DNA of 64,000 nucleotides, from assembly GCA_019694165.1 (NCBI GenBank), contig JAIBCL010000034.1:1-64000 (forward strand), written 5' to 3'. How positions within the stretch are numbered: the first letter of the stretch is position 1; each line of letters starts with the position of its first letter. Positions 1 through 64,000 of the stretch are shown here, piece after piece. The translations under genes were made by a program, and so were the position numbers. Source of the stretch: Verrucomicrobiaceae bacterium (lineage in GTDB: Bacteria > Verrucomicrobiota > Verrucomicrobiia > Verrucomicrobiales > Verrucomicrobiaceae). A model generated the notes under the pieces. The model did no database searches and was not told the DNA's origin. It was given only the letters and a program-made list of their open reading frames with translations.

Positions 1-74
1 GGCAGATCAAGGACATCACTCCCGACGCATGGGCACAGGTGCAGACTACGAGCACTCGACGCAAAGCCGCGTAG
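1..74 (+). CDS. possible C-terminal end of an unidentified gene cut by the window edge
   Basis: One plus-strand frame is open from the window edge to a TAG at 72-74 and would end in the residues TTSTRRKAA. The stretch is too short to assign a family. It lies tail to tail with the IS630-type transposase that follows on the other strand. It could equally be non-coding IS sequence, because a shifted minus-strand frame of the transposase also stays open across it. Confidence 0.25.
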   Translation, partial: QIKDITPDAWAQVQTTSTRRKAA

Positions 75-83
75 CACTCAAAC

Positions 84-1040
84 TCATCCGGCAACGCCTT
101 TTGCACGGTCGTTTCCGTGTCGCTTACTTTTGAGCGAGCGGTTGAGCCGCTCGTCGGGGTTGAGTTCCGGGCTGTAGCTGGGCAGATGATGCACCGCGAT
201 TTGCTCGCGATGCCTCGCCAGCCACTCCTTCCCCGGCTTGCTGTGATGCACTCGCAGGTTGTCGAGGATGAGACACACTTTGCGGCCTTTCATCGAGCGC
301 ACCAGCCGTTCCAGGAACCGGATCAGCAACGCTGAGTTCAACGCCCCTTGGTAAACCATCCACCTCGCACTGCCCCGGTTGCTCACCGCGCTCATCATGG
401 AGCTGCCAAAGCGTTTGGACATCTGCCTGACCTCGGGTGTTTCCCCGCGCGGCGCATAGCCGCGCACGACGTTGGCCTGGTTGTTGACCCCGGTCTGGTC
501 TCCCCAGTAAATCTCCGCCCCCTCAGCCTTCGCCTGGGCCGCGATCTGCGGATACTGTTGCTCCAGCCACTCTTTGACCTCTTTGGGGCGCTGCTCACAG
601 GCCCGCTTCATGGGCTTCTGCGGGGTGAAGCCCCAGCGCTTCAAATACAGCCCCATCGTGCGCACGGGAAGCTTCAGGCCGTAGCGTTTGGCCAGCAGTT
701 GCGCCACGGCTTTGCGCGTCCACAGGGCGAAGGGCAGCTTCAACTGCTCGGGCAACTTGTCGGTGATGAGCCTTCGCACCTCCTTCTCCTGCGCGTCGCT
801 CATGTGCCGTTTCTCGCCGTGTTTGCGTCCGCGTTCGTCACGCAGCAGGGCCTGGGTTCCGTGCTCACGCTGGTGCTGCTTCCACTGCTGCACGGTGCGT
901 GGATGCACGCCCACAGCCTCGGCGATGTCCCGCTCGTTCCAACCCTTCTTGACCAGAAGCGCCGCCCGTCGGCGTGCTTCCACCTGTTGCTCTTTGCTGA
1001 GTTTGCGTCCGTCTTCTTTCATGCGGCGCCTCCATAGCAC
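84..1040 (-). CDS. IS630-family (Tc1/mariner superfamily) transposase, 3' end altered
   Basis: This 318-residue DDE transposase would cut and paste its own insertion sequence. An N-terminal helix-turn-helix (about residues 15-60) is followed by a linker and a catalytic domain with the expected acidic triad: D181 in WGDQTG, D260 in LILDNLRVHH and E297 in SPELNPDERLN. These motifs are diagnostic of the IS630 group. The protein stops about 20 residues after the last catalytic residue, shorter than the usual tail. Skipping one base at an AAAA run just after codon LK opens another frame reading VSDTETTVQKALPDEFE, which looks like the lost C-terminus. The copy is therefore probably frameshifted and may be inactive. 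An alternative start at M7 (position 1022) is possible. It sits head to head with an IS4-type fragment, so it probably landed in or beside an older element. Confidence 0.85.
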   Translation of the reverse strand: MLWRRRMKEDGRKLSKEQQVEARRRAALLVKKGWNERDIAEAVGVHPRTVQQWKQHQREHGTQALLRDERGRKHGEKRHMSDAQEKEVRRLITDKLPEQLKLPFALWTRKAVAQLLAKRYGLKLPVRTMGLYLKRWGFTPQKPMKRACEQRPKEVKEWLEQQYPQIAAQAKAEGAEIYWGDQTGVNNQANVVRGYAPRGETPEVRQMSKRFGSSMMSAVSNRGSARWMVYQGALNSALLIRFLERLVRSMKGRKVCLILDNLRVHHSKPGKEWLARHREQIAVHHLPSYSPELNPDERLNRSLKSKRHGNDRAKGVAG

Positions 1041-1099
1041 ACCAATCTATACGTGCTATCTATTTGCCGGATTAATAGTGAAGTGTTCGTTGAGGGGCA

Positions 1100-2122
1100 A
1101 TGGCAGCGCACACGAAGTTCTTTCCCGCGTTTCACCGGCATCTTTTTGGGCGTGCGCCAGTTGGCAAAGCCCGCCTGCTGGCGCGCAAGGTCCGCGAGGC
1201 CGACCAGCTCTGCCTGACGCAGTTGCACGCACTCTTTGCCGAGGTTCTGCCGTCGTGGCTCTCGTGCTACAATGCCTCGCAAGGCACCAATAGCCGGCAC
1301 CGCATCTACACGCCTCTGGTGACCTTCTGGGCCCTTCTATCTCAGACACTGGATGCGGATGGAAGCTGCTGCCGTGCCGTCACCCGCGTGCAGACCTTGT
1401 GCTCCGCGTTGAAGCTGCCGCTGCCTGATGAGGACACGGGTGCTTATTGCACTGCACGAGCACGGCTGCCGATGAAGCTGCTGCTGCGCCTGCGTTCCCA
1501 CATCGTCGGCAAGCTCGCAGAGAGGCCTCACGGCCACCCCGTGACGACATTCTTCCTCACCGGAGCCTGTGGCGACATCAACCCTATCTACAGCGTGCGG
1601 CGCGACCTCTTCGAACAACGGCTCGGCGGAGAGATCGTGCGCTGCCTCGGACAACTCGAAACCATCACCAAGCCATCGCTCGCCATTGAGACGCGCGAGT
1701 TCGAGATGCCCGGCCGCGAGCATCCCCAGTTCAAGGAAGCCAAAGTCGCCCGCAACTGGCCCGGCCAGCTTGAGCACTACCGCAAGTCGTTCGCCGACAT
1801 GAAGAAGCGGGAGCAGCCGAGTTACCTCTACTTCATCACCGGCCTCCGCATCGGAGACGACTTCGGCATCATTACCAACGCCGATGAACTCTTTTGCAGC
1901 ATCGGCATGAGCATCAAGAGACAGTCGCCATTCAAGCACACGATGACCGTGGAGCAGGTCAACGGTGCCCATGGCTACGTGCCCAGCGCGAAAGGTTTCG
2001 AGGGCGGCAGCTACGAGACCTGGTTCGGCGAGCACTCCTACCTCACGACCAAGGCCGACGAGATCATCAAGCGCGAGTCGTTGGAAATCCTAAACCGCCT
2101 CAAGCGTGGAAACAAAAAGTGA
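1100..2122 (+). pseudogene. chimeric ORF: IS4-type transposase N-terminus fused to ceramidase-like C-terminus
   Basis: The frame is open for 340 codons but joins two unrelated proteins. Residues 1 to about 140 resemble the N-terminal region of IS4-family transposases (HRIYTPLVTFWALLSQ and DADGSCCRAV, followed by an LP-rich turn), with no catalytic domain after it. From about residue 148 it becomes the C-terminal part of a neutral/alkaline non-lysosomal ceramidase-type protein: FFLTGACGDINPIYS matches the conserved GD-NP core of that family, and the end (SYETWFGEHSY then a helical ILNRLKRG tail) fits its C-terminus. The natural ceramidase N-terminus with its signal peptide and zinc ligands is missing. 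The simplest reading is an IS4-type element that truncated a ceramidase-like gene and by chance left an open fusion. A working protein is unlikely. Confidence 0.7.
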
Positions 2123-2137
2123 TGAGCTGATGTCACT

Positions 2138-4849
2138 TCACCGCACGATCTCGATCAACCGAAACACACCCGCAGGCACGATCACGTTCAGCGGTTGGTT
2201 CAGATCTCCGAGTGCCTTGCCGGTGAGACGGTCCGTGAGATGCCATGCGCCAGGGCGTTGCGCGGTGATCGTCACGGTGCGTTCGGTGGGGTTCACCCAG
2301 CCGGGGTCGATCAGCACGATCACATAGCGGTCGGGAGCTTGTTCGATGATTTGATGAAATACGGTGCCTTCGACTTTGAAGGGGAAGGTCTTGGCTGCGT
2401 CAGCGAGTTCTGCGGTGATGATGCGGCGGGCATCGGTGAGAGAATACGATTGGCCGTTCTTGCTGAGCAGGTCGCCATCGCTGGTCCAGAGCGATGACCA
2501 GCGATTGGACTGCGGCTTTGCATCGGGGAGCAGGCACACGAGACCTTGCGGTGCGGTGTGCGGGAGATGCAGCGTGTCGCGTCGTGTGCGGCCCCAGAGA
2601 TACGTGGCGACATCGGTGGGGGGCAGCGGGGCCATGGACCAGTAGGTATCCAGACGGTCGAAGGCCCAGGCTTGGGAATCGGTGCCGTCGTTGCCCCAGT
2701 ATTCTTCGTGATGACCGTTCGCGCCGTGCTTGTCGAAGCGCTCGCTCACGGATGGCAGCGTGATCGCGATGGGCGAGAGCGTGCGCAGTTGCTCGCGTCG
2801 CGGTGGTGTGATCGCGCCTTTGCCGAGCAGGTTCAGGAACGGCACCGCGCCCTCCGCACCGACGCGCGTCCATTCGTTGTCACGATTGCGTTCGCCATTG
2901 AGCAGCATGAACACACGCGCGCCGAGCATGGCCTGCGAGGTGTAGTAGCGCAACGTGGGATGGCCCGTCATCACCGTCTCCCACTCCCAGGCACGACCGG
3001 TGCAAAACCAGTCCGCACAACTCCGACTGGCCCAGTCATCCACTTGACCATCGGCCCACAATCCGATGCGCGCAGCGAGGTTTACCTCGGTGCAGCGCGA
3101 GTTGCTGTCCTCCACGGCGGGCACGAGCACGGAGCGATAGCGGCCATTGAAGATGAGCTTCCGCATCTGCGGGTCCGACGGCCACTGCGCCCACCAAACG
3201 TCCTTGTTGCGCGGAATGAGACGCTTGTGGTGCTTCAGGCACAGCTCCAGGATCGGCTGGATGTGATGCTCGTAGTAGTAGGCCATCTCTTTGCGATCCT
3301 CGTCCTCAGCGGTGATGAAACCGAGCAGGCTGTTCGGCGCGGCATCGAGCATCGCGGCCACGGTGGCGATCTCCAGATGCGGGCTGCAACCATGTCCCAC
3401 CTGCACCCAGAAGCCGCAGTGCGCGGCCTCGAATTGGCGCGCGGCCTCCACGATGTTCTCGCGCGACAAATCATGTTTCAGGCGTCGGTCGCGACTCCAC
3501 GGCGTGCCATCGGGGCGCAGCAGCGGAGCGTTTTCACCGGGCCAGAAACAAGTGGCAAAGCGCAGCCGCTCGAAGGGGAACTGCCGCTCGTAAGCCTTCA
3601 CCTCGGCGATCCAATTGGCGAACTTGCCCGGCGCGTAACCGCTCCACAAACGATGGTTCACGATGATGTCGAATGGACCAGCTGCGCCGGTCATTGGCGT
3701 GCCCTTCCATGACGCGCTGGCCTCCACGACTTGCTGCAAGTTCCTGCCAATGCGCGCCATCGCCCCCTGTCGCGCGATGCCTTGCACCGCCTTCTCCCAG
3801 CCAGGTTCCAAGGTGATGCGATACAGGCTGTCGTCGCCATTCGGACTGGAGCCGAGCACGATGCTGCCATGCGGTTGACCCGGCTGATAAACGACATCCG
3901 TGAAGCCAATCGGCGCGCTCGCCTTGCTGAGCAGCGCGCCCTTTTGATCAAAGAGCCGGATCGTATTCGCCTCAACGGTCACGATCTCAGCGCCCGCGCT
4001 GTCCGTGAGATCACCAGCAGCGAACATGCGCATGGCATAATAGGTGTCATAGCTGCCCTGCTCATCATCGTCAGGCAGCTTCGCGACTTGATGTCGGCCG
4101 CCTTTGAGCGAGACCGCGCCGGGATAATGAATCAACTCTGCCGCACCATCACCGTCCAGATCAGCGACGGTGCCGTTCGCAGTCTTCACCTGCTCGTCGT
4201 TGCGCGATTGCTTGCCCTTTTTGCCAGCGCCTGATGCGATGGGCTTGAGCGCATCGCCTTTGAAGAAGACCAGATCCTGCGGGCTCCCGCGAATCGGGAT
4301 CACCGCGACTTCATCCGCGCCATCGCCATCGAAGTCGCCCGCGCGCAACATGCGGCCTGCGCCATTGATCTTAGCCGAGGCGAGCCGCTCGCCTTTGGCT
4401 GAGAAGGCGATGATCTCACGCGACACACCCGTCGCGAGCACGACGGGCGTCTTGCCATCCAGCCGCGCCACCGCCACCTGATACACCGGCGCGCTGAGGT
4501 CTAGCTTCCATAGCACCGCACCGCTCGCGCTCAGCAGATAGACAAACCCATTCGCACACGCGACGGCGATCTCATCGCGTCCATCGCCATCCACATCTCC
4601 CGCCGCGAGATCGAACGCGAAGCCGCCGATGCTCGCGTCCCACACTGGCTTACCCGCGCTGGTGAACGCGCACACGCGATTGTCATAAGTCGAGCCGACG
4701 ATCTCCTTCGTCGCCTTGTCACCGCCGAGTTCAGCCACGGTGAGGCGATACACATTGCGGCCTTCGGTGGGCATGATTTCGACAGTGCCCATGAGCTGCG
4801 ATGCGACGAGCAGGAATGCGGGCAATAGAATGGCGCGGAATGGTTTCAT
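2138..4849 (-). CDS. secreted FG-GAP/VCBS repeat protein with a C-terminal glycosidase-like region
   Basis: A 903-residue exported protein with a signal peptide (about residues 1-21). The N-terminal 350 residues form a beta-propeller of FG-GAP/VCBS repeats with calcium-loop motifs DVDGDGRDE, DFDGDGADE and DLDGDGAAE, a fold often involved in binding. From about residue 390 a different domain, rich in Trp and His, reads like a (beta/alpha)8 glycosidase-like domain (NHRLWSGY, RFATCFWPGE, HHKRLIPRNKDVWWAQWP, then GARVFMLLNGERN) and is followed by a beta-rich tail with an Ala-Gly-Val-Phe-Arg end. No family could be named with certainty and no catalytic acids are assigned. It overlaps the upstream HxlR regulator by 4 bases (ATGA), so the two are probably co-transcribed. 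A decayed partial copy lies at 6467-6631. Confidence 0.75.
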   Translation of the reverse strand: MKPFRAILLPAFLLVASQLMGTVEIMPTEGRNVYRLTVAELGGDKATKEIVGSTYDNRVCAFTSAGKPVWDASIGGFAFDLAAGDVDGDGRDEIAVACANGFVYLLSASGAVLWKLDLSAPVYQVAVARLDGKTPVVLATGVSREIIAFSAKGERLASAKINGAGRMLRAGDFDGDGADEVAVIPIRGSPQDLVFFKGDALKPIASGAGKKGKQSRNDEQVKTANGTVADLDGDGAAELIHYPGAVSLKGGRHQVAKLPDDDEQGSYDTYYAMRMFAAGDLTDSAGAEIVTVEANTIRLFDQKGALLSKASAPIGFTDVVYQPGQPHGSIVLGSSPNGDDSLYRITLEPGWEKAVQGIARQGAMARIGRNLQQVVEASASWKGTPMTGAAGPFDIIVNHRLWSGYAPGKFANWIAEVKAYERQFPFERLRFATCFWPGENAPLLRPDGTPWSRDRRLKHDLSRENIVEAARQFEAAHCGFWVQVGHGCSPHLEIATVAAMLDAAPNSLLGFITAEDEDRKEMAYYYEHHIQPILELCLKHHKRLIPRNKDVWWAQWPSDPQMRKLIFNGRYRSVLVPAVEDSNSRCTEVNLAARIGLWADGQVDDWASRSCADWFCTGRAWEWETVMTGHPTLRYYTSQAMLGARVFMLLNGERNRDNEWTRVGAEGAVPFLNLLGKGAITPPRREQLRTLSPIAITLPSVSERFDKHGANGHHEEYWGNDGTDSQAWAFDRLDTYWSMAPLPPTDVATYLWGRTRRDTLHLPHTAPQGLVCLLPDAKPQSNRWSSLWTSDGDLLSKNGQSYSLTDARRIITAELADAAKTFPFKVEGTVFHQIIEQAPDRYVIVLIDPGWVNPTERTVTITAQRPGAWHLTDRLTGKALGDLNQPLNVIVPAGVFRLIEIVR

Positions 4850-5217
4850 GCGGGGCGTTGGTCGCTGCCATGCTCCTCATCCAGATCACGGATGCTTTCG
4901 ATGATCGTGTTGAGCTTCACGCCGGTGGGCGTGAGCGCATACTCCGTGCGCGGCACTTTGCCTTCGACCTCCGTGCGCGTGATGAGGCGGTAGTCCACCA
5001 GCTTGCGCAGGCGTTCATTGAGGATCTTCGTTGAGATGCCGGGGATGAAGCGCTCGAGCTGTCCGGGCCGCGTCACGCCACGACCAATGGCCGCAAGCAC
5101 CGCGGCGGACCACTTGCAGCCCACCACATCCTCCAGCCGACGATAGGCGGTGCGCTCTGTGAGCGGCAGGTATCCAGGTTTCTTCGTGGCGGCAGGCTTG
5201 GGTTTCATGCGGGTCAT
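4846..5217 (-). CDS. HxlR-family winged-helix transcriptional regulator
   Basis: This 123-residue protein has the HxlR-type winged helix: VVGCKWSAAVLAAI, then a recognition region (GISTKILNERLRKLVDYRLI) and the wing (EVEGKVPRTEYALTPTG). C34, just before KW, sits where redox-sensing HxlR members such as HypR and YodB carry their reactive cysteine; that comparison is from family knowledge. The gene is transcribed away from a CxxC thioredoxin-like gene starting 165 bases off, the usual geometry for HxlR regulators and redox targets. It overlaps the downstream FG-GAP protein by 4 bases. It is probably autoregulated from the shared intergenic region. No operator palindrome was convincing by eye. 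Confidence 0.85.
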   Translation of the reverse strand: MTRMKPKPAATKKPGYLPLTERTAYRRLEDVVGCKWSAAVLAAIGRGVTRPGQLERFIPGISTKILNERLRKLVDYRLITRTEVEGKVPRTEYALTPTGVKLNTIIESIRDLDEEHGSDQRPA

Positions 5218-5382
5218 TTATCTCGCCGGCCGCGATGCAGCCAGTGGGCACAAAACGGTGCCCGCCCACGCAATAGTGCCCTCTTTCGTGATTTCGCAGC
5301 GCGCGTTCTGATGGCGGCGACATCCGGTGCCTCACGCACCGGCGTGTCATTCAAACCAAACAAACACACGTCATTCACACCC

Positions 5383-5619
5383 ATGAAATCGAAAGCCATC
5401 TTCTACCACGCAGGCTGCCCTGTCTGCGTCGCCGCCGAACAAAACGTCGCCGCCGCGCTCGACACGAGCCGCTTCGATGTCGATATCGTCCACCTCGGCA
5501 CCGACAAATCACGCGTTGCCGAAGCCGAGGCCGCTGGAGTCAAATCCGTGCCCGCTCTCGTGATGAACGGCACGGCGTATCACATCAATTTCGGTGCTGA
5601 TCTCAGCGTGCTGAAGTAG
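5383..5619 (+). CDS. small thioredoxin/glutaredoxin-like protein
   Basis: A 78-residue cytosolic protein with a single thioredoxin-fold unit. It starts with a beta strand (KAIFYHA), then a CxxC active site (C12-P-V-C15) at the start of a helix, and has the cis-Pro motif SVPALVM near residue 58, as in glutaredoxins. It would act as a thiol-disulfide reductant or a metal/thiol-binding protein. The ATG at 5383 is chosen because the fold begins directly after it; the upstream in-frame extension looks non-coding. It is divergent from the HxlR regulator and followed by DUF2024 and zinc-ribbon genes on the same strand. Confidence 0.8.
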   Translation: MKSKAIFYHAGCPVCVAAEQNVAAALDTSRFDVDIVHLGTDKSRVAEAEAAGVKSVPALVMNGTAYHINFGADLSVLK

Positions 5620-5733
5620 GCCCGTCACACCGCGTCCTCCGTGTCGGAGCCTGTTAGCTTGTCACACCGCTGCGACACGGAGGCGCACAGTTTTTGAGTT
5701 ATCCGCAGTTCCTCGTCTGTAATCTCCGACACC

Positions 5734-5994
5734 ATGAACGTCTCCGTCTTCGACACCTACGTCCGCCGCGCCGATGGCCGCGTGATGCACTTCGACATCC
5801 TCGTGCCCGACACCGAGAAGGACCTCGCACGCATTCACAGCCACGGTCGTGAGTTCTTGAAGAGCAAAGGCCAGGAAGACGCGATCCTGGGCACCAAAGA
5901 ATGCCGCTTCTGCCATGTGGAACGCGCCACGCCCGAGATGGTGAAGTCCATCGAGGAGCGCGGCTACTTCATCATCGAGATGGAGAACTGCTGA
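5734..5994 (+). CDS. DUF2024 family protein
   Basis: This 86-residue protein matches the DUF2024 pattern as I know it: an N-terminal VFDTYV(R)R strand, a central HFDILVP, and a C-terminal CRFCH cluster (C57, C60, H61) before a helix and a final EMENC. The function of the family is not established. The CxxCH cluster could bind metal; heme attachment is unlikely because there is no export signal. It sits 114 bases after the thioredoxin-like gene and 13 bases before the next small Cys-rich gene, so the three may form a small thiol/metal-related unit. Confidence 0.8.
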   Translation: MNVSVFDTYVRRADGRVMHFDILVPDTEKDLARIHSHGREFLKSKGQEDAILGTKECRFCHVERATPEMVKSIEERGYFIIEMENC

Positions 5995-6007
5995 ACGCGT
6001 CAGCGCC

Positions 6008-6211
6008 ATGAGCACCGAAGCCGAATCCTCCGCAACCACCGCCGCCTGCTGCGAAGCCTGCGGACGCCACGACCCCATCCGCATGGGCGACCGCTGGCTG
6101 TGCGCCGAGTGCATCTCCACCGCTGGCTCCTGCTGCCCAGAGTTCGGAGCCTGGGATGCCTGGTCCCAGGAGGAAGGCGTCGCACCCAGGTGTTTCGTTA
6201 GTGCGCAGTGA
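6008..6211 (+). CDS. small zinc-ribbon-like Cys-rich protein
   Basis: A 67-residue protein with two cysteine knuckles, C15-x2-C18 and C32-x2-C35, spaced like a zinc ribbon (CCEACGRHDPIRMGDRWLCAEC), plus a CC pair at 42-43. No enzymatic domain is visible. It follows the DUF2024 gene by 13 bases and is probably co-transcribed. The cysteine spacing and conserved Trp between knuckles make a real gene likely despite its size. Role unknown; metal binding is inferred only. Confidence 0.6.
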   Translation: MSTEAESSATTAACCEACGRHDPIRMGDRWLCAECISTAGSCCPEFGAWDAWSQEEGVAPRCFVSAQ

Positions 6212-6322
6212 GTCCTCGACTCTCCTTCGGCCGCTACAATCGCAATGCGAAGACTACGGCATCGAAAGCCATCGTCCGTGCCGGAACAGGCGCACGAGGA
6301 AATCGGCAAACCTGCAAAGAGA

Positions 6323-6455
6323 GTTGCAAAACCTCGGAGTTCGGAACTCAGATTTGTTGAATTCATTCTCCTGCCCTCATTCTCCTGCCCTTATTCTCCT
6401 GTCATTCCACACCATGATGACAGGAGAATGCGGGCAAGAGAATGGGTTTTGCAAC
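6323..6455. repeat. inverted-repeat element, copy A
   Basis: The ends are inverted copies of GTTGCAAAAC. Inside is a perfect 13-bp stem, ATTCTCCTGTCAT at 6393-6405 pairing with 6417-6429, around an 11-base loop, preceded by two further partial repeats of ATTCTCCTGCC. A second copy lies at 10870-10975. The flanks of that copy match this one in reverse complement, but its central loop reads in the same plus-strand direction. Size, terminal inverted repeats and intergenic position suggest a MITE- or REP-like mobile repeat. Confidence 0.75.
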
Positions 6456-6466
6456 TGCCTCTGCAC

Positions 6467-6631
6467 TCAAGTGATTTTTGCCGAGATGAGACATTTGCAT
6501 TGGGCTGCAAAGGCGATGATCTCACGCGATACACTCGTCGCGAGCACGAAGGACGTTTTGCTATCCAGCCGCGCCACGGTCACCAGATACACTGGCGAAC
6601 TAAAGTCCTGCTTCCACAGCAAACCAGACGT
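6467..6631 (-). pseudogene. decayed partial copy of the FG-GAP repeat protein gene
   Basis: Read on the minus strand this gives LLWKQDFSSPVYLVTVARLD and then KTSFVLATSVSREIIAF, clearly homologous to residues of the intact gene at 2138-4849 (VLWKLDLSAPVYQVAVARLD and KTPVVLATGVSREIIAF). The DNA match to about 4370-4530 is obvious over more than 100 bases. It has no signal peptide and no further repeats, and is joined at one end to a toxin fragment and at the other to the inverted-repeat element. It is a fragmentary duplication left after rearrangement. Confidence 0.75.
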
Positions 6632-6700
6632 CCACACACCGACGACTAATGGATTCAGAAGGTGCGCCATTTAATGGTCCAACTGAAGGACAAGAGCTGA
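6632..6700 (+). pseudogene. fragment of a PIN-domain toxin gene (copy 1)
   Basis: The frame reads HTDD-stop-WIQKVRHLMVQLKDKS-stop, matching the middle of the broken PIN gene at 7020-7127 (HTND-stop-WTQKPRDLLAQLKDKS-stop). Similarity continues for about 30 bases past the final stop. Both copies share the internal TAA, so the duplication happened after the gene was already broken, or copied an unusual parent. Confidence 0.65.
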
Positions 6701-6771
6701 CAGTCGCACTCGGGTAATGCAAGCAGTTGAATCAAGTTGTCAGTCACGAATCATCCCCTTAGCCTCCCTCC

Positions 6772-7011
6772 ATGCAAGCGACCCTCACTGTGGAAGCCTT
6801 CAACTTCATTCCCGAGCCGATTCGTCGGCGGCTGCGTCTCCAGCCTGGTTCGGTGCTGGAGTTTGATGAGCAGGCTCCCTTTCTCAAAGCGGTGCCCGCG
6901 GAGCAACCAGCGCCAACGGAGTTTCAGGACTGGCTCCAGGCAAGTGTGGGGTTTGCCAAAGGCAAGCTCACCACGGATGAGCGGATGGCTGAGACGCGGG
7001 GCGAGGATTGA
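6772..7011 (+). CDS. AbrB/MazE-like antitoxin of a broken TA pair
   Basis: This 79-residue protein has an N-terminal swapped-hairpin-like segment (IPEPIRRRLRLQPGSVLEFDE) typical of AbrB/MazE/VapB DNA-binding antitoxins. A C-terminal tail (FQDWLQASVGFAKGKLTTDERMAETRGED) would cover the toxin. The start ATG follows a CCTCC-containing region. The cognate PIN toxin begins 9 bases after the stop but is disrupted, so this antitoxin is now orphaned. Orphan antitoxins can persist as autoregulators or protect against related toxins; whether that applies here is unknown. Confidence 0.7.
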   Translation: MQATLTVEAFNFIPEPIRRRLRLQPGSVLEFDEQAPFLKAVPAEQPAPTEFQDWLQASVGFAKGKLTTDERMAETRGED

Positions 7012-7019
7012 TCGGTGTC

Positions 7020-7127
7020 ATGACCCTCGTCGATGCGAATGTGCTTCTCGATGTGCTGACACACACCAATGACTAATGGACCCAGAAGCCGCGCGATTTG
7101 TTGGCCCAACTGAAGGACAAGAGCTAA
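7020..7127 (+). pseudogene. broken VapC-type PIN-domain toxin (copy 2)
   Basis: It starts MTLVDANVLLDVLTHTND, an unmistakable PIN-domain N-terminus with the first catalytic Asp (D5) and a second acidic residue (D11). It is stopped by TAA at 7074-7076, resumes in the same frame as WTQKPRDLLAQLKDKS, and stops again at 7125. The remaining two thirds of the domain with the other acidic residues are gone. It lies directly behind its antitoxin gene, the standard VapBC order, so the toxin has been inactivated in place. Confidence 0.8.
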
Positions 7128-7195
7128 TAGACGCACATGATGCCTGCGATCAGTTGCTGCTTGGCAAGCCGTGCTCCAACAACTACCATCCTCCC

Positions 7196-7456
7196 ATGAG
7201 CACGATCACCGCAATCCTGGAGCCTTCAGTGGACGGCATGTTGCACCTGGCGATGCCTCGTGAACTGCTGGGCAAGAAGGTGCGCGTGACGGCGCAAGTG
7301 GAGGTGGCGGAGGAAGAGACGACGCTATCCCACTCCGCAGGATGGGATGCGCTCTCGCGAATCGCGGATCGGGGTGGATTGGATAGCATTGATGATCCGG
7401 TAGCCTGGCAGCGCGAGCTTCGTCAGGATCGTCCTCTTCCGGGTCGCGAATCATGA
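7196..7456 (+). CDS. VapB-like antitoxin
   Basis: An 86-residue protein. The N-terminus (ITAILEPSVDGMLHLAMPRELLGKKVRVTAQVEV) resembles the beta-rich DNA-binding half of VapB-type antitoxins, and the C-terminus (WDALSRIADRGGLDSIDDPVAWQRELRQDRPLPG) is the polar, Trp-containing tail that usually threads over the PIN toxin. The ATG at 7196 begins this domain; the longer upstream frame runs through the broken toxin remnant and is not credible. The stop overlaps the toxin start by 4 bases, indicating translational coupling. Confidence 0.75.
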   Translation: MSTITAILEPSVDGMLHLAMPRELLGKKVRVTAQVEVAEEETTLSHSAGWDALSRIADRGGLDSIDDPVAWQRELRQDRPLPGRES

Positions 7457-7833
7457 TTCTGCTCGACAGCAATATCGTGATCTATGCCGGGCAATCCCAG
7501 TTCCAGTGGCTCAAGGAGTTGTTGCAGCCCTTGCCCAGTGCGGTGTCCGTGGTGACGAGAGTCAAGTTCCTTGGCTATCACCGGCTGACAGTTGCGGACA
7601 AGGCAGACCTGGAGGCATTCTTCGCCGCCAGAACAAACCTGGAAACCACGATGAAGATCGCTGATCATGCCGTGCGGCTCCGGCAACAACGAAAAATGGG
7701 CCTCGGTGATTCGATCATTGCCGCCACCGCCTTGGAGCATGATTTGCAATTGGTCACCCGAAACACCGGCGATTTCGATTGGATACCTGGCCTCAAGCTG
7801 TGGAACCCTTTCGACACGCAAACGCCTCCCTGA
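7453..7833 (+). CDS. VapC-like PIN-domain ribonuclease toxin
   Basis: This 126-residue PIN-domain protein keeps the four acidic positions expected of the fold: D5 in ILLDSNIVIYA, an acidic residue in the central helical region, D81 in KMGLGDSIIAATAL and D103 in TRNTGDFDWIPGLKLWNPF. Length and motifs fit a complete VapC-type, Mg-dependent endoribonuclease that would block translation when free of antitoxin. It overlaps the VapB-like gene by 4 bases. The pair lies next to a broken relative, so this is a spot where TA modules accumulate. Confidence 0.85.
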   Translation: MILLDSNIVIYAGQSQFQWLKELLQPLPSAVSVVTRVKFLGYHRLTVADKADLEAFFAARTNLETTMKIADHAVRLRQQRKMGLGDSIIAATALEHDLQLVTRNTGDFDWIPGLKLWNPFDTQTPP

Positions 7834-7869
7834 CGCTTGAGGTAAATGAAAATGTGAAGGCGACGCGCT

Positions 7870-9345
7870 TCATCTTGCCGTCTGCTTCGCCCACGCGGGC
7901 GTGCCGAACCAGGCGTCCATCTCTTGCGTGAAGGGAGCCACGACTTCCGCTGGTTCGGGAATCGCGCCGCGATCACCGGTCTCCACCATCCAGGTGTCGA
8001 GCGCGGCGCGGAGGCGTTGCAGGGCTTCGCGGTGTTCGGGTTGGGTCGAGGCGATGAGGTTCACGACTTCGTCACGATCCGTGTCGGTGTCGTAGAGTTC
8101 CTCGCAGGGGCCGGTGCGTTGCATTAGTTCGAGCGGTGCGCCGGTGAGCTTGCCTTGGGCGCGCAGCTCGCGCATCACGGGCATGATGGCGAAGCACTTT
8201 TCTTTGTAGCGATTCAGCGAGGCGAAGGTCGGGCCGGTCGAGAGCGTGCGGATGTAGTGATAGCGCTGGTCATGCACGGAACGGATGCGCTGCTGCGTCT
8301 CGTCGATGCGGTCGCGCGCGGAGAAGGCGAAAGCACGGGGTGCTTCGGCGTGTTCGCCGAGGAAGACGCGGCCTTGCATGAGCGGTGGTTTGGGAATGCC
8401 AGCGAGCGCAAGCGTGGTGGCGGTGACGTCGATGAGGCTGAGGATGCGGTCGTCCACGGTGCCGGGCTTGAGCTGCGCGGGCGCGGGATGATTCTTGGGC
8501 CACTTGATGATCAAAGGCACGCGCACGCCGCTGTCATAGCACCAGTGGATGCCGCGTGGTTCGAGGCGGCCATTGTCGCCGAAGAAGATGATGATCGTGT
8601 CGTCCTCCAGGCCGTCGGCCCGGAGTTGCGCCAGCACTTTGCCAAAGCGCAGGTCCATGCCGGAGACGGAGTTTAAGTAACGCGCCCACTCCTCGCGCAC
8701 CACGTGATGATCGGGGTAGTAGGGCGGCGGCGTCACCTTGTCCGGCGTGGCGTGCTGCACATGGATGCGCTCGCCCACCCACTCGACGCGCGGCTTCTCG
8801 CGGCTCTTGCGATCGTAGATGTCGTATTCGGATTCCTCCGCGTTCACCACGGCGAAGAAGGGTTGCTTCGACTTCAGCACCGACCACTCGCTGCTGTTCT
8901 CGTCGTAGATGGGACCTTCGTTGACATAGTTGAGGTCGAGCTTGCCGGTGCCGACGCTTTGATCGCCCACGGTCTTGATGTTCGCGGTGAAGAATCCTTT
9001 CTCCTTCAGCCGATGCGTGAGCGGTCGCACTCCTTCCGGCAGCTTGAAGGCATCGCTGCGATGCGAGCGCATGTGCTGAGTGTCGGTGGTGGTCTGATAC
9101 ATGCCGGTGAAGAAGGCCGAGCGGCTCGGCGCGCACGCGGGGTTCGTGGCAAACACGCGCGTGTAGCGCACGCCTTCTTTGGCCAGCCGATCGAGGTTCG
9201 GCGTGTGAACGTGCGCCATGCCGTAGCAGCCGAGATCGTGACTGAGATTCTCGCCCAAGAGCCAGAGGATGTTCGGCGGTCGTGTCTCAGCGCGCACGGA
9301 GCTGCTGAAGACGACGAAGGCAAGCAGGACGGAGCGTTTGATCAC
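7870..9345 (-). CDS. secreted type I sulfatase
   Basis: This 491-residue exported sulfatase has a signal peptide ending around A19. The formylglycine motif C71-A-P-S-R, within NPACAPSRSAFFTG, is the site a maturase converts to the catalytic aldehyde. Metal and substrate motifs include NILWLLGEN near the N-terminus and DTIIIFFGDNG in the middle. It would remove sulfate from a carbohydrate or similar ester in the periplasm or outside; the substrate is not predictable. The GTG start overlaps the stop of the nitrilase-fold gene upstream (GTGA), so the two form an operon. Confidence 0.9.
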   Translation of the reverse strand: MIKRSVLLAFVVFSSSVRAETRPPNILWLLGENLSHDLGCYGMAHVHTPNLDRLAKEGVRYTRVFATNPACAPSRSAFFTGMYQTTTDTQHMRSHRSDAFKLPEGVRPLTHRLKEKGFFTANIKTVGDQSVGTGKLDLNYVNEGPIYDENSSEWSVLKSKQPFFAVVNAEESEYDIYDRKSREKPRVEWVGERIHVQHATPDKVTPPPYYPDHHVVREEWARYLNSVSGMDLRFGKVLAQLRADGLEDDTIIIFFGDNGRLEPRGIHWCYDSGVRVPLIIKWPKNHPAPAQLKPGTVDDRILSLIDVTATTLALAGIPKPPLMQGRVFLGEHAEAPRAFAFSARDRIDETQQRIRSVHDQRYHYIRTLSTGPTFASLNRYKEKCFAIMPVMRELRAQGKLTGAPLELMQRTGPCEELYDTDTDRDEVVNLIASTQPEHREALQRLRAALDTWMVETGDRGAIPEPAEVVAPFTQEMDAWFGTPAWAKQTAR

Positions 9346-10772
9346 GGCGTGAGCGTGGAGGTTTTGGTATCCGCTGGCTTCGGACTGAGCGGACCGAGGA
9401 CTTCATCTTTGGTGAAGGCTTCATACACATGCGGACGACGCAGCAGGTAAGTCGTCTCGCCCACATCGCCGCCGTCCCAGTAGCGGATCGGGTCCGTGGG
9501 AATCGTCGCTTCGATGATGCTCTGATCGCCCTCATTCCACGCGAGGATGTCGCCACGCGCACTGATGATGCAACTGCCGTGGCCTTCATTTCGCGCGATG
9601 ACCATCGTGGCCTGATTGTCCAGCGCGCGCGTGCGCATCACGGCCTTCCAGCGGTCTTCATTGAAATGCGGCGAGCCCGGCGTGAGACGATCCGCGCGCA
9701 GGTCGCCCATGATCGGCAGGCAGATGATGTCGGCTCCATTCAGCGCGAGCATTCGCGAACTCTCCGGCAGCATCGTGTCCATGCAGACGACCGAGCCGAT
9801 GCGTCCGATCTCGGTCGGGAACACCGGGAAGCTGCTGCCCGGCGTGAGCCCGGACCAGCCCTCGCTGGTGGCGAGATGCACCTTGCGATACACGCCGACC
9901 ACCTTGCCCTCGGGCGAGATCAAGACGGTGCTGTTGTGCCGTGCATCGCCTGCGCGTTCATACACGCTGAGCATGAGATGCACCTGATGCTCGCGCGCGA
10001 TCTTTTCAAAAGGTTGCGTCGCAGGCCCCGGCACCGTGATGGCGTTCTGCAAAGGATTCGGCCCGCCGATGATGACCTCGGGCGTGACGATGAGCTGCGG
10101 CTTGCGATCACAAGCATCAAGGATCAAGCCCGCCCACAGGTTGACGCTTTTCTCCACTTCGGGCGCGAGGCCGAGTCCTTGGATCGACATCGGATGCTTC
10201 GTCTTCGCGGTCACCTTCGCGCCGTTGCTCACGATGCACACCTTCACTGGCTTCGGCTCTGCGATGGTAGTCGTTTCTATGTGCGGCGCGGACCAAGTCG
10301 AGCTGCCATTCGATGACCAACGGAAGATGTAACGAACCGTCAGCTCCGAGGCTCCCTCGGGCGCGCGCACGATGCTCTCGAAGTCGGTGCCGCTGGCCGA
10401 TGTCTGCTTCGGCAACAGGTAGTTGTAAGGCACCATCTGCGTGCGCTCGCTCGCCGCATCCCACTTCCCCCATAGTGCGACCGCGACCAGCGAATCGCGC
10501 GCGTTCGCCAGCTCGCGATGCGCGGCGTGCGTGCTCAGCCGATACGCCTGCCCGCCCGTGATGCCGGAGTAAGTGAACTGCCATCCGCCCGTGCAGGTGC
10601 CCGTGCCGTTGCCGTCAATGCGCACGCTGCCGTCGCCTTGCTGGCTGGTCTTTGCGGCAGCGAGTTGATGCGGCGACCACGCTTCGGACTTCTCCAGATG
10701 GATGGTTGCGGCGTGCGTGGGAAACGCGATGCCCAAGGCGATCGTGAAGGCGATGAGTGGAGAGGTGTCCAT
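9342..10772 (-). CDS. secreted carbon-nitrogen hydrolase (nitrilase fold) with N-terminal beta domain
   Basis: A 476-residue exported protein: a signal peptide to about A22, a carbohydrate-binding-like beta domain to about residue 165, then a nitrilase-superfamily domain (175-460). The catalytic triad is visible as E232 (LIVTPEVIIGG), K297 (VYRKVHLATSEGW) and C330 (GSVVCMDTMLPE). The family hydrolyses non-peptide C-N bonds such as amides and nitriles; secreted members with an extra binding domain are common in PVC genomes. It is the first gene of a two-gene operon with a sulfatase, so an amide on a sulfated glycan is a plausible but unproven target. Confidence 0.85.
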   Translation of the reverse strand: MDTSPLIAFTIALGIAFPTHAATIHLEKSEAWSPHQLAAAKTSQQGDGSVRIDGNGTGTCTGGWQFTYSGITGGQAYRLSTHAAHRELANARDSLVAVALWGKWDAASERTQMVPYNYLLPKQTSASGTDFESIVRAPEGASELTVRYIFRWSSNGSSTWSAPHIETTTIAEPKPVKVCIVSNGAKVTAKTKHPMSIQGLGLAPEVEKSVNLWAGLILDACDRKPQLIVTPEVIIGGPNPLQNAITVPGPATQPFEKIAREHQVHLMLSVYERAGDARHNSTVLISPEGKVVGVYRKVHLATSEGWSGLTPGSSFPVFPTEIGRIGSVVCMDTMLPESSRMLALNGADIICLPIMGDLRADRLTPGSPHFNEDRWKAVMRTRALDNQATMVIARNEGHGSCIISARGDILAWNEGDQSIIEATIPTDPIRYWDGGDVGETTYLLRRPHVYEAFTKDEVLGPLSPKPADTKTSTLTP

Positions 10773-10869
10773 GTGGAGTGGTCAGTGGTGAGTGCGAACT
10801 GAACGCGCGCCGGGAGACTGTTATGACGACGCATCGTTCGCTTGATCGAAATCGACAAACATTGAGGCC

Positions 10870-10975
10870 GTTGCAAAACCCATTCTCTTGTCCCCATTCT
10901 CCTGTCATTTCATACCATGATGACAGGCGAATAGGGGCAGGAGAATGAATTCAACAAATCTGAATGCTGAACTCG
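10870..10975. repeat. inverted-repeat element, copy B
   Basis: This copy of the element at 6323-6455 has the same GTTGCAAAAC end and the same core stem (10896-10908 pairing with 10920-10932, one mismatch). The flank CAGGAGAATGAATTCAACAA matches copy A in reverse complement. The loop TTCATACCATG matches the copy A loop TCCACACCATG in the direct orientation. It occupies the divergent intergenic region between the nitrilase-fold gene and a sulfatase, within what would be their promoter area. Confidence 0.75.
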
Positions 10976-11094
10976 TAGCGCCGAGCGCCATGTCGTTTGC
11001 ACTGCCGGTCGAGCTAAAGCCCGGGACTACTTCACTGCTGACGAGAAACCATCTGCCTGCACAAACGGCACACACCATCGCGTTGTCGAAGGCC

Positions 11095-12471
11095 ATGAGA
11101 CTTCTTTGCCTGATCGTGTGCGCCTTGATCACCAGCCGGGCTGTCGCTGCGATGCCGAACATCCTCTTCGTCGTCAGCGATGATCAGAGGCCTGACACGA
11201 TTCATGCGCTGGGCAATGCGGTGATCGAGACGCCGAACCTCGACCGTCTCGTTGCGTGCGGCACCGCGTTTTCACGAGCGTATGCGGGCTATCCGATCTG
11301 TCACGTGAGTCGCGCGCAGATGCTGACGGGGACTCATGCGTTCAAGGCGCTGCCGAAGTATCCGGGCGGCGCGATTGACCCTAAGCTCGCGACGCTGGCG
11401 GGCACGTTGCAGGCTGCGGGTTATCACACCTGCTTCACCGGCAAGTGGCACAACGATGGTCACCCGACACAGCGCGGCTACACGATCACGAGTGGCCTCT
11501 ACTCCAGCGGCGGCGGCAAAGGCGCGACCGAGCGGACCACCGACGAGCGCGGTCACGCAATCACCGGCTATCGCGGCTGGACCTTCAAAGACGAGCACGA
11601 CAAGCCTGATCTCGACAAGGGCGTGGGCCTTCTGCCCGACAACAGCCGCCACGTCGCCGACGGTGCGATTCGTGCGATCACCTCAGCGCCGAAAGACAAG
11701 CCGTGGTTCGTGCATGTGAACTTCGCCTTCCCGCACGATCCACGTCAGTGGCCCGAGGGCATGAAGAACCGCTACGATCCCGCGAAAATGCCGCTGCCCG
11801 CGAACTTCTCGCCGCAGCATCCCTTCGATCACGGCAACCTCGACGGACGCGACGAATTGCTCCTGCCCACGCCGCGTAACGAGGCTGCCGTGCGCGAGGA
11901 ACTGGCGCTCTACTACGCGATGATCACCGACCTCGACACGCAGCTCGGACGCATCCTCGCTGCGTTGCCGTCGTTCGACGACACGGTCATCATCTTCACC
12001 TCCGATCAAGGGCTCGCGCTCGGCAGCCACGGCTTGCTCGGCAAACAAAACGAGTATGAGCACAGCATCCGCAGCCCGCTCATCGTTTGCGGCCCTGGCC
12101 TGCCGAAGAACCAACGCAGCACCGCCTTGGTCGCGCTGCATGATTTGTTCCCGACGCTGTGCGACCTCAGCGGCATCGCCATTCCCGACACCGTGACAGG
12201 CAAGACTCTCGCGCCGCTGATCAAACATCAAACCAACCGCGTGCATGAGTTTGTCACCGGCATGTTCACCGACACGCAACGCATGATCTGCGATGATCGC
12301 TGGAAGCTCGTGCTCTACCCGCAGGCAGGTCGCGAGCAGCTCTTCGATTTGCAAACCGATCCCGATGAACGCCACGATCTCAGCGGTGACGCGTCGCAGA
12401 AAGCCACACGGGATGCCTTGCGTGCGAAGCTGAACGACTGGCGCGAGCGCAATCACGATCCGCTGCGGTGA
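11095..12471 (+). CDS. secreted sulfatase with a C-x-V-S-R active-site motif
   Basis: A 458-residue sulfatase with signal peptide (about residues 1-19, cleavage near AVAA). The N-terminal metal site is PNILFVVSDDQRPD and the formylglycine site is C69-H-V-S-R, in which Val replaces the usual Pro. Some iduronate-2-sulfatase-like bacterial enzymes show this variation. DDTVIIFTSDQG supplies the later metal ligands. The ATG at 11095 is chosen because it begins the signal peptide; the longer frame runs through the repeat element. It heads a probable three-gene operon with a DUF1080 protein and a beta-lactamase/FGE-fold protein. Confidence 0.85.
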   Translation: MRLLCLIVCALITSRAVAAMPNILFVVSDDQRPDTIHALGNAVIETPNLDRLVACGTAFSRAYAGYPICHVSRAQMLTGTHAFKALPKYPGGAIDPKLATLAGTLQAAGYHTCFTGKWHNDGHPTQRGYTITSGLYSSGGGKGATERTTDERGHAITGYRGWTFKDEHDKPDLDKGVGLLPDNSRHVADGAIRAITSAPKDKPWFVHVNFAFPHDPRQWPEGMKNRYDPAKMPLPANFSPQHPFDHGNLDGRDELLLPTPRNEAAVREELALYYAMITDLDTQLGRILAALPSFDDTVIIFTSDQGLALGSHGLLGKQNEYEHSIRSPLIVCGPGLPKNQRSTALVALHDLFPTLCDLSGIAIPDTVTGKTLAPLIKHQTNRVHEFVTGMFTDTQRMICDDRWKLVLYPQAGREQLFDLQTDPDERHDLSGDASQKATRDALRAKLNDWRERNHDPLR

Positions 12472-12516
12472 GAAATCCCAACCGCAGCTCACGTTGGACG
12501 ATGGCTACCCACTGTT

Positions 12517-13248
12517 ATGACCACGCCTCGTCTCATCGCCCTCGCCCTCTCGCTGTCCATCTGCTGCCTCGCCGCCGAGCCGATCACCGACAAGCCCGAC
12601 ACCACCGGCTTCACTTCGCTCTTCGACGGCAAGACGTGGGCTGGCTGGGATCATCCCGCGCATCTCGATGGCGTGTGGGAGATCACGGACGGCGTGATTC
12701 GTTTGCGCACGGATGAACCGAAGCGGGTGAGCGGCAAAGTCTATGATCTCTCCACCGCGAAGAAGTATAAAGACTTCACGCTCCTGATCGACTGGCGGCT
12801 CACCGGCAAGCCGATCGTGAAGCCGCATCAGTGGCTGACGGACGATGGTCAATTCCATCTCGATGCCGCAGGCAAAGTCATCATGAAGGACAACCTCACC
12901 TGGGGCGACAGCGGTGTGTATCTGCGTGGTGTGCGAGCGGCTCAGGTCAACATCTGGTGCCAGCCCTGCGGCAGCGGCGAAGTGGGCACGAAGTTCAAAG
13001 ACCTCACCGCCACCAAGGATGAGCGCATGAAGACGATGCCCAGCATCCGCGCCGACAAAGGCCCCGGCGAGTGGAATCGCTTCATCATCACGCTGCGCGG
13101 TGATCGTGTGGACGTGACACTCAACGGCACACAAGTCATCAAGGGCGCGCGAGTGAAGGACATTCCCGCCGAGGGACCGATCACGCTCCAGAATCACAAG
13201 GACGCGGTGGAGTTCCGCAACGTGTTCATCAAGGAGCTGGCACCGTGA
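12517..13248 (+). CDS. secreted DUF1080 (3-keto-disaccharide hydrolase-type) protein
   Basis: A 243-residue exported protein with a signal peptide to about A20. The DUF1080 signature is clear: GFTSLFDGKTWAGWD near the start, WEITDGVIRL, DFTLLIDWRL, SGVYLRGV and EWNRFIITLRGD in order, ending with ITLQNHKDAVEFRNVFIKEL. The fold is a concanavalin-like beta sandwich; some relatives hydrolyse 3-keto-glucosides and others bind carbohydrate. Its stop overlaps the GTG start of the next gene by 4 bases, so expression is coupled. It probably acts on the same substrate as the preceding sulfatase. Confidence 0.9.
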   Translation: MTTPRLIALALSLSICCLAAEPITDKPDTTGFTSLFDGKTWAGWDHPAHLDGVWEITDGVIRLRTDEPKRVSGKVYDLSTAKKYKDFTLLIDWRLTGKPIVKPHQWLTDDGQFHLDAAGKVIMKDNLTWGDSGVYLRGVRAAQVNIWCQPCGSGEVGTKFKDLTATKDERMKTMPSIRADKGPGEWNRFIITLRGDRVDVTLNGTQVIKGARVKDIPAEGPITLQNHKDAVEFRNVFIKELAP

Positions 13249-15182
13249 CACGAGCGCTCACTTCAATGCTGTCATTGCTGCTGATCAGTGCAGCACATGC
13301 GGAAGCGTTTCATCGTGAGAAGCTCACTGCGCTGGATGAGGCCGTGGAGCAGGCGATTCGCGATGGCGTGATTGTCGGCGCGTCATTGTGGGTAGAGCGC
13401 GAGGGCGAGTCGTATCATAAGGCGTTTGGCAATCGTGCGCTGACGCCAGCCATCGAACCGATGACGGAGGACACGATCTTTGATGTCGCTTCGGTCACGA
13501 AAGTGCTGGCAACAGCAAGCGCGGCGATGCTGTGTGTGGAGCGTGGTTTGATGAAGCTTGATGATCCGGTGGCGAAGCATCTGCCGGAGTTCACGGGCGA
13601 GGGACGCGAGAAGATCACGATCAGGCATCTGCTGCTGCACACGTCGGGTCTTCAGGTGAATCTGAACGGCACCAAGGCTCCCTTCAGCCGCAGTTGGGAA
13701 GAGGCTCGTGCGCAGGCTTGTCGCGAGAAGCCGATGTTCGAGCCAGGCACCGCCTTCTCTTACAGCAGCACGGGCAGCATCGTGCTGGGCTTCGTCATCG
13801 AGAAAGTGACGGGTCGTCGCTTTGATGAGTTCTGTTCCAGCGAGATCTTCCAGCCGATGGGCATGAACGACACCGTGTTCCGTCCCGACGAGACGCTGCT
13901 GCCTCGTGTGTCGCCGAGCAGTGCGCCGAAGCGTGGTGAGGTGGATGACACGGTGGCGCGGCAGATGGGTGGCGTGGCCGCTCACGCTTCGCTCTTCACC
14001 ACGACCTCGGACATGGCGAAGTTTTCCCGCATGATGCTGAACGGCGGCGAGTTGAACGGCATGCGTGTCTTCAAGCCAGAGACGAGCAGGCTCATGACCA
14101 GCGTGCAGAGCCCGCCTGACTTGCGCAGCCCGGATGCGAAGAACCTGCTCGTGCAGCGCGGGCTCGGCTGGGACATCAACACGCCCTACCGCACGCCGCC
14201 ACACGACTACACGCTCGCGCGCGGAGCCCTGTTCCCCATTGGCGGCTATGGTCACACGGGATGGACCGGGCAGATGCTGTGGATCGATCCGTCCTCGCGC
14301 ACGTTCGTGATCTTCCTCTGCAATCGCTACGGCCCCGATGGCAAAGACACACGGCCCGAGGTGTATCGCTTTCACCATCGCATTTCCACGCTCGCGGCCG
14401 AGGCCGTGAAGGGATTTGAGTTCATCAAGGCGACGCCTCGCGCATCATCGGGCAGCGCCTCGTCATTCACCAACAGCCTCGGCATGAAGTTCGTAACGCT
14501 TCCCGGGACACGGGTGCAGATTTGCGTGCATGAAACGCGACGCTCCGACTACGCGGCCTATGCGGCGAAGAACCTGCAAGCAGACGCTTCGTGGAAAGAC
14601 ACGAGGCTCGACAGCTTGTCTGCCAAAGCGGGCGACGATCATCCCGTCGTGAACGTGAGCTGGGATGATGCGAAGGCCTTCTGCGCGTGGCTCAGTCAGA
14701 AGGAAGGCCGCGTTTATCGCCTTCCAACCGATCGCGAGTGGAGCATCGCCGTCGGCATCGCTGATCGAGAAGCCAGCGATAGCGCGCCGGAGAAACTCAG
14801 CGGCAAGCTAAAGGACGTGTATCCCTGGGGCACTGCCTATCCGCCAAAGAAAGGCGCGGGCAATTACGCGGACACGGATTGCAAGACGCAGCTCCCCACC
14901 GAGAAGATCATCACGAGCTACACCGACGGCTTCGCGATCACGTCGCCCGTGATGAGCTTCCCGCCCAACGCGCTCGGCATTCATGATCTTGGCGGCAGCG
15001 TGTGGGAGTGGTGTGAGGATTTCTTCAACGATTCACACAAGGACCACGTCCTGCGCGGAGCCTCCTGGGGCAGCAGCGCACCGGTGCCACTGCTTTCTTC
15101 GTTTCGCGGCAATCAGCTATCCATCCGCCGCTGGCGATGCGACGGGTTTCGCTGTGTGGTGGAGGAAGCCTCGCTGCGTTAG
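13245..15182 (+). CDS. fusion of a beta-lactamase-fold serine hydrolase and an FGE/SUMF1-fold domain
   Basis: This 645-residue exported protein has two domains. Residues 25-390 are a class C beta-lactamase/penicillin-binding fold with the SxxK motif in SVTKVLA (about residue 84), YSS as the tyrosine motif and HTG in GHTGWTGQ. Residues 405-640 are a sulfatase-modifying-factor fold: NSLGMKFVTLPG, HPVVNVSWDDAKAFCAWLS, RLPTDREW, LGGSVWEWCEDFF and VLRGASWG. The cysteine pair needed by aerobic formylglycine-generating enzymes is absent after the RGASW turn, so the domain is probably for binding, not sulfatase maturation. It starts with GTG, overlapping the DUF1080 gene. It is probably an esterase or transacylase targeted to a glycan. 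Confidence 0.85.
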   Translation: MTRALTSMLSLLLISAAHAEAFHREKLTALDEAVEQAIRDGVIVGASLWVEREGESYHKAFGNRALTPAIEPMTEDTIFDVASVTKVLATASAAMLCVERGLMKLDDPVAKHLPEFTGEGREKITIRHLLLHTSGLQVNLNGTKAPFSRSWEEARAQACREKPMFEPGTAFSYSSTGSIVLGFVIEKVTGRRFDEFCSSEIFQPMGMNDTVFRPDETLLPRVSPSSAPKRGEVDDTVARQMGGVAAHASLFTTTSDMAKFSRMMLNGGELNGMRVFKPETSRLMTSVQSPPDLRSPDAKNLLVQRGLGWDINTPYRTPPHDYTLARGALFPIGGYGHTGWTGQMLWIDPSSRTFVIFLCNRYGPDGKDTRPEVYRFHHRISTLAAEAVKGFEFIKATPRASSGSASSFTNSLGMKFVTLPGTRVQICVHETRRSDYAAYAAKNLQADASWKDTRLDSLSAKAGDDHPVVNVSWDDAKAFCAWLSQKEGRVYRLPTDREWSIAVGIADREASDSAPEKLSGKLKDVYPWGTAYPPKKGAGNYADTDCKTQLPTEKIITSYTDGFAITSPVMSFPPNALGIHDLGGSVWEWCEDFFNDSHKDHVLRGASWGSSAPVPLLSSFRGNQLSIRRWRCDGFRCVVEEASLR

Positions 15183-15260
15183 AGCTTGGCAAACTAGCGA
15201 TGAGGGTGAAGACCACATCCACCGGACGACGACGTTGGTCAGCCGTTAGCGAATCCAAGG

Positions 15261-16097
15261 TTAGTTCGCAGCAAGCACCCCGTGCTTCATATACCACGCG
15301 CGGATGCGCTCCAGGACGACTGGATTCGCGGGTATCTGAAGGTGGGTCATGCCGGGATAAACGCGCATCTCGTGCTCGACCTTGTTTTGTGTGAGCGTTG
15401 CCTCAAAGCGCACGTCAGCGGAGAGACGCACGCTGGTGTCGGCATCGCCGTGGTGGATGGAATACGGCGTGGTGATCTTGAGCGAGAGATCCTTGTTGTA
15501 GGACTGCTCTCCGCCTGCGGTATGCGAGGCGGCGCGAATCTCATCAGGATAGGCTCCAGCGATCGCAACGGTGAGGAACGCGCCTTTGCTGTGACCGTGA
15601 ACAGCCACGCGCTTCATATCCACGTAGCCGAGCGAGGCCAGGAGATCGAAGCACTTGTGCGCGCGTTTCAGATTGTCGGGGATGTTGGTGTTTTGAATGT
15701 CCACCACACCGGGCGAGCCCGCCGCACGGGCACGCGCTCCATAGGTGTAGTTCGGCGCGATGCAGACGAGACCCCACTTCACCATCTCGGTGGAAAGTTT
15801 GGCACCGTAGTTCTGCGCGTAGTTCCCCATGCCATGACTGAGGAGCACGGCGGGAAAAGGACCCGTGCCCGGCGGCTTGAAGAGCGTGCCGGTGAGCTTG
15901 TAGTCCACGCCGGTATCGGTGGATTCATAGGTCCACGTTGCACCTCGTTCGGAGGCGGGATCACCATCAAGTTTGAACTTGGTGATATCAGCTTCGCTGG
16001 GAGGCGTCGTCTGCACCGTGTCGGCAGCGTGAAGCGGCGTGATGACGACCAAAGCGAAGGCAATCCAGAAAAATGATTGGCTCATAAAACGCATCAT
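15261..16097 (-). CDS. secreted alpha/beta hydrolase (dienelactone-hydrolase-like)
   Basis: A 278-residue hydrolase with a signal peptide to about A25. The alpha/beta fold is shown by PAVLLSHGMGNY (oxyanion region), the nucleophile elbow GHSKG (S170), an acidic residue in HHGDADTSV (D218 or D220) and the catalytic His in GMTHL (H252). It would cleave an ester or a small acyl group; the substrate is unknown. It is probably co-transcribed with the phospholipase-like gene whose stop lies 9 bases upstream. It is convergent with the beta-lactamase/FGE fusion. Confidence 0.85.
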   Translation of the reverse strand: MMRFMSQSFFWIAFALVVITPLHAADTVQTTPPSEADITKFKLDGDPASERGATWTYESTDTGVDYKLTGTLFKPPGTGPFPAVLLSHGMGNYAQNYGAKLSTEMVKWGLVCIAPNYTYGARARAAGSPGVVDIQNTNIPDNLKRAHKCFDLLASLGYVDMKRVAVHGHSKGAFLTVAIAGAYPDEIRAASHTAGGEQSYNKDLSLKITTPYSIHHGDADTSVRLSADVRFEATLTQNKVEHEMRVYPGMTHLQIPANPVVLERIRAWYMKHGVLAAN

Positions 16098-16106
16098 GAA
16101 ATTGGT

Positions 16107-17480
16107 TCAATGCGTGGCACTCAGGCTGACGGACTCGATGTGCGTATCCGGTGCCCCACGCGTGCGGATGATAACTTGCCCCCACGCAGCATCCGCAGAG
16201 CCGGTGACAGTGAGTTCGGTTTTGCCCGGCGTAAGCATTGCGGAGTCTGTTGGAGGCGAATCGTAGGCGGGCTTGGCCTTGGTGAGCACGAAGACTTCGG
16301 GAGCTTCGGCAGCAGGTGCGCTCGACTTCCATCGCACGGTGAGGCGATTGGTGATGCCGGGTTGCAGCGGGATCTTTTCGCCTTCCCACTCGCGCACGGG
16401 CTTGGGGCCGCCGAGTCGTCCTGAGGGCATGCGCGAGTTCCAATGATCAAAGCCTTCCGCTGAGACCCAGCGCAGCTTGAAGTCGGGATTGCGCAGGAGA
16501 TTGCCGTCGGTCTTAGCGCTGAGATCCACGGCGTCCAGCGCGATCGAGGAACCGGCACTGAGCTTCACGGGCGGCAAGTCCTTCACCACGCCGGGCGCGG
16601 AGATTACGGGGTGATACTCACCGGCGGGCAGCGGTGCGAAGGAGAACGTGCCGTCCTCGCTTGCAAGCGTGGAGTAAAGCGTGTCGCGCAGGACGATCTT
16701 TACGAGCAGGCGGGAGAGCTGTGGGTGATCGAGCTTCGGCGCAATGACCTTGCCTTTGAGAGTCGAGTCGCCGTTTCCTTTGGCGGTGAGCACACCGAGC
16801 GTGTGCAGCAGATCAGCGGTGACGCGGGCCGTCTCGAGCGCGCTCTCCAGCACCATTGGCTCGACTGGTTCGCGGCGATCCGCTTCCACGTCGGCTCGAC
16901 AACGCTCAGCGCGCTGCTTGGAGAAATCGATGAGTCCCTCCATGCGGCGAATGAAGCCCGCCTCTGCACTCGCATCATCGGAGCCGAGGAGCTGAGGTTT
17001 GTAGCCGGGGATGTGGATGAGCTTGGCGTTGAGCCAGTTCTCCATCTTGGAATGCACGGGACCTGAAATGCTGGCCGCGTGTGGTGGCGATCCGGTGTCG
17101 GTGGTGAAGTGCAGAAGCGAGCCGACCCAACGCGCGGCATTGTGCGGCGACTCGGTGCGCAGCGCTTGCAAGGCACGACGAAAGTAGGGCGAGTAAGTCT
17201 GCTGCACAGCCGGGCAGAGGTGATCGTAGTGCTTTGTCGCGGCCGGGAACAGTAGCACGTCATCGGCATAGAAGACCTCGTCACCCTTGCTGAGCAACTG
17301 CTGGCGGTTGTCCGCCATCCACACGTATTGCACGAGCCGCTTCGTGTCTGCGCCAAGATGCTTTGCCAGCAGATCATCCGGTCCCATCGCATCGAGCGCC
17401 GCTTGCGCGATTTCAGAATGCGGTCCCCAGGCGAAAGCGGTTGAAGCGAAGAGCAGAGACAAGAAAGCGAAGCGAAGCAT
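16107..17480 (-). CDS. secreted zinc-dependent phospholipase C / P1-nuclease-like protein
   Basis: A 457-residue exported protein. The signal peptide ends STAFA and the mature chain would begin WGPHSEIAQAAL. In the phospholipase C/P1 nuclease family the N-terminal Trp and a following His are zinc ligands, so the cleavage site itself supports the assignment. A second cluster, SLLHFTTDTGSPPHA (about 122-135), matches the family's H-x3-D-x4-P-x-H motif. The fold covers about residues 18-235; the rest is beta-rich and includes an Ig- or carboxypeptidase-regulatory-like segment (TLYSTLASEDGTFSFAPLPAGEY, seen in part) and a final beta-sandwich. It lies in an operon with the alpha/beta hydrolase. 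Confidence 0.75.
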   Translation of the reverse strand: MLRFAFLSLLFASTAFAWGPHSEIAQAALDAMGPDDLLAKHLGADTKRLVQYVWMADNRQQLLSKGDEVFYADDVLLFPAATKHYDHLCPAVQQTYSPYFRRALQALRTESPHNAARWVGSLLHFTTDTGSPPHAASISGPVHSKMENWLNAKLIHIPGYKPQLLGSDDASAEAGFIRRMEGLIDFSKQRAERCRADVEADRREPVEPMVLESALETARVTADLLHTLGVLTAKGNGDSTLKGKVIAPKLDHPQLSRLLVKIVLRDTLYSTLASEDGTFSFAPLPAGEYHPVISAPGVVKDLPPVKLSAGSSIALDAVDLSAKTDGNLLRNPDFKLRWVSAEGFDHWNSRMPSGRLGGPKPVREWEGEKIPLQPGITNRLTVRWKSSAPAAEAPEVFVLTKAKPAYDSPPTDSAMLTPGKTELTVTGSADAAWGQVIIRTRGAPDTHIESVSLSATH

Positions 17481-17606
17481 GAGGCGAGGATGAAGGCGTG
17501 AGTGGAATACGACGGATCTCGCGATGATCGAGCGCCAAACAGAACCACTTTGATAACCACGCCCCAGGTGTGGCGTTGATGCGGCCGACGTTCCCGCTTT
17601 GATCTC

Positions 17607-18296
17607 ATGAAACTATTCCTCGCCTGCCTCGCCGTCACTCTGGTCGTGTCATTGTCCACATCGGGTGAAGAGATTTCAGCAGGGCCGCTGTATCATGAGG
17701 CGGTGAAGGAGTTCACCAGCATGAAGAGCACGCTCTACCAGCACAAGACGGAGGTGGATCGCAGGGCGGGCAGCTACAAGTATGACTGCGTGCGCTTCGT
17801 GTCCTATGCGATGCAGCAGGTGGCACCGCAGGCATGGGAGACGATCCTTCGCGCACGAAACATCGCGAAGGGCCACATCCCGAGCCCGCCGAGCTATCAG
17901 CAGTTCTTTGCCACGCTGAAGGAGAAGCCGCAGAGAGGATGGGAGGCCGTGTCGCGCGCAGCGGATCTGCGCCCGGGCGATGTCGTGTCGTGGGACTACA
18001 AGACGGAGCGCGCGAACGGACACGCGGTCATCATCGCGGATAAACCCAAGCAGGCGGCGGATGGCAGTTGGTCGGTGAAAGTCTATGACGCCACCTCTAC
18101 GCCGCATGCCGAGGACTCACGACCTGATGATCCACGCGCCCAGGTCTTCGAAACCACCGGACGGAAGAGTGGTCTCGGCCATGGTGTGATGGCCTTTAGC
18201 GTTGATCCCACCACTGGCGCTCTCACCGGCTACCGGTGGACTCCCAAAGGCAAGATCGTCCCCTGCCCCATCAGTGCCGGACGTCCGCTCAAGTAG
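17607..18296 (+). CDS. secreted NlpC/P60 or CHAP-like cysteine hydrolase
   Basis: A 229-residue protein with a signal peptide (about residues 1-20). The putative catalytic Cys is C61 in YKYDCVRFVSYAM, preceding a helix as in NlpC/P60 and CHAP domains. LRPGDVVSWDY then GHAVIIA supply the beta strand and His (H139), with D161 as possible third residue. Such enzymes cut cell-wall peptides or amides. Overall similarity to named families is weak, so the assignment is tentative. It stands alone on the plus strand, divergent from the phospholipase-like operon, with only 5 bases to the convergent CocE gene. Confidence 0.65.
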   Translation: MKLFLACLAVTLVVSLSTSGEEISAGPLYHEAVKEFTSMKSTLYQHKTEVDRRAGSYKYDCVRFVSYAMQQVAPQAWETILRARNIAKGHIPSPPSYQQFFATLKEKPQRGWEAVSRAADLRPGDVVSWDYKTERANGHAVIIADKPKQAADGSWSVKVYDATSTPHAEDSRPDDPRAQVFETTGRKSGLGHGVMAFSVDPTTGALTGYRWTPKGKIVPCPISAGRPLK

Positions 18297-18301
18297 TGTC
18301 G

Positions 18302-20101
18302 CTATTTTTTCGGAATCACCGGCAGCACCACATGAGAGGGATGCTTCGCGTCGTGGTAGATCGTCTGCTTCGCGATCACACTCGTCGTTTCGAGGCCGAT
18401 GTTGTCCGCGCCGGTGTTGAGATTGCGCAGGTAATACGGAAACCAACTGCTGCTGATCTCGACGCGGATGCGGTGGCCTTTGGCGAAGACGTTCGCGGTC
18501 GCACGCCAGAAATCGATCGTGTATTCGAGCGCCTCGTTTGGCTCGATGGTGCTGAGCTTCGCGGGATTGAACCCGCCGTTGTGCTCGGGATCGCGATGAC
18601 GCGCGCGCATCACGCCCTCACAGAGCATCGCGGAGAAGCCATCGGGCTGCACGTCGATGAGGCGCGCCATCCAGTCCGTGTCGCGCGCGGACGTGGCGGC
18701 GTAGAGCTTCGCGGTGATGGGGCCGATGACTTCCACCTCCTCCGCGAGCGGTGGCGTGGTGTAAACGAGCACGTCTTCGCCGCTCGATGACTTGCGAGTG
18801 TCCGCCGCGCCGTCTTCGAGATGACCACCGGTGAAGCACGAGCGCGTCGGCTTCGCGGGATCGTAGGTGTAGGTGTCGGACTCGGCGCTTTGATCAGCGC
18901 TCGTGCTCAGCGTGCCATCACCGCCGATGCCGTTCGCGCGACCGTTGCTGTGGAGATAAAACTTCGTCCACTGCGTCTCCGGCAGCGGCCAGTCCGGGGC
19001 GGTGCGCCAGCGATTGCGCCCCATCACGAACAGATGCACCGGCGCGTCGTTCTCCACGCCGTTGTCGATGCCTTTGAGCCAGTGATCGAACCACCGGCAG
19101 ACGTAGCCATCCCAGTCGATCACGCCTTCCTCGCCGTAATCGAAGGCACCGAGCTTGCGGCTGGAGTTGATGATGTGCTGCCACGGTCCGATCACCATCC
19201 GTGGACGACGCGCCTCCTTCGTCACGCCGTGCTGCTTCATCGCGAGGTAGTTCATCGGCGCGCCGGGAAAGTCGGCATCGAACCACCCCGTGGCCGCGAG
19301 CGATGGCACGCTGATTTTACCATACGACTCCGGCGTCTGGTAGGCAATGTCCTGCCAATACTTGTCCGACGAGGTGTTGCCGCGAATCCACTTCTCATAC
19401 CACGACGAGTCGAGCGCACCGCGCACCTCTTGCAGTTTCACATACGGCAACTGCATGTAGTCCGCGAGCCGTCGCTCTTCCAACGCGAAGCCGCCATACG
19501 GACCCGGCCCCATGTTTTGCCCCACGCGGCCACCGTTCGCACCAGCCCAATCCACCATCCATGACACGAGCACGCCGTTCTGGTAGGGCGTGTTGAACAT
19601 CGCATCCGGCGGCGCGACTTCCGGCACGATGCACTTCAGCGATGGAGGTGCCTGCGATGCCGTCCACCACTGCGCCCAGCCCATGTAGGACAAGCCCATC
19701 ATGCCCACGCGTCCGTCGCACCACGGCCGATGCGCGAGCCACTCGACGAGATCGTAGCCGTCTGTTTTGTGCTTCGGATCAAACGGATCCCACGTCCCCT
19801 CCGAATCAAACCGCCCGCGCGAATCCGCCACCGCGACGACATAACCACGCTCCGCAAACCACGTCCCGCGCTTCGCGAAGCCAGGGTTGTTGCTGTAAGG
19901 CGTGATGATCAGTATCGCGGGGAACTTCCCCTCCGCCTTCGGCTGAAACGCATCGACCGAAAGCTTCACGCCATCACGCATCGCGGCTTTGTGGCCGCGC
20001 GTCGCACGCACCTCGAACTTCGCCTCGGAGTAGTGACCGGGATCGGGGGGCGCGGCGAAAATGTCTGCGACGAGGAAAAGGAAAAAGGCGAGCAGCTTCA
20101 T
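18302..20101 (-). CDS. secreted CocE/NonD-family hydrolase
   Basis: A 599-residue exported hydrolase of the CocE/NonD/X-Pro dipeptidyl peptidase group. A signal peptide is followed by the alpha/beta core with nucleophile motif GLSYMGW (S138), the RGRFDSEGTWDPFDP segment, and a C-terminal jelly-roll domain (VEVIGPITAKLYAATSARDTDW, HRIRVEISSSWFPYYLRN). Members hydrolyse esters or amides such as cocaine, glutaryl-7-ACA or X-Pro peptides; the natural substrate here is unknown. It is the last gene of an eight-gene cluster and overlaps the beta-helix gene upstream by 4 bases. A paralogue lies two genes upstream. Confidence 0.9.
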   Translation of the reverse strand: MKLLAFFLFLVADIFAAPPDPGHYSEAKFEVRATRGHKAAMRDGVKLSVDAFQPKAEGKFPAILIITPYSNNPGFAKRGTWFAERGYVVAVADSRGRFDSEGTWDPFDPKHKTDGYDLVEWLAHRPWCDGRVGMMGLSYMGWAQWWTASQAPPSLKCIVPEVAPPDAMFNTPYQNGVLVSWMVDWAGANGGRVGQNMGPGPYGGFALEERRLADYMQLPYVKLQEVRGALDSSWYEKWIRGNTSSDKYWQDIAYQTPESYGKISVPSLAATGWFDADFPGAPMNYLAMKQHGVTKEARRPRMVIGPWQHIINSSRKLGAFDYGEEGVIDWDGYVCRWFDHWLKGIDNGVENDAPVHLFVMGRNRWRTAPDWPLPETQWTKFYLHSNGRANGIGGDGTLSTSADQSAESDTYTYDPAKPTRSCFTGGHLEDGAADTRKSSSGEDVLVYTTPPLAEEVEVIGPITAKLYAATSARDTDWMARLIDVQPDGFSAMLCEGVMRARHRDPEHNGGFNPAKLSTIEPNEALEYTIDFWRATANVFAKGHRIRVEISSSWFPYYLRNLNTGADNIGLETTSVIAKQTIYHDAKHPSHVVLPVIPKK

Positions 20102-21330
20102 GGCTTGCCAGAAGATCGTTTGTCAGAGGCAGGAGCTTTCGCTGGAGATTCCCGCCAGCCCTCGATCTTGTTGTCCTTCATCTCTGCCACACCGCCTTCA
20201 TGCACCCACACGGCCCTGCCTTTCTTGGGAGGGCTGATGAGTTGGTTGTTCCGCACAACCACACTGCCTTTAATCAAGATGGCCGCCACGCCACCACCGC
20301 GAATCGTGTTGTCGGTGATAGTGGCCTTGCAGCCTTCCAAAACAGCGATCATCGGCGGCGCGCCGCCTTCGCGGGACATTTCATTGCCATCGATCAATGC
20401 CTCGGAGCCGCCCGTGACTCCGATGGCGACGAGCTTGTTGTTGATGAGCTTGTTCTTCCGCAGTGTGGGACGCGCGCCTTCCTCGACGCCGATGCCTGCC
20501 AGGGCATTGTCGCGACACTCGTTGCTCTCAACGACAGGCCGCGTCTCCACGCCGGTGCGGATGCCGATGCCAGCGCGGCGGTTGTTGAAGCAACGGTTGC
20601 CGGTGACCTTCGGCGAGGAGCCTTCACTGATGCCGATCCCGGCGCGGATGTTGTCGTGGCAGAAGTTTTCTTTGATCGTGGGACTCGATCCATCGCAGCC
20701 GATGCCCGCGTAGAAGTTCTCGAAGCACTCATTCTTCTCGATAAGGGCCGTGCTGCCTTTCATCGAGCCGATGCCGCCGCCCATGTTACGAAAGCAGACG
20801 TTGTTGGCGATACGCGGCGAGCCCGCCGTGATGGCGATGCCGGTGTAGCCGATGTGGTGCACGATGTTGTTCGTTACGGTGCAGTTCGCGGCGACCGCGA
20901 TGCCCGGTTTGCCCTCGGCACCGATGTGTTCATGCGGCTGTTCATTGCCCTGCGTGTCGAAATGATGCTGCCAGAGCTTCTCGTCGTAAGTGCCGACGCC
21001 CGTGACGGTGAAACCGTCCAGCACGGCCTTGTCGGCCATTTCGACGCCCCCTTCGAGAATCGCCGCCTCGGCGCGTTTGAGGCCGACTTTGCCTTTCTCA
21101 TCGTCACCGACGCTTTTGACGATCACACCGGCTTGGAGCGTCAGTGGACCGCGATAGGTGCCTGGCTGCACGAGCACTGTGTCGCCTGTTTGAGCCGCGT
21201 TGATGGCGCTTTGGATGGTTTTGAAATCATCCGGCACTTTCAGCATTGCTGCTTGTGCAGAAATGCCGACGACCACATGCATCACGGCAGGGACCATTTT
21301 GAGCCAATGATGTCGGACTTGGGCAATCAT
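20098..21330 (-). CDS. secreted right-handed beta-helix (NosD/DUF1565-like) protein
   Basis: This 410-residue protein carries an N-terminal export signal and the typical opener DDFKTIQSAINAAQTGDTVLVQPGTYRG. It is followed by a long series of beta-helix coils with regular GIG or IGI turns (about one per 23 residues), such as NNRRAGIGIRTG and NALAGIGVEEGA. The fold matches parallel beta-helix carbohydrate-binding or polysaccharide-lyase-like proteins, but no catalytic residues stand out. It lies between two CocE hydrolase genes, overlapping each by 4 bases, so it is part of a tightly coupled operon and may bind the same polymer. Confidence 0.8.
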   Translation of the reverse strand: MIAQVRHHWLKMVPAVMHVVVGISAQAAMLKVPDDFKTIQSAINAAQTGDTVLVQPGTYRGPLTLQAGVIVKSVGDDEKGKVGLKRAEAAILEGGVEMADKAVLDGFTVTGVGTYDEKLWQHHFDTQGNEQPHEHIGAEGKPGIAVAANCTVTNNIVHHIGYTGIAITAGSPRIANNVCFRNMGGGIGSMKGSTALIEKNECFENFYAGIGCDGSSPTIKENFCHDNIRAGIGISEGSSPKVTGNRCFNNRRAGIGIRTGVETRPVVESNECRDNALAGIGVEEGARPTLRKNKLINNKLVAIGVTGGSEALIDGNEMSREGGAPPMIAVLEGCKATITDNTIRGGGVAAILIKGSVVVRNNQLISPPKKGRAVWVHEGGVAEMKDNKIEGWRESPAKAPASDKRSSGKP

Positions 21331-23069
21331 GGCTTGGGCGCGATGACGGGCAGCACCAGGCAGGAAGGATGGCGTTCTCCGTGATGGATCGTCTGGGTGG
21401 CGACCTCAAGCGTGGCATCCGCGTTCTGATCGGCTGCGGTGTTGTGATTGCGGTCGTAGTTTGGGAAATCACTGCTGGTGATGTCGAGCCGGATGCGGTG
21501 GCCGGGTTGGAACTCGTTCGAGGTGGGTCGGAGCTTGATGCGATACTCCACAAGCTCGCCAGATGTGACGAGCCGAGGCTTGTCGAGTCCGTCGCGATAC
21601 CGCGCGCGCACCATGCCGGAAGCGATGTCGCGATTCGTTCCATCAGGTGCCACGTCAATGAGCCGCGCGAAGAAGTCCGTGTCTGGCGCGGAGGATACAG
21701 CGTGCAGAATGACTTCGGGATAGCCAGTGACTTCCAGCGCGGTCGTGAGCGCCTCGCTTTGATAAACGAGAATGTCCTGCCGCTTGGCGAGCGGTGCCTG
21801 GTCCGCAGGCAGCGTGAACATCTGCGCGCTCCAGAGAGTCGGCACCGGGTCGCGTGGGTCGTAGCGATAGGTGTCGCTGGCTGCGGCTAGCGGTTTGTCC
21901 ACGAGCGTGCCGTCCCCGTCGGGCTTGTTCGCGTGCCCGCCGCTGTGGAGGTAGAGCGTGTGTGCCTTTGCGCGAGCGGGCGGCCACTCTTGCTCGTCGC
22001 GCCAGCGGTTCGCTCCCATCACAAAGATGCGGACCGGCGCGGTCGGGTTCGCTCCCTCGGCCTGGCCTTTCATCCAGTGGTCAAACCAGCGGATTTGAGT
22101 CTGCACGACATTGAGCGCGGCATCAGCACCGAAGTCCACCGTGCCCACCTTCCTGTTGCCATGCCCGGTGTGGCTCCACGGGCCGATGATGAGGCGTTGG
22201 CCGTTGCGCGCGACCTCCGTCCGCCCTGTGCTCCGCATCGTGCGGTGAATCTCGATGCCGTCATTGCAGTGATCAAACCAGCCGACGACATCCAGATTCG
22301 GAACGCTCACCTCGGGGCAGGCGGCGATGAAGCGCCACGGATCGCGGTGCGGCGCGCGCAACCATGCCTTCACCGCATCGTCCTCGTCTTCGAAGACCTG
22401 CTTTGGCAAATCGAGCCACGGGAGAAAATGCAGAAGCCGCTCGCCTTCGCCGTCTTTCCACAACTTCGCCGCTTCGTTCTTCGCCTTCACACCCTCGGCA
22501 CCCGAACGCAGCCGCATGTCCGGCGACATGCCGGTGTAAAACCAGTTCAGCCTGCGCCCTGGGCGGATCGTCCCTGGACCTTCGAGCGCCGAGAGACTCG
22601 ACGGAATCGAATGCGCTGACATCGCGACAAGCGACGGTGGCCGCAAAGCCGCGAGCCGCCATTGCAGAAACGCATCGTAGGAGATGCCGAAGGTGCCGAC
22701 TTTTCCATTCGAGCCCGGCAGCTTTGCCGCCCACTCGACGGTGTCGAAACCATCCTCTGCATCATGCGTATCTTCGCGGTAAAACGACTCCCATTTGCCG
22801 CCCGACTTGTAGCGCCCGCGCGCATCCTGGGTGACGACGATGTAACCGGCCTTCACGAACGCATCGAACTTCTTGCCTTGCTTCCCGTAGGGCGTCCTCA
22901 TCACCAGCACGGGAAACGATCCGCCTTCGCCCGGGCGAAAAACATCCGCGCGCAGCACCACGCCATCGCGCATCCGCACAGCCACATCACGCTCGGCTTT
23001 GATGTCGGCGGCACTCAATGCCGCGCCGAGACAGAACCAGACCGGAAGAATCATGTTCGACAGACGCAT
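21327..23069 (-). CDS. secreted CocE/NonD-family hydrolase, paralogue
   Basis: A 580-residue exported relative of the gene at 18302-20101. The signal peptide ends LSAA. The core has FPVLVMRTPYGK and the nucleophile elbow GISYDAFLQW (S130). The C-terminal jelly-roll is marked by LEVTGYPEVILHAVSSAPDTD and HRIRLDITSSDFPNYDRN. Both paralogues keep the RGRY/RGRF-S-x-G-x-W segment after the second strand. It overlaps the beta-helix gene by 4 bases and follows a sulfatase gene by 8 bases. Confidence 0.9.
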   Translation of the reverse strand: MRLSNMILPVWFCLGAALSAADIKAERDVAVRMRDGVVLRADVFRPGEGGSFPVLVMRTPYGKQGKKFDAFVKAGYIVVTQDARGRYKSGGKWESFYREDTHDAEDGFDTVEWAAKLPGSNGKVGTFGISYDAFLQWRLAALRPPSLVAMSAHSIPSSLSALEGPGTIRPGRRLNWFYTGMSPDMRLRSGAEGVKAKNEAAKLWKDGEGERLLHFLPWLDLPKQVFEDEDDAVKAWLRAPHRDPWRFIAACPEVSVPNLDVVGWFDHCNDGIEIHRTMRSTGRTEVARNGQRLIIGPWSHTGHGNRKVGTVDFGADAALNVVQTQIRWFDHWMKGQAEGANPTAPVRIFVMGANRWRDEQEWPPARAKAHTLYLHSGGHANKPDGDGTLVDKPLAAASDTYRYDPRDPVPTLWSAQMFTLPADQAPLAKRQDILVYQSEALTTALEVTGYPEVILHAVSSAPDTDFFARLIDVAPDGTNRDIASGMVRARYRDGLDKPRLVTSGELVEYRIKLRPTSNEFQPGHRIRLDITSSDFPNYDRNHNTAADQNADATLEVATQTIHHGERHPSCLVLPVIAPKP

Positions 23070-23077
23070 GGCGGGAA

Positions 23078-24475
23078 TCAGTTGGAGTGCTTCAGCAGTT
23101 GCTCGAGTTCGGCTTTCACCTTCGGCATAAGGTCGTGCGCTGCCGGAGCGGTGGTGAGGTTGTTCATTTCAAACGGATCACGGTCCAAATCGTAAAGCTC
23201 ATCCATGCCTTTCAGATCGGTATAGCGAATCCATTTCCAGCGGTCGGTGCGAACGGCCTGATAGCCCATGCTGACCACGCGAGGGAAGACCTTGTCGGAC
23301 CAATACTCGATCATGAACGAAGTGCGCCATGAGCGCACTGCAGCGGCGGCGCCACGCAACAGCGGCAGCAGAGAGCGGCCCTGCATCGTGGTGGGAATCG
23401 CGGCGCCCGCGGCATCGAGAAGCGTCGGCGCGATGTCGATGTTCAGCGCGAACTGCTCGATCTTCGAACCGGCCTTGATGTGCTCCGGCCAGCGCATGAA
23501 CAGCGGGATGCGAATGGATTCTTCATAAGCGAGCCGTCGCTCCACGCTCAGGCCGTGCTCGCCGTAGAAGTAGCCTTCGTCGCTGGTGAAGACGATGAGC
23601 GTGTTCTCGAGCTGCTTCTGTTCATCGAGCGTCCTGAGGATGTCGCCGACTCCCTCATCAACTGACGCAAGCATTCGCAGCCGGTTGCGGATCGTTTCAT
23701 CATCCGTGACGGTCGCCGGGCCGAGCGGATCCATGTTTGCGACCGCACGAAGCAAGGCGGGCTTGTCCTTGGGCGGCCGTCCGTAGTTCTGGCGATGCGG
23801 AATCGCGGCGTTAGCATAGAGCGCTTGGTGCCGGTCGGCAGGGATAAACTTCCCCGCACTCGGATCGGAGAGGCTGCCATCGGCGTTTTGCGTGAGGTCT
23901 GGATGGACCGCTTTGTGCGAGACATAGAGCAGGAATGGTTTCGTGCGCGGCTTCTTCAGAAAGTCAGTCGCGAAACCGTTGAGAATCTCGGTGAAGTAGT
24001 CGGTGATCTGTTTGCGCTCGCCGTTGATGTTGAACTCGGGGTCAATGTAACGCCCCTGACCCTGGACACTCACCCAGTGGTCGATCCCTGGCCGGGCGCG
24101 ATCATCAACGCCCATGTGCCATTTGCCCACGAAGGCCGTCTCGTAGCCGGCATCATGCAGCAGTCGCGGGAACGTGGCCAGTTCATGACTGCGCGGGCTG
24201 CGATCGGTGTTGTCAGTGATGCCGTGCGTGTGCGCGTATTGGCCGGTGAGGAAGCTGGCGCGGCTCGGCGAGCAGAGCGGCGTGGTGACGAACGCATTGC
24301 TGAACCGCACGCCCTCGCGCGCCAGTCGCATGATGTGCGGCGCCTTCACGAACGCGTAATCCACTTCATCCCATCGCAGGTCATCAACGAGGATGAACAC
24401 CACGTTGGGCTGCGCGGCTGCCGCATGCGACACGATGGCGATCGCGAGAGTCAGCAGCAGGAGGCGAGGTGTCAT
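23078..24475 (-). CDS. secreted sulfatase
   Basis: A 465-residue sulfatase with a signal peptide to about A21. PNVVFILVDDLRWD carries the first metal ligands, C68-S-P-S-R is the formylglycine site and TLIVFTSDEG gives the later acidic pair. It ends with ELYDLDRDPFEMNNL, the usual C-terminal subdomain motif. The ATG at 24475 is preferred over an upstream in-frame start at 24628 because it begins the signal peptide and does not run into the preceding gene. It sits 8 bases after the FGE-fold gene, suggesting the two act together. Confidence 0.9.
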   Translation of the reverse strand: MTPRLLLLTLAIAIVSHAAAAQPNVVFILVDDLRWDEVDYAFVKAPHIMRLAREGVRFSNAFVTTPLCSPSRASFLTGQYAHTHGITDNTDRSPRSHELATFPRLLHDAGYETAFVGKWHMGVDDRARPGIDHWVSVQGQGRYIDPEFNINGERKQITDYFTEILNGFATDFLKKPRTKPFLLYVSHKAVHPDLTQNADGSLSDPSAGKFIPADRHQALYANAAIPHRQNYGRPPKDKPALLRAVANMDPLGPATVTDDETIRNRLRMLASVDEGVGDILRTLDEQKQLENTLIVFTSDEGYFYGEHGLSVERRLAYEESIRIPLFMRWPEHIKAGSKIEQFALNIDIAPTLLDAAGAAIPTTMQGRSLLPLLRGAAAAVRSWRTSFMIEYWSDKVFPRVVSMGYQAVRTDRWKWIRYTDLKGMDELYDLDRDPFEMNNLTTAPAAHDLMPKVKAELEQLLKHSN

Positions 24476-24483
24476 GAGAGCAT

Positions 24484-25569
24484 CTATTTGGATGAAACGG
24501 CCTCCACATGACGACCAAGACAGACCCGGAAACCATCGCGCGAGTCCGAATAAGTCACGTTCTTGATGCCCAGCCGCACAGCGCAACGTGCGTTGCCGGG
24601 CACGTCGAAGTAGTTCCCGCCTTTGCACACCGGCCGCGTCACAGTGTGCTGTGCCGCGTTTTCATACCAGACCTCCTCATGCCCGCCTTTTGGATCGAAG
24701 TGATCGATGGCGAACTCCCACACGCCGCCGCACATGTCGGCGAGGCCGAAGCCGTTGCGGCCTTTCTCGCCGTAGTGATCCACCGGCGAGACGAAGGCGA
24801 AACCATCGCTCCACGGCACCTTGGCCAGCGGCCAGGCTTTCGTGCGGCCTGGCAGCACGTCCATGCTTGAAATGTTCAGCCTGCCTTGGCCTTCCTCTAT
24901 CTCGTTCCCCCACCAGAAGGCGAGGCTCTCCTTGCTGCCGCCGCGACAGCCGTATTCCCATTCCGCCTCCGTCGGCAGACGGTATTCCATGCCATCCGGC
25001 ACACGGCCCGCCTTGCGTTCGCGTTCCGTGAGCCACGCGCAAAAGGCCCGCATGTCATTGTAGCTCACGCACACGACGGGAAAATCATCGCGATTCGGAA
25101 ATCCCCAGTTCGGATCACGCCAGCTCTTGCCCTTCATCGACTTCCACGGATGCACGACGCTGGTGGTGAGATGGTAGCCGTCCCATTCGGGAAAAAAGAC
25201 CTGCGTCTCGCCGCCAGGTTGCTCCGCATCCGTCACGAAGCCCGTCTCTTCGACGAAGCGCTTGAACTGTCCCACGCTGACTTCGGTGCGTCCCATCCAG
25301 AAACCGGTCTTCACACGCGTCAGCCGCGCCTTTTCACCCTCAAACGACTCACGCGTCGTGCCCGGCTGCGCTCCGCCTTCGATGCCCGTCGCCCACGCCT
25401 TCTCCTCCGGCGAGCTGCCCATCATGAACTCACCCGGCGGGATAAAGACGACCTCCATCATCACACCGCCGCCGAGATCGAGCTTTCGGGCATCGCCTTG
25501 AACGGGCGTGTCTTTGGCAACAACGACGAACGGGCCACACAACAGCAGGCAGGTGATGAGATTCTTCAT
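24484..25569 (-). CDS. secreted FGE/SUMF1-fold protein without the catalytic cysteine pair
   Basis: A 361-residue exported protein. The formylglycine-generating-enzyme fold is clear: FIPPGEFMMGSSPEE, KTGFWMGRTEVSVGQF, PVVCVSYNDMRAFCAWLT, YRLPTEAEWEYGCRGG, GLADMCGGVWEF and DGFRVCLG. The end reads CKGGNYFDVPGNARCAVR, where authentic aerobic FGE has GGSY followed by a C-x4-C pair; that pair is missing. It therefore probably does not mature sulfatases even though a sulfatase gene follows it. More likely it is a glycan-binding or other enzyme variant. Confidence 0.85.
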   Translation of the reverse strand: MKNLITCLLLCGPFVVVAKDTPVQGDARKLDLGGGVMMEVVFIPPGEFMMGSSPEEKAWATGIEGGAQPGTTRESFEGEKARLTRVKTGFWMGRTEVSVGQFKRFVEETGFVTDAEQPGGETQVFFPEWDGYHLTTSVVHPWKSMKGKSWRDPNWGFPNRDDFPVVCVSYNDMRAFCAWLTERERKAGRVPDGMEYRLPTEAEWEYGCRGGSKESLAFWWGNEIEEGQGRLNISSMDVLPGRTKAWPLAKVPWSDGFAFVSPVDHYGEKGRNGFGLADMCGGVWEFAIDHFDPKGGHEEVWYENAAQHTVTRPVCKGGNYFDVPGNARCAVRLGIKNVTYSDSRDGFRVCLGRHVEAVSSK

Positions 25570-25605
25570 GCGACTCTCATACGCGCACGCAGCGGAGGCT
25601 CTCGC

Positions 25606-26577
25606 TCACTTCGCGTCTTTCCATCTCGCGAACTCCGCGAGAATTTCCTCACGCGAGCATTTCGGCCGCAACACTGTGCGCACTTTGAAGCCGTAGTCCT
25701 TCATCACTTCCGGCTTCTGGATGAGGAACTGGAAGTCCCACGCGGGATTCGTGGTCTTCAGCTCTGCATTCGCACCGCCACCGCTCGGCGAGTGCGTGAA
25801 GCGAATGCCCTCGCTGCGATCAAACATCACGATCCACACGAGATCATCGAAGTGCCCGTAGAAAAACGGCAGATCGTAGCGGAAGCGCGAGAGGCTCTTG
25901 AAAAGCGTGTCGCGACCGCCTTCGGGAAGCGTCATCTCGAACGAGTCGTCGCGATGCCGCACGGTGCTCTGGTCGTTGTGCCACTGCGTGCAGAACTGCG
26001 TCCACATCTCCTTCTGCGCATCCAGGCCGCCGAGGAAATACATGCTCTTGTCCGCAGGCGCGTTCATGTAGCTGGCCCAGAACAGCGACAGATAGCCGCG
26101 CGGAAAGACATCGCGATGAGCACGGCAGCGGAAGTCCATGTCGAGGTAATGCGGCGCGCTGAGTTTGAAGCGCGTCCAGCTTTCTGTATGAAACGTCGGC
26201 GTGGGTGGCTGGTGCAGTTCCGCCTCGGAGTCGCTGATGCGCGTGAGTGTCATCGGTGCCTGACGCGGCTCGAAGAAGGTTTTCGAGTCCTCCAGACGCT
26301 CGCCGGTGACGATGTGCTCCAGATTCAAGCCCGCGATCGGCGGCGCGAAGAGGCTGCGCGTGCCCTTCGCGTGCTGAAGGCTCCACAGGCCGTTGTAACC
26401 CGCGCGATGTTGCTCGTGCGCCGTGTTGTTACCGACGACGACAGTCAAATCACCGGCGCGCAGCGTGGTGTGCGAGTCAGTGGCCAGCTGGGCCGTAGCG
26501 CGCGATGCCAGCGCGGCAGCCACCGAGGCGAGTATGAACTCTCGGCGGCCAGGATGTGTTTGGGAGCCTAGTTTCAT
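25606..26577 (-). CDS. exported protein of unknown function with a Tat-like signal
   Basis: A 323-residue protein that I do not recognise. It begins with a twin-arginine-like signal (GRREFILASVAAALASRATA), then an all-beta-looking chain with many aromatic residues (NGLWSLQHAKGTRSLFAPP, DMDFRCRAHRDVFPRGYLSLFWASYMNAP). In this operon a carbohydrate-active role such as a beta-sandwich glycoside hydrolase or lyase is possible, but nothing proves it. The start at 26577 is fixed by a 4-base overlap with the stop of the SGNH hydrolase gene. Confidence 0.65.
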   Translation of the reverse strand: MKLGSQTHPGRREFILASVAAALASRATAQLATDSHTTLRAGDLTVVVGNNTAHEQHRAGYNGLWSLQHAKGTRSLFAPPIAGLNLEHIVTGERLEDSKTFFEPRQAPMTLTRISDSEAELHQPPTPTFHTESWTRFKLSAPHYLDMDFRCRAHRDVFPRGYLSLFWASYMNAPADKSMYFLGGLDAQKEMWTQFCTQWHNDQSTVRHRDDSFEMTLPEGGRDTLFKSLSRFRYDLPFFYGHFDDLVWIVMFDRSEGIRFTHSPSGGGANAELKTTNPAWDFQFLIQKPEVMKDYGFKVRTVLRPKCSREEILAEFARWKDAK

Positions 26578-27782
26578 GGTTGGTGCGCGTTGAGCCATTG
26601 AGAGAGCAATTCGGGCAAAGCGGACTGATCACCCGGCAAACGCTCGATGAAGCTCAAGTCCTGCGCGCGCACCAAACGACGCGCCAAGGCCTCGTTGGCC
26701 GCTTCAGAGGCGTCCATCGGCGTTTTGGCCGCTGATGGCAAGGCAACAACAACATCCCACTCCTGTGGACCAAAGCTGAGGGACCAGTTCATGATCCAGG
26801 AGTAGTGCTGATGAAAGTCCTGCGGTCGCTTCTCGGTGAGTGCGCCGGGAACGGCAATGAGCACGCAATCCGGCTTCATCGTGCGCACGGCCTTCGCGGC
26901 CGTCTCGAGTTCAGCGAGCGTCTTGCCCTCCGTGGGCCATGTTTTCACGGTGATCTGCGCGTTCGGATGTCGCTTCTTCAAAGCGGCCTCGATGTGCTGA
27001 TCGTAAGGCGGCATGGCAAACGCGGTGACCGGCTTGCCTTCACCGAGCCGTTTCAGCGTGTGCGCGAGCGGATTCGGCGGTGGCGGCTCATTGCGCAGCG
27101 ACACGTCTTTGCCCGTGATGGTCTTCGCGATGGTTTCGGCGAAGAGCTTGTGCCCGTCCATGTTGGGATGAATGGCGTCGCTGAGCAGCAGGTTCCATTC
27201 GAGCGGGTCTCTGGCTCGCACGGCCTCGAAGGCCGCGAAACAGTCCGCGAGTCCGAGCGATTCGGCTTTTGCGAGGTCACGAATCGCCTGCGAATACTCG
27301 GCGAGCTTCGCCATGGGCCGCTGCGGCGAGTCCACGATGCTGTTTTGCGTGCCCAGCACGACCTCCGCGCCCGCATCGCGGCAGCGCTGGATGATTTGTC
27401 GCATGTTCGTCACGAAATCGGCCACCGGCATGCGCACGAGGTCGTTCATGCCGAACATGATCGTCACCAGATGCGGCTTGTGCGCCAACACATCGCGCTC
27501 CAGCCGTGCGAGACCGCCTTTGCTCGTGTCGCCGCTGATGCCGGCATTGCGCACGGTGACTTTGGCCTGCGGATGAAGCTTCTTCAGCGCGATCTGCAAC
27601 ATCTCCGGATACGCCCGCACACTGCCACTGTGGTAATACACCCCTGTGATGCTGTCGCCGATGCAGACGATGCGCACGGGTTCTTTGGCTTCAGTGAGGA
27701 GCTGGCGTGTTTTGTCGGGCGTGGCCGACAAAGCAAGCGTTGTCAGGAAAAGCAGACAAACAAGATTGTAGAGCATCTTCAT
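26574..27782 (-). CDS. secreted SGNH/GDSL hydrolase with a second degenerate SGNH-like domain
   Basis: A 402-residue exported esterase. After a signal peptide to about A20, the SGNH blocks are visible: S44 in CIGDSITGVYY, GISGDTSKGGL, MFGMNDLV, and DAIHPNMDGH with the catalytic Asp and His. Residues about 265-400 look like a second, partial SGNH fold (IEAALKKRHPNAQITVKTWPTEG, LIAVPGAL) lacking the Ser and DxxH motifs, perhaps retained as a binding domain. The start at 27782 is set by an ATGA overlap with the upstream gene. It probably deacylates a polysaccharide. Confidence 0.85.
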   Translation of the reverse strand: MKMLYNLVCLLFLTTLALSATPDKTRQLLTEAKEPVRIVCIGDSITGVYYHSGSVRAYPEMLQIALKKLHPQAKVTVRNAGISGDTSKGGLARLERDVLAHKPHLVTIMFGMNDLVRMPVADFVTNMRQIIQRCRDAGAEVVLGTQNSIVDSPQRPMAKLAEYSQAIRDLAKAESLGLADCFAAFEAVRARDPLEWNLLLSDAIHPNMDGHKLFAETIAKTITGKDVSLRNEPPPPNPLAHTLKRLGEGKPVTAFAMPPYDQHIEAALKKRHPNAQITVKTWPTEGKTLAELETAAKAVRTMKPDCVLIAVPGALTEKRPQDFHQHYSWIMNWSLSFGPQEWDVVVALPSAAKTPMDASEAANEALARRLVRAQDLSFIERLPGDQSALPELLSQWLNAHQP

Positions 27783-29608
27783 GGTGACGGAATGACTTTC
27801 TGCATCGCCGACCACAAGAGCGCGGCGGCTTTCCATTGTTCCCAGAGCGGGCCTTTGCAGCCATTCAGCCCGTGGCCGCCGCTGGGGAGTTCGAGGAGTT
27901 CGACCGGGCGCTGGTGCTGACTCATCGCAGCGACGAACTGGCGGCTGTTTTCGATGGGCACGGCTTTGTCGTCGATGGCATGGGCGATGAAGACGGGCGG
28001 CGTGTTGTCGCTGACTTGCAGCTCATTCGAGTAGAGACGCTCGAGGTCGGTCGTGGGATTGTCGCCGAGCAGTTCGTGCTTTGAACCGGTGTGCGTGAAC
28101 TCGCCCATCGTGACGACGGGATAGACGAACCATGCGAAGTCTGGGCGCGAACTTTGCTTCTCGATGGGATCAGTCGCATTCGCGTTGCCTGAGTCGAAGT
28201 GCGTCGTGGAAGTCGATGCGACATGTCCGCCTGCGGAGAAGCCGAGGATGCCGATGCGCTGCGGATCAATCTTCCACTTCGTTGCGTTGGCTCGTGTGAG
28301 GCGGATCGCGCGTTGCGCGTCGAGCAAGGGCACGCCGTGGCGCAGCTTCGGGAGACGGTATTCGAGAATCACGCAGGCGATGCCGTGCTCGTTCAGCCAT
28401 TGCGCAATGGGATAGCCCTCTCGGTCGGTGACGTGGCGGATATAGCCGCCTCCGGGGCAGAGCACGATAGCTGCGCCGTTGGCTTTATCGTCGGGCGGCA
28501 GGAAGACTTCGAGTTCCTTAGTGCTGTCCTCGAAGGTGCCATCGCCGTTCGGTGCTTTGCCGGGCCAGAGTGGCACGCGATGGGTGATCGTCGGCTTGTT
28601 CGTGTCATCGCGCTCGGTGGTGACGCGATAGGTCTTGCCATCGGTGACGACCTGCACGGTCCCGTGAAGACCGGTGACGTAGGTCTTGGTGCCGAGGGCT
28701 TTCAGATCGGGCGTGGAGCGTATGCCTTTCGCGTAGCGCGGAAAAACACTCGCGATGGACACCTCGGGCCGCACGGCTTCCCCGAAGGTTTGCGGGATCG
28801 GATGAATGCCGTGTCCGGGTGCGACGAGGATGTGGCATTTCAGCTTCGACTTGTCCACGAAGGGCATGAGGCTGGCCTCGATGTCCTCGGTCTGGATGTC
28901 GCCTGGCAGCAGGAAGACGATGTCGCCAAACTGAATGCGCAGCGCTAGCGAGTTCGCGTTCACGAGGAAGTGCGAGGGCGTGTCGTTCTTCGGTCGCGTG
29001 GTGATCTTCGGGTCTTTGAAGTAGCTCGCTGGTGGCGCGATGACTTCGATCTTCAAATCAGGATCGAGATTCAAGGTGTCGCCAGCCGTGGCCGCGATGT
29101 GCGCTCCGCGTGCTTTGAACTCCTCCCGCACTCGCGTGTAGTGATCGAGTTCGTCTTTGTTCGTGCCGATGTAGTCGTCGGGATTGTCGCTGTGGAAAGT
29201 GTAGCCACAGTCGAACAGCTTCTTGATCTCGAAGTTCTCCTTCAACCACAGCAAGCCGCCGAAGTGATCGTAGTGCGCGTGGCTGACGAAGACACCGTCA
29301 ATGCTCGTCACGCCTTGCTTCTTCAGCAGCGGTGCCACGACATCGCGCCCCGCATTGAACTTCGCCAGCCAGCCATCAGATGAGAGCTTTTCGGGATGCG
29401 CCGTGCCGGTGTCATAGAGCCATGTCTTACCCGAAGGCGTGCGCATCACGATGGCGAGCCCCGCGCCCCGCTGGATGTCGGGGATATCGAGGACGGTGAA
29501 GGAGAAGGTTTTGTCAGCGCCGATTGCGTGCCCACCGAGGACAAATGAGATGAGGGCTGAGAGGAAGGTTCTATTCCAGGACATGCAGGAACTCAGAAGT
29601 CGCTTCAC
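27779..29608 (-). CDS. fusion of a metallo-beta-lactamase fold hydrolase and an alpha/beta hydrolase
   Basis: This 609-residue protein joins two enzymes. Residues 35-340 are a metallo-beta-lactamase fold with SHAHYDHFGG (H110, H112, D114, H115), resembling the ComEC-type hydrolase domain. Residues 345-609 are an esterase/acetyl-xylan-esterase-like alpha/beta hydrolase: VLCPGGGYIRHV, nucleophile elbow GFSAGGHVAS, acid in HAIDDKAVP and His in GGHGL. The start is GTG at 29608 or ATG at 29584; both give an export-type N-terminus and neither has a strong ribosome site. It is the first gene of the eight-gene minus-strand cluster, so a promoter should lie in the IS remnant region above 29608. Confidence 0.8.
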   Translation of the reverse strand: MKRLLSSCMSWNRTFLSALISFVLGGHAIGADKTFSFTVLDIPDIQRGAGLAIVMRTPSGKTWLYDTGTAHPEKLSSDGWLAKFNAGRDVVAPLLKKQGVTSIDGVFVSHAHYDHFGGLLWLKENFEIKKLFDCGYTFHSDNPDDYIGTNKDELDHYTRVREEFKARGAHIAATAGDTLNLDPDLKIEVIAPPASYFKDPKITTRPKNDTPSHFLVNANSLALRIQFGDIVFLLPGDIQTEDIEASLMPFVDKSKLKCHILVAPGHGIHPIPQTFGEAVRPEVSIASVFPRYAKGIRSTPDLKALGTKTYVTGLHGTVQVVTDGKTYRVTTERDDTNKPTITHRVPLWPGKAPNGDGTFEDSTKELEVFLPPDDKANGAAIVLCPGGGYIRHVTDREGYPIAQWLNEHGIACVILEYRLPKLRHGVPLLDAQRAIRLTRANATKWKIDPQRIGILGFSAGGHVASTSTTHFDSGNANATDPIEKQSSRPDFAWFVYPVVTMGEFTHTGSKHELLGDNPTTDLERLYSNELQVSDNTPPVFIAHAIDDKAVPIENSRQFVAAMSQHQRPVELLELPSGGHGLNGCKGPLWEQWKAAALLWSAMQKVIPSP

Positions 29609-29679
29609 GTTCAGGATTTGTTTCGACGGATCATGGCGAACCGCGCGGAAGGATCACCTTCGCAGCAGTCGTTTGGTGC

Positions 29680-30420
29680 CGCATGAAGCCGACCCTCATC
29701 TACACCATCGCCGGAGTTGAGCGCCTGTCCCGCGAGAGAATCGGCAGGTTTTGGAGAGGTGAGTCGCTCGATCGTGAGGCCGATGAAGGCGATGCAAACG
29801 AGGGTTTCGCGATGGCGGGGATTCTTCTCGTGGTTGCGCATGAGGCGGCGTTGCTTGACCAGCCAGCCCAAGCTGCGCTCGTTGACTCGGCGGCGTGGCA
29901 GCACCGCGAAGCCTTTCTGGTCCTCGAGCATTTTGACGACGCTCAAGGCAAAGCTCGCTGCGTGTCCGAACTGCTGCCCCATGCTCTGCACTAAAGTTTC
30001 AAACTTTCCGGCGTAGTCGCCGTCGGCAACGTCTCATCAGCAGGACCGGCAAACTGTGGCAGGACGGGCACAGCAGCATCTTCGTGTCGTCACAATCCTG
30101 CACGTCGTCTGACGTGACCACCACACGCCCGGGAGAAAGCCGCCCGGGTTGGTGACTGTATGGGTGCCTGCGGCCATTGAACTTTTTGCCCGCGTCGTGG
30201 CCGCAGCCCGGAGTCGGCAGCGGTCCGCCTTTGACCGTTTGGCTGTCGATGGCTGCGGTGTCGGGCACGGCGTCCTTTTCAGCATCAAGAGCATCTTGGT
30301 TCGCGGCGCTCTGTCGAGCATCGTGAGATCCCATTCCGCAATGCTCAGTTCGGAGTCGCAACGGGCGGGTTCGCAAGGAGTGGTGGGCGTTCTGCTTCTT
30401 ATCCAAGCACGCCTCAGTGG
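29680..30420 (-). pseudogene. remnant of an IS5-family transposase gene
   Basis: Pieces in different frames spell an IS5-type DDE transposase. The central part, at about 30130-30260, reads AAIDSQTVKGG, PLPTPGCGHDAGKKFNGR and then VVVTSDDVQDCDD, matching the conserved IDSQSVK, YDAGKKVKGRK and VTPASVQD motifs. The C-terminal part at about 29690-29920 reads FAVLPRRRVNERSLGWLVKQRRL, RNHEKNP and then IAFIGLTIERL. The two parts lie in different frames, so the gene is inactive. It fills the gap between the eight-gene cluster and the lipoprotein gene. Confidence 0.8.
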
Positions 30421-31400
30421 CTGCAACTGTTTGTCGGACAGGCTCTCAGGCCCTCCAGCCAGCGGATGAGAATGTCCCGCATGTGGCGGCGGTCGGTGGC
30501 GTTGTCACTGGCGGTGACGGTGTTATGCGGGCCTTTGAGGTGGCGGCGTGCGTCAGTGTATGCCACCTGCCACCAATCCTCCTGCCTGCACGGACGATCC
30601 GCGGGCACCATGACGACCGGTTTGAATTTTTCCCCCATGCCGCGGCGGACCAGCTCCTGATGCAGCCACTCAAACTTCTCGAACATCGCGATCCAGTCTT
30701 CGCGGTAGTGAAAACCGATGAGCCGCTTCGATGGATCGCGCTTCATGGCGGCAAAGGTCTTTTCCACCATCTCATCCGGCAGCGCCATCAGCCGCTTCGA
30801 GTCCACACTCTGGATCTCGAGCAGCGTGTTGGCAGGGCTGGTCGGGAACGGCATCGCGGGCTGGCAAAGGATCGCAGCGCGCACATCGGCGCGGCCAAGC
30901 AGCGCGAGCGGGAAGCCGCCGGAGAGGCAGTTCCCCATCACCACCACCCGCCTGCCGCCATGCTGGCGGCTGATCCACGCGACCATCGCCGCTACGTCGT
31001 CGAGCACTGGGCCGGAACTGTGAGGGTCGGTCAGGTGCCAGCGTGAATCCTTCTTGAGGCCCTTGAGCGCCGCGAACATGTCATCGTCGCCGTACTTGCC
31101 GAACAAGGCCGGCGCATAGGCCGTCCAGCCATTGCGCTCCAGCTCGAGACAGAAATCCAGCGGCGCAGCGCTCAGGCCGTTCAGCTCATGCAGCACGAGA
31201 ATGGGAGGGCCGCGGTGGCTTTTGGTGCGATATACCGGATAGTCGTAACCCGACCGCCCCTTGAAGTGCCTCTCATCGAAGCGACTCGCACACGGCAGGT
31301 CGATGGAAGTCCGGCAGCACGGATGCGTGGAGCAGCTTGCGACGGCGAGCACTGCTGCAAGCCCAAGCAGACGGCATGAATCGAGGAGCGTTGTTTTCAT
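30414..31400 (-). CDS. dienelactone-hydrolase-like lipoprotein
   Basis: A 328-residue predicted lipoprotein with lipobox AVASC (C23). The hydrolase domain has ILVLHELNGLS, the nucleophile turn GNCLSGG in which Cys replaces the usual Ser as in dienelactone hydrolases, DVRAAILCQPAMPF, and a possible catalytic His in KGPHNTV. It would act in the periplasm on lactones or esters. The very end (ACPTNSCSH) overlaps the IS5 remnant, so the native C-terminus may have been replaced. Confidence 0.75.
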   Translation of the reverse strand: MKTTLLDSCRLLGLAAVLAVASCSTHPCCRTSIDLPCASRFDERHFKGRSGYDYPVYRTKSHRGPPILVLHELNGLSAAPLDFCLELERNGWTAYAPALFGKYGDDDMFAALKGLKKDSRWHLTDPHSSGPVLDDVAAMVAWISRQHGGRRVVVMGNCLSGGFPLALLGRADVRAAILCQPAMPFPTSPANTLLEIQSVDSKRLMALPDEMVEKTFAAMKRDPSKRLIGFHYREDWIAMFEKFEWLHQELVRRGMGEKFKPVVMVPADRPCRQEDWWQVAYTDARRHLKGPHNTVTASDNATDRRHMRDILIRWLEGLRACPTNSCSH

Positions 31401-31533
31401 CCGCGCGAGAATACTGGAAACATGGCTTGAGGGACAAGCGTGGAATTTGTTGTTGTGAGGTGCAATCGAGCTTGCCAGACCGGCGGCGAGTTGCTGAAAT
31501 CAACTCCAGCCACCACAAAAACTCCCGCACCCC

Positions 31534-33795
31534 ATGCCAAACGGTGAAGATCCATCCGCCCCTCCCGCCGAATCAAAGAAGTCTGAAGCCATGTCGGAGA
31601 AGGATGTCTTTGATGAAATGGTGGAGAACTTTCGCAACCACCTGAGCACCACGTCCAAACTGGTGAACGGATTGCTTATCGCGTTGTTCGCCCTCTGGCT
31701 GCTTCCTATCGAGGACGACGTGGCCGAACAGTTTCTCGTTTGCAAGAAGGTTGGGGTGGAAGCGAACGACTATCGTGAGGCTGTGACGAGTTTTCAGGCC
31801 CAGGCAGACGAGCTGGTGCGCCGGGCACAAACCAATGGTGCGGACCTGGTTGAAGTCCGGGAGAGATTTGATCGATTGCTCGAAGAGAAGTGGCCCAAAA
31901 TCTCAGCCAGGGCGACCATGCTTGTGGGGATGTTGGATGACGCGGAGCGATACTTTACTTCAGAAAGCAAGAAGAAGGAGGAGGGTGAGAAGGATGACCG
32001 GTATTCTTTCCTGGCTGAAGAGTTTGGCAAAGCTTCCAGCAAAATCCGGGATCAGAGCCACGATCGAAGAATTCGAGGTGCCTTGCTCAGTTCGCTCAAT
32101 GTCGATGACCGTCTGGCCATCGCCAACATCCAGCAGATCCAGCAGACAGCGCTCACCAGCCAGTTTGACCCTCAGTTCAAGGCGATCGCTTCGGTGATGA
32201 CTGAGGCCCAGAATAGCAAGGTGAAATTCAAGCTCCCATTGATCGAGCAAAACGTTCCGATCCGAAAGGCCATCACTATCTGGTCGCTCTGCATGGCTCT
32301 CACACTCCTCCTGGTCATCGCGGCCCGCTTCAGGGCGGAACACGAATTTGATGCCATTCGGAACAGTGGATGGGCGGGCACTGCAAAGGCGGGTGCGCTT
32401 GATTCCGCGATCGGCGAACTGCCGTGGTGGATGGATACGTTTTGGGTCAGGAACAAGCCCGGCGATGCCGGAGTTCGGAAGAAGGATGGGCGGGGGTGGC
32501 GAACTTTGATCGTAGCCGTTTTGGTGTTTTTTGCGATCCTCCGTCTGGCATGGCTTGAGCACGCGCGCTTTTATCTCCAGGTGTTGGGAGACAGCAGCGG
32601 TTGGTGGTTGAATTATTCCTGCATGATGTTTCTCGGTTGGTCGCTCGGACTTGCCGCTCTGTTCGCCACGACTTCGACACGGTTCAGTCAAAGCGGCTTG
32701 GTTGACGCAGACGCTCGCAACGCCAGGGTGGGCAAAGCAGTGAGAACCTCAATTACTACACGCCAATTCTTGTTCCAGGGATTCGGTTTGGCTGGAGGTT
32801 TTGTTCTTGCCGGGTTAATCGACTGTTCATTGAGTCGAAAGGCCAAACTCGTAGCGACGGTAAATTCTGGTGGGCGTGGGGGCAGTGATCGGACACTTCC
32901 GCGATTCGTCATTCTCCGGCGAAGGCGGGTTCAAGTGAAAGCGGACAAACTCGACAAATCGGGAGGCTTTATCGAGAGGAATGGAGTTTCCAACCGTCGC
33001 AGTGAAGTGAAGCATTTCGCATTGCCTGCTACAGCATACCAAGCCTGCAAGCTTCCCGAAAAGCTGCCAGCAACGCAAAGACCAAAAGATGTCCCGGCTG
33101 GAACTTATGTGTTGCGACCACGGTTGCCCGGCAGAGGGAAGGAAGGTGCCTTAAAGAAGTGTGACGGCACGATAAATCCTGCCGAACTCATCAAGGAGGT
33201 GACTTCCAGTTCTCCATCCAGGATTACCCGTGGTAGCCGGCTTAACCTCAAAACGGCTGCGATTATCTGCGAATATCAAGCCGCGACTCTGTTGAGGTCC
33301 GCAGGTTTGTTGGGCCAGAGCAAGGATGCCTCAAAAGAGCAATCGGAAGAAGTGCAGAATAGCCACGAGAAAACGAATGACACTACGAAGGCGCTCCAAT
33401 GGATGCTGTGCGCGGTTCGACACGACACCCTCCTCAAGCAGAATGGTGATCCGCAAGACTGGGTACCAAGCTTCAGGGCTTTTGATCTTGCTGCGATTCT
33501 TGCCGCTTCCGTGAAAGGCGAGGATGGAATAAAGCCCCTCGTCTGGTTGGCGGAACAACTGCATTCAGTCGCCAGCCGCGGCAGATCTGTCATGCAGCGG
33601 ACGGTGAAGAATACAGATCAAAAAGGACCAAAGAAGGGCCAAGCGCACGAACGTCTTGTGGTGGCCTGGGCGAAACAACGGATCGCAAAATGGACGGTCG
33701 AAAAGAACGGAAAGCGGGAGCCGAATCAAACCTGGATCGACGCTTGCAAGGACGGCAAGAAATTGCAAAACTGGAAGTGCCCCCTGAACACATGA
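31534..33795 (+). CDS. large multi-pass membrane protein of unknown function
   Basis: A 753-residue protein that I do not recognise. A charged N-terminus is followed by predicted membrane segments at about 43-59, 246-264, 323-340, 360-380 and 411-430. Between the first two lies a charged, helical region of about 185 residues, and after the last a 320-residue soluble domain rich in Lys and Arg and without familiar motifs (a region around TYVLRPRLPGRGKEG, a helical part with WMLCAVRHD, and a C-terminal WKCPLN). Its base composition looks less GC-rich than its neighbours by eye. The gene stands alone between an IS remnant and a tRNA-like sequence, and its stop codon overlaps the start of that tRNA-like sequence. 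These are signs of acquired DNA. Confidence 0.7.
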   Translation: MPNGEDPSAPPAESKKSEAMSEKDVFDEMVENFRNHLSTTSKLVNGLLIALFALWLLPIEDDVAEQFLVCKKVGVEANDYREAVTSFQAQADELVRRAQTNGADLVEVRERFDRLLEEKWPKISARATMLVGMLDDAERYFTSESKKKEEGEKDDRYSFLAEEFGKASSKIRDQSHDRRIRGALLSSLNVDDRLAIANIQQIQQTALTSQFDPQFKAIASVMTEAQNSKVKFKLPLIEQNVPIRKAITIWSLCMALTLLLVIAARFRAEHEFDAIRNSGWAGTAKAGALDSAIGELPWWMDTFWVRNKPGDAGVRKKDGRGWRTLIVAVLVFFAILRLAWLEHARFYLQVLGDSSGWWLNYSCMMFLGWSLGLAALFATTSTRFSQSGLVDADARNARVGKAVRTSITTRQFLFQGFGLAGGFVLAGLIDCSLSRKAKLVATVNSGGRGGSDRTLPRFVILRRRRVQVKADKLDKSGGFIERNGVSNRRSEVKHFALPATAYQACKLPEKLPATQRPKDVPAGTYVLRPRLPGRGKEGALKKCDGTINPAELIKEVTSSSPSRITRGSRLNLKTAAIICEYQAATLLRSAGLLGQSKDASKEQSEEVQNSHEKTNDTTKALQWMLCAVRHDTLLKQNGDPQDWVPSFRAFDLAAILAASVKGEDGIKPLVWLAEQLHSVASRGRSVMQRTVKNTDQKGPKKGQAHERLVVAWAKQRIAKWTVEKNGKREPNQTWIDACKDGKKLQNWKCPLNT

Positions 33796-33868
33796 CTCGG
33801 AGTCTTCTAATGTAAGATAATCTGCTTCGGCAGTTCAATAGCGGTTCGAATCCGCTCTCCAGTCACCA
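33794..33868 (+). tRNA. tRNA-like sequence, probably a degenerate tRNA or integration-site copy
   Basis: The 3' part is very tRNA-like: T-stem AGCGG, loop TTCGAAT and CCGCT (33840-33856), then CTCCAGTC, A and CCA. The 5' bases GACTCGGAG can pair with CTCCAGTC with one bulged C. TCTT-loop-AAGA could be a D-arm but lacks the GG pair. The anticodon region (CTGC TTCG GCAG) is a tetraloop hairpin rather than a 7-base anticodon loop, and one extra base sits between T-stem and acceptor. It is therefore unlikely to be a working tRNA. Confidence 0.45.
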
Positions 33869-34564
33869 TCATTCAGGTCTCGCCTTGCCCGAACCCGGTA
33901 GCGCGGAGAAGAAAAAGTAGCGCGGGGAGCGGATGAGGTCGCCCACTTCGCGGAGGGCGGCGGCAGAGAGGATGGAGTCGAGCCGCTCGCGGGCTTCATC
34001 GTGACGGTTGAGACGCTCGTCGAGGAATCGGCGGAGGCGCAGGTTCGCATTCCGCTCGACGGCGAGCGTGCCGATGTTCAGCAGCAGCACGATGGCGCAG
34101 GCGGCGGCGGCCACGAAGAGTCTGACGCGAATGGACGGCATGATTTTGAGAAATTTCAGCGCGACGACGAGGATGAGCACGAGCGTGGGGACGTAGCGGG
34201 TCATCGTGATGCAGGAGCGCCGCCACTTCAGCTCGGCAAGCGCGTCACCGGTCTGCAGGGCGTGCGCCGCCTCGTGCAGGGCCACGGCCCACGCGGCCAG
34301 ATGGTGGCCATCTTTGAACTCGCGCCGCAGAAAGAGCCGACGCCGCGCAGGATCGAAGTAGTCGGTGACCACGCCGTTGTGTTCGATGATCTGCACATCG
34401 GTCACGCCGGCATCCTCCAGAAACGCCAGCGCGATCTCCGCACCCGTGAATGGCAGCGGTGCCTGCCACCGGCCGCCGCGCGCCACGGCCTCTTCGTAGC
34501 GCTGGAGAGACCAGTGGCTCGCGCCGAAGGCCAGCAGGACCACGATGATGAGAATGCCGAGCAT
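33869..34564 (-). CDS. membrane zinc metallopeptidase (YugP/PF04298-like)
   Basis: A 231-residue inner-membrane protein. An N-terminal membrane helix is followed by a cytosolic or periplasmic domain with the zinc motif H97-E98-x2-H101 in WAVALHEAAHALQ, then two further membrane helices (VPTLVLILVVALKFLKI and LFVAAAACAIVLLLNIGTLAV), and a C-terminal region with ERNANLRLRRFLDE that supplies the third zinc ligand. Motif order and length fit the neutral zinc metallopeptidase family PF04298. The physiological substrate is unknown. Its stop codon directly abuts the tRNA-like CCA end. Confidence 0.85.
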   Translation of the reverse strand: MLGILIIVVLLAFGASHWSLQRYEEAVARGGRWQAPLPFTGAEIALAFLEDAGVTDVQIIEHNGVVTDYFDPARRRLFLRREFKDGHHLAAWAVALHEAAHALQTGDALAELKWRRSCITMTRYVPTLVLILVVALKFLKIMPSIRVRLFVAAAACAIVLLLNIGTLAVERNANLRLRRFLDERLNRHDEARERLDSILSAAALREVGDLIRSPRYFFFSALPGSGKARPE

Positions 34565-34625
34565 GGGTAGAGGCAGGATTCAACATCATCCGCCCCGCAG
34601 CAAGTCTGCCGGAGCCTCATCTTGG

Positions 34626-36284
34626 TCAGGCGGCCGCCGAGGCGAGCACCTCGCGCACGCGGGCGAGCGCTTCGTCGATGTCGGCGCAGAATTTCTTCCT
34701 GCCGATGAGATCGACCAGGCCGGATTCGTCCATCACACGCATCGGCTGCGGTTGCGCGGCGGTGATGAAGATGCGCACGCCGTCGCGGCGGAGTTTGTGC
34801 ACGGCGACTTCGAAGGCGTGAAGGCCGCTCGCATCCATCGCGGGCACGTTTCTCATGCGGAAGATCACGGCGCGCGGCCTGCCGCCGCTGCCGCGCAGAG
34901 CGGCCTCGAGCTTCTCGGCGGCGGCAAAGAAGAACGGCCCGTCGAGTCGATACAGCACCACGCCAGGCGGCACGTCTTTGCCGGTAATGGTGTGATTGGC
35001 GGCGGACTCCGTTTCAGTCTCGGGCGTCACGAGGTGGATGTTCGTGAGTTCCTCCATGCGCTTCACGAAGAGAACGGCCGCCATCACGAGGCCGACTCCG
35101 ACACCAGCCGTGAGATCGAAGATGACGGTGAGCAAGAACGCAGTGAGAAGCACGAGGAAGTCCGACTTCGGACCGCGCCAGATTTCCGCGAAGGTGTCCC
35201 ACTCACCCATGCGCAGCGCCACGGAGATGAGAATTCCGCTCAGGCACGCCACCGGGATGTGCTGCGCAAGTGGCGCGGCGAGAAGCGCGACGACGAGCAA
35301 CACCAGCGCGTGCACCATGCCCGAGACCGGCGATGTCGCTCCGCTGCGGATGTTCGCCGCCGTGCGCGCGATCGCTCCCGTGGCCGCGATGCCGCCGACC
35401 AGCGGCGTGAGCACATTGGCGATGCCCTGACCGATGAGTTCTTGATTCGAGTCATGCCGCGTGTCGGTCATGCCATCGGCGACCATGGCGGAGAGCAGAG
35501 ATTCGATCGCTCCGAGCATCGCGATCGTGAACGCTGGCACCATCAGATCGCGCATCGCATCGAGCGAGAGATGCGGCGGATGCCAGCCCGGCCAGCCGGA
35601 GGGAATGCCGCCGAACTTCGAGCCAATCGTCGCCACGGGCCAGTGCAGAAGCTGGGTGGCGAGCGTAGCAACGACGACTGCGACAATCGACGGCGGCACT
35701 TTTTTCGTCACGCGCGGCCAGCCATAGACCACGGCGAGCGTAAGCAGGCCAATCGCCAGCGTCTGCCATTTCGCATCGCCGATGTGTGTGGCAAGCGCCC
35801 GAATCTGCTGCGGCACATGCTCCGGCATCTTCAAACCGAGGCCGAGGAACTCGTTGAGCTGTCCCATCAGGATGATGATCGCGATGCCGCTCGTGAACCC
35901 CGCGATGACGGGATACGGGATGAACTTGATCAGCCGCCCCAGCTTCATCGCACCCATGATGATGAGCATCACTCCCGCCATCATCGTCGCCAACGCGAGC
36001 CCCGTGTAGCCATGCTGAGCCACGATGGCGAACAAGACAGGCACGAAGGCGCCCGTCGGGCCGCCGATTTGAAATCGCGATCCGCCGAGCGCGGAAATCA
36101 AAAAGCCCGCCACGATGGCGGTCCAAAGGCCCTGTCCCGGCGTGACGCCCGACGCAATGCCAAAGCCAATGGCCAGCGGCAGCGCAATGACACCGACGGT
36201 GAGGCCGCTCGCGAGATCGGCCATCAAGCTCTGCCGGTTGTAAGACCGCAGGGAATCGAAGAGTGCAGGGCGAAAACCATCCAT
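34626..36284 (-). CDS. SulP-family anion transporter with STAS domain
   Basis: A 552-residue transporter with about 11-14 membrane helices. The SulP signature is clear: DLASGLTVGVIALPLAIGFG near residue 25, then GGSRFQIGGPTGAFVPV and later ELIGQGIANVLTPLVGGI. A C-terminal STAS domain (about 430-545; VVLYRLDGPFFFAAAEKLE, FRMRNVPAMDASGLHAFE) gives regulation. Substrates of the family include sulfate, bicarbonate and other anions; sulfate would suit an organism rich in sulfatases but is not shown. The start at 36284 (MDGFRPALFDSLRSY) is preferred; the longer frame runs into the divergent amidohydrolase promoter region. Confidence 0.85.
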   Translation of the reverse strand: MDGFRPALFDSLRSYNRQSLMADLASGLTVGVIALPLAIGFGIASGVTPGQGLWTAIVAGFLISALGGSRFQIGGPTGAFVPVLFAIVAQHGYTGLALATMMAGVMLIIMGAMKLGRLIKFIPYPVIAGFTSGIAIIILMGQLNEFLGLGLKMPEHVPQQIRALATHIGDAKWQTLAIGLLTLAVVYGWPRVTKKVPPSIVAVVVATLATQLLHWPVATIGSKFGGIPSGWPGWHPPHLSLDAMRDLMVPAFTIAMLGAIESLLSAMVADGMTDTRHDSNQELIGQGIANVLTPLVGGIAATGAIARTAANIRSGATSPVSGMVHALVLLVVALLAAPLAQHIPVACLSGILISVALRMGEWDTFAEIWRGPKSDFLVLLTAFLLTVIFDLTAGVGVGLVMAAVLFVKRMEELTNIHLVTPETETESAANHTITGKDVPPGVVLYRLDGPFFFAAAEKLEAALRGSGGRPRAVIFRMRNVPAMDASGLHAFEVAVHKLRRDGVRIFITAAQPQPMRVMDESGLVDLIGRKKFCADIDEALARVREVLASAAA

Positions 36285-36387
36285 CTCCCATCGTGGGCGG
36301 AGTCGCCTGCCATCGCAACCCAGTTGTCGCGCTTCCGGCGTTGCAACCCGGCGCGCCCGCAGCATCGTCCCGCCTCCGGTCACCACC

Positions 36388-37362
36388 ATGATCATCGACT
36401 GCCACAATCACGTCGGAGCCGATCTGCTCTTCTACCTGCACGGCGACTTCCCTTACGCGCAGCACCTCGTCGCGATGCACGACGAAGGTCGCGCGCTCGG
36501 CATCGACCGCTGGATCGTCTTCCCTTTCGTCAGCCATCTCGCGCTGGATGTGACGGCCTTCGCCGCAAATGAGATCAAAGACGAACAAGGCCGCCTGCAC
36601 GATGTACCCTACGCCTTCGAGAATCGCCGCCTGATGCGCGAGATTTACGACCTCTTTCCCGACGGAGGAAAGGCCATGCTGCCCTTCGTGATGGTCGATC
36701 CGATGCGAAACACGGCCGCGCAGGAGAAGGAACTGCGCAAGCTGCGCGGCGAGTATCGCTTCCACGGCATCAAGATGCAGACCACGGTCATTCAGGCGGA
36801 CGTCAAGCACCTCCGCAGTGCCGGCAAAGTCTTCCTCGAACTGGCCGCCGAGTGGGATCTGCCTTTCCTCATCCACAGCAGCATCATCGACACCGACCGG
36901 TGGGCGCAATGTGGCGACATCCTCGACATCGCGGAGGCGAATCCGCATCTGCGCTTCCTCCTCGCGCACTCCTGCCGCTACGACAAGCCGAGCCTCGACC
37001 GCGTGAACGCGCTGCCGAACACGTGGTTCGACAACTCCGCGCACTGCATCCACTGCGACGGCGTCGTGGCAGAGATGCCCTTCGTCGCGAAGAAGCATCG
37101 CCGCTTCGACACCGACTACACGAATCCCGCCCGCGTCATCGCTGATCTTGCCGCCGCGTATCCGACGAAGTTCTGCTGGGGCAGCGACTCGCCCTTCTAC
37201 AGCTACGCCGCCGAGATCGACAGCGAGGTCGTCCGCCTGATCAGCACCTACAAGAAAGAAGTGGATGCCCTCACCGCCGGCGGCAGCGAGATGGTGAACC
37301 GTATCGCGAACACCAACACCCGGGCATTCTTGAAGCTGAAAGATGAAAGCATTCTCTCTTGA
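36388..37362 (+). CDS. amidohydrolase-family TIM-barrel hydrolase
   Basis: A 324-residue cytosolic enzyme of the amidohydrolase-2 type. Metal ligands are suggested by H6 and H8 in MIIDCHNHVG, H179 region (FLIHSSII), LLAHSCRYDKPS and the C-terminal D in CWGSDSPFY. The family includes lactonases (such as L-fuconolactone and L-rhamnono-lactone hydrolases) and decarboxylases. Its position before an SDR gene, with which it overlaps by 20 bases, and near two aldolases favours lactone hydrolysis in a sugar-acid pathway, but this is inference. Confidence 0.85.
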   Translation: MIIDCHNHVGADLLFYLHGDFPYAQHLVAMHDEGRALGIDRWIVFPFVSHLALDVTAFAANEIKDEQGRLHDVPYAFENRRLMREIYDLFPDGGKAMLPFVMVDPMRNTAAQEKELRKLRGEYRFHGIKMQTTVIQADVKHLRSAGKVFLELAAEWDLPFLIHSSIIDTDRWAQCGDILDIAEANPHLRFLLAHSCRYDKPSLDRVNALPNTWFDNSAHCIHCDGVVAEMPFVAKKHRRFDTDYTNPARVIADLAAAYPTKFCWGSDSPFYSYAAEIDSEVVRLISTYKKEVDALTAGGSEMVNRIANTNTRAFLKLKDESILS

Positions 37363-38101
37363 AGGCCGCGCCGCGCTGGTGACGGGATCGTCGCAGGGCA
37401 TCGGACTCGCCGTCGCGCTCGGCTTGCACGAGGCCGGCGCGCGCGTGGTGTGCCACGGCTTGCAGGAGCGGCCCGCGGAGCTTCCTGAATATGTCTCATA
37501 TGTCCCATGCGACCTATTGGATCCATCTTCACCGAACGCACTGGTAGAGCGCGCGTTTGCGCTCCAGCCTGCGCTCGACATCCTCGTCTGCAATGCGGGC
37601 AGCTTCTTCGATCTGCCGCCGCTCGAGATGACGCGTGAGCGCTGGGACAAGACGATGCAGCTCAATCTGACGTCCACGTTTTTCATCGTGCAGGCGTTTG
37701 CCAAACGACTGGCGGCGGAGAAGCGCAGCGGCTCGATCGTGATCACGTCTTCGACGAACGGCTTCCAGGGCGAAGCTGACTCCTGTGCTTACGATGCCAG
37801 CAAAGGCGCGCTGGTGATGCTGATTCGATCGCTCGCCGTTTCGCTGGCTGATCATGGCATCCGCGTGAACGGCATCGCGCCGGGTTTGATTCGCACGCCG
37901 CTCACTTCGACGTGGATGGAGCCGCGAGCGCACGATTTGCTGAAGCATTACGAGAAGAAGATTCTCCTCGGCAAAGTCGGCAAACCGGACGACTGCGCCG
38001 GCGCGGTGGTATTCCTTTGCTCGGATGCCGCGAGCTACGTGACGGGCGAGATCATCGTGATCGACGGCGGCCTCACCGTGGCGCAGATCGGCCGGATGTG
38101 A
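37343..38101 (+). CDS. SDR-family NAD(P)-dependent oxidoreductase
   Basis: A 252-residue classical short-chain dehydrogenase: cofactor motif TGSSQGIG (14-21), NAG at about 84-86, catalytic S136/S137 with Y150-x3-K154 (YDASKGA), and the usual C-terminal GEIIVIDGGLTV. It would oxidise or reduce a sugar or sugar-acid hydroxyl using NAD(P). It starts inside the last 20 bases of the amidohydrolase gene, so the two are translationally coupled. The end is convergent with, and overlaps by 29 bases, the sodium:solute symporter gene. Confidence 0.9.
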   Translation: MKAFSLEGRAALVTGSSQGIGLAVALGLHEAGARVVCHGLQERPAELPEYVSYVPCDLLDPSSPNALVERAFALQPALDILVCNAGSFFDLPPLEMTRERWDKTMQLNLTSTFFIVQAFAKRLAAEKRSGSIVITSSTNGFQGEADSCAYDASKGALVMLIRSLAVSLADHGIRVNGIAPGLIRTPLTSTWMEPRAHDLLKHYEKKILLGKVGKPDDCAGAVVFLCSDAASYVTGEIIVIDGGLTVAQIGRM

Positions 38102-39554
38102 GCAGGCCGACGGTCATCGTGATGGCGCAGCCGATCAGGCTGAACCAGATGAAGGACACCATCTGCTCCGGCTTCGTCGCGGTCATCATGCCGTTTTGAT
38201 AGAGATACAGCAGCAGGACGAATACGAATCCGCCGAGGCAGCCGAGCAGCGCGCCGCGCGTGTCGGCCCGCTTGGTGAACATGCCGAGGAAGAACAGACC
38301 GAGCAGCGGTCCGCCGACGAGTCCGATGACTGTGTTTACCGACTCGACAAGGTTGCCAGGCATTTTGGAGACGGCGAACGCGAGCGTGATCACCAGAACG
38401 CCGTAGCCGACGGTGATCCACCGCGCGGTTGAGACTTTGTGATTCTGCGTTTCCGAAGCCGCATGGCTCAAGCGCTGCTGGAAATCCACGACCGTCGCGG
38501 ATGCGAGCGAATTCAGACCCGCGGAGATCGTGGACATGCTGGCGGCATAAACTGCGGCGATGAGCAGGCCGGGCAGGCCATGTGGAAGCTGGGTGACAAC
38601 GAAGTAGGGCAGGATTTGGTCCTCTTTTTGAATCAATCCGGCCGCCAGTGGATCGCCGTGCTGCTTGTAAAACGCGTAGAGCACCAGCCCGGTGCCGTAG
38701 AAGAGAACGAGCGTCGGCAGGATGAAGGTCAGCTTGATCCACAGCGACCGCCTTGCCTCGCGCAGGCTCCCCGCCGTGAGGTAGCGCTGCACGGAAACCT
38801 GGTCGGTGGACATCTGCACGAGATGCAAGAATGCCGCGGCAAAAAGAACCGACCACAGGTTCACACGCTCGGACATGCTGAAGTTCGTGCTCAGATTCAT
38901 GCGACCATCCGCCACGACAGTGTTCCACATGCCGGCAAGCCCGCCTGGAATCTTGCCGAGCGCCACGAGCATGATGATGAGCTGCCCGCCGAATAGAACG
39001 ATGAGTTGCATCACATCCGTCCAGATCACCGCTCTCATGCCGCCGAGCGCGGTGTAGAGCGTGGTCAGCACCCCCGAGGCGAGAATGGTGATCCAGAGCG
39101 GAAAGCCCGTGACTTTTTCCAGCGCCAGTGCTGGCGCATAAGTCGCCGCCGCCAGCCAGAGCGAGACACGGAAGATGAAAAGGCCCGACGCGAGCAGCCG
39201 CACCGAGAGCGCGAACCGCTCCTCGAGAAACTGATACGCGGTGAAGTACCGCGACTGGTAAAACTTCGGCAGCATCCAGATCGTGGTGAACGGCGTGGCG
39301 ATGAAAAAGGCGAGCACCGCGTAGCCGAATGCGAATCCGTTTTTGTAAACATCCGCCGGCCCCGCGAGGTAGCTGATGCCGGAGAAAAGGGCGGCGAGGA
39401 TCGACATGGCCACCAGCAAGCTGTTCATGCCACGCCCCGCGAGGAAATAGTCGCCGAGCGAGCTGGACTTCCCCGCGGAGAGCAGACCGACGGTCACCGA
39501 TGCCGTGAGATAGCCGCCGAAGATCAGGTAATCCCAGATGGTGAAGGTGGACAT
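38073..39554 (-). CDS. sodium:solute symporter (SSS family)
   Basis: A 493-residue membrane protein with about 13 helices in the LeuT-like SSS fold. Typical blocks are YLIFGGYLTASVTVGLLS at the start, SSLGDYFLAGRGMNSLLVAMSILAALFSGISYLAGPADVY, IWTDVMQLIVLFGGQLIIM, and later YAASMSTISAGLNSLASATVVDF. It couples uptake of an organic solute, often sugar, sugar acid, sialic acid or amino acid, to sodium. Its position inside the catabolic island makes it the probable entry route for the pathway substrate. Its 3' end overlaps the convergent SDR gene. Confidence 0.9.
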   Translation of the reverse strand: MSTFTIWDYLIFGGYLTASVTVGLLSAGKSSSLGDYFLAGRGMNSLLVAMSILAALFSGISYLAGPADVYKNGFAFGYAVLAFFIATPFTTIWMLPKFYQSRYFTAYQFLEERFALSVRLLASGLFIFRVSLWLAAATYAPALALEKVTGFPLWITILASGVLTTLYTALGGMRAVIWTDVMQLIVLFGGQLIIMLVALGKIPGGLAGMWNTVVADGRMNLSTNFSMSERVNLWSVLFAAAFLHLVQMSTDQVSVQRYLTAGSLREARRSLWIKLTFILPTLVLFYGTGLVLYAFYKQHGDPLAAGLIQKEDQILPYFVVTQLPHGLPGLLIAAVYAASMSTISAGLNSLASATVVDFQQRLSHAASETQNHKVSTARWITVGYGVLVITLAFAVSKMPGNLVESVNTVIGLVGGPLLGLFFLGMFTKRADTRGALLGCLGGFVFVLLLYLYQNGMMTATKPEQMVSFIWFSLIGCAITMTVGLLTSGRSAPR

Positions 39555-39665
39555 GGCGGCGACGATGGCTGTTCTCCATCATGACAGCCGGGAACCGCAC
39601 CAGTGATCAGGACAAAGAATGAAACACCAAACGCTTGAACGGCGGAATCCCTCTCGTCACACTGC

Positions 39666-40451
39666 ATGAACATGAGAAAATCCAAGCTGCTCGCCAGGAT
39701 ACGCGCCGGACAAGTCGCGCGTGTCTGCTCCACCGGCTCGCCTCTCGCGTACTACCCCGCGGCGGCCGCGCACTTCGGCTACGATGCGGTGTGGGTGGAC
39801 GCGGAGCATCGCGCGTGGGATCCGCGCGAGGTGCGCGAGACGATCCTCCGCCACCATCACGCGGACATCGACTGCATCTTCCGTCCGCATCTCACGGAGC
39901 GCGCGGCGCTTGCCCGCTGCCTCGAGGATGGCGCGTCGGCACTGATGATCCCGATGGTGAACACGCCCGAGCGTGCGCGGCAGCTCGTGGAGTTCACGAA
40001 GTTCCCGCCGCTCGGTGATCGCGGGCTGGACGGCACGGCGCTCGATGGTGCATTCGGCGTCGGTCGCTCCCCGGAGTACACGCAGGAGGCGAATCGCGAG
40101 ACCGCGCTGATCGTGCAGATCGAGACGCCGCAAGCGGTGGCGAATGTGGATGCCATCGCGACGGTCGAAGGCGTCGATCTTCTCTTCATCGGCCCTGGTG
40201 ATCTTTCGCTGAGGCTTGGGTGCACAGCGTCGGTAAATGATCCCGCGCTGCGAAAGTCCATCGAACGCGTGGCGGCGGCAGCCAAAAATGCCGGCAAACC
40301 CTGGGGCATGCCCGTGGGCACCATCGCGGACGCGCGCACGGTCATCGACCTTGGTGCGCAGCTTGTCAGCTTTGGCGGCGAGTACGGGGCGGTGATCAAA
40401 ATGCTCGAATCTTGCTCGGCGCAGTGGAACGAGATGATGGGCGCCGTTTAG
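39666..40451 (+). CDS. HpcH/HpaI-family class II aldolase, copy 1
   Basis: A 261-residue aldolase of the HpcH/HpaI fold. Active-site residues are in order: D45 and H48 (VDAEH), R73 (IFRPH), E153 (VQIETPQAV, metal ligand) and D179 (GPGDLSLRLG, metal ligand). Such enzymes reversibly cleave 2-keto-3-deoxy acids to pyruvate and an aldehyde. A closely similar paralogue follows at 41602, separated by a sialidase-fold gene; all three lie on the same strand with short gaps (13 and 12 bases), so they form an operon. Which keto acid it cleaves is unknown. Confidence 0.9.
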   Translation: MNMRKSKLLARIRAGQVARVCSTGSPLAYYPAAAAHFGYDAVWVDAEHRAWDPREVRETILRHHHADIDCIFRPHLTERAALARCLEDGASALMIPMVNTPERARQLVEFTKFPPLGDRGLDGTALDGAFGVGRSPEYTQEANRETALIVQIETPQAVANVDAIATVEGVDLLFIGPGDLSLRLGCTASVNDPALRKSIERVAAAAKNAGKPWGMPVGTIADARTVIDLGAQLVSFGGEYGAVIKMLESCSAQWNEMMGAV

Positions 40452-40464
40452 TTTCAGCAATCGA

Positions 40465-41589
40465 ATGAAAACCTCCGCCATCATCGCCTCGTGCTGTGCC
40501 TTTGTTTTTTCGGTGGGCAAACTCGCCGCGGAGCCGGAGAACATCATCACACTCAACGTCGAGCCCACAAAAGAACATCCGCGCAATTCAGAAGGCTCCT
40601 TCGCCACGCTGGCCTCGGGACGCGTGATCTTCTGCTACTCGCAGTTCTACGGCGGCGCGGCCGATGAGAGCGCGGCGCGCATCGTGCGCATTCAGTCCGA
40701 TGACCAGGGCCGGACGTGGAGCGCGCCGGCGACCGTCGCCGAAAACACGGGCGGCAACAACGTGATGAGCGTGTCACTGCTGCGCCTCGCGAGCGGGAAG
40801 CTGGCGATGTTTTACTGCGTGAAAAACAGTTGGATCGACTGCCGCCCACACATGCGCGTCTCGAACGACGACGGCGCGACGTGGACGGAGCCAAAGCTGA
40901 TTCTGCAAGCGCCCGGCTACTTCGTGATGAACAACGACCGCGTCATTGAGACGAGCAAAGGCCGCATCATCATCCCGCTCGCCTTCCATCGCTCGCGCGG
41001 GACCGATCCGCACACGAGCAAATCGTGGGACGCTCGCGCGATCACGATGTGGATTTACTCGGACGACGAAGGGGCGACGTGGCAGGAGTCGTCGAGCTGG
41101 TGGGCGATGCCGGTGAAGAGCGGCAGCGGCTTGCAGGAGCCGGGCGTGGTCGAATGCGCGGACGGATCGCTTTTTTCCTGGAGCCGCACGGATCAAGGCG
41201 GGCAGTTTGGCTTTCGCTCCACCGACCACGGCAACACGTTTTCGCCGCCGGGGCCGACCGAACTAAAGTCGCCAAACGGCCCCGCCAGCATCAAGCGCCT
41301 GCCGGGGACGAGCGATCTGCTGGCGCTCTTCAACGATCACTCAGGCCGTTTCCCGTTCCCGCCGAAAAAAAGAAATCCGTTTGTCGCCGCGATCTCCAGC
41401 GACGGTGGCAAGACGTGGCCGGTGCGCAAACTCGTCGAGAGTGATCCCGACGGACTCTATCACTACACGGCGATTCATTTCGTTGGCGACGCTGTGTTGC
41501 TCGCCTATTGCGCGGGCGACGGCAAGGTGGGCGCGCTCAATCGCCTGCGCATCCGCCGCATCAGCCTCGACTGGTTTCGTCAGCCGTGA
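40465..41589 (+). CDS. secreted sialidase-fold (BNR/Asp-box) protein
   Basis: A 374-residue protein with a signal peptide to about A21. Asp-boxes of the six-bladed propeller are visible as SDDQGRTWSAP, SNDDGATWTEP, SDDEGATWQES and SSDGGKTWPV. An early arginine-containing strand (ARIVRIQS) and EPGVVECADGSLFSWSRTDQG fit the exo-alpha-sialidase-like family, common in PVC genomes. True sialidase activity cannot be assumed because many family members act on other glycosides. It sits between two aldolase genes in one operon, linking an extracellular step to intracellular aldol cleavage. Confidence 0.85.
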   Translation: MKTSAIIASCCAFVFSVGKLAAEPENIITLNVEPTKEHPRNSEGSFATLASGRVIFCYSQFYGGAADESAARIVRIQSDDQGRTWSAPATVAENTGGNNVMSVSLLRLASGKLAMFYCVKNSWIDCRPHMRVSNDDGATWTEPKLILQAPGYFVMNNDRVIETSKGRIIIPLAFHRSRGTDPHTSKSWDARAITMWIYSDDEGATWQESSSWWAMPVKSGSGLQEPGVVECADGSLFSWSRTDQGGQFGFRSTDHGNTFSPPGPTELKSPNGPASIKRLPGTSDLLALFNDHSGRFPFPPKKRNPFVAAISSDGGKTWPVRKLVESDPDGLYHYTAIHFVGDAVLLAYCAGDGKVGALNRLRIRRISLDWFRQP

Positions 41590-41601
41590 ATCCTCCATTC
41601 C

Positions 41602-42420
41602 ATGAGAGCATCCAAAATCCTCGCCAAGATCCGCGCCGGCAAAATCGCGCGCGTTTGTTCCACCGGCTCGCCCATAGCGTCGTTTCCGGCGCTCGCCGCG
41701 CACTTCCACTATGACGGAATCTGGGTGGATGCCGAGCACCGCCCGTGGGAGCCGCGTGAGGCCGATGCAATGATCGCGCGTCATCACGCGGCTGACATCG
41801 ACTGCCTGTGGCGGCCGCCGACGAAGGAGAAAAACGCGCTCTATCGTCTGCTCGAAGACGGCGCGACCGGCCTCATGATCCCGCACGTCGGCACGCCCGA
41901 GGAAGCGCAAGCGCTGGTTCGCGCGATGAAGTTTCCACCGCTCGGCGATCGCGGTTTCTGCGGAGGTGGGCGCGATGCCGGCTTCTGGGTTCGCAAGCCG
42001 GCGGACTACACCGATCTGGCGAACCGCGAGACCTTTCTCACCGTGCAAATCGAAACGCCCGAGGCCCTCGAGAACGCGGACGCCATCGCCGCCGTGTCCG
42101 GCGTGGACATTCTTTTCCTCGGCCCCGGCGACATGTCCCTGCGCCTGGGCTGCACGCCGGCCGTGAGCGATCCGCAGATGCTCGAAGTGCAGAAAAAGAT
42201 CGCCGCCGCCGCGCGCACACACGGCAAGGCATGGGGCCGGCCCGTCGGCTCCGCGGACGATGCCCGGGTGATCATCGGCCTCGGTGCGCAGCTCATCGCC
42301 TTCGGCAGCGAGTTTGGCGCGCTGCACGCACACCTTTCGGATTGCTCGAAGCAGTTCGACGAAATCCTCGAAGAAGTCTCCGGCATGCCGGCTGCGCTTC
42401 CGCCGGGCAAAGCGTATTAG
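41602..42420 (+). CDS. HpcH/HpaI-family class II aldolase, copy 2
   Basis: A 272-residue paralogue of the gene at 39666. The same active-site series is kept: VDAEH, LWRPP for the Arg segment, VQIETPEALENADAIAAVSGVD and GPGDMSLRLG. The sequences agree over most of the chain, including PPLGDRG and the start (SKILAKIRAGKIARVCSTGSP, seen in part). This copy has a longer C-terminal tail. The Arg segment ends Pro-Pro where copy 1 has Pro-His, hinting at a different substrate or stereochemistry. Confidence 0.9.
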   Translation: MRASKILAKIRAGKIARVCSTGSPIASFPALAAHFHYDGIWVDAEHRPWEPREADAMIARHHAADIDCLWRPPTKEKNALYRLLEDGATGLMIPHVGTPEEAQALVRAMKFPPLGDRGFCGGGRDAGFWVRKPADYTDLANRETFLTVQIETPEALENADAIAAVSGVDILFLGPGDMSLRLGCTPAVSDPQMLEVQKKIAAAARTHGKAWGRPVGSADDARVIIGLGAQLIAFGSEFGALHAHLSDCSKQFDEILEEVSGMPAALPPGKAY

Positions 42421-42429
42421 TCGCCTGGC

Positions 42430-42849
42430 ATGCCTGACAAGGACTTCCCATCGGGACCGTGGACCGGGTTCTACCAGTATCGCGACGGCCGACGTGGGCA
42501 GATGGATCTCGCGCTTGTGTTTGCAAACGGACGCATGAGCGGAACGGGGAATGATGAACTCGGCGCATTCAAGATCGAGGGCACCTACAGCGCCGAGTCA
42601 AAGGAGGCGCAGTGGGTGAAGAGCTACCCCCGGAAACACAGCATCGACTACCGTGGCTTTCGCGAGGGACCGAAGCCCGGCATCTGGGGCGAGTGGCACA
42701 TCGGGCCGGACTGGTCCGGCGGCTTTCACATCTGGCCGCTGGGTAATGTGCCGCGTGATGAGTCGAAGCGATTGAAGCAACTGCTCTCCAAGCTGCCTCC
42801 AGGATCGTTTGAAAAGGCGGTCAAAGAGCTCGCGCACACGAAGAAATAA
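42430..42849 (+). CDS. conserved small protein of unknown function
   Basis: A 139-residue protein that I do not recognise by family. It is likely cytosolic, lacks a signal peptide, and has a beta-rich core with many Gly, Trp and Tyr residues (GPWTGFYQYRDGRRGQMDLALVF, IWGEWHIGPDWSGGFHIWPLG) followed by a helical C-terminus (RLKQLLSKLPPGSFEKAVKEL). It starts 9 bases after the second aldolase and is convergent with the DenD-like gene, so it closes the operon. Confidence 0.65.
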   Translation: MPDKDFPSGPWTGFYQYRDGRRGQMDLALVFANGRMSGTGNDELGAFKIEGTYSAESKEAQWVKSYPRKHSIDYRGFREGPKPGIWGEWHIGPDWSGGFHIWPLGNVPRDESKRLKQLLSKLPPGSFEKAVKELAHTKK

Positions 42850-42859
42850 TCGGCTGCTC

Positions 42860-43837
42860 TCAGCGCGCGCCAAAGTCTTCGACGTACTGCTCCACGATCT
42901 GCCGCAACGGTGGCGGGGCCGGCAGGCCGAGCGCGAGGGCACGCGCCCCGTCCACCCGCTGCGGCCAGTTGTCCACGATGCCCTGGATACGCGCGTCGAA
43001 GGCATCCGTGATCGGCCCCAGCTTGATCCCGCGCGCAGCGGCCACTTCGGCGATCACCTTCTCAGCGATCTGCGGCGTCACGCGGTGCGCCGGCAGAACG
43101 TAAGCGCGGTCCTTGCCGAGCTTCTCTTCCGGCACCTCGCACAGCTCGACGAAGGACTCCACCGCGGTGCGATAGCCCGTCATCGGATGCGGCTGATCGC
43201 GGCGGATCGGCAGATGGCACGGCTCGCCGTTGAGCGGCTCGCGAAACATCCCGCTGGCCCAGCTCGACGCGGCGGCGTTCGGCCTGCCGGGGCGCACGAT
43301 CACCGTTGGCAGGCGCACACTGCGCCCGTCGAAGTGGCCTTTGCGCGTGTGGTCGTTGATGAGCATCTCGCACATCGCCTTCGTCATGCCATAGGTCGTC
43401 TGCGGGAGCTGCTTCGTCACGTCGCTCATAATTTGCGTCATGTCCATGCCGCCATAGCACGCCACGCTGCTGGCAAAAACCACGCGCGGCCTGCCGGCGA
43501 TGGCGCGCGCCGCTTCGAACACATGGCGACCTCCGTCGAGATTCACCCGCAGTGCATCGTCAAACCGCTCTTCGCACTCGCCGCTCACCATTGATGCGAG
43601 GTGGAAGACCGCCGTGTCCGCCTCGCCCGCGATCGCCGAGAAAACAAAGTCACGATCACCGATATCACCCCTCACCTCGCGTACGCGTGGATCACTCAGC
43701 GCACGGTGAAACAGCGCGTCGATCAGCACCACCTCGCCAATCTGCCGCCCGCACAGCATGCCGCGCGCGAGAAGAAGTTTGCAAAGCTGATGCCCGAGGA
43801 ATCCGCCGCCGCCGGTGATGATGATCTTCATGTTCAT
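42860..43837 (-). CDS. denD: NAD-dependent epimerase/dehydrogenase, D-erythronate dehydrogenase-like
   Basis: A 325-residue extended SDR. The glycine motif is ITGGGGFLG, the catalytic Tyr/Lys motif is TYGMTKA, and VFASSVACYGG precedes it. The stretch LPTVIVRPGRPNAAASSWASG and the REPLNGE that follows are strongly reminiscent of DenD, which oxidises D-erythronate to 2-keto-D-erythronate in tetronate catabolism. The symbol is given on motif resemblance only. The partner kinase and decarboxylase of the known pathway (OtnK, OtnC) are not in this window, so the acid could differ. It starts at 43837 or 43831; the longer upstream frame is not credible. It is divergent from the beta-hydroxyacid dehydrogenase gene. 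Confidence 0.75.
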   Translation of the reverse strand: MNMKIIITGGGGFLGHQLCKLLLARGMLCGRQIGEVVLIDALFHRALSDPRVREVRGDIGDRDFVFSAIAGEADTAVFHLASMVSGECEERFDDALRVNLDGGRHVFEAARAIAGRPRVVFASSVACYGGMDMTQIMSDVTKQLPQTTYGMTKAMCEMLINDHTRKGHFDGRSVRLPTVIVRPGRPNAAASSWASGMFREPLNGEPCHLPIRRDQPHPMTGYRTAVESFVELCEVPEEKLGKDRAYVLPAHRVTPQIAEKVIAEVAAARGIKLGPITDAFDARIQGIVDNWPQRVDGARALALGLPAPPPLRQIVEQYVEDFGAR

Positions 43838-44333
43838 GTGGGTGTGAGGTGATGGGAGCAGCTTCTGCCGCGAAGGGCCGAGCATAGTTTGGCGGACTCC
43901 ATCGGCAACGGCGTTTGTGCCGATGACCGGGCTGAACGGGTGTTCTTGAACACGGTCCAGGTCTCGGTCCCGGCGGTTTGGCAAGGACGTGCTGTGTCGC
44001 GTTCGGGCGACAAGCATCACGAGGGTCGTAGCTGCGTCGGAACCCATGTGCTTGAAGGTGCGAGAACGATCTTTCCCGCGGTGGCCTGCGTGCACTCGCG
44101 CACTCATGAGGGAAGTGTGCCGGTCGGATGAAGACCATCGGCGTGCCCTTCATATCCGCGCCCTTGGATTCATTGGACATGACGCGGCGATGCTGCCGGT
44201 CCGTGCCACTCCGTCGCGCGCCCGCCGATCGGCAGTGCAGCCGCCGTGTCGTCGTGCATTTGTTGAAGGGGGGGAACCGGCGAGGGGCTTTGGTTGCATT
44301 TCTTGAATCCACGCGTGCAGTGCGCACACGGAC
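43838..44333. other. 496-base divergent intergenic region, no gene recognised
   Basis: The region lies between the start of the DenD-like gene and the start of the beta-hydroxyacid dehydrogenase gene, which point away from each other. Open frames here have no recognisable motif. I see no strong hairpin or convincing promoter by eye. It must hold the promoters of both genes and could carry a regulator site. Confidence 0.5.
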
Positions 44334-45206
44334 ATGAACAAGCCACTCGCAGGACAAAAGATCGGTTTCGTCGGACTCGGCAACATGGGGCGGGCGAATG
44401 CGCGGCACTTGCATGACGCGGGCGCGGAGGTTGTCGTATGGAATCGCAGCGATGCGCCGGCAGAGGCCGCGGTGACGCTCGGCATGAGGCGGGCGGCGTC
44501 GCTGCCGGAGCTGGCGCGCGAGATCGGCGCGGGCGTGATCTGCATCAATCTGACGATGACCGATGTCGTCGAACGCGTGGTGTTTGGCGAGGGCGGACTG
44601 GCCGAGGGTCTGCACAAGAACGTGCTTATCATCGACTTCGGCACCACCGGAGTGCCGGAAACGAAGGAGTTTGCGCGGCGCGTGAACTGGGTGGACGCGC
44701 CGGTGTCCGGCGGGCAGGTCGGCGCCGAGGCAGCGACGCTCACGATCATGGCTGGCGGCTCGGCGGAGAATTTCCAGCGCGCGCTGCCGCTGCTTCGTGC
44801 GGTGGGAAAAAACATCACCCACATGGGCGCGAGCGGCAGCGGCCAGGTGACTAAGCTCGCGAACCAGCTCATTGTCGCGCAGACGATCGATGCAGTGGCG
44901 CAGGCTCTGCGGCTTGCGGAGCTGTCGGGCGTGGATCCCGCGCTTGTGCGCCAGGCGCTGCTCGGCGGCTTCGCGGAAAGCCGCATCCTGCAACTTCATG
45001 GCGACAGGATGGTGCGGCGCGATTTCGTTCCCGGCGGCCGCGCGACGCTACAGCTCAAGGATGTGATCTTGATGTCGCAGCTCGCGGGTTCAGTCGGCCT
45101 TGATTCGCCCACGCTGCGCAACTCGCTGGCGCAGTGGGAGAGGTTCGTGAACGAGAAGGGGCTTGGCGAGCTTGACCACTCGGGGTTGTTAAAGCTGTAT
45201 GAGTGA
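44334..45206 (+). CDS. beta-hydroxyacid dehydrogenase (LtnD/3-hydroxyisobutyrate dehydrogenase type)
   Basis: A 290-residue NAD(P)-dependent enzyme. The Rossmann motif is GFVGLGNMGRANARHL (11-26), the substrate-binding block is DAPVSGGQVGAEAATLTIMAGG (121-142, seen in parts), and the catalytic Lys is K174 with N177 in KLANQLIV. Family members oxidise 3-hydroxyisobutyrate, tartronate semialdehyde or, for LtnD, L-threonate. Lying back to back with a DenD-like gene, it may oxidise a related four-carbon or six-carbon sugar acid. The name LtnD is not claimed because discriminating residues were not checked. Confidence 0.85.
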   Translation: MNKPLAGQKIGFVGLGNMGRANARHLHDAGAEVVVWNRSDAPAEAAVTLGMRRAASLPELAREIGAGVICINLTMTDVVERVVFGEGGLAEGLHKNVLIIDFGTTGVPETKEFARRVNWVDAPVSGGQVGAEAATLTIMAGGSAENFQRALPLLRAVGKNITHMGASGSGQVTKLANQLIVAQTIDAVAQALRLAELSGVDPALVRQALLGGFAESRILQLHGDRMVRRDFVPGGRATLQLKDVILMSQLAGSVGLDSPTLRNSLAQWERFVNEKGLGELDHSGLLKLYE

Positions 45207-45263
45207 CGAGGTGGTCAAGCAGACGATCTCTTGACCCTTTGACATCTTGACCTCGGCTTGACC

Positions 45264-46022
45264 TTACGAATGCATCACCTGGCCGCCGTCGATGTTGATC
45301 GTCTGACCGGTGATGTTGCGCGCGTGATCGCTGGCGAGGAAGACGGCCATCGCGGCATACTCCTCCGGCATCTGCCAGCGGCCGAGCGGGGAGACTTTGC
45401 GGATTTTTTCACTCGCCCATGTCTCGTAATCTTGTCTCGCGGCCTCCGGCACCGCAGCCTGGCCGGCGCGCCACACAGCTTCGTTCAAATCAGTCTTCAC
45501 CATGCCGGGTGAGAGCGCATTCACGCGCACGCCGTGTGGTGCGAGGTCCTTGGCGGCGCATTGCACGAAATTGATCAGCCCGGCCTTGGCGGCGCTGTAC
45601 GGCGGATCGGTCTGGGAGCCGATCTGTCCGGCGACCGATACGAGGAAGAGCATCGAACCCCCACCGCGAGCGATGAGCTTTGGCGCGAAGGCGTGCGCGG
45701 CGTTTACCGCACCGAGCAGGTTGATCTCCAGCACGCGCGGCCAGTCGCGCGGCTCAAGGTTCCAGAAGGGAAATCCGAACTTTCCTGAACCCGCGCCGAC
45801 GGAGTAGATGACATGATCCACGACGCCGGCGTCCTCCGCAAAGGAGCGCACATCGCCGTAGCACGCCGCATCGCCGCCGGTGATGCTGCGCGCTGGGTCC
45901 GCGTCTCGGTCAAAGCCATGCACCACGCAGCCTTCCTGCACAAAGCCATCCGCGATCGCGCGACCGATGCCATTGGCCGCACCGAGCACGGCCACGCGTT
46001 TGCCTGCCAGATTCATTTCCAT
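45264..46022 (-). CDS. SDR-family oxidoreductase
   Basis: A 252-residue short-chain dehydrogenase with cofactor motif GAANGIG, catalytic Ser in LFLVSVAGQ, YSAAKAG as the Tyr/Lys motif, and the usual ITGQTINIDGGQVMHS end. It is shorter in the middle than most members, with NLLGAVNAAHAFAPKL intact. The start is M at 46022 or two codons later at 46016; the longer upstream frame is unlike protein. It is convergent with the beta-hydroxyacid dehydrogenase and likely the second sugar-oxidising SDR of the island, distinct in sequence from the first. Confidence 0.85.
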   Translation of the reverse strand: MEMNLAGKRVAVLGAANGIGRAIADGFVQEGCVVHGFDRDADPARSITGGDAACYGDVRSFAEDAGVVDHVIYSVGAGSGKFGFPFWNLEPRDWPRVLEINLLGAVNAAHAFAPKLIARGGGSMLFLVSVAGQIGSQTDPPYSAAKAGLINFVQCAAKDLAPHGVRVNALSPGMVKTDLNEAVWRAGQAAVPEAARQDYETWASEKIRKVSPLGRWQMPEEYAAMAVFLASDHARNITGQTINIDGGQVMHS

Positions 46023-46256
46023 GTGCGCATCATGAGGGCCACACGCCGTCGCGCAAGAGTGGACTCGGCTGCATCGCGCTCGGCGGTTCGTCCGCAGCCG
46101 AAGGATCGTGCGTGCGTTTTGTTTGGTGGCGTGCTCCCAGCAGCGGCCGCTTGGCTTTGGCAGCCAAGATTTCCGGCATCGCAACTTGACGAGGTGCCAG
46201 GCCTTGTTATTGAGATTGTGTCTCAACAAGAAACCCCCACACTTTGCCTCCGACTC

Positions 46257-47015
46257 ATGTTTGCCACTTCACGCATATCGATCACTACTGCCTGCGCCTT
46301 GGTTGTGGCCCTCATCGTGCCGCACGCTGTTCTCGCTGCTGAGCGCCGCTTCACCTACAGCTACGAGACGACCACGGCTCCGAAGGGTGCGTGGGAACTC
46401 GAGCAATGGTTCACTTGGAAGGGTGCAAATGATGAGGACGCTTTCACGTTTCGCCACGAGCTGGAGTATGGCCTCAGCGACAGCCTGCAGCTCGGCTTCT
46501 ATCTTTCCGACTGGCAGCTCACCCGCCCACACAATGGCGGATCCGAAACAGAATGGAGTTCGGCAGGCGCGGAAGTGATCTACAGTATGTCTTACCCGAC
46601 GAAGGACTCGGTCGGCTCCGCCCTATATGGCGAGTTCAAGATCGGCCCCGAGGTCTTTGCGTTTGAGAGCAAGCTCCTGCTGCAGAAAAACTTCGGCCCG
46701 CTCACTCTGGTGTACAATTTCGTCCTCGAAGCCGAATGGGAAGGCGACCACTACGAGGAAGACGTGGGCGTGATCGAGAACACCGTTGGCTTGAGCTATC
46801 AGTTCACGCCGGGCCTCTTTCTAGGAGCCGAGGCCATGCATGAGGTGGAATTCGAAGGCTGGCAGGATGCCGGGCCGCATGTGGTCGGGGCGGGGCCAAA
46901 CATCTCGTTCAGGAAGGGCAGCTTCTTTGCCACAGTGACCGGCCTGTTTCAGTTTTCCAACGTGGATGACGAACCGGATCATCAGATTCGATTGATCGCG
47001 GGGTTCCATTTCTGA
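46257..47015 (+). CDS. predicted outer-membrane beta-barrel protein
   Basis: A 252-residue protein with a signal peptide (about 1-27, ending VLAA). After it comes a chain of alternating amphipathic strands rich in Tyr, Phe and Trp (YSYETTTAPKGAWELEQWF, SLQLGFYLSDWQL, GALYG-like turns, LTLVYNFVLEAEWEG) and a C-terminal Phe (LIAGFHF), the classical outer-membrane barrel ending. No porin family could be named. It is upstream of, and 21 bases from, a small cytochrome c gene on the same strand. Confidence 0.75.
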   Translation: MFATSRISITTACALVVALIVPHAVLAAERRFTYSYETTTAPKGAWELEQWFTWKGANDEDAFTFRHELEYGLSDSLQLGFYLSDWQLTRPHNGGSETEWSSAGAEVIYSMSYPTKDSVGSALYGEFKIGPEVFAFESKLLLQKNFGPLTLVYNFVLEAEWEGDHYEEDVGVIENTVGLSYQFTPGLFLGAEAMHEVEFEGWQDAGPHVVGAGPNISFRKGSFFATVTGLFQFSNVDDEPDHQIRLIAGFHF

Positions 47016-47036
47016 ACCCGAATCCCTCTCTTCTCA

Positions 47037-47378
47037 ATGAAGCGACGCCGCCAAACAAGCACCCGAAGCAGCGCCTGCGGCCTCGTGCTCGCTACGATTT
47101 GCGTGGCATTGTGCAACTGCCAGTCGCTCAACGAAGCCGCGCCGCCCGTTGCAACCGCAGCTCCCCATGCTGCCGCTCAACTCGAATTCGGGAGGAATCT
47201 TTACGTTACAAAGTGTGCGAAGTGCCATGCACCGGAGCCCGTGCGCAAATACTCGGTCTCGAAGTGGGAGGAACTCATCCCGGAGATGGCCGAAGAGACC
47301 CGCCTTACACCCGGTGAAACAGCCGCCGTGCGCGACTACGTCATGGCTGTGCTGGCCTACCACGGTCCACGAGGTTGA
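47037..47378 (+). CDS. small exported c-type cytochrome
   Basis: A 113-residue protein with an N-terminal hydrophobic export segment containing several Cys (residues 14-28) and one heme-binding motif C60-x2-C63-H64 in LYVTKCAKCHAPEP. The later Met in IPEMAEETRL is placed to be the axial ligand. Size and order fit a mono-heme cytochrome c domain. A lipoprotein anchor near C26 or C28 is possible but the lipobox is imperfect. It may share a transcript with the barrel gene 21 bases upstream. Confidence 0.75.
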   Translation: MKRRRQTSTRSSACGLVLATICVALCNCQSLNEAAPPVATAAPHAAAQLEFGRNLYVTKCAKCHAPEPVRKYSVSKWEELIPEMAEETRLTPGETAAVRDYVMAVLAYHGPRG

Positions 47379-47557
47379 AGGTGCTTGGGATGCCGGCCGG
47401 GAGAAAGACCTTGCTTTACCGGCGGTCGCCCCCACTTTACCGGCCCTCGCGTCCCCGGCCATCCGGGCTTCGGCGGACGATGCGGGGAACGTCACCAGCC
47501 TCCTGGAGCGGGAGGCCATGACGTCACCACCATCGCTCCACAACCCAAACATCATCA

Positions 47558-49234
47558 ATGAGTGCAGCTACTCTCTCGGAAATGATCGCCGGATCATTCC
47601 GGGCGCTCAACGAAGGATCCATCGTCAAAGGCCGGATCCTCGAAATCAAACCTCAGATCGTCCTCGTCGACATCGGCTACAAGTCCGAAGGCGCGATCCC
47701 CGCGAATGAATTTGAAGACGAAGACATTCAGGTGGGTGACGAGGTCGAAGTTCTTCTCGAACGTCTCGAAAACGACGAGGGCATGGTCGTGCTCTCGAAG
47801 GAAAAAGCCGCCCACCGCCAGAATTGGGACAAGATTTTCAAGGTCTATCAGGAAGGCGGCCTCGTGAAGGGCAAGGTGAAGTCCGTCGTCAAAGGCGGCC
47901 TCATGGTCAATGTCGGTGTCGAGGCATTCCTGCCCGGCAGCCAGATCGACATCATCCCGCCGAAGGACCTCAACGAGTACGTCGGCAAGGTGTACGAGTT
48001 CAAGATCGTCAAGATCAACGACGACCGCAAGAACATCGTGCTCTCCCGCCGCGAAGTCATCGAGGCGGAACGCGCCGAGCAGCGCCAGAAGTTCCTCGAT
48101 TCGGTCAAGCCCGGCGACAAGGTGCAGGGCGTCGTCAAGAACATCACCGACTTCGGTGTGTTCGTGGACCTCAACGGCATGGACGGCCTGCTCCACATCA
48201 CGGACATGTCGTGGGGCCGCTTGAACCATCCTTCCGAAATGGTCGGCATCGGCCAGAAGCTCGAGGTGCAGATCCTCGAAGTGAACCGCGAGAAGGAGCG
48301 CGTCTCCCTCGGCCTCAAGCAGATGGCCAACAACCCGTGGGAAAACATCGAAGGCCGCTATCCCGTGGGCCACAAGGTCCGCGGCAAGGTTACCAAGCTC
48401 GTCGCCTACGGCGCATTCGTCGAAGTCGAGGAAGGCGTCGAAGGCCTCGTGCACGTCTCCGAACTCTCCTGGGTCAAGCGTATCGCGCGTCCGTCCGACG
48501 TGCTCACCGTGGGCCAGGAAATCGAAGCCGTCGTGCTCGGCATCAACAAGGAGGAGCGCAAGATCTCCCTCGGTGTGCGCCAGCTCGAAACCAACCCTTG
48601 GGACGACATCGACATCCGCTACCCCGTGGGCACCAATCTCAAGCGCCCGATCCGCAACCTCACCGCTTATGGTGCTTTTGTGGAGCTGGAGGAAGGCATC
48701 GACGGCATGATCCACGTCAGCGATTTGAGCTGGACGCGGAAGATCAACCATCCGTCCGAGCTGCTCAAGAAGGGCCAGGAAGTTGAGGCCACCGTGCTCG
48801 GCATCGACAAGGCCAATCAGCGCATCTCCCTTGGTATGAAGCAGCTCGAGACCGACCCCTGGTCGAAGATCGACGAACGCTTCAAGGTCGGCGACCTCGT
48901 CAAAGGCAAGGTCGCGAAGATCGCCAGCTTCGGCGCCTTCGTCGAACTCGAGGACGACATCGACGGCCTCGTGCACATCAGCCAGATAAGCGAGGACCAT
49001 GTGGCCCGCGTCAAAGACAAGCTCAATGTCGGCGACGAAGTCGAGGCCCGCGTCATCAAGGTGGACAAGGTCGAGCGCCGTATCGGTCTTTCGATCAAGG
49101 CCGTCAATTACGACGAAGCCGATCTCAAGCGCGAAAGCCAGGCATTCGAAAGCCTCCGCCCGAGCACCGACCTGGTCGGACTCGAGCAGGCCTTCAAGTT
49201 CGCCACCGAAGAATGGCGTCCCGGCCAGGAGTAA
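47558..49234 (+). CDS. rpsA: 30S ribosomal protein S1
   Basis: A 558-residue protein made of six S1 (OB-fold) RNA-binding repeats at about 20-90, 105-170, 190-262, 275-349, 360-434 and 445-520. Repeats 3-6 are nearly uniform, each containing a GAFVE or GVFVD-type strand, GL(V)H(V/I)S and ISLG or VSLG. S1 binds mRNA leaders and helps the 30S subunit load them. The ATG at 47558 gives the expected N-terminus (MSAATLSEMIAGSF), and the length fits S1. It is monocistronic, with a clear terminator 32 bases after the stop. Confidence 0.97.
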   Translation: MSAATLSEMIAGSFRALNEGSIVKGRILEIKPQIVLVDIGYKSEGAIPANEFEDEDIQVGDEVEVLLERLENDEGMVVLSKEKAAHRQNWDKIFKVYQEGGLVKGKVKSVVKGGLMVNVGVEAFLPGSQIDIIPPKDLNEYVGKVYEFKIVKINDDRKNIVLSRREVIEAERAEQRQKFLDSVKPGDKVQGVVKNITDFGVFVDLNGMDGLLHITDMSWGRLNHPSEMVGIGQKLEVQILEVNREKERVSLGLKQMANNPWENIEGRYPVGHKVRGKVTKLVAYGAFVEVEEGVEGLVHVSELSWVKRIARPSDVLTVGQEIEAVVLGINKEERKISLGVRQLETNPWDDIDIRYPVGTNLKRPIRNLTAYGAFVELEEGIDGMIHVSDLSWTRKINHPSELLKKGQEVEATVLGIDKANQRISLGMKQLETDPWSKIDERFKVGDLVKGKVAKIASFGAFVELEDDIDGLVHISQISEDHVARVKDKLNVGDEVEARVIKVDKVERRIGLSIKAVNYDEADLKRESQAFESLRPSTDLVGLEQAFKFATEEWRPGQE

Positions 49235-49266
49235 TCCGCCGACACCCAAACTCAGGTCGATTACAG

Positions 49267-49294
49267 GAGGGACGCCGCAAGGCGTCCCTCTTTT
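49267..49294 (+). terminator. Rho-independent terminator of rpsA
   Basis: A perfect 10-bp stem, GAGGGACGCC pairing with GGCGTCCCTC, closes a GCAA tetraloop and is followed directly by TTTT. It lies 32 bases after the rpsA stop and before the convergent 2-hydroxyacid dehydrogenase gene. Confidence 0.9.
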
Positions 49295-49331
49295 CGTTGC
49301 AAACCGGACGCCAGCATCTGACTCGCCCTGG

Positions 49332-50270
49332 TCACACCACGGGGGTGAGCAGGGGCTGGCCGGCAAAGTGCGCGGCGAGATTGCGCACGACAAGATCTGC
49401 CATCGCCCCGCGCGTCTCGCGGGTGGCGCTGCCGACGTGAGGGAGCAACACCGTTCTGTCACACTTCAGCAGCCCCGCGGAGACATGCGGTTCGTTTTCG
49501 AATACATCCAGGCCCGCGGCATTGATCGTGCCCGCCTCCAACGCGAGCACGAGCGCCGCTTCATCGACGATGGATCCACGAGCGATGTTGATGAGCGTCC
49601 CCTCTCTGCCGAGCGCGGCGAGTACGTCCGCATTCACCAAGTGTCGCGTCTCCGCACCGCCCGCGCAGGCTACGACGAGGAAATCCGATTCGTGTGCGAG
49701 GTCGATGAGCGAATCCACAAACCGAAAGGGCACGGGCTGCGCCTTGCGGCCATGATACAAGATGTCCATTCCCAGCACACCCAGCCGAGCGGCGATCCCT
49801 TTGCCTATGCGGCCGAGTCCGAGAATTCCGGCAGCCTTCCCCCGCAAGGAACTTGCAAGCTCAAACGGTCCGCCGGGCCACTTCCCGTCGTGCAGGTAGC
49901 GGTTTGCCGCAGCCAGCTTGCGGCTGGTCATCAATACCAGCGCCAGGGCGATGTCGGCCACGTCATCAGTGAGTACGTCGGGCGTGTTTGTCACACGGAT
50001 GCCGCGCCCTTGGCAGTATCCGACCGGCACACCGTCGTAGCCGGCACCGAACACCGAGATGATCTCCACACACGGAAGTCGCTCAAGCACCTCCCGGCCA
50101 TAGTTCGTGCCGCCTGAGCCGACGATCCCGCGGATCGACTGCCCGATACGGGCGACTAGTGCGGACGTGTCGGTGTCACCAAAACACTCGTGGCACTCGT
50201 ATCGGGCACGCAGCGGCGCGGACAGAAATTCTGGAAGCGGAGCGAGAAAGAGGATGTCTGGTTTTGTCAT
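49332..50270 (-). CDS. D-isomer-specific 2-hydroxyacid dehydrogenase
   Basis: A 312-residue NAD(P)-dependent enzyme. The nucleotide-binding motif is GILGLGRIGKGIAARLG. Catalytic blocks follow in order: INIARGSIVDEAAL (Arg), LDVFENEPHV (Glu region) and LLPHVGSAT (His). GTNYGREVLERLP and GAGYDGVPVGYC belong to the substrate domain. It reduces glyoxylate, hydroxypyruvate or a related 2-keto acid. It is convergent with rpsA and apparently monocistronic. Confidence 0.9.
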   Translation of the reverse strand: MTKPDILFLAPLPEFLSAPLRARYECHECFGDTDTSALVARIGQSIRGIVGSGGTNYGREVLERLPCVEIISVFGAGYDGVPVGYCQGRGIRVTNTPDVLTDDVADIALALVLMTSRKLAAANRYLHDGKWPGGPFELASSLRGKAAGILGLGRIGKGIAARLGVLGMDILYHGRKAQPVPFRFVDSLIDLAHESDFLVVACAGGAETRHLVNADVLAALGREGTLINIARGSIVDEAALVLALEAGTINAAGLDVFENEPHVSAGLLKCDRTVLLPHVGSATRETRGAMADLVVRNLAAHFAGQPLLTPVV

Positions 50271-50355
50271 GCCGCCGTGAGAATGAAACAGGCCCCCCGG
50301 CGAGACGAGCGAAAAAACAAATCCATGCGGCGTCGCACTCCGCTGGTGACGGACG

Positions 50356-50667
50356 TCAGATGCACCCCACAGGCTTCGGAATGCCCGCGATCTTCGAGGA
50401 CTTCTTCAGCGGTCCGCCTGGGAAGAGATCGTAGAGTTCCTTTGTGGTCACGACCCCGCTCTTGCCCATGCTGCGGATGGTGAGTGCAGCTCCCTTCGCC
50501 TGCTGCTCGCGCAGGTAGCGGATCACTTTCATGTGCGCCGCTGTCAGCGTGCCAATGCCCTCTTCCACCGCGATGGCGGCGGCGATCTGCTCGCTCCATT
50601 GCGACATGTCCGTGAGGTAGCCCTCCTCATTCACATCCACTTCAGTTCCAGCGATGATTCTTTTCAT
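50356..50667 (-). CDS. TusE/DsrC-family sulfur-carrier protein
   Basis: A 103-residue protein of the TusE/DsrC family: VDVNEEGYLTDMSQWSEQIAAAIA, then LTAAHMKVIRYLRE, and the C-terminal arm GIPKPVGCI with the penultimate Cys. The second cysteine of true DsrC, about ten residues earlier, is replaced by Ser here (KKSSKIAG), so it is of the single-Cys TusE/RspA-like type. That Cys would carry persulfide sulfur. The start at 50667 (MKRIIAG) is chosen from the family N-terminus. It is downstream of an SQR-like flavoprotein gene, supporting a sulfur-transfer role. Confidence 0.85.
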   Translation of the reverse strand: MKRIIAGTEVDVNEEGYLTDMSQWSEQIAAAIAVEEGIGTLTAAHMKVIRYLREQQAKGAALTIRSMGKSGVVTTKELYDLFPGGPLKKSSKIAGIPKPVGCI

Positions 50668-50708
50668 GATCTGCGTGTCCGTATTCTCAATTCGTGGTTC
50701 AAGACTAG

Positions 50709-51944
50709 TCATTCCGGCATGGCCGCCGGCTTCTTCTTCTGGCGGCTGATGCCCGGCAGCGGCCAGCCTCGGAGCAATACATTCCAATACACATGACGGA
50801 ATGCCAGTTTTCCGAGGTGATTCAGACGCGACTCCTCGAGCAGCTTCATCGGGCCGAAGGAAAACGGGAAGCCGCCTTCATGAGGTTCGTACTCGTAGTT
50901 GAAATCGATGAGCAATGCCTTCCCGTTGCCAGACTCCACGAAGCAGTTCGAGTGACCGTCGAATTCCTCCTTCAACGGCCGGCCTGCGATGTGCAGAAGA
51001 ATGTTGTCCGCCAGCGTCTCGCTCTCGAAGTGCGCCACAGAGCCGGCTTTCGACGCCGGCAGATTCGTTGCGTCGCCGATCACAAACACATCGGGGTGCT
51101 GCAACGATTGCAGCGTATGCTTGTGCGTCGGGATGAAGTCCAGATCGTCGCCAAGGCCCGAGCGGCGCACTGCCTCGTCCCCCATGTTGGTCGGGGTCGT
51201 GACGAGCAGGTCATACGGCACCTCGCGACCGTCGAAACAGACGAGCTTGTCGTGTTCCTGGTCCACACGCTCCGCGACGAAGTCCGTCACGATCTCGATT
51301 CCCTTGTCCGTGAGAAGGTGGCCCAGCTTTTTCGAGGCTTTTGGCTTTGTAAACGCACCTGACAGTGGCGTCACATAGGTGAGCTTCACCTTTTCCCGAA
51401 TGCCGCGCTCACGGAAAAACGTATCTGCCAGGAAAGTGAATTCGAGCGGTGCCACCGGACATTTGACTGGCATCTCGTTCACATGCACGACAAGCCGCCC
51501 TTCGGAGAACGCAGCCAGTTTGTCCCGCAATGCCTTCGCGCCGTCGAGGGTGTAGAAGTCATGAACGTTCACGCGCCACTTTGGACCGAGCATCCCCTCC
51601 GTTTCTTCCGGCGCGGTGCGGCAGCCGGTGGCAATGATCAGCACGTCGTACCGGAGTTCCCTCCCATCTTTCAGCGCCACCATGCGCTGATCGGGCGTGA
51701 TCGCGGCGATTTCAGCCACCACGAATGCCACCCCCGACGGGATGAAATTTTGCGCAGGCCGGACGATGTCATGTTCCGTGTAACCGCCGAACGGCAGGAA
51801 GAGCAGTCCGGGCTGGTACAAGTGCCGGTCGGAGCGGTCCACCACCGTGATGCGCCATTCCGCCCCTGGCAGTTTCCTGCGCAGATGGCTGGCCATCATG
51901 GTGCCCGCCGTACCGGCGCCGAGGATGAGGAGGTGCTTGTTCAT
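50709..51944 (-). CDS. sulfide:quinone oxidoreductase-like flavoprotein
   Basis: A 411-residue FAD-dependent oxidoreductase. The N-terminal dinucleotide fold has ILGAGTAGTMMASHL, then TVVDRSDRHLYQPGLLFLPFGGY. VKCPVAPLEF contains the first redox Cys of SQR enzymes, and VFVIGDATNLPASKAGSVAHFE binds FAD. A later CFVESGNGKALLIDFNYEYEP supplies the second Cys region. It would oxidise sulfide at the membrane and pass electrons to quinone; related enzymes with other thiol substrates cannot be excluded. It is co-directional with the TusE-like gene 41 bases downstream. Confidence 0.8.
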   Translation of the reverse strand: MNKHLLILGAGTAGTMMASHLRRKLPGAEWRITVVDRSDRHLYQPGLLFLPFGGYTEHDIVRPAQNFIPSGVAFVVAEIAAITPDQRMVALKDGRELRYDVLIIATGCRTAPEETEGMLGPKWRVNVHDFYTLDGAKALRDKLAAFSEGRLVVHVNEMPVKCPVAPLEFTFLADTFFRERGIREKVKLTYVTPLSGAFTKPKASKKLGHLLTDKGIEIVTDFVAERVDQEHDKLVCFDGREVPYDLLVTTPTNMGDEAVRRSGLGDDLDFIPTHKHTLQSLQHPDVFVIGDATNLPASKAGSVAHFESETLADNILLHIAGRPLKEEFDGHSNCFVESGNGKALLIDFNYEYEPHEGGFPFSFGPMKLLEESRLNHLGKLAFRHVYWNVLLRGWPLPGISRQKKKPAAMPE

Positions 51945-51969
51945 GGGGCCGAAAAACTGCCACACACCT

Positions 51970-51989
51970 ATATGCGCGTATGAGCATAT
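51970..51989. promoter_or_regulatory. palindrome upstream of the SQR-like gene, possible operator
   Basis: ATATGC at 51970-51975 and GCATAT at 51984-51989 form a perfect 6-base inverted repeat with 8 bases between, 25 bases above the SQR-like start codon. Half-sites of this ATAT type are used by ArsR-family regulators, including sulfide- and persulfide-sensing members. The match is suggestive only. Confidence 0.4.
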
Positions 51990-52239
51990 GCAAGCTTAAA
52001 CTTTTAGAACTTCGCCGCCAACCCTGGCAACGCAGGCAGGCGGAGAATCGCACGCCCCTGGCCCGGGTCCGCATCGCCACTGCAAAGGGGAACTCTGCAT
52101 TCCGGATTCTGCCCGCCTCCGACCATTTCGCTCTGCCCCCTGACTGATGGAGGAAACCGCTCCACGCGTTGTAGGGAGACGACGCACCGAGAGAACTGAC
52201 TGCCCTCGGACGATCTACTCTACCCCAGACTGCCGCATC

Positions 52240-53670
52240 ATGACACCCCAACGTGAACTCGTCTCCGAATATGCCCGGTACCGTACGCGCCGCTGGTTCT
52301 TCCAGGAATGCGGCGTCGGCCTCGCCAGCATCGCGGCCATGGATTTGCTTTTGCGCGACGCCGCGGCGGCCCCGAGCGCGACGAATCCTCTGCTGCCGAA
52401 GCGTTCGCATTACGCCGGCAAGGCGAAGCGCGTCATCTATCTTTTCATGGGCGGCGCGCCGAGTCACTTGGAACTCTTCGACAACAAGCCCGAGCTGGCC
52501 AGGTGGGACGGCAGGCTGCCGCCGGCTGATTTGCTCAAAGGCTACCGCGCTGCCTTCATCAACCCGAACAGCAAGCTCCTCGGCCCAAAGTACAGGTTTG
52601 CACGGCACGGGCAGTGCGGCGCGGAAATCAGCGAGTTGCTCCCAAACCTCGCGGAAGTGGCGGATGATCTGACCATCGTGCGATCAATGAAGACGGACGC
52701 CTTCAACCACGCGCCCGGCCAGATACTGATGAGCACGGGGAACATGCAGTTTGGCCGGCCGAGCTTTGGAGCATGGACGCTTTACGGCCTCGGCACGGAG
52801 AACCAGGACCTGCCCGGCTACGTCGTGATGCAGAGCGGCGCGAAGGGGCCGAGCGGCGGTCTCTCCAACTTTGGCTGCGGATTTCTGCCCACTGTCTATG
52901 CCGGCGTGCCTTTTCGCAGCGCCGGCGATCCCGTCTTGTTCCTGAGCAATCCAAAAGGCATAGACGACCGCACGCAGCGTGACTCGCTCGATGTACTCAA
53001 GCAGCTCAACGAAGAACGCCTCGGAGTGACCGGCGATCCGGAGATCGCCACTCGTGTAAACAGTTTCGAACTCGCGTATCGCATGCAGCACACCGCGCCT
53101 GAACTGATGGACATCTCCAAGGAGCCGAAACACATCCTCGACATGTACGGTGCAAAACCCGGCGAGGCGTCCTTTGCGAACAACTGTCTGCTCGCGCGCC
53201 GGCTCGTCGAAAGCGGCGTCCGCTTCGTGCAGCTCTTCCACGAAGCTTGGGATCATCACGGCGGCCTTGTCGAGGGCCTCAAGACGCAATGCGGCCTCAC
53301 CGACAAACCGTGCGCAGCGCTCATCCGCGACCTCAAACAGCGCGGCCTGCTCGACGACACGCTCGTCGTCTGGGGCGGAGAGTTTGGCCGCACACCGATG
53401 GTGCAGGGCGGCACGAACGGCCGCGATCACCACCCAAACTGCTTCAGCATGTGGTTTGCCGGCGGCGGCGTGAAGCCAGGCCTGACGCTCGGGGAAAGTG
53501 ACGAGTTCGGCTTTAACACCACGCAGGACACCGTCCACGTCCACGATCTCCATGCCACGCTGCTCCACCTGCTCGGCTTTGACCACACCCGGCTTAACGT
53601 GAAGTTTCAAGGACTCAACATGCGCCTCACCGGCATCGCCGGTGAACTGGTGACCAAGATGCTCGCATAG
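52240..53670 (+). CDS. DUF1501 (sulfatase-superfamily fold) protein with Tat signal
   Basis: A 476-residue protein typical of PVC bacteria. A twin-arginine-like leader (TRRWFFQECGVGLASIAAMDLL) precedes RVIYLFMGGAPSHLELFDNKPEL, the DUF1501 signature. Later blocks are DAFNHAPGQILMSTG, GARFVQLFHEAWDHHGG-like (here GVRFVQLFHEAWDHHGG), LVVWGGEFGRTPM and NGRDHHPNCFS. The fold belongs to the alkaline-phosphatase superfamily, and the His/Asp-rich motifs suggest metal binding. DUF1501 proteins usually pair with a DUF1549/DUF1553 gene; one lies at the window end but not adjacent. The start at 52240 begins the Tat leader. Confidence 0.9.
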   Translation: MTPQRELVSEYARYRTRRWFFQECGVGLASIAAMDLLLRDAAAAPSATNPLLPKRSHYAGKAKRVIYLFMGGAPSHLELFDNKPELARWDGRLPPADLLKGYRAAFINPNSKLLGPKYRFARHGQCGAEISELLPNLAEVADDLTIVRSMKTDAFNHAPGQILMSTGNMQFGRPSFGAWTLYGLGTENQDLPGYVVMQSGAKGPSGGLSNFGCGFLPTVYAGVPFRSAGDPVLFLSNPKGIDDRTQRDSLDVLKQLNEERLGVTGDPEIATRVNSFELAYRMQHTAPELMDISKEPKHILDMYGAKPGEASFANNCLLARRLVESGVRFVQLFHEAWDHHGGLVEGLKTQCGLTDKPCAALIRDLKQRGLLDDTLVVWGGEFGRTPMVQGGTNGRDHHPNCFSMWFAGGGVKPGLTLGESDEFGFNTTQDTVHVHDLHATLLHLLGFDHTRLNVKFQGLNMRLTGIAGELVTKMLA

Positions 53671-53954
53671 CGCTTTGCAAAGGTGGTCGGAAGGTTTTGC
53701 GAGGTTCCCGGTCTCCGCCGCTCGTTGTTCAGCGCTTCTCCGGAAGCGCATCCAGGATGCGTTGCACTCCACACACATACTTGCGCCGGGCACGCACACT
53801 TATCCCCGCGCGATCTGCGCAGGGACATCTACGGGTGGCGGACCGGTCATGAACCTCACATGGGGCAGATCACGCCTCTCGGTTTCCGGGCAGGTCTGCA
53901 TCGCCCGTTTGTCCCGCTTGAGACATCGACGCAGCCGTGCAACAACTCCCGGCC

Positions 53955-55187
53955 ATGCCGACCGCCCTGTTGATCACCAGAACGGCGTCAGTCGTCCGCG
54001 TCGCTCTGCCACACTTCCTGCTGGTGTTGGCGGCGATCACGACAAGCAGCGCGCAGCGCGCCAGCGATCCGGCCCTGACAGAGCCGCCCGTGCAGATCTC
54101 TCCCGGCGTGCGCTACACGGAGCAAAAACGCTCGTTCCAAGCAGTGCCCTCCATCGAGCACACGCCCGACGGGCGCCTGTGGGCATCCTGGTTTGCCCGC
54201 GGGAGCGACGGAAGAAAGGGCGACTACGTGGTGCTCGCCACCAGCACCGACGGCGGCCAGACGTGGTCGCCACCGAAGCTCGTCATCGACCCAGCCGGCT
54301 CGGTGCGTGCCTTTGATCCCTGTCTGTGGTTTGATCCTGATGGCGTGCTCTGGTTGTTTTGGGCGCAGTCGTACGGCCCGTGGGACGGGCGCGGCGGCGT
54401 GTGGTGCATCACGTCGGAAGATTCGCAAGCCCGCTCGCCTACATGGGCGATGCCACGGCGGCTGTGCGACGGCGTCATGGTGAACAAGCCTGTGCTGCTC
54501 GCTTCGCGGGACTGGCTCCTGCCCGTGTCCATCTGGTCACGGCCGGCAAGTGCGCAAACTCCGGCTAGGTATCGCCACGACCCCGGGCCATCGGTCGGCG
54601 CCGGCGCGCACGTCATCCGCCACACCACCGGCGAGATCGAGAAACTCGGCCGCGTGCTCACTTCACGGCGCGACTACGACGAGCACAGCATCGTCGAGCT
54701 TGGCGACGGCAGCCTCTGGATGCTCATCCGCACGCCGGAGGGCGTCATGGAGAGCAACTCGCGCGACAGCGGCGTCACATGGAGCCCGGCGCGGCCCTCG
54801 GCGATAAGAAACATCAACTCGCGCTTTTGCATCCGACGCTTGAAGTCCGGCAGCCTGCTGCTCGTCACGCATGAGCCGCCCGACGGAAGGACTCGATCTC
54901 ACCTGATCGCGCGGATCTCGACCGACGATGGCGGCACATGGCGCGGCGGCTTGATGCTCGACGAGCGGCCCGGAGTCTCCTACCCAGACGCGGCCGAGGG
55001 ACCGAAGGGCGTGATCAATATCATCTATGACTACGAGAGGACCGGTGCGCGGCAGATACTGCTGGCCCAGTTCAATGAAGGCAATGTCTTGCGCGGCAAA
55101 GCATCCCGTTCCACGAGGCTGCGCATGGTGGTGAGCGACGCATCCGGTGGTCCGCCGACTCGCACCCGAACATCGGGAAGCAAATGA
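53955..55187 (+). CDS. secreted sialidase-fold (BNR/Asp-box) protein
   Basis: A 410-residue protein with a signal segment (HFLLVLAAITTSSA). Propeller Asp-boxes are seen as STDGGQTWSPP, SRDSGVTWSPA and STDDGGTWRGG. It shares the WASWFARGSDGRKGDY-type opening with exo-alpha-sialidase-like proteins and differs clearly from the one at 40465, so the two are not recent duplicates. A GTG at 53937 is an alternative start six codons earlier. The C-terminal 40 residues are low in structure (SGGPPTRTRTSGSK) and may be a run-on end. Confidence 0.8.
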   Translation: MPTALLITRTASVVRVALPHFLLVLAAITTSSAQRASDPALTEPPVQISPGVRYTEQKRSFQAVPSIEHTPDGRLWASWFARGSDGRKGDYVVLATSTDGGQTWSPPKLVIDPAGSVRAFDPCLWFDPDGVLWLFWAQSYGPWDGRGGVWCITSEDSQARSPTWAMPRRLCDGVMVNKPVLLASRDWLLPVSIWSRPASAQTPARYRHDPGPSVGAGAHVIRHTTGEIEKLGRVLTSRRDYDEHSIVELGDGSLWMLIRTPEGVMESNSRDSGVTWSPARPSAIRNINSRFCIRRLKSGSLLLVTHEPPDGRTRSHLIARISTDDGGTWRGGLMLDERPGVSYPDAAEGPKGVINIIYDYERTGARQILLAQFNEGNVLRGKASRSTRLRMVVSDASGGPPTRTRTSGSK

Positions 55188-55304
55188 TCCCTCGGGACGA
55201 TCGGCCGGGAGCCGCGCCGCAGTGCGAGCCCATCGTGCCCAGGCGCACACGGCTCCGCACCCGTCATGAAAACTCTCTTTGCGCCGGCTTCCGCCGCATA
55301 GCGG

Positions 55305-57311
55305 GTGTCTCGACCGATAGACCACGGAAACTCTGCCCGTCATAGAGGCCAGTTGAAACTCAATATCCCGCCATCTGCATATGCCAGCCGCGTTGTCGCA
55401 ACGACGCTTCTCTTCGGCCTTGTATTCATGACTGCCCGGTTAGCTCCGCTGTCAGCGACAGAAGTTGTTTCGCAAACCGGGCCAAACTCCGAACACCCCA
55501 ATGGACACGTCGCGAAGCCCGGGGCCAAGGCATCTCAGTCCGACGATCCCCAAGCCGCCGCCCAGACAACCTTCCAAAAATGCGCCGTTCCCTTCGTAAA
55601 GAAGTACTGCGTCGAATGCCACGGGAACCGGAAGTCAAAAGCCCAACTGAATCTTGAAGTCGCCGTGCGCAAGCCGGGTGATCCGGCCTTTGCGCGGAAG
55701 TGGATGGAAGCCATCGCCAACGTCAACGCGCATGACATGCCGCCGGACGATGCCGACCAGCCGAACGACGATGAGCGCGAGCGTTTCCTCGACGCACTCG
55801 CGCAGGTGAAATACCTCGCCTCTCGTGATCCAGGACCGTTTGTCATCCGTCGCCTCACGAAGGTCGAGTATGGGAACACGCTGCACGACTTCCTCGGTGT
55901 CGATGCCGCCATAGCGAAGGAATTGCCCGATGAAGTGCCCGGAGAGGGCTATCTCAACTCGCTCTCGTCCATGCAGACCGAGCAGTATCTCGGCATCGCG
56001 AATGCTGCACTGCACCAAATGCCCGCCGAGGCTCAAAAGCGGCTCTTTGGGGGCAAAACCGCCGATGTTCGCGAGATCGCCCGCAAGCTCACGCGCATCG
56101 CGTATCGCCGACCTCCCACCGAGGCCGAACTCGACGTGCTGGTGAAGGTTTTCGACCTCGGAACGACCAACAAGCTCGATCGCAATGCTGCGCTCCGATT
56201 GATGCTCAAGGCGGTGCTCGTCTCGCCGCAGTTTCTTTTCATCACGCCGTCCAAAGACGCGCCCACCGGCGAGAAGATCGTGCCGCTGGATGATTACCAG
56301 CTCGCCAGCCGCCTCTCGTATCTCCTTTGGGCCACGATGCCGGATGCGGAACTGTCGAAGCTCGCCGACGAAGGCAAGCTCCACGATCCCGAAATCCTCA
56401 GAGCGCAGACGAAGCGCCTGCTGGCCGACACACGCTCACGCGCGCTGTTTGACGGCTTCGGTGCACAGTGGCTCGGCCTCGACACGCTCGCGACGAAGAC
56501 CTTCGACGCGCAGAAGTTCCCGCAAATGACTCCCGATCTTCGCAGCGCCATGTATGAGGAAGCGAGGCTGCTCTTTGACAGCATCGTGCGCGAGAACCGC
56601 AGCGTTATCACCTTCGTCAGCGCGGACTACACTTATCTCAATCGCACGCTCGCTACGATCTACGGTCTCGAGAAAAAGGTCTCAGGCAGCGACATGCAAA
56701 AAGTATCGCTCACGAATGCGAACCGCGGCGGCATCCTGGCGATGCCGGGTGTGCTCGCCACCACGTCGTTCGCCACACGCACCAGTGCCGTGAAACGCGG
56801 CATCTGGGTGCTCGAACAAGTGCTCGGCCAGCGTGTGCCGCCTGCGCCGCCGAACGTCCCCGGCCTCGAAAAGCAGGACCCGAAAAAGGTCGCCAGCATG
56901 ACCCTGCGCCAGCGCACTGAGTTGCATCGCACCAACGCCGTCTGCGCGAACTGCCACAAGATCCTCGATCCCATCGGCTTCGGTTTGGAAAACTTCGACG
57001 CCATCGGTCGCTGGCGTGACAAGGATGAGTCCGGCGGTCCCATCGACGCGGTGGGCGAACTCCCTGGCGGCAAACGTTTCTCTTCACCCAAGGAACTCAA
57101 AGCCCTCATCGCCGCACGCCAGTCAGACCTCGCCCGCAACCTCACCGAGAAACTCCTCGCTTATGCCCTCTGCCGTCAACTTGATGGCTACGACCACATC
57201 ATCGTGGATCAGATGCATCAAACCATCGCGAAGGACGGCTACAAGATGCAGACGCTCCTCAGCGAGATTGTCATGAGTTATCCGTTCATAAATCGACGCG
57301 TTCAGGAATAA
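55305..57311 (+). CDS. cytochrome-type DUF1587/DUF1592/DUF1588/DUF1585 protein
   Basis: A 668-residue exported protein. After a hydrophobic segment at about 29-43 comes a cytochrome-like heme site C102-x2-C105-H106 (YCVECHGN), then DUF1587 (FVIRRLTKVEYGNTLHDFLG), a DUF1592 region (QLASRLSYLLWATMPDAEL, seen in part), DUF1588 (RGGILAMPGVLATTS then KRGIWVLEQVLG) and DUF1585 (NLTEKLLAYALCRQLDGYD). A second Cys motif, CANCHKILDP, lies near residue 547. This architecture is confined largely to PVC bacteria. The GTG at 55305 is used because an ATG at 55428 would remove the export segment. It pairs with the DUF1552 gene 12 bases downstream. Confidence 0.85.
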   Translation: MSRPIDHGNSARHRGQLKLNIPPSAYASRVVATTLLFGLVFMTARLAPLSATEVVSQTGPNSEHPNGHVAKPGAKASQSDDPQAAAQTTFQKCAVPFVKKYCVECHGNRKSKAQLNLEVAVRKPGDPAFARKWMEAIANVNAHDMPPDDADQPNDDERERFLDALAQVKYLASRDPGPFVIRRLTKVEYGNTLHDFLGVDAAIAKELPDEVPGEGYLNSLSSMQTEQYLGIANAALHQMPAEAQKRLFGGKTADVREIARKLTRIAYRRPPTEAELDVLVKVFDLGTTNKLDRNAALRLMLKAVLVSPQFLFITPSKDAPTGEKIVPLDDYQLASRLSYLLWATMPDAELSKLADEGKLHDPEILRAQTKRLLADTRSRALFDGFGAQWLGLDTLATKTFDAQKFPQMTPDLRSAMYEEARLLFDSIVRENRSVITFVSADYTYLNRTLATIYGLEKKVSGSDMQKVSLTNANRGGILAMPGVLATTSFATRTSAVKRGIWVLEQVLGQRVPPAPPNVPGLEKQDPKKVASMTLRQRTELHRTNAVCANCHKILDPIGFGLENFDAIGRWRDKDESGGPIDAVGELPGGKRFSSPKELKALIAARQSDLARNLTEKLLAYALCRQLDGYDHIIVDQMHQTIAKDGYKMQTLLSEIVMSYPFINRRVQE

Positions 57312-57323
57312 CCCCGCCCAACC

Positions 57324-58703
57324 ATGTCCACTCATCTCATCAACCGCCGCGCCTGTCTGCGTGGCCTTGGAGCCTCGCTGGGGCTTCCGTTGCTCGAAAC
57401 CATGGGCTGGGCGGATGCCGCGAAAGGCAAGACGAGCTACAAGCCGCCGGTGCGGCTCGCTTTCATGTACATGCCGCATGGCGTGATCATGGATCAGTTC
57501 TGGCCGAAGTCGCCGGAGAGCTTCCTGAAGTCACCGCCGCCCGCGCTGGAGTCGCTGCGGCCGATTTTGAACCAATGCCTGATGGTGAAAGGCATCTCAG
57601 GTGTGCCGATCACACCGTTTGGCAGTGCGCCTCATGCGCTGGAGCTTTCGACGTGGCTCACGGCCTCGCTGCCGGACGCGGCGAAGCGCAACCAGATCCA
57701 CATCGCCATCTCGGCGGACCAGATCATGGCGAACTATGTGGGGGGACTCACCGCGCTGCCTTCGCTGGAACTCGCCACGATGCCGCAGACGCACAAGGAG
57801 AACCAGGAAGGTCTCAACGAAGGCTACTACTCGCACTGCAGCTTCCGCTCGCCCACGCAGGCGATGCCCGCGGAGATCAATCCGCGCACGGTGCTGGAGC
57901 GTTTGTTTGGCAAAACCGATCAGAGCGGTAAAACGTCTGCCACCGACCCGCTCGACCGACAGATGCTCGACCTCGTCATCGGAGGCGCGAAGGACCTGCG
58001 ACGCAAATTGCCGCACGGCGACCAGCAGAAGCTCGATGAATACCTCGACAGCGTGCGCTCCGTCGAGCGCCGCATCGCCGCCATCGAGTATCGGCAGAAA
58101 GAAGCCGCGCTGGAAAAGGCCGGCGTCTCATCAAGCAAGCGCAAGGCCAGCGACTCGCCGCCCATCGAGGTGAAGATCCCCGAAGGCGACAAGCGCAGCG
58201 AATACATGCAGGTCATGTGCGACCTCACCGTGCTCGCCTTCCAGACGGACACCACGCGCGTCAGCACCTACATCGGCTCCACGCCGAATGGCGTCTCATA
58301 TCCCGAACTCGGCTTCAGCGACACGCACCACGGCCCCACGCATCACAACAACGAGCCGGAGAAGGTGCGCAAAGTCGCCGCCATCACGAAGTTCAACATC
58401 GACCAGTTCGCCTACATGGTGAAAAAGATGGCCAGCCTCCGCGAAGGCGACGGCACGCTGCTCGACAACAGCATCATGATGTGGGGCAGCGGTCTGGAGG
58501 ACGGCAACAAGCACACCCGTGAGAACCTTCCTTTTATCATCGCCGGCAAAGGCGGCGGCACGATCAACACCGGCCGCTTCATCGACACCGTGAAAGGCAA
58601 TCAAGGCGATCTCCTCACCACCTTGCTCGCGTGCGCTGGCGTCCCCCTCGATCGCCCCATCGGCATCGCGACGAAGGAGATCAAGGAGATGATGAAGGTG
58701 TGA
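57324..58703 (+). CDS. DUF1552 protein with Tat-like signal
   Basis: A 459-residue protein with a twin-arginine-like leader ([20 protein letters not shown]). DUF1552 blocks follow: [52 protein letters not shown], and [35 protein letters not shown] (read in parts). It is the standard partner of the DUF1592-type cytochrome protein immediately upstream (12-base gap). The pair probably forms an exported oxidative complex; its reaction is not known. The stop is followed at once by the inverted-repeat element. Confidence 0.9.
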
Positions 58704-58704
58704 G

Positions 58705-58811
58705 CGGCAAAGTAGTCATGCGCTTTAGCGCGTGACAGCATCCAATGACGATTCGCGGCCTGTTGCCGATAAACGAAGCCGTGCGAGCTAAAGCTCAGCA
58801 CTACTTTGCCG
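58705..58811. repeat. 107-base inverted-repeat element (REP/MITE-like)
   Basis: The left arm (58705-58732) begins CGGCAAAGTAGT and contains CGCTTTAGCGC. The right arm (58783-58811), read in reverse complement, gives CGGCAAAGTAGT followed by GCTGAGCTTTAGCTCGC. The arms match nearly perfectly over 12 outer bases and again in the CTTTAGC core; about 50 bases separate them. It begins right after the DUF1552 stop and supplies the last codons and the stop of the truncated tannase-like gene on the other strand. Confidence 0.8.
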
Positions 58812-59412
58812 CCGGACGAAAACGCTCCGCCACACGCTCCACGCCAGCGCGCTGCCCATCGACTGCTTCAAAGCTCGCTGTCTTCGCATTCCATCCTGTT
58901 TTCTGCGGATACGGTTGCAGCGGCATTTCCCACTCGGCTTTGCCATTCACAACGTGACGGCCCGTGAGCGCACCGGGTGCGACACCTCGCTCACGCCATG
59001 CACGCACGGCATCGAGGAGGTTCGGTGTTTGATTCACACCAGGGCCGCCGCCGTGGGCCATGCCGGGCACGAGGTAAAGGCGAATGAACGAACGCGCCTT
59101 CTCCAAGCCGCCAAAGTGCTCCACCACGCGCTCGTAGTGGTCGATCGTCGCCTGCAGCGGCACCACGGAGTCGGCGGCACCGGTCGTGGCGATGAGTTTG
59201 CCGCCGCGCGTTTCGAAGGAAGTGAGGTCGGCGTTCTCCGCGTTCGGATACAGTGCCAATTCAGCAGTGTAGGTGTCGAGATCGGCACCGAAGTTGATGT
59301 CCTCCAGGTTCTTGTCTTTACCGAAGACCCAGTTGAACAGATACAGATGCCCGTGCGACGCCGACAGCGATGCGCCGAGCGGGATGCCATTGAAGAGCCG
59401 CTCGCCCGTCAC
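58801..59412 (-). pseudogene. C-terminal fragment of a tannase/feruloyl-esterase-family protein
   Basis: The 203 codons match only the C-terminal part of the tannase family: TGERLFNGIPLGAS, FETRGGKLIATTGAADSVVPLQATIDHYERVV (containing the acid residue, read in parts), and LVPGMAHGGGPG with the catalytic His. Homology in the same frame can be followed upstream to about 59440 (EAVFDSPRHAVTG) and then ends. The N-terminal half with the catalytic Ser and the signal peptide is missing, and the family's Cys after MAH is Gly here. The end of the frame lies inside the inverted-repeat element. It is a truncated relic. Confidence 0.75.
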
Positions 59413-59440
59413 CGCATGACGCGGGCTGTCGAAGACGGCT

Positions 59441-60317
59441 TCTTGAGCGGTGCCGCGTGTTCGTTTGTGGGCGATGCGTCCTTTTTCCGCGCCAGCACGA
59501 TCACTGCGTCGATGTCCTGCATGGTGCAGCGAGGGTCTGAGACAAATTTGCCTGTAGCGAGCGGGATCTCACGCGGAATCACGAACTCATTCGCGGTCGC
59601 GATCACATTGCCTCCTCGCGAGAAGCGATACCGCGCGAATCGCCTTGCCTCGGCTCCTGATTTGGCGTCGAGGAATTTGGGAGGAGTGGATGCTGGCAGG
59701 CAACGACAACGGAAGATCACGGCAGTGTGCAAGTGACCCAGAGGCGGCCGAAGCGGGTGCGGCATTGCCAACGCTGTCGCTCTCGGAGTCTTGATCGGGT
59801 GAGAAGCGCCAGTTTGGAAACACCCGGGTGAAGGCCCAAGCAGAATAGCCGTCCGCGCCGGTGTCGTAACGCTGGTCGGGAGAACCTGCTGGCAACGGCA
59901 AGTCAGCTCTGCCTGTCGTGCTCGAGCCGGTGCTGCCGGCGATGCGGCCGCCAGTTGACTCGCCGGCTTCGAGCGTGGCATCGACGCTGTCGCCATAGGC
60001 GTCAGCGCCGACGATGCTGCCGAGACTCTGCCGCGGCATGGGGCCTGAGGAGACACGGCTCACCGGCTGAAGCCGGGGATCCAAGTGAAGCCCGCGTGGG
60101 TTTGCTCTCACAATCTCCGTTGCGGACGCTTCGAAGTTGCGGCGCGGCAGTTTAGCACCGTGTTCGTGATCGTGGAGGTCGCCGAGCGGGAGAGAGTCAT
60201 CGTATTGGCCGAAATCGCCGTGCCGGAGGGAAACCGACCGGAGATACCCCTGCCATGGCGCTGTGCACGAGTTGCGCGAGAAGGTCGCGAGGTGGACCGA
60301 GCGGCAGGAGAAGTGAT
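59441..60317. other. 877-base region with only degenerate coding traces
   Basis: No convincing gene is found between the truncated tannase fragment and the sulfatase. On the minus strand one frame (about 59440-59740) has a protein-like run including NVIATANEFVIPREIPLATG and later DAVIVLARKKDASP, and another frame (about 59800-60100) reads DATLEAGESTGGRIAGS. Neither is recognised or has a usable start, and they lie in different frames. This suggests remains of one or more disrupted genes. Confidence 0.45.
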
Positions 60318-61670
60318 TCACTTCACCAGAAACTCCCGTTCGCTGGCATCGATCTCGCCCTCCCAAGCCTTCAGCTTCGCCTTCAAGTCGTGGACGATGT
60401 CCATGTGCTCGTAGTTCACGTCGTGACGTTCGCCGATGTCGTGTTCGAGGTCGAAGAGGAGGTCCATCGTGTGGCCGTCGTCGATGAACTTCCATTTGCC
60501 GGAGCGCACGGCCCATTGCTTGCGGTTGCTGCGATCAATGCGCCAGAAGAGCGTGCGCTCCTGCTCGGACTTTTCGCCGGTGAGGATCGGCAGGAGGTTG
60601 ATGCCATCGGGTTTGTAGTCGGCGGGAAGCTTCGCTTCGGCAGCGGCGAGGAAGGTGGCGGTCAGGTCCATGGTGATGCCGACTTGTTTCGTCGTCACGC
60701 CCTTCGGCAGCTTCGCGGGCCAGCGCATCAGACACGGCACGCGGATGCCGCCTTCCCACAGCGTCGCTTTGTGATGGAACAGCGGGCGATTGTCAGACCA
60801 GCGCTCGCCGCCGTTGTCGCTGCTGAGCACGAGCAGCGTGTTATCCGCGATCCCTGCCTTCTCCAGTTCGGCAAAGATCATGCCCACGCCTTCGTCCACC
60901 TTCTCCAGCATCGCCTTGTAGTCGGTGCGCGAGCCGTTGTGCATGTCGTCCTTCGTGATCTCCTTCAAGTGCTTGCCCGGTGGCATGAAGGGCGCGTGGA
61001 CGGCCTGGTGAGGCACATAGAGGAAGAACGGCTCCTTCGCGTGCTTCTGGATGAAGGCGGCTGCGTGTTGGTTCAAGAGGTCCGTCGTGTAGCCATCGAC
61101 GGTCACCGCCTTGAGACCATCGCGAAGGCAGTTCGTGCCGTCCATGTAGAGATGCGTGTAGTAGTCGCTGTGGCCGAGCAGCGTGCCGAAGTATTCGTCG
61201 AAGCCGTGGTGCAGGGGATTGAACTCGTCCTTGTAGCCGAGATGCCACTTGCCAAACGCGCCCGTCGCATAGCCTGCGCCCTTCATGAACTTCGCGATGC
61301 TCGGCTGCGTCGTCGGCAGACCGAGTGAATGAATGTCCGGCTCGTTCACCCATTTTCCATCCACCTTGCGTTGCTGCTCCGCCGTATAGCCCATCGCGAA
61401 CTCAAACCCCACGCGCTGCTGCCAGCGTCCGGTGATGAAGCCGCAACGCGTCGGCGTGCAGACGGGTGCGTTCGCGTAGAAGTCGGTGAACTTCACGCCT
61501 TCCTTTGCGATGCGGTCGATGTTCGGCGTCTTGATGTCCGACGATCCCATGCAGCCGAGGTCCGCGTAGCCCATGTCATCCACGAGCACGAAGACGACGT
61601 TCGGCTTCGGCGCAGCGAGGGCGGAAAACGAGAGTACAGAGGAGGCGAGACAGGCCAGGGTCCGGTGCAT
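60318..61670 (-). CDS. secreted arylsulfatase-type sulfatase
   Basis: A 450-residue sulfatase with a signal peptide to about A20. PNVVFVLVDDMGYADLGCMG carries the first metal ligands, C71-T-P-T-R is the formylglycine site, and TLLVLSSDNGG the later pair. The arrangement resembles arylsulfatase A-type enzymes and the C-terminal domain is complete (ELFD replaced by DLLFDLEHDIGERHDV). No adjacent enzyme reveals its substrate; upstream is a DUF1549/DUF1553 gene on the same strand, 180 bases away. Confidence 0.9.
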   Translation of the reverse strand: MHRTLACLASSVLSFSALAAPKPNVVFVLVDDMGYADLGCMGSSDIKTPNIDRIAKEGVKFTDFYANAPVCTPTRCGFITGRWQQRVGFEFAMGYTAEQQRKVDGKWVNEPDIHSLGLPTTQPSIAKFMKGAGYATGAFGKWHLGYKDEFNPLHHGFDEYFGTLLGHSDYYTHLYMDGTNCLRDGLKAVTVDGYTTDLLNQHAAAFIQKHAKEPFFLYVPHQAVHAPFMPPGKHLKEITKDDMHNGSRTDYKAMLEKVDEGVGMIFAELEKAGIADNTLLVLSSDNGGERWSDNRPLFHHKATLWEGGIRVPCLMRWPAKLPKGVTTKQVGITMDLTATFLAAAEAKLPADYKPDGINLLPILTGEKSEQERTLFWRIDRSNRKQWAVRSGKWKFIDDGHTMDLLFDLEHDIGERHDVNYEHMDIVHDLKAKLKAWEGEIDASEREFLVK

Positions 61671-61850
61671 GACGTGGGAAATGACGGTGCGAATCGCCAG
61701 GTTCCATCACGCGGATCAGCAGTGCGCCCTTGATCCTGCTTCCACAACCGTCGGGTGTCGGATCGAGGTGTGTGGTGGAAGCCTCGGCGTCATGCTCCCC
61801 GCAGTGCGGCGAACGACGAATGCTCAGCCTCACCTGAGGTCGCCACCCTG

Positions 61851-64000
61851 CTACTGGGCAAAGATGAACTGCTGAGTATTGATCAGCGCATGGATGAGAT
61901 CCTCGATTTGATCGAGACCCGACTGGCGGGCTTTCGTCCATGCGGCGCGCTCGGCAGATGTGGGCTTCCTTGAGAGGAGCGTGAGATAAACGGCATCCAT
62001 CTGGTCGTCGGGATACTTCGCGGCGGCGAGGTTAAGCTGGAGTTGCGTGTAGCGCTGCGTGATCGCCTGGAACAACTCGCTGTTCATGAGGACAAGCGCT
62101 TGTGGCATGGAGGCTTCGCTGTTCGCGTTGTCGATGAGATCGCGATCGCTCTGGCCAAACTCGCGCAAGTAATGGCCACGCGGCGCGGGCGAATCGAGAT
62201 CGGCGGCGCGAGGCCATTCGCGGACGTGTGAGCGGCGGGCTTTGAGGTAGGCGTCGATGTCAGTGATGCCAAAGCGTTTGGCTTCGTCGCGGAAGACGGT
62301 CTCGCGGGCCTCTTCGGCGCCTTTCTCTTCATCGGCGATGCTCTTGCCGATCTCGTAGCCGGGCACGTCGATGTAGGCGCGTTGCTGGCCGGCCTTCTTG
62401 AGTTCCTCGAACGTAGGTTTCGCAACGGGAATGGGCGGCGGTGCCGGCTTGCCGGTCTTCTTTGTGTAGAGGCGGGCGACGGCGGGAACGACGACGTGAT
62501 CGTGAATGCCGGTGCGCGCATCGAAGCTCAACCGGCGAATGTCGAGATTGAGCTTCTCCATGAGCGGCTTGTCCTTGGCCTTCTGCGCGGCGGTGTATTG
62601 ATCCTTCAGCACGCTCGATCGATCGGCCTGCGCGTCGTAGGCGAGCGAGGCTTTGATCGAGCCATCGAAAATCTCCTGCGCGCTCAGCAGATCGAGCGCA
62701 TCGCTGAGCTTGCCTTTGTAGTTCAGCTTCGCGGCCATGTCGGCATCGATGCCGTGGCGGCGCGGGAGATCGGGCGTGGGATGAATCAGGGTGACAAACG
62801 AGTCATATATCTGCTCCGCACTCATGCGACGCAGCAGCGGACCGGTGAAATGATACGTCTCGCCCGCCGTCAGCTCCCGCGATGTGACTTCACCCTGGTA
62901 GGCGCGGGTGTTGAAGAGCACGCGTTGGTATGCCTTCAGGTCGTAGCGCAGCGAAATCACGAGCTGCTCCAGATGCTTCATCAGCTCGGGATTCATCGCC
63001 ACAGTGTTGTCCATCAGCTCGTCCACCGGCTCGATGAGCCCGAGGCCGAAGACTTGTTTCCAAAGTCGATTCGCGATGACCTTGGTGAAGCGCGGATTTT
63101 CCGGTGAAGTCATCCAGTCGGCGAAAGCTTTCGTCGTTTGCGCGGTCGGCTCGCATTTCACCGAGTGGCCGAGCATCGTCGCCGGCGCGATTACATCGAA
63201 GGGCTTTGCGTCTTCATACTTGTAGTCGTGCGGCAGCTTGAGCAGTCGCGTCGGCAGGGCCTGCACTTTGCTGTAGCGGACGAAATCACCGAGGTTCTCG
63301 AAGATCGTGCCCATCCATCGCGTGGCATTTTTGCCATCCGGCTTCTTCTCGGCCGCTCGACGCATCGCCAGCGCTTCGTCTTGTGCCGCGATGCCGGTGA
63401 AATTCGTCTCCAGCGGATACGTGAACGCCGCCATCTGGTAGAATTGCATCTGCGTCCATTTGTCGAACGGGTGATTGTGACACTGCGCGCACTCGATGCG
63501 CGTGCCGAGGAAGACGCGCGTGGTGTTCGCGAGATTATCGAGCGGCATGCCGAGATCGCGCATGTAGTAGCCGATCGCTGGATTGTCCCACACCTTGCCC
63601 TGCGCGGTGAGCAACTCGCGGACGAACTGGTCATACGGCATGTTCTCGCGAATGCGGCGCTTCACGTGCTCGAGATACGGCTTCGACGTCATCTCGCCCT
63701 GGCCGCCATTCGCCCGCGACTGCACGCGCAGCAGATCGGCCCAAAAATGAAACATGCGCTGGTTGTAGCCATCGCTGTCGAGCAGGCGATCGATCAACTT
63801 CGATCGCTTTTCTTTGTCCGCACTGTCGAGAAACTCGCGCGTCTCCTGCATCGTCGGAATGCGTCCGGCGATGTCGAGGTAGATGCGGCGGACGAAGACT
63901 TCATCGCTCGCCGGCGGATTCGGCTGCAATCCGTTCTTCTGCCAGTCCTGAGCGAGCAAGGCGTCGACTCGCGTCGAGGCATCGTTCGCGTTCGCGACCG
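61851..64000 (-). CDS. DUF1549/DUF1553 (PSCyt2/PSD1) protein, 5' end beyond the window
   Basis: An open frame of over 715 codons that continues off the right edge, so the true start and signal peptide are missing. DUF1549 is shown by DEVFVRRIYLDIAGRIPTMQETREFLD, and the cytochrome-like motif C-x2-C-H lies in TRIECAQCHNHPFDKW (counting from the first in-frame TTG at 63959, C157 and C160). DUF1553 follows: MTSPENPRFTKVIANRLWKQVFGLGLIEPVDE (read in parts), ISLRYDLKAYQRVLFNTRAYQ and a C-terminal domain ending ALVLMNSELFQ. DUF1549/DUF1553 proteins normally pair with DUF1501 partners; the partner may lie beyond the edge. Confidence 0.9.
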   Translation of the reverse strand, partial: VANANDASTRVDALLAQDWQKNGLQPNPPASDEVFVRRIYLDIAGRIPTMQETREFLDSADKEKRSKLIDRLLDSDGYNQRMFHFWADLLRVQSRANGGQGEMTSKPYLEHVKRRIRENMPYDQFVRELLTAQGKVWDNPAIGYYMRDLGMPLDNLANTTRVFLGTRIECAQCHNHPFDKWTQMQFYQMAAFTYPLETNFTGIAAQDEALAMRRAAEKKPDGKNATRWMGTIFENLGDFVRYSKVQALPTRLLKLPHDYKYEDAKPFDVIAPATMLGHSVKCEPTAQTTKAFADWMTSPENPRFTKVIANRLWKQVFGLGLIEPVDELMDNTVAMNPELMKHLEQLVISLRYDLKAYQRVLFNTRAYQGEVTSRELTAGETYHFTGPLLRRMSAEQIYDSFVTLIHPTPDLPRRHGIDADMAAKLNYKGKLSDALDLLSAQEIFDGSIKASLAYDAQADRSSVLKDQYTAAQKAKDKPLMEKLNLDIRRLSFDARTGIHDHVVVPAVARLYTKKTGKPAPPPIPVAKPTFEELKKAGQQRAYIDVPGYEIGKSIADEEKGAEEARETVFRDEAKRFGITDIDAYLKARRSHVREWPRAADLDSPAPRGHYLREFGQSDRDLIDNANSEASMPQALVLMNSELFQAITQRYTQLQLNLAAAKYPDDQMDAVYLTLLSRKPTSAERAAWTKARQSGLDQIEDLIHALINTQQFIFAQ

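Follow-up and report, generated by a model that had tools for sequence, protein, structure and literature searches.

What kind of gene is the long open reading frame (ORF) at 31534–33795 on the plus strand, how did it come to lie among genes so different from it in composition, and how much foreign DNA surrounds it? These questions are considered here within the window, i.e., the whole analysed stretch of 64,000 nucleotides of Verrucomicrobiaceae DNA. The original prediction saw in this ORF an undescribed, probably acquired membrane protein.

An open frame of alien composition

The ORF, of 753 codons, is a genuine gene with a multi-pass membrane product. The chance of so many consecutive stop-free codons, computed at the ORF's own base composition, is about 3e-15, and over 31534–33795 it is the sole open frame of the plus strand, the remaining two containing more than 25 stops each. 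At residues ~390–560 (about 32590–33260) the codon structure is weak, the three codon positions showing a flat or inverted GC profile, with the frame still open; the gene may be of mosaic origin or have recombined recently. The same feature would also fit a frame of which only part is real: two shorter genes, or one gene and a non-coding stretch, that happen to be joined, the coding structure being lost in this part. Such a composite is improbable given the contrast between the many stops of the other two plus frames and their absence from all 753 codons of this one, and flat codon statistics are in any case frequent in foreign genes.

Relative to 29 other window genes, the ORF is lower in GC (0.543 vs. 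0.621, z −4.4), in GC3 (0.62 vs. 0.78, z −4.5), and in codon adaptation (0.483 vs. 0.685, z −4.5), and in all three it lies below every one of the 29, so that a deviation first judged by eye is now borne out by statistics. A maximal-segment scan placed the most AT-rich segment of the window, taken as the compositional limits of the acquired piece, at 31376–33875. The GC content of 31401–33868 is 0.542, the minimum among other stretches of equal length in the window being 0.576, and the right limit at 33875 falls within 7 bases of the tRNA-like end described below. With these limits the acquired piece comprises only the orphan gene and the tRNA-like end. The only gene within 31376–33875 has no match in Pfam, NCBIfam, or PHROGs, so no integrase is recognised there; neither a firm attachment-site pair nor a donor was found for the piece.

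On the left, an IS5 remnant together with a lipoprotein gene had been proposed as the border of the segment. The IS5-family remnant is real: it occupies ~29611–30450, is frame-broken (NF033580, E 7e-6), and has near-matching inverted ends (12/13) at 29718 and 30436; the placing of the border at these two elements is unsupported by composition. The alpha/beta-hydrolase gene at 30414–31400 (DLH, Pfam E 1e-7) has a GC content of 63%, as the chromosome has, and therefore lies outside the acquired piece. Its ORF terminates in sequence beside the inverted-repeat end of the IS5 remnant, which suggests that the right end of the remnant cut the 3′ end of the hydrolase gene. This gene, too, is rare in relatives, and judged by its composition it belongs to an event separate from that of the orphan gene. 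The nearest annotated genes are metabolic (a sulfatase, SulP, an SSF symporter, and hydrolases), with nothing recognisable as a defence, phage, or integrase gene. It is also worth mentioning that at 27779–29608 a single, unusual-looking ORF fuses a metallo-beta-lactamase-fold (ComEC-like) domain with an esterase (BD-FAE/PaeX-like) domain.

Searches for homologues

The orphan protein is absent from about 1,000 other genomes, composed of overlapping sets of 190 relatives, including the sole other genome of the genus, and of 387 genomes of the phylum and 384 of the class, both drawn evenly. At full length it gave nothing significant in Pfam, NCBIfam, or the PDB sequences and no match in PHROGs, where its C-terminal fragment obtained one match at E 0.42. 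None of the 5027 PADLOC-DB models of defence proteins matched at E <= 10, and there was no match in 50,697 phage records or 72,556 plasmid records. GTDB contigs and IMG/VR were scanned with seeds, and these scans, which demand near-exact matches of 8 residues and have little power for distant relatives, likewise returned no relative. The profile searches (Pfam, NCBIfam, PHROGs, and PADLOC) thus agree with the initial statement that the protein has no recognised domain.

The adjacent Zn-peptidase gene (PF04298, 33869–34564) served as a control: the same tool recovered it from 18 of 19 relatives at identities as low as 24–31%, which makes the empty result for the orphan meaningful for homologues above that level. 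In the other genome of the genus the Zn-peptidase is 63% identical, and the orphan ORF is missing. It is also absent from eight relatives in which the neighbourhood of the Zn-peptidase was read over 15–16 kb; the gene order in these eight is loose, which leaves the exact empty site undefinable. Low GC, deviant codon use, the lack of a match to any known family, and absence from relatives, the other genome of the genus included, uphold the original prediction of an acquired and undescribed gene. The gene was probably acquired horizontally, and its description as an acquired orphan membrane protein, free of any claim about its role, can be made with high confidence.

A native origin has nevertheless to be weighed. 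Divergence is fast among membrane proteins that have long loops, the type to which the orphan belongs; an old resident gene, with homologues past detection and AT-rich because it is poorly expressed, would also agree with the lack of an integrase and of a clear left boundary repeat. We consider this unlikely, since GC and codon use lie 4.4–4.5 standard deviations from those of the neighbours, within limits that coincide with the gene and its tRNA-like end, and since the other genome of the genus lacks the gene and yet keeps the adjacent Zn-peptidase.

Several weak resemblances were followed up and rejected. Those sub-threshold hits from the phylum and class genomes that were opened or translated proved to be fortuitous, lying in unrelated genes or in a frame opposite a gene (L003, L005 (MgtE transporter), L013, L014 (tetratricopeptide-like protein), and L018 (coiled-coil protein); in L020 and L045, a frame opposite a peptidase gene). 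The best Pfam match was GrpE (PF01025), to residues 78–225, with E 0.0059 when the loop alone was the query; the score was 6.9 bits for the full protein and 16.7 bits for the loop alone, against a gathering cut-off of 25.8. Membership in this family was rejected, and the match is attributed to compositional chance involving charged, coiled-coil-like helices. The N-terminal pair of transmembrane (TM) helices was also considered as a TM domain that precedes pentapeptide repeats, and this idea was abandoned as the pair is missing from the long PF00805 proteins of relatives; an invented consensus probe for such a domain, uninformative by itself, found no match.

The tRNA-like 3′ end

The tRNA-like end noticed at first sight is present and was extended to a degenerate sequence of 75 nt (33794–33868, plus strand), which shares two bases with the stop codon TGA of the ORF (33793–33795) and abuts with its 3′ limit the stop codon of the Zn-peptidase gene. 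Its acceptor stem of 8 bp with one bulge (GACT-C-GGAG / CTCCAGTC) is followed by a D-like hairpin, by a CTGC-UUCG-GCAG hairpin at the anticodon position, and by a perfect T-arm, AGCGG-TTCGAAT-CCGCT, ending in ACCA. The sequence thus folds mostly as a cloverleaf, at −21.5 kcal/mol (z −2.8). In place of the 7-nt anticodon loop of a functional tRNA there is the 4-nt UUCG loop, the score with the Rfam tRNA model is 20.6 bits, under the cut-off of 29, and ARAGORN called no tRNA at 33794–33868.

On the two strands together, the window has only one 5-bp T-arm that shows this loop pattern and precedes CCA. With up to 3 mismatches allowed, the 26-nt 3′ end has no second copy in its own assembly, which is 96% complete, so that an intact partner may lie in a gap, and no copy in 23 relatives or among 386 other genomes sampled from the phylum (overlapping sets); the tRNA-like sequence is therefore either decayed or foreign. 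It is consistent with, and does not prove, the remnant of an attachment site. A weak candidate for the left site, CTCCAGCCACCA (31504–31515, plus strand), matches the tail CTCCAGTCACCA (33857–33868) at 11 of 12 positions. Such sites number 3 on the plus strand of the 64 kb, the tail itself counted, and the tail is matched equally well or better by 18 of the window's 795 chunks, so this partner is suggestive only.

Two more specific identities for the structure were set aside. An 8-bp acceptor and a 5-bp T-arm fit tRNA-Sec by counting, and this assignment was dropped when no intact partner was found; an integron cassette was rejected as no GTTRRRY core was seen by eye beside the structure. The literature offered nothing specific on integration at tRNA-Sec or on orphan membrane proteins in Verrucomicrobia. 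The 18-nt core of the T-arm occurs in three viral contigs, all of which carry dense tRNA arrays. Separately, another contig of the same genome (C61, 2960–8313) bears a cluster of eight tRNA genes spanning about 5 kb; the majority score low, several have unusual GGTGCGA T-arms, and the array is of the phage or mobile-element kind.

Could the gene be the last remnant of a decayed phage or conjugative element, as a structural or accessory component such as the membrane part of a transfer or lysis apparatus? Alien composition combined with a tRNA-like end would suit such an origin, as would other probable mobile material in the genome, of which the degenerate tRNA array is an example. This origin is rather unlikely in the face of the empty searches of PHROGs, phage and plasmid records, and IMG/VR seeds, and of a gene that is open and undecayed with no other part of an element remaining beside it. 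A related setting, with defence genes as the cargo, was also weighed: positions adjacent to tRNA genes commonly harbour defence cargo, and an acquired single membrane-protein gene beside a tRNA-like sequence might encode a solo membrane-acting anti-phage or anti-plasmid protein of the abortive-infection type that a mobile element has left at such an attachment site. We hold this to be quite unlikely: PADLOC gave no match, the nearest annotated genes are metabolic, no nuclease, NTPase, or nucleotide-sensing domain was found, and there are no homologues whose neighbours could show an association with defence. The preferred reading is that of an acquired orphan membrane protein.

Protein layout and comparison with known systems

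Membrane helices were predicted from Kyte–Doolittle hydropathy peaks, and five peaks were found, the last two weaker, in line with the five helices initially proposed. TM1 is predicted at residues 41–59 (31654–31710, peak 1.85), TM2 at 246–264 (32269–32325, 2.38), TM3 at 324–342 (32503–32559, 2.21), and the weaker TM4 and TM5 at 362–380 (32617–32673, 1.46) and 412–430 (32767–32823, 1.56), all on the plus strand like the regions between and after them. The long charged N-terminal loop and the basic C-terminal domain of the original prediction were both recovered. The former (residues 60–245, 31711–32268) contains 30 K/R and 33 D/E and is probably a helical domain, as judged by its composition and by a low-confidence AF2 model in which it is helical throughout; the latter (residues 431–753, 32824–33792) has no fold assigned and carries a net charge of about +26 over residues 440–753. 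Run without homologues, AlphaFold reached a pLDDT of 41 both for the whole protein and for residues 431–753, and its models, being uninformative, were not taken into a fold search.

An N-inside topology with five helices would place the K/R-rich residues 266–323 and 381–411 inside, in agreement with the positive-inside rule, and the very basic C-terminal region outside, against the same rule. Either one of the weak helices is unreal or the topology is wrong; one of helices 4 and 5 may not cross the membrane.

As to function, nothing was found in favour of any of the three roles first suggested (signalling, surface, or defence), and no output domain, defence gene, or mobile gene speaks for a specific role. 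The data establish the open frame, its composition, its hydropathy, and its absence elsewhere; horizontal entry, topology, sensing, and the action of the C-terminus are deduced. The likeliest role, read from layout only, is that of a membrane-anchored sensor or effector, and we put it forward tentatively, rating role and acquired origin together as somewhat short of an even chance. According to this proposal, a piece of ~2.4 kb consisting of the gene and its tRNA-like 3′ end would have entered one lineage of a large-genome family by horizontal transfer. Its product would lie in the inner membrane, with a short tail at the N-terminus and TM1 leading to a charged helical domain of ~185 residues on the far side, and then to a TM bundle and a basic C-terminal region of ~320 residues. 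The helical loop domain could respond to a condition of the envelope or membrane and relay the change, by way of the TM bundle, to the basic region at the C-terminus; a possible ligand of this region is an acidic partner, e.g., nucleic acid or phospholipid. That the gene represents a new membrane effector or sensor family moving as a one-gene unit, with the fused tRNA-like end acting as a recombination site or an mRNA element, is very improbable. If it proved to be the first representative of a membrane-protein family, the known repertoire of single-gene cargo at tRNA sites would be widened; at present it is a single, well-documented orphan, of use as a marker in future metagenome data, and it recalls that such long orphans reside in large-genome environmental bacteria.

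Among known systems, GrpE (PF01025) resembles the orphan only in the weak match of its loop and, unlike it, is no membrane protein family. Multi-pass membrane sensors or effectors with an extracytoplasmic helical domain, e.g., those of the 4HB type, are similar by layout only, in the succession of TM1, a long helical loop, TM2, further TM helices, and a soluble C-terminus; in contrast to them, the orphan contains no HAMP, kinase, GGDEF, methyl-accepting, or other recognised output domain. From the orphan genes of acquired pieces at tRNA sites it differs in its length of 753 aa, large for an orphan, in the absence of an integrase, and in the degenerate state of its tRNA-like sequence, of which the assembly contains no intact partner. 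It shares with them the restriction to a single lineage, the lack of homologues, the low GC, and the tRNA-derived neighbour, and on present evidence it belongs to these already known acquired orphan genes near tRNA-derived sequences rather than to a new kind of system.
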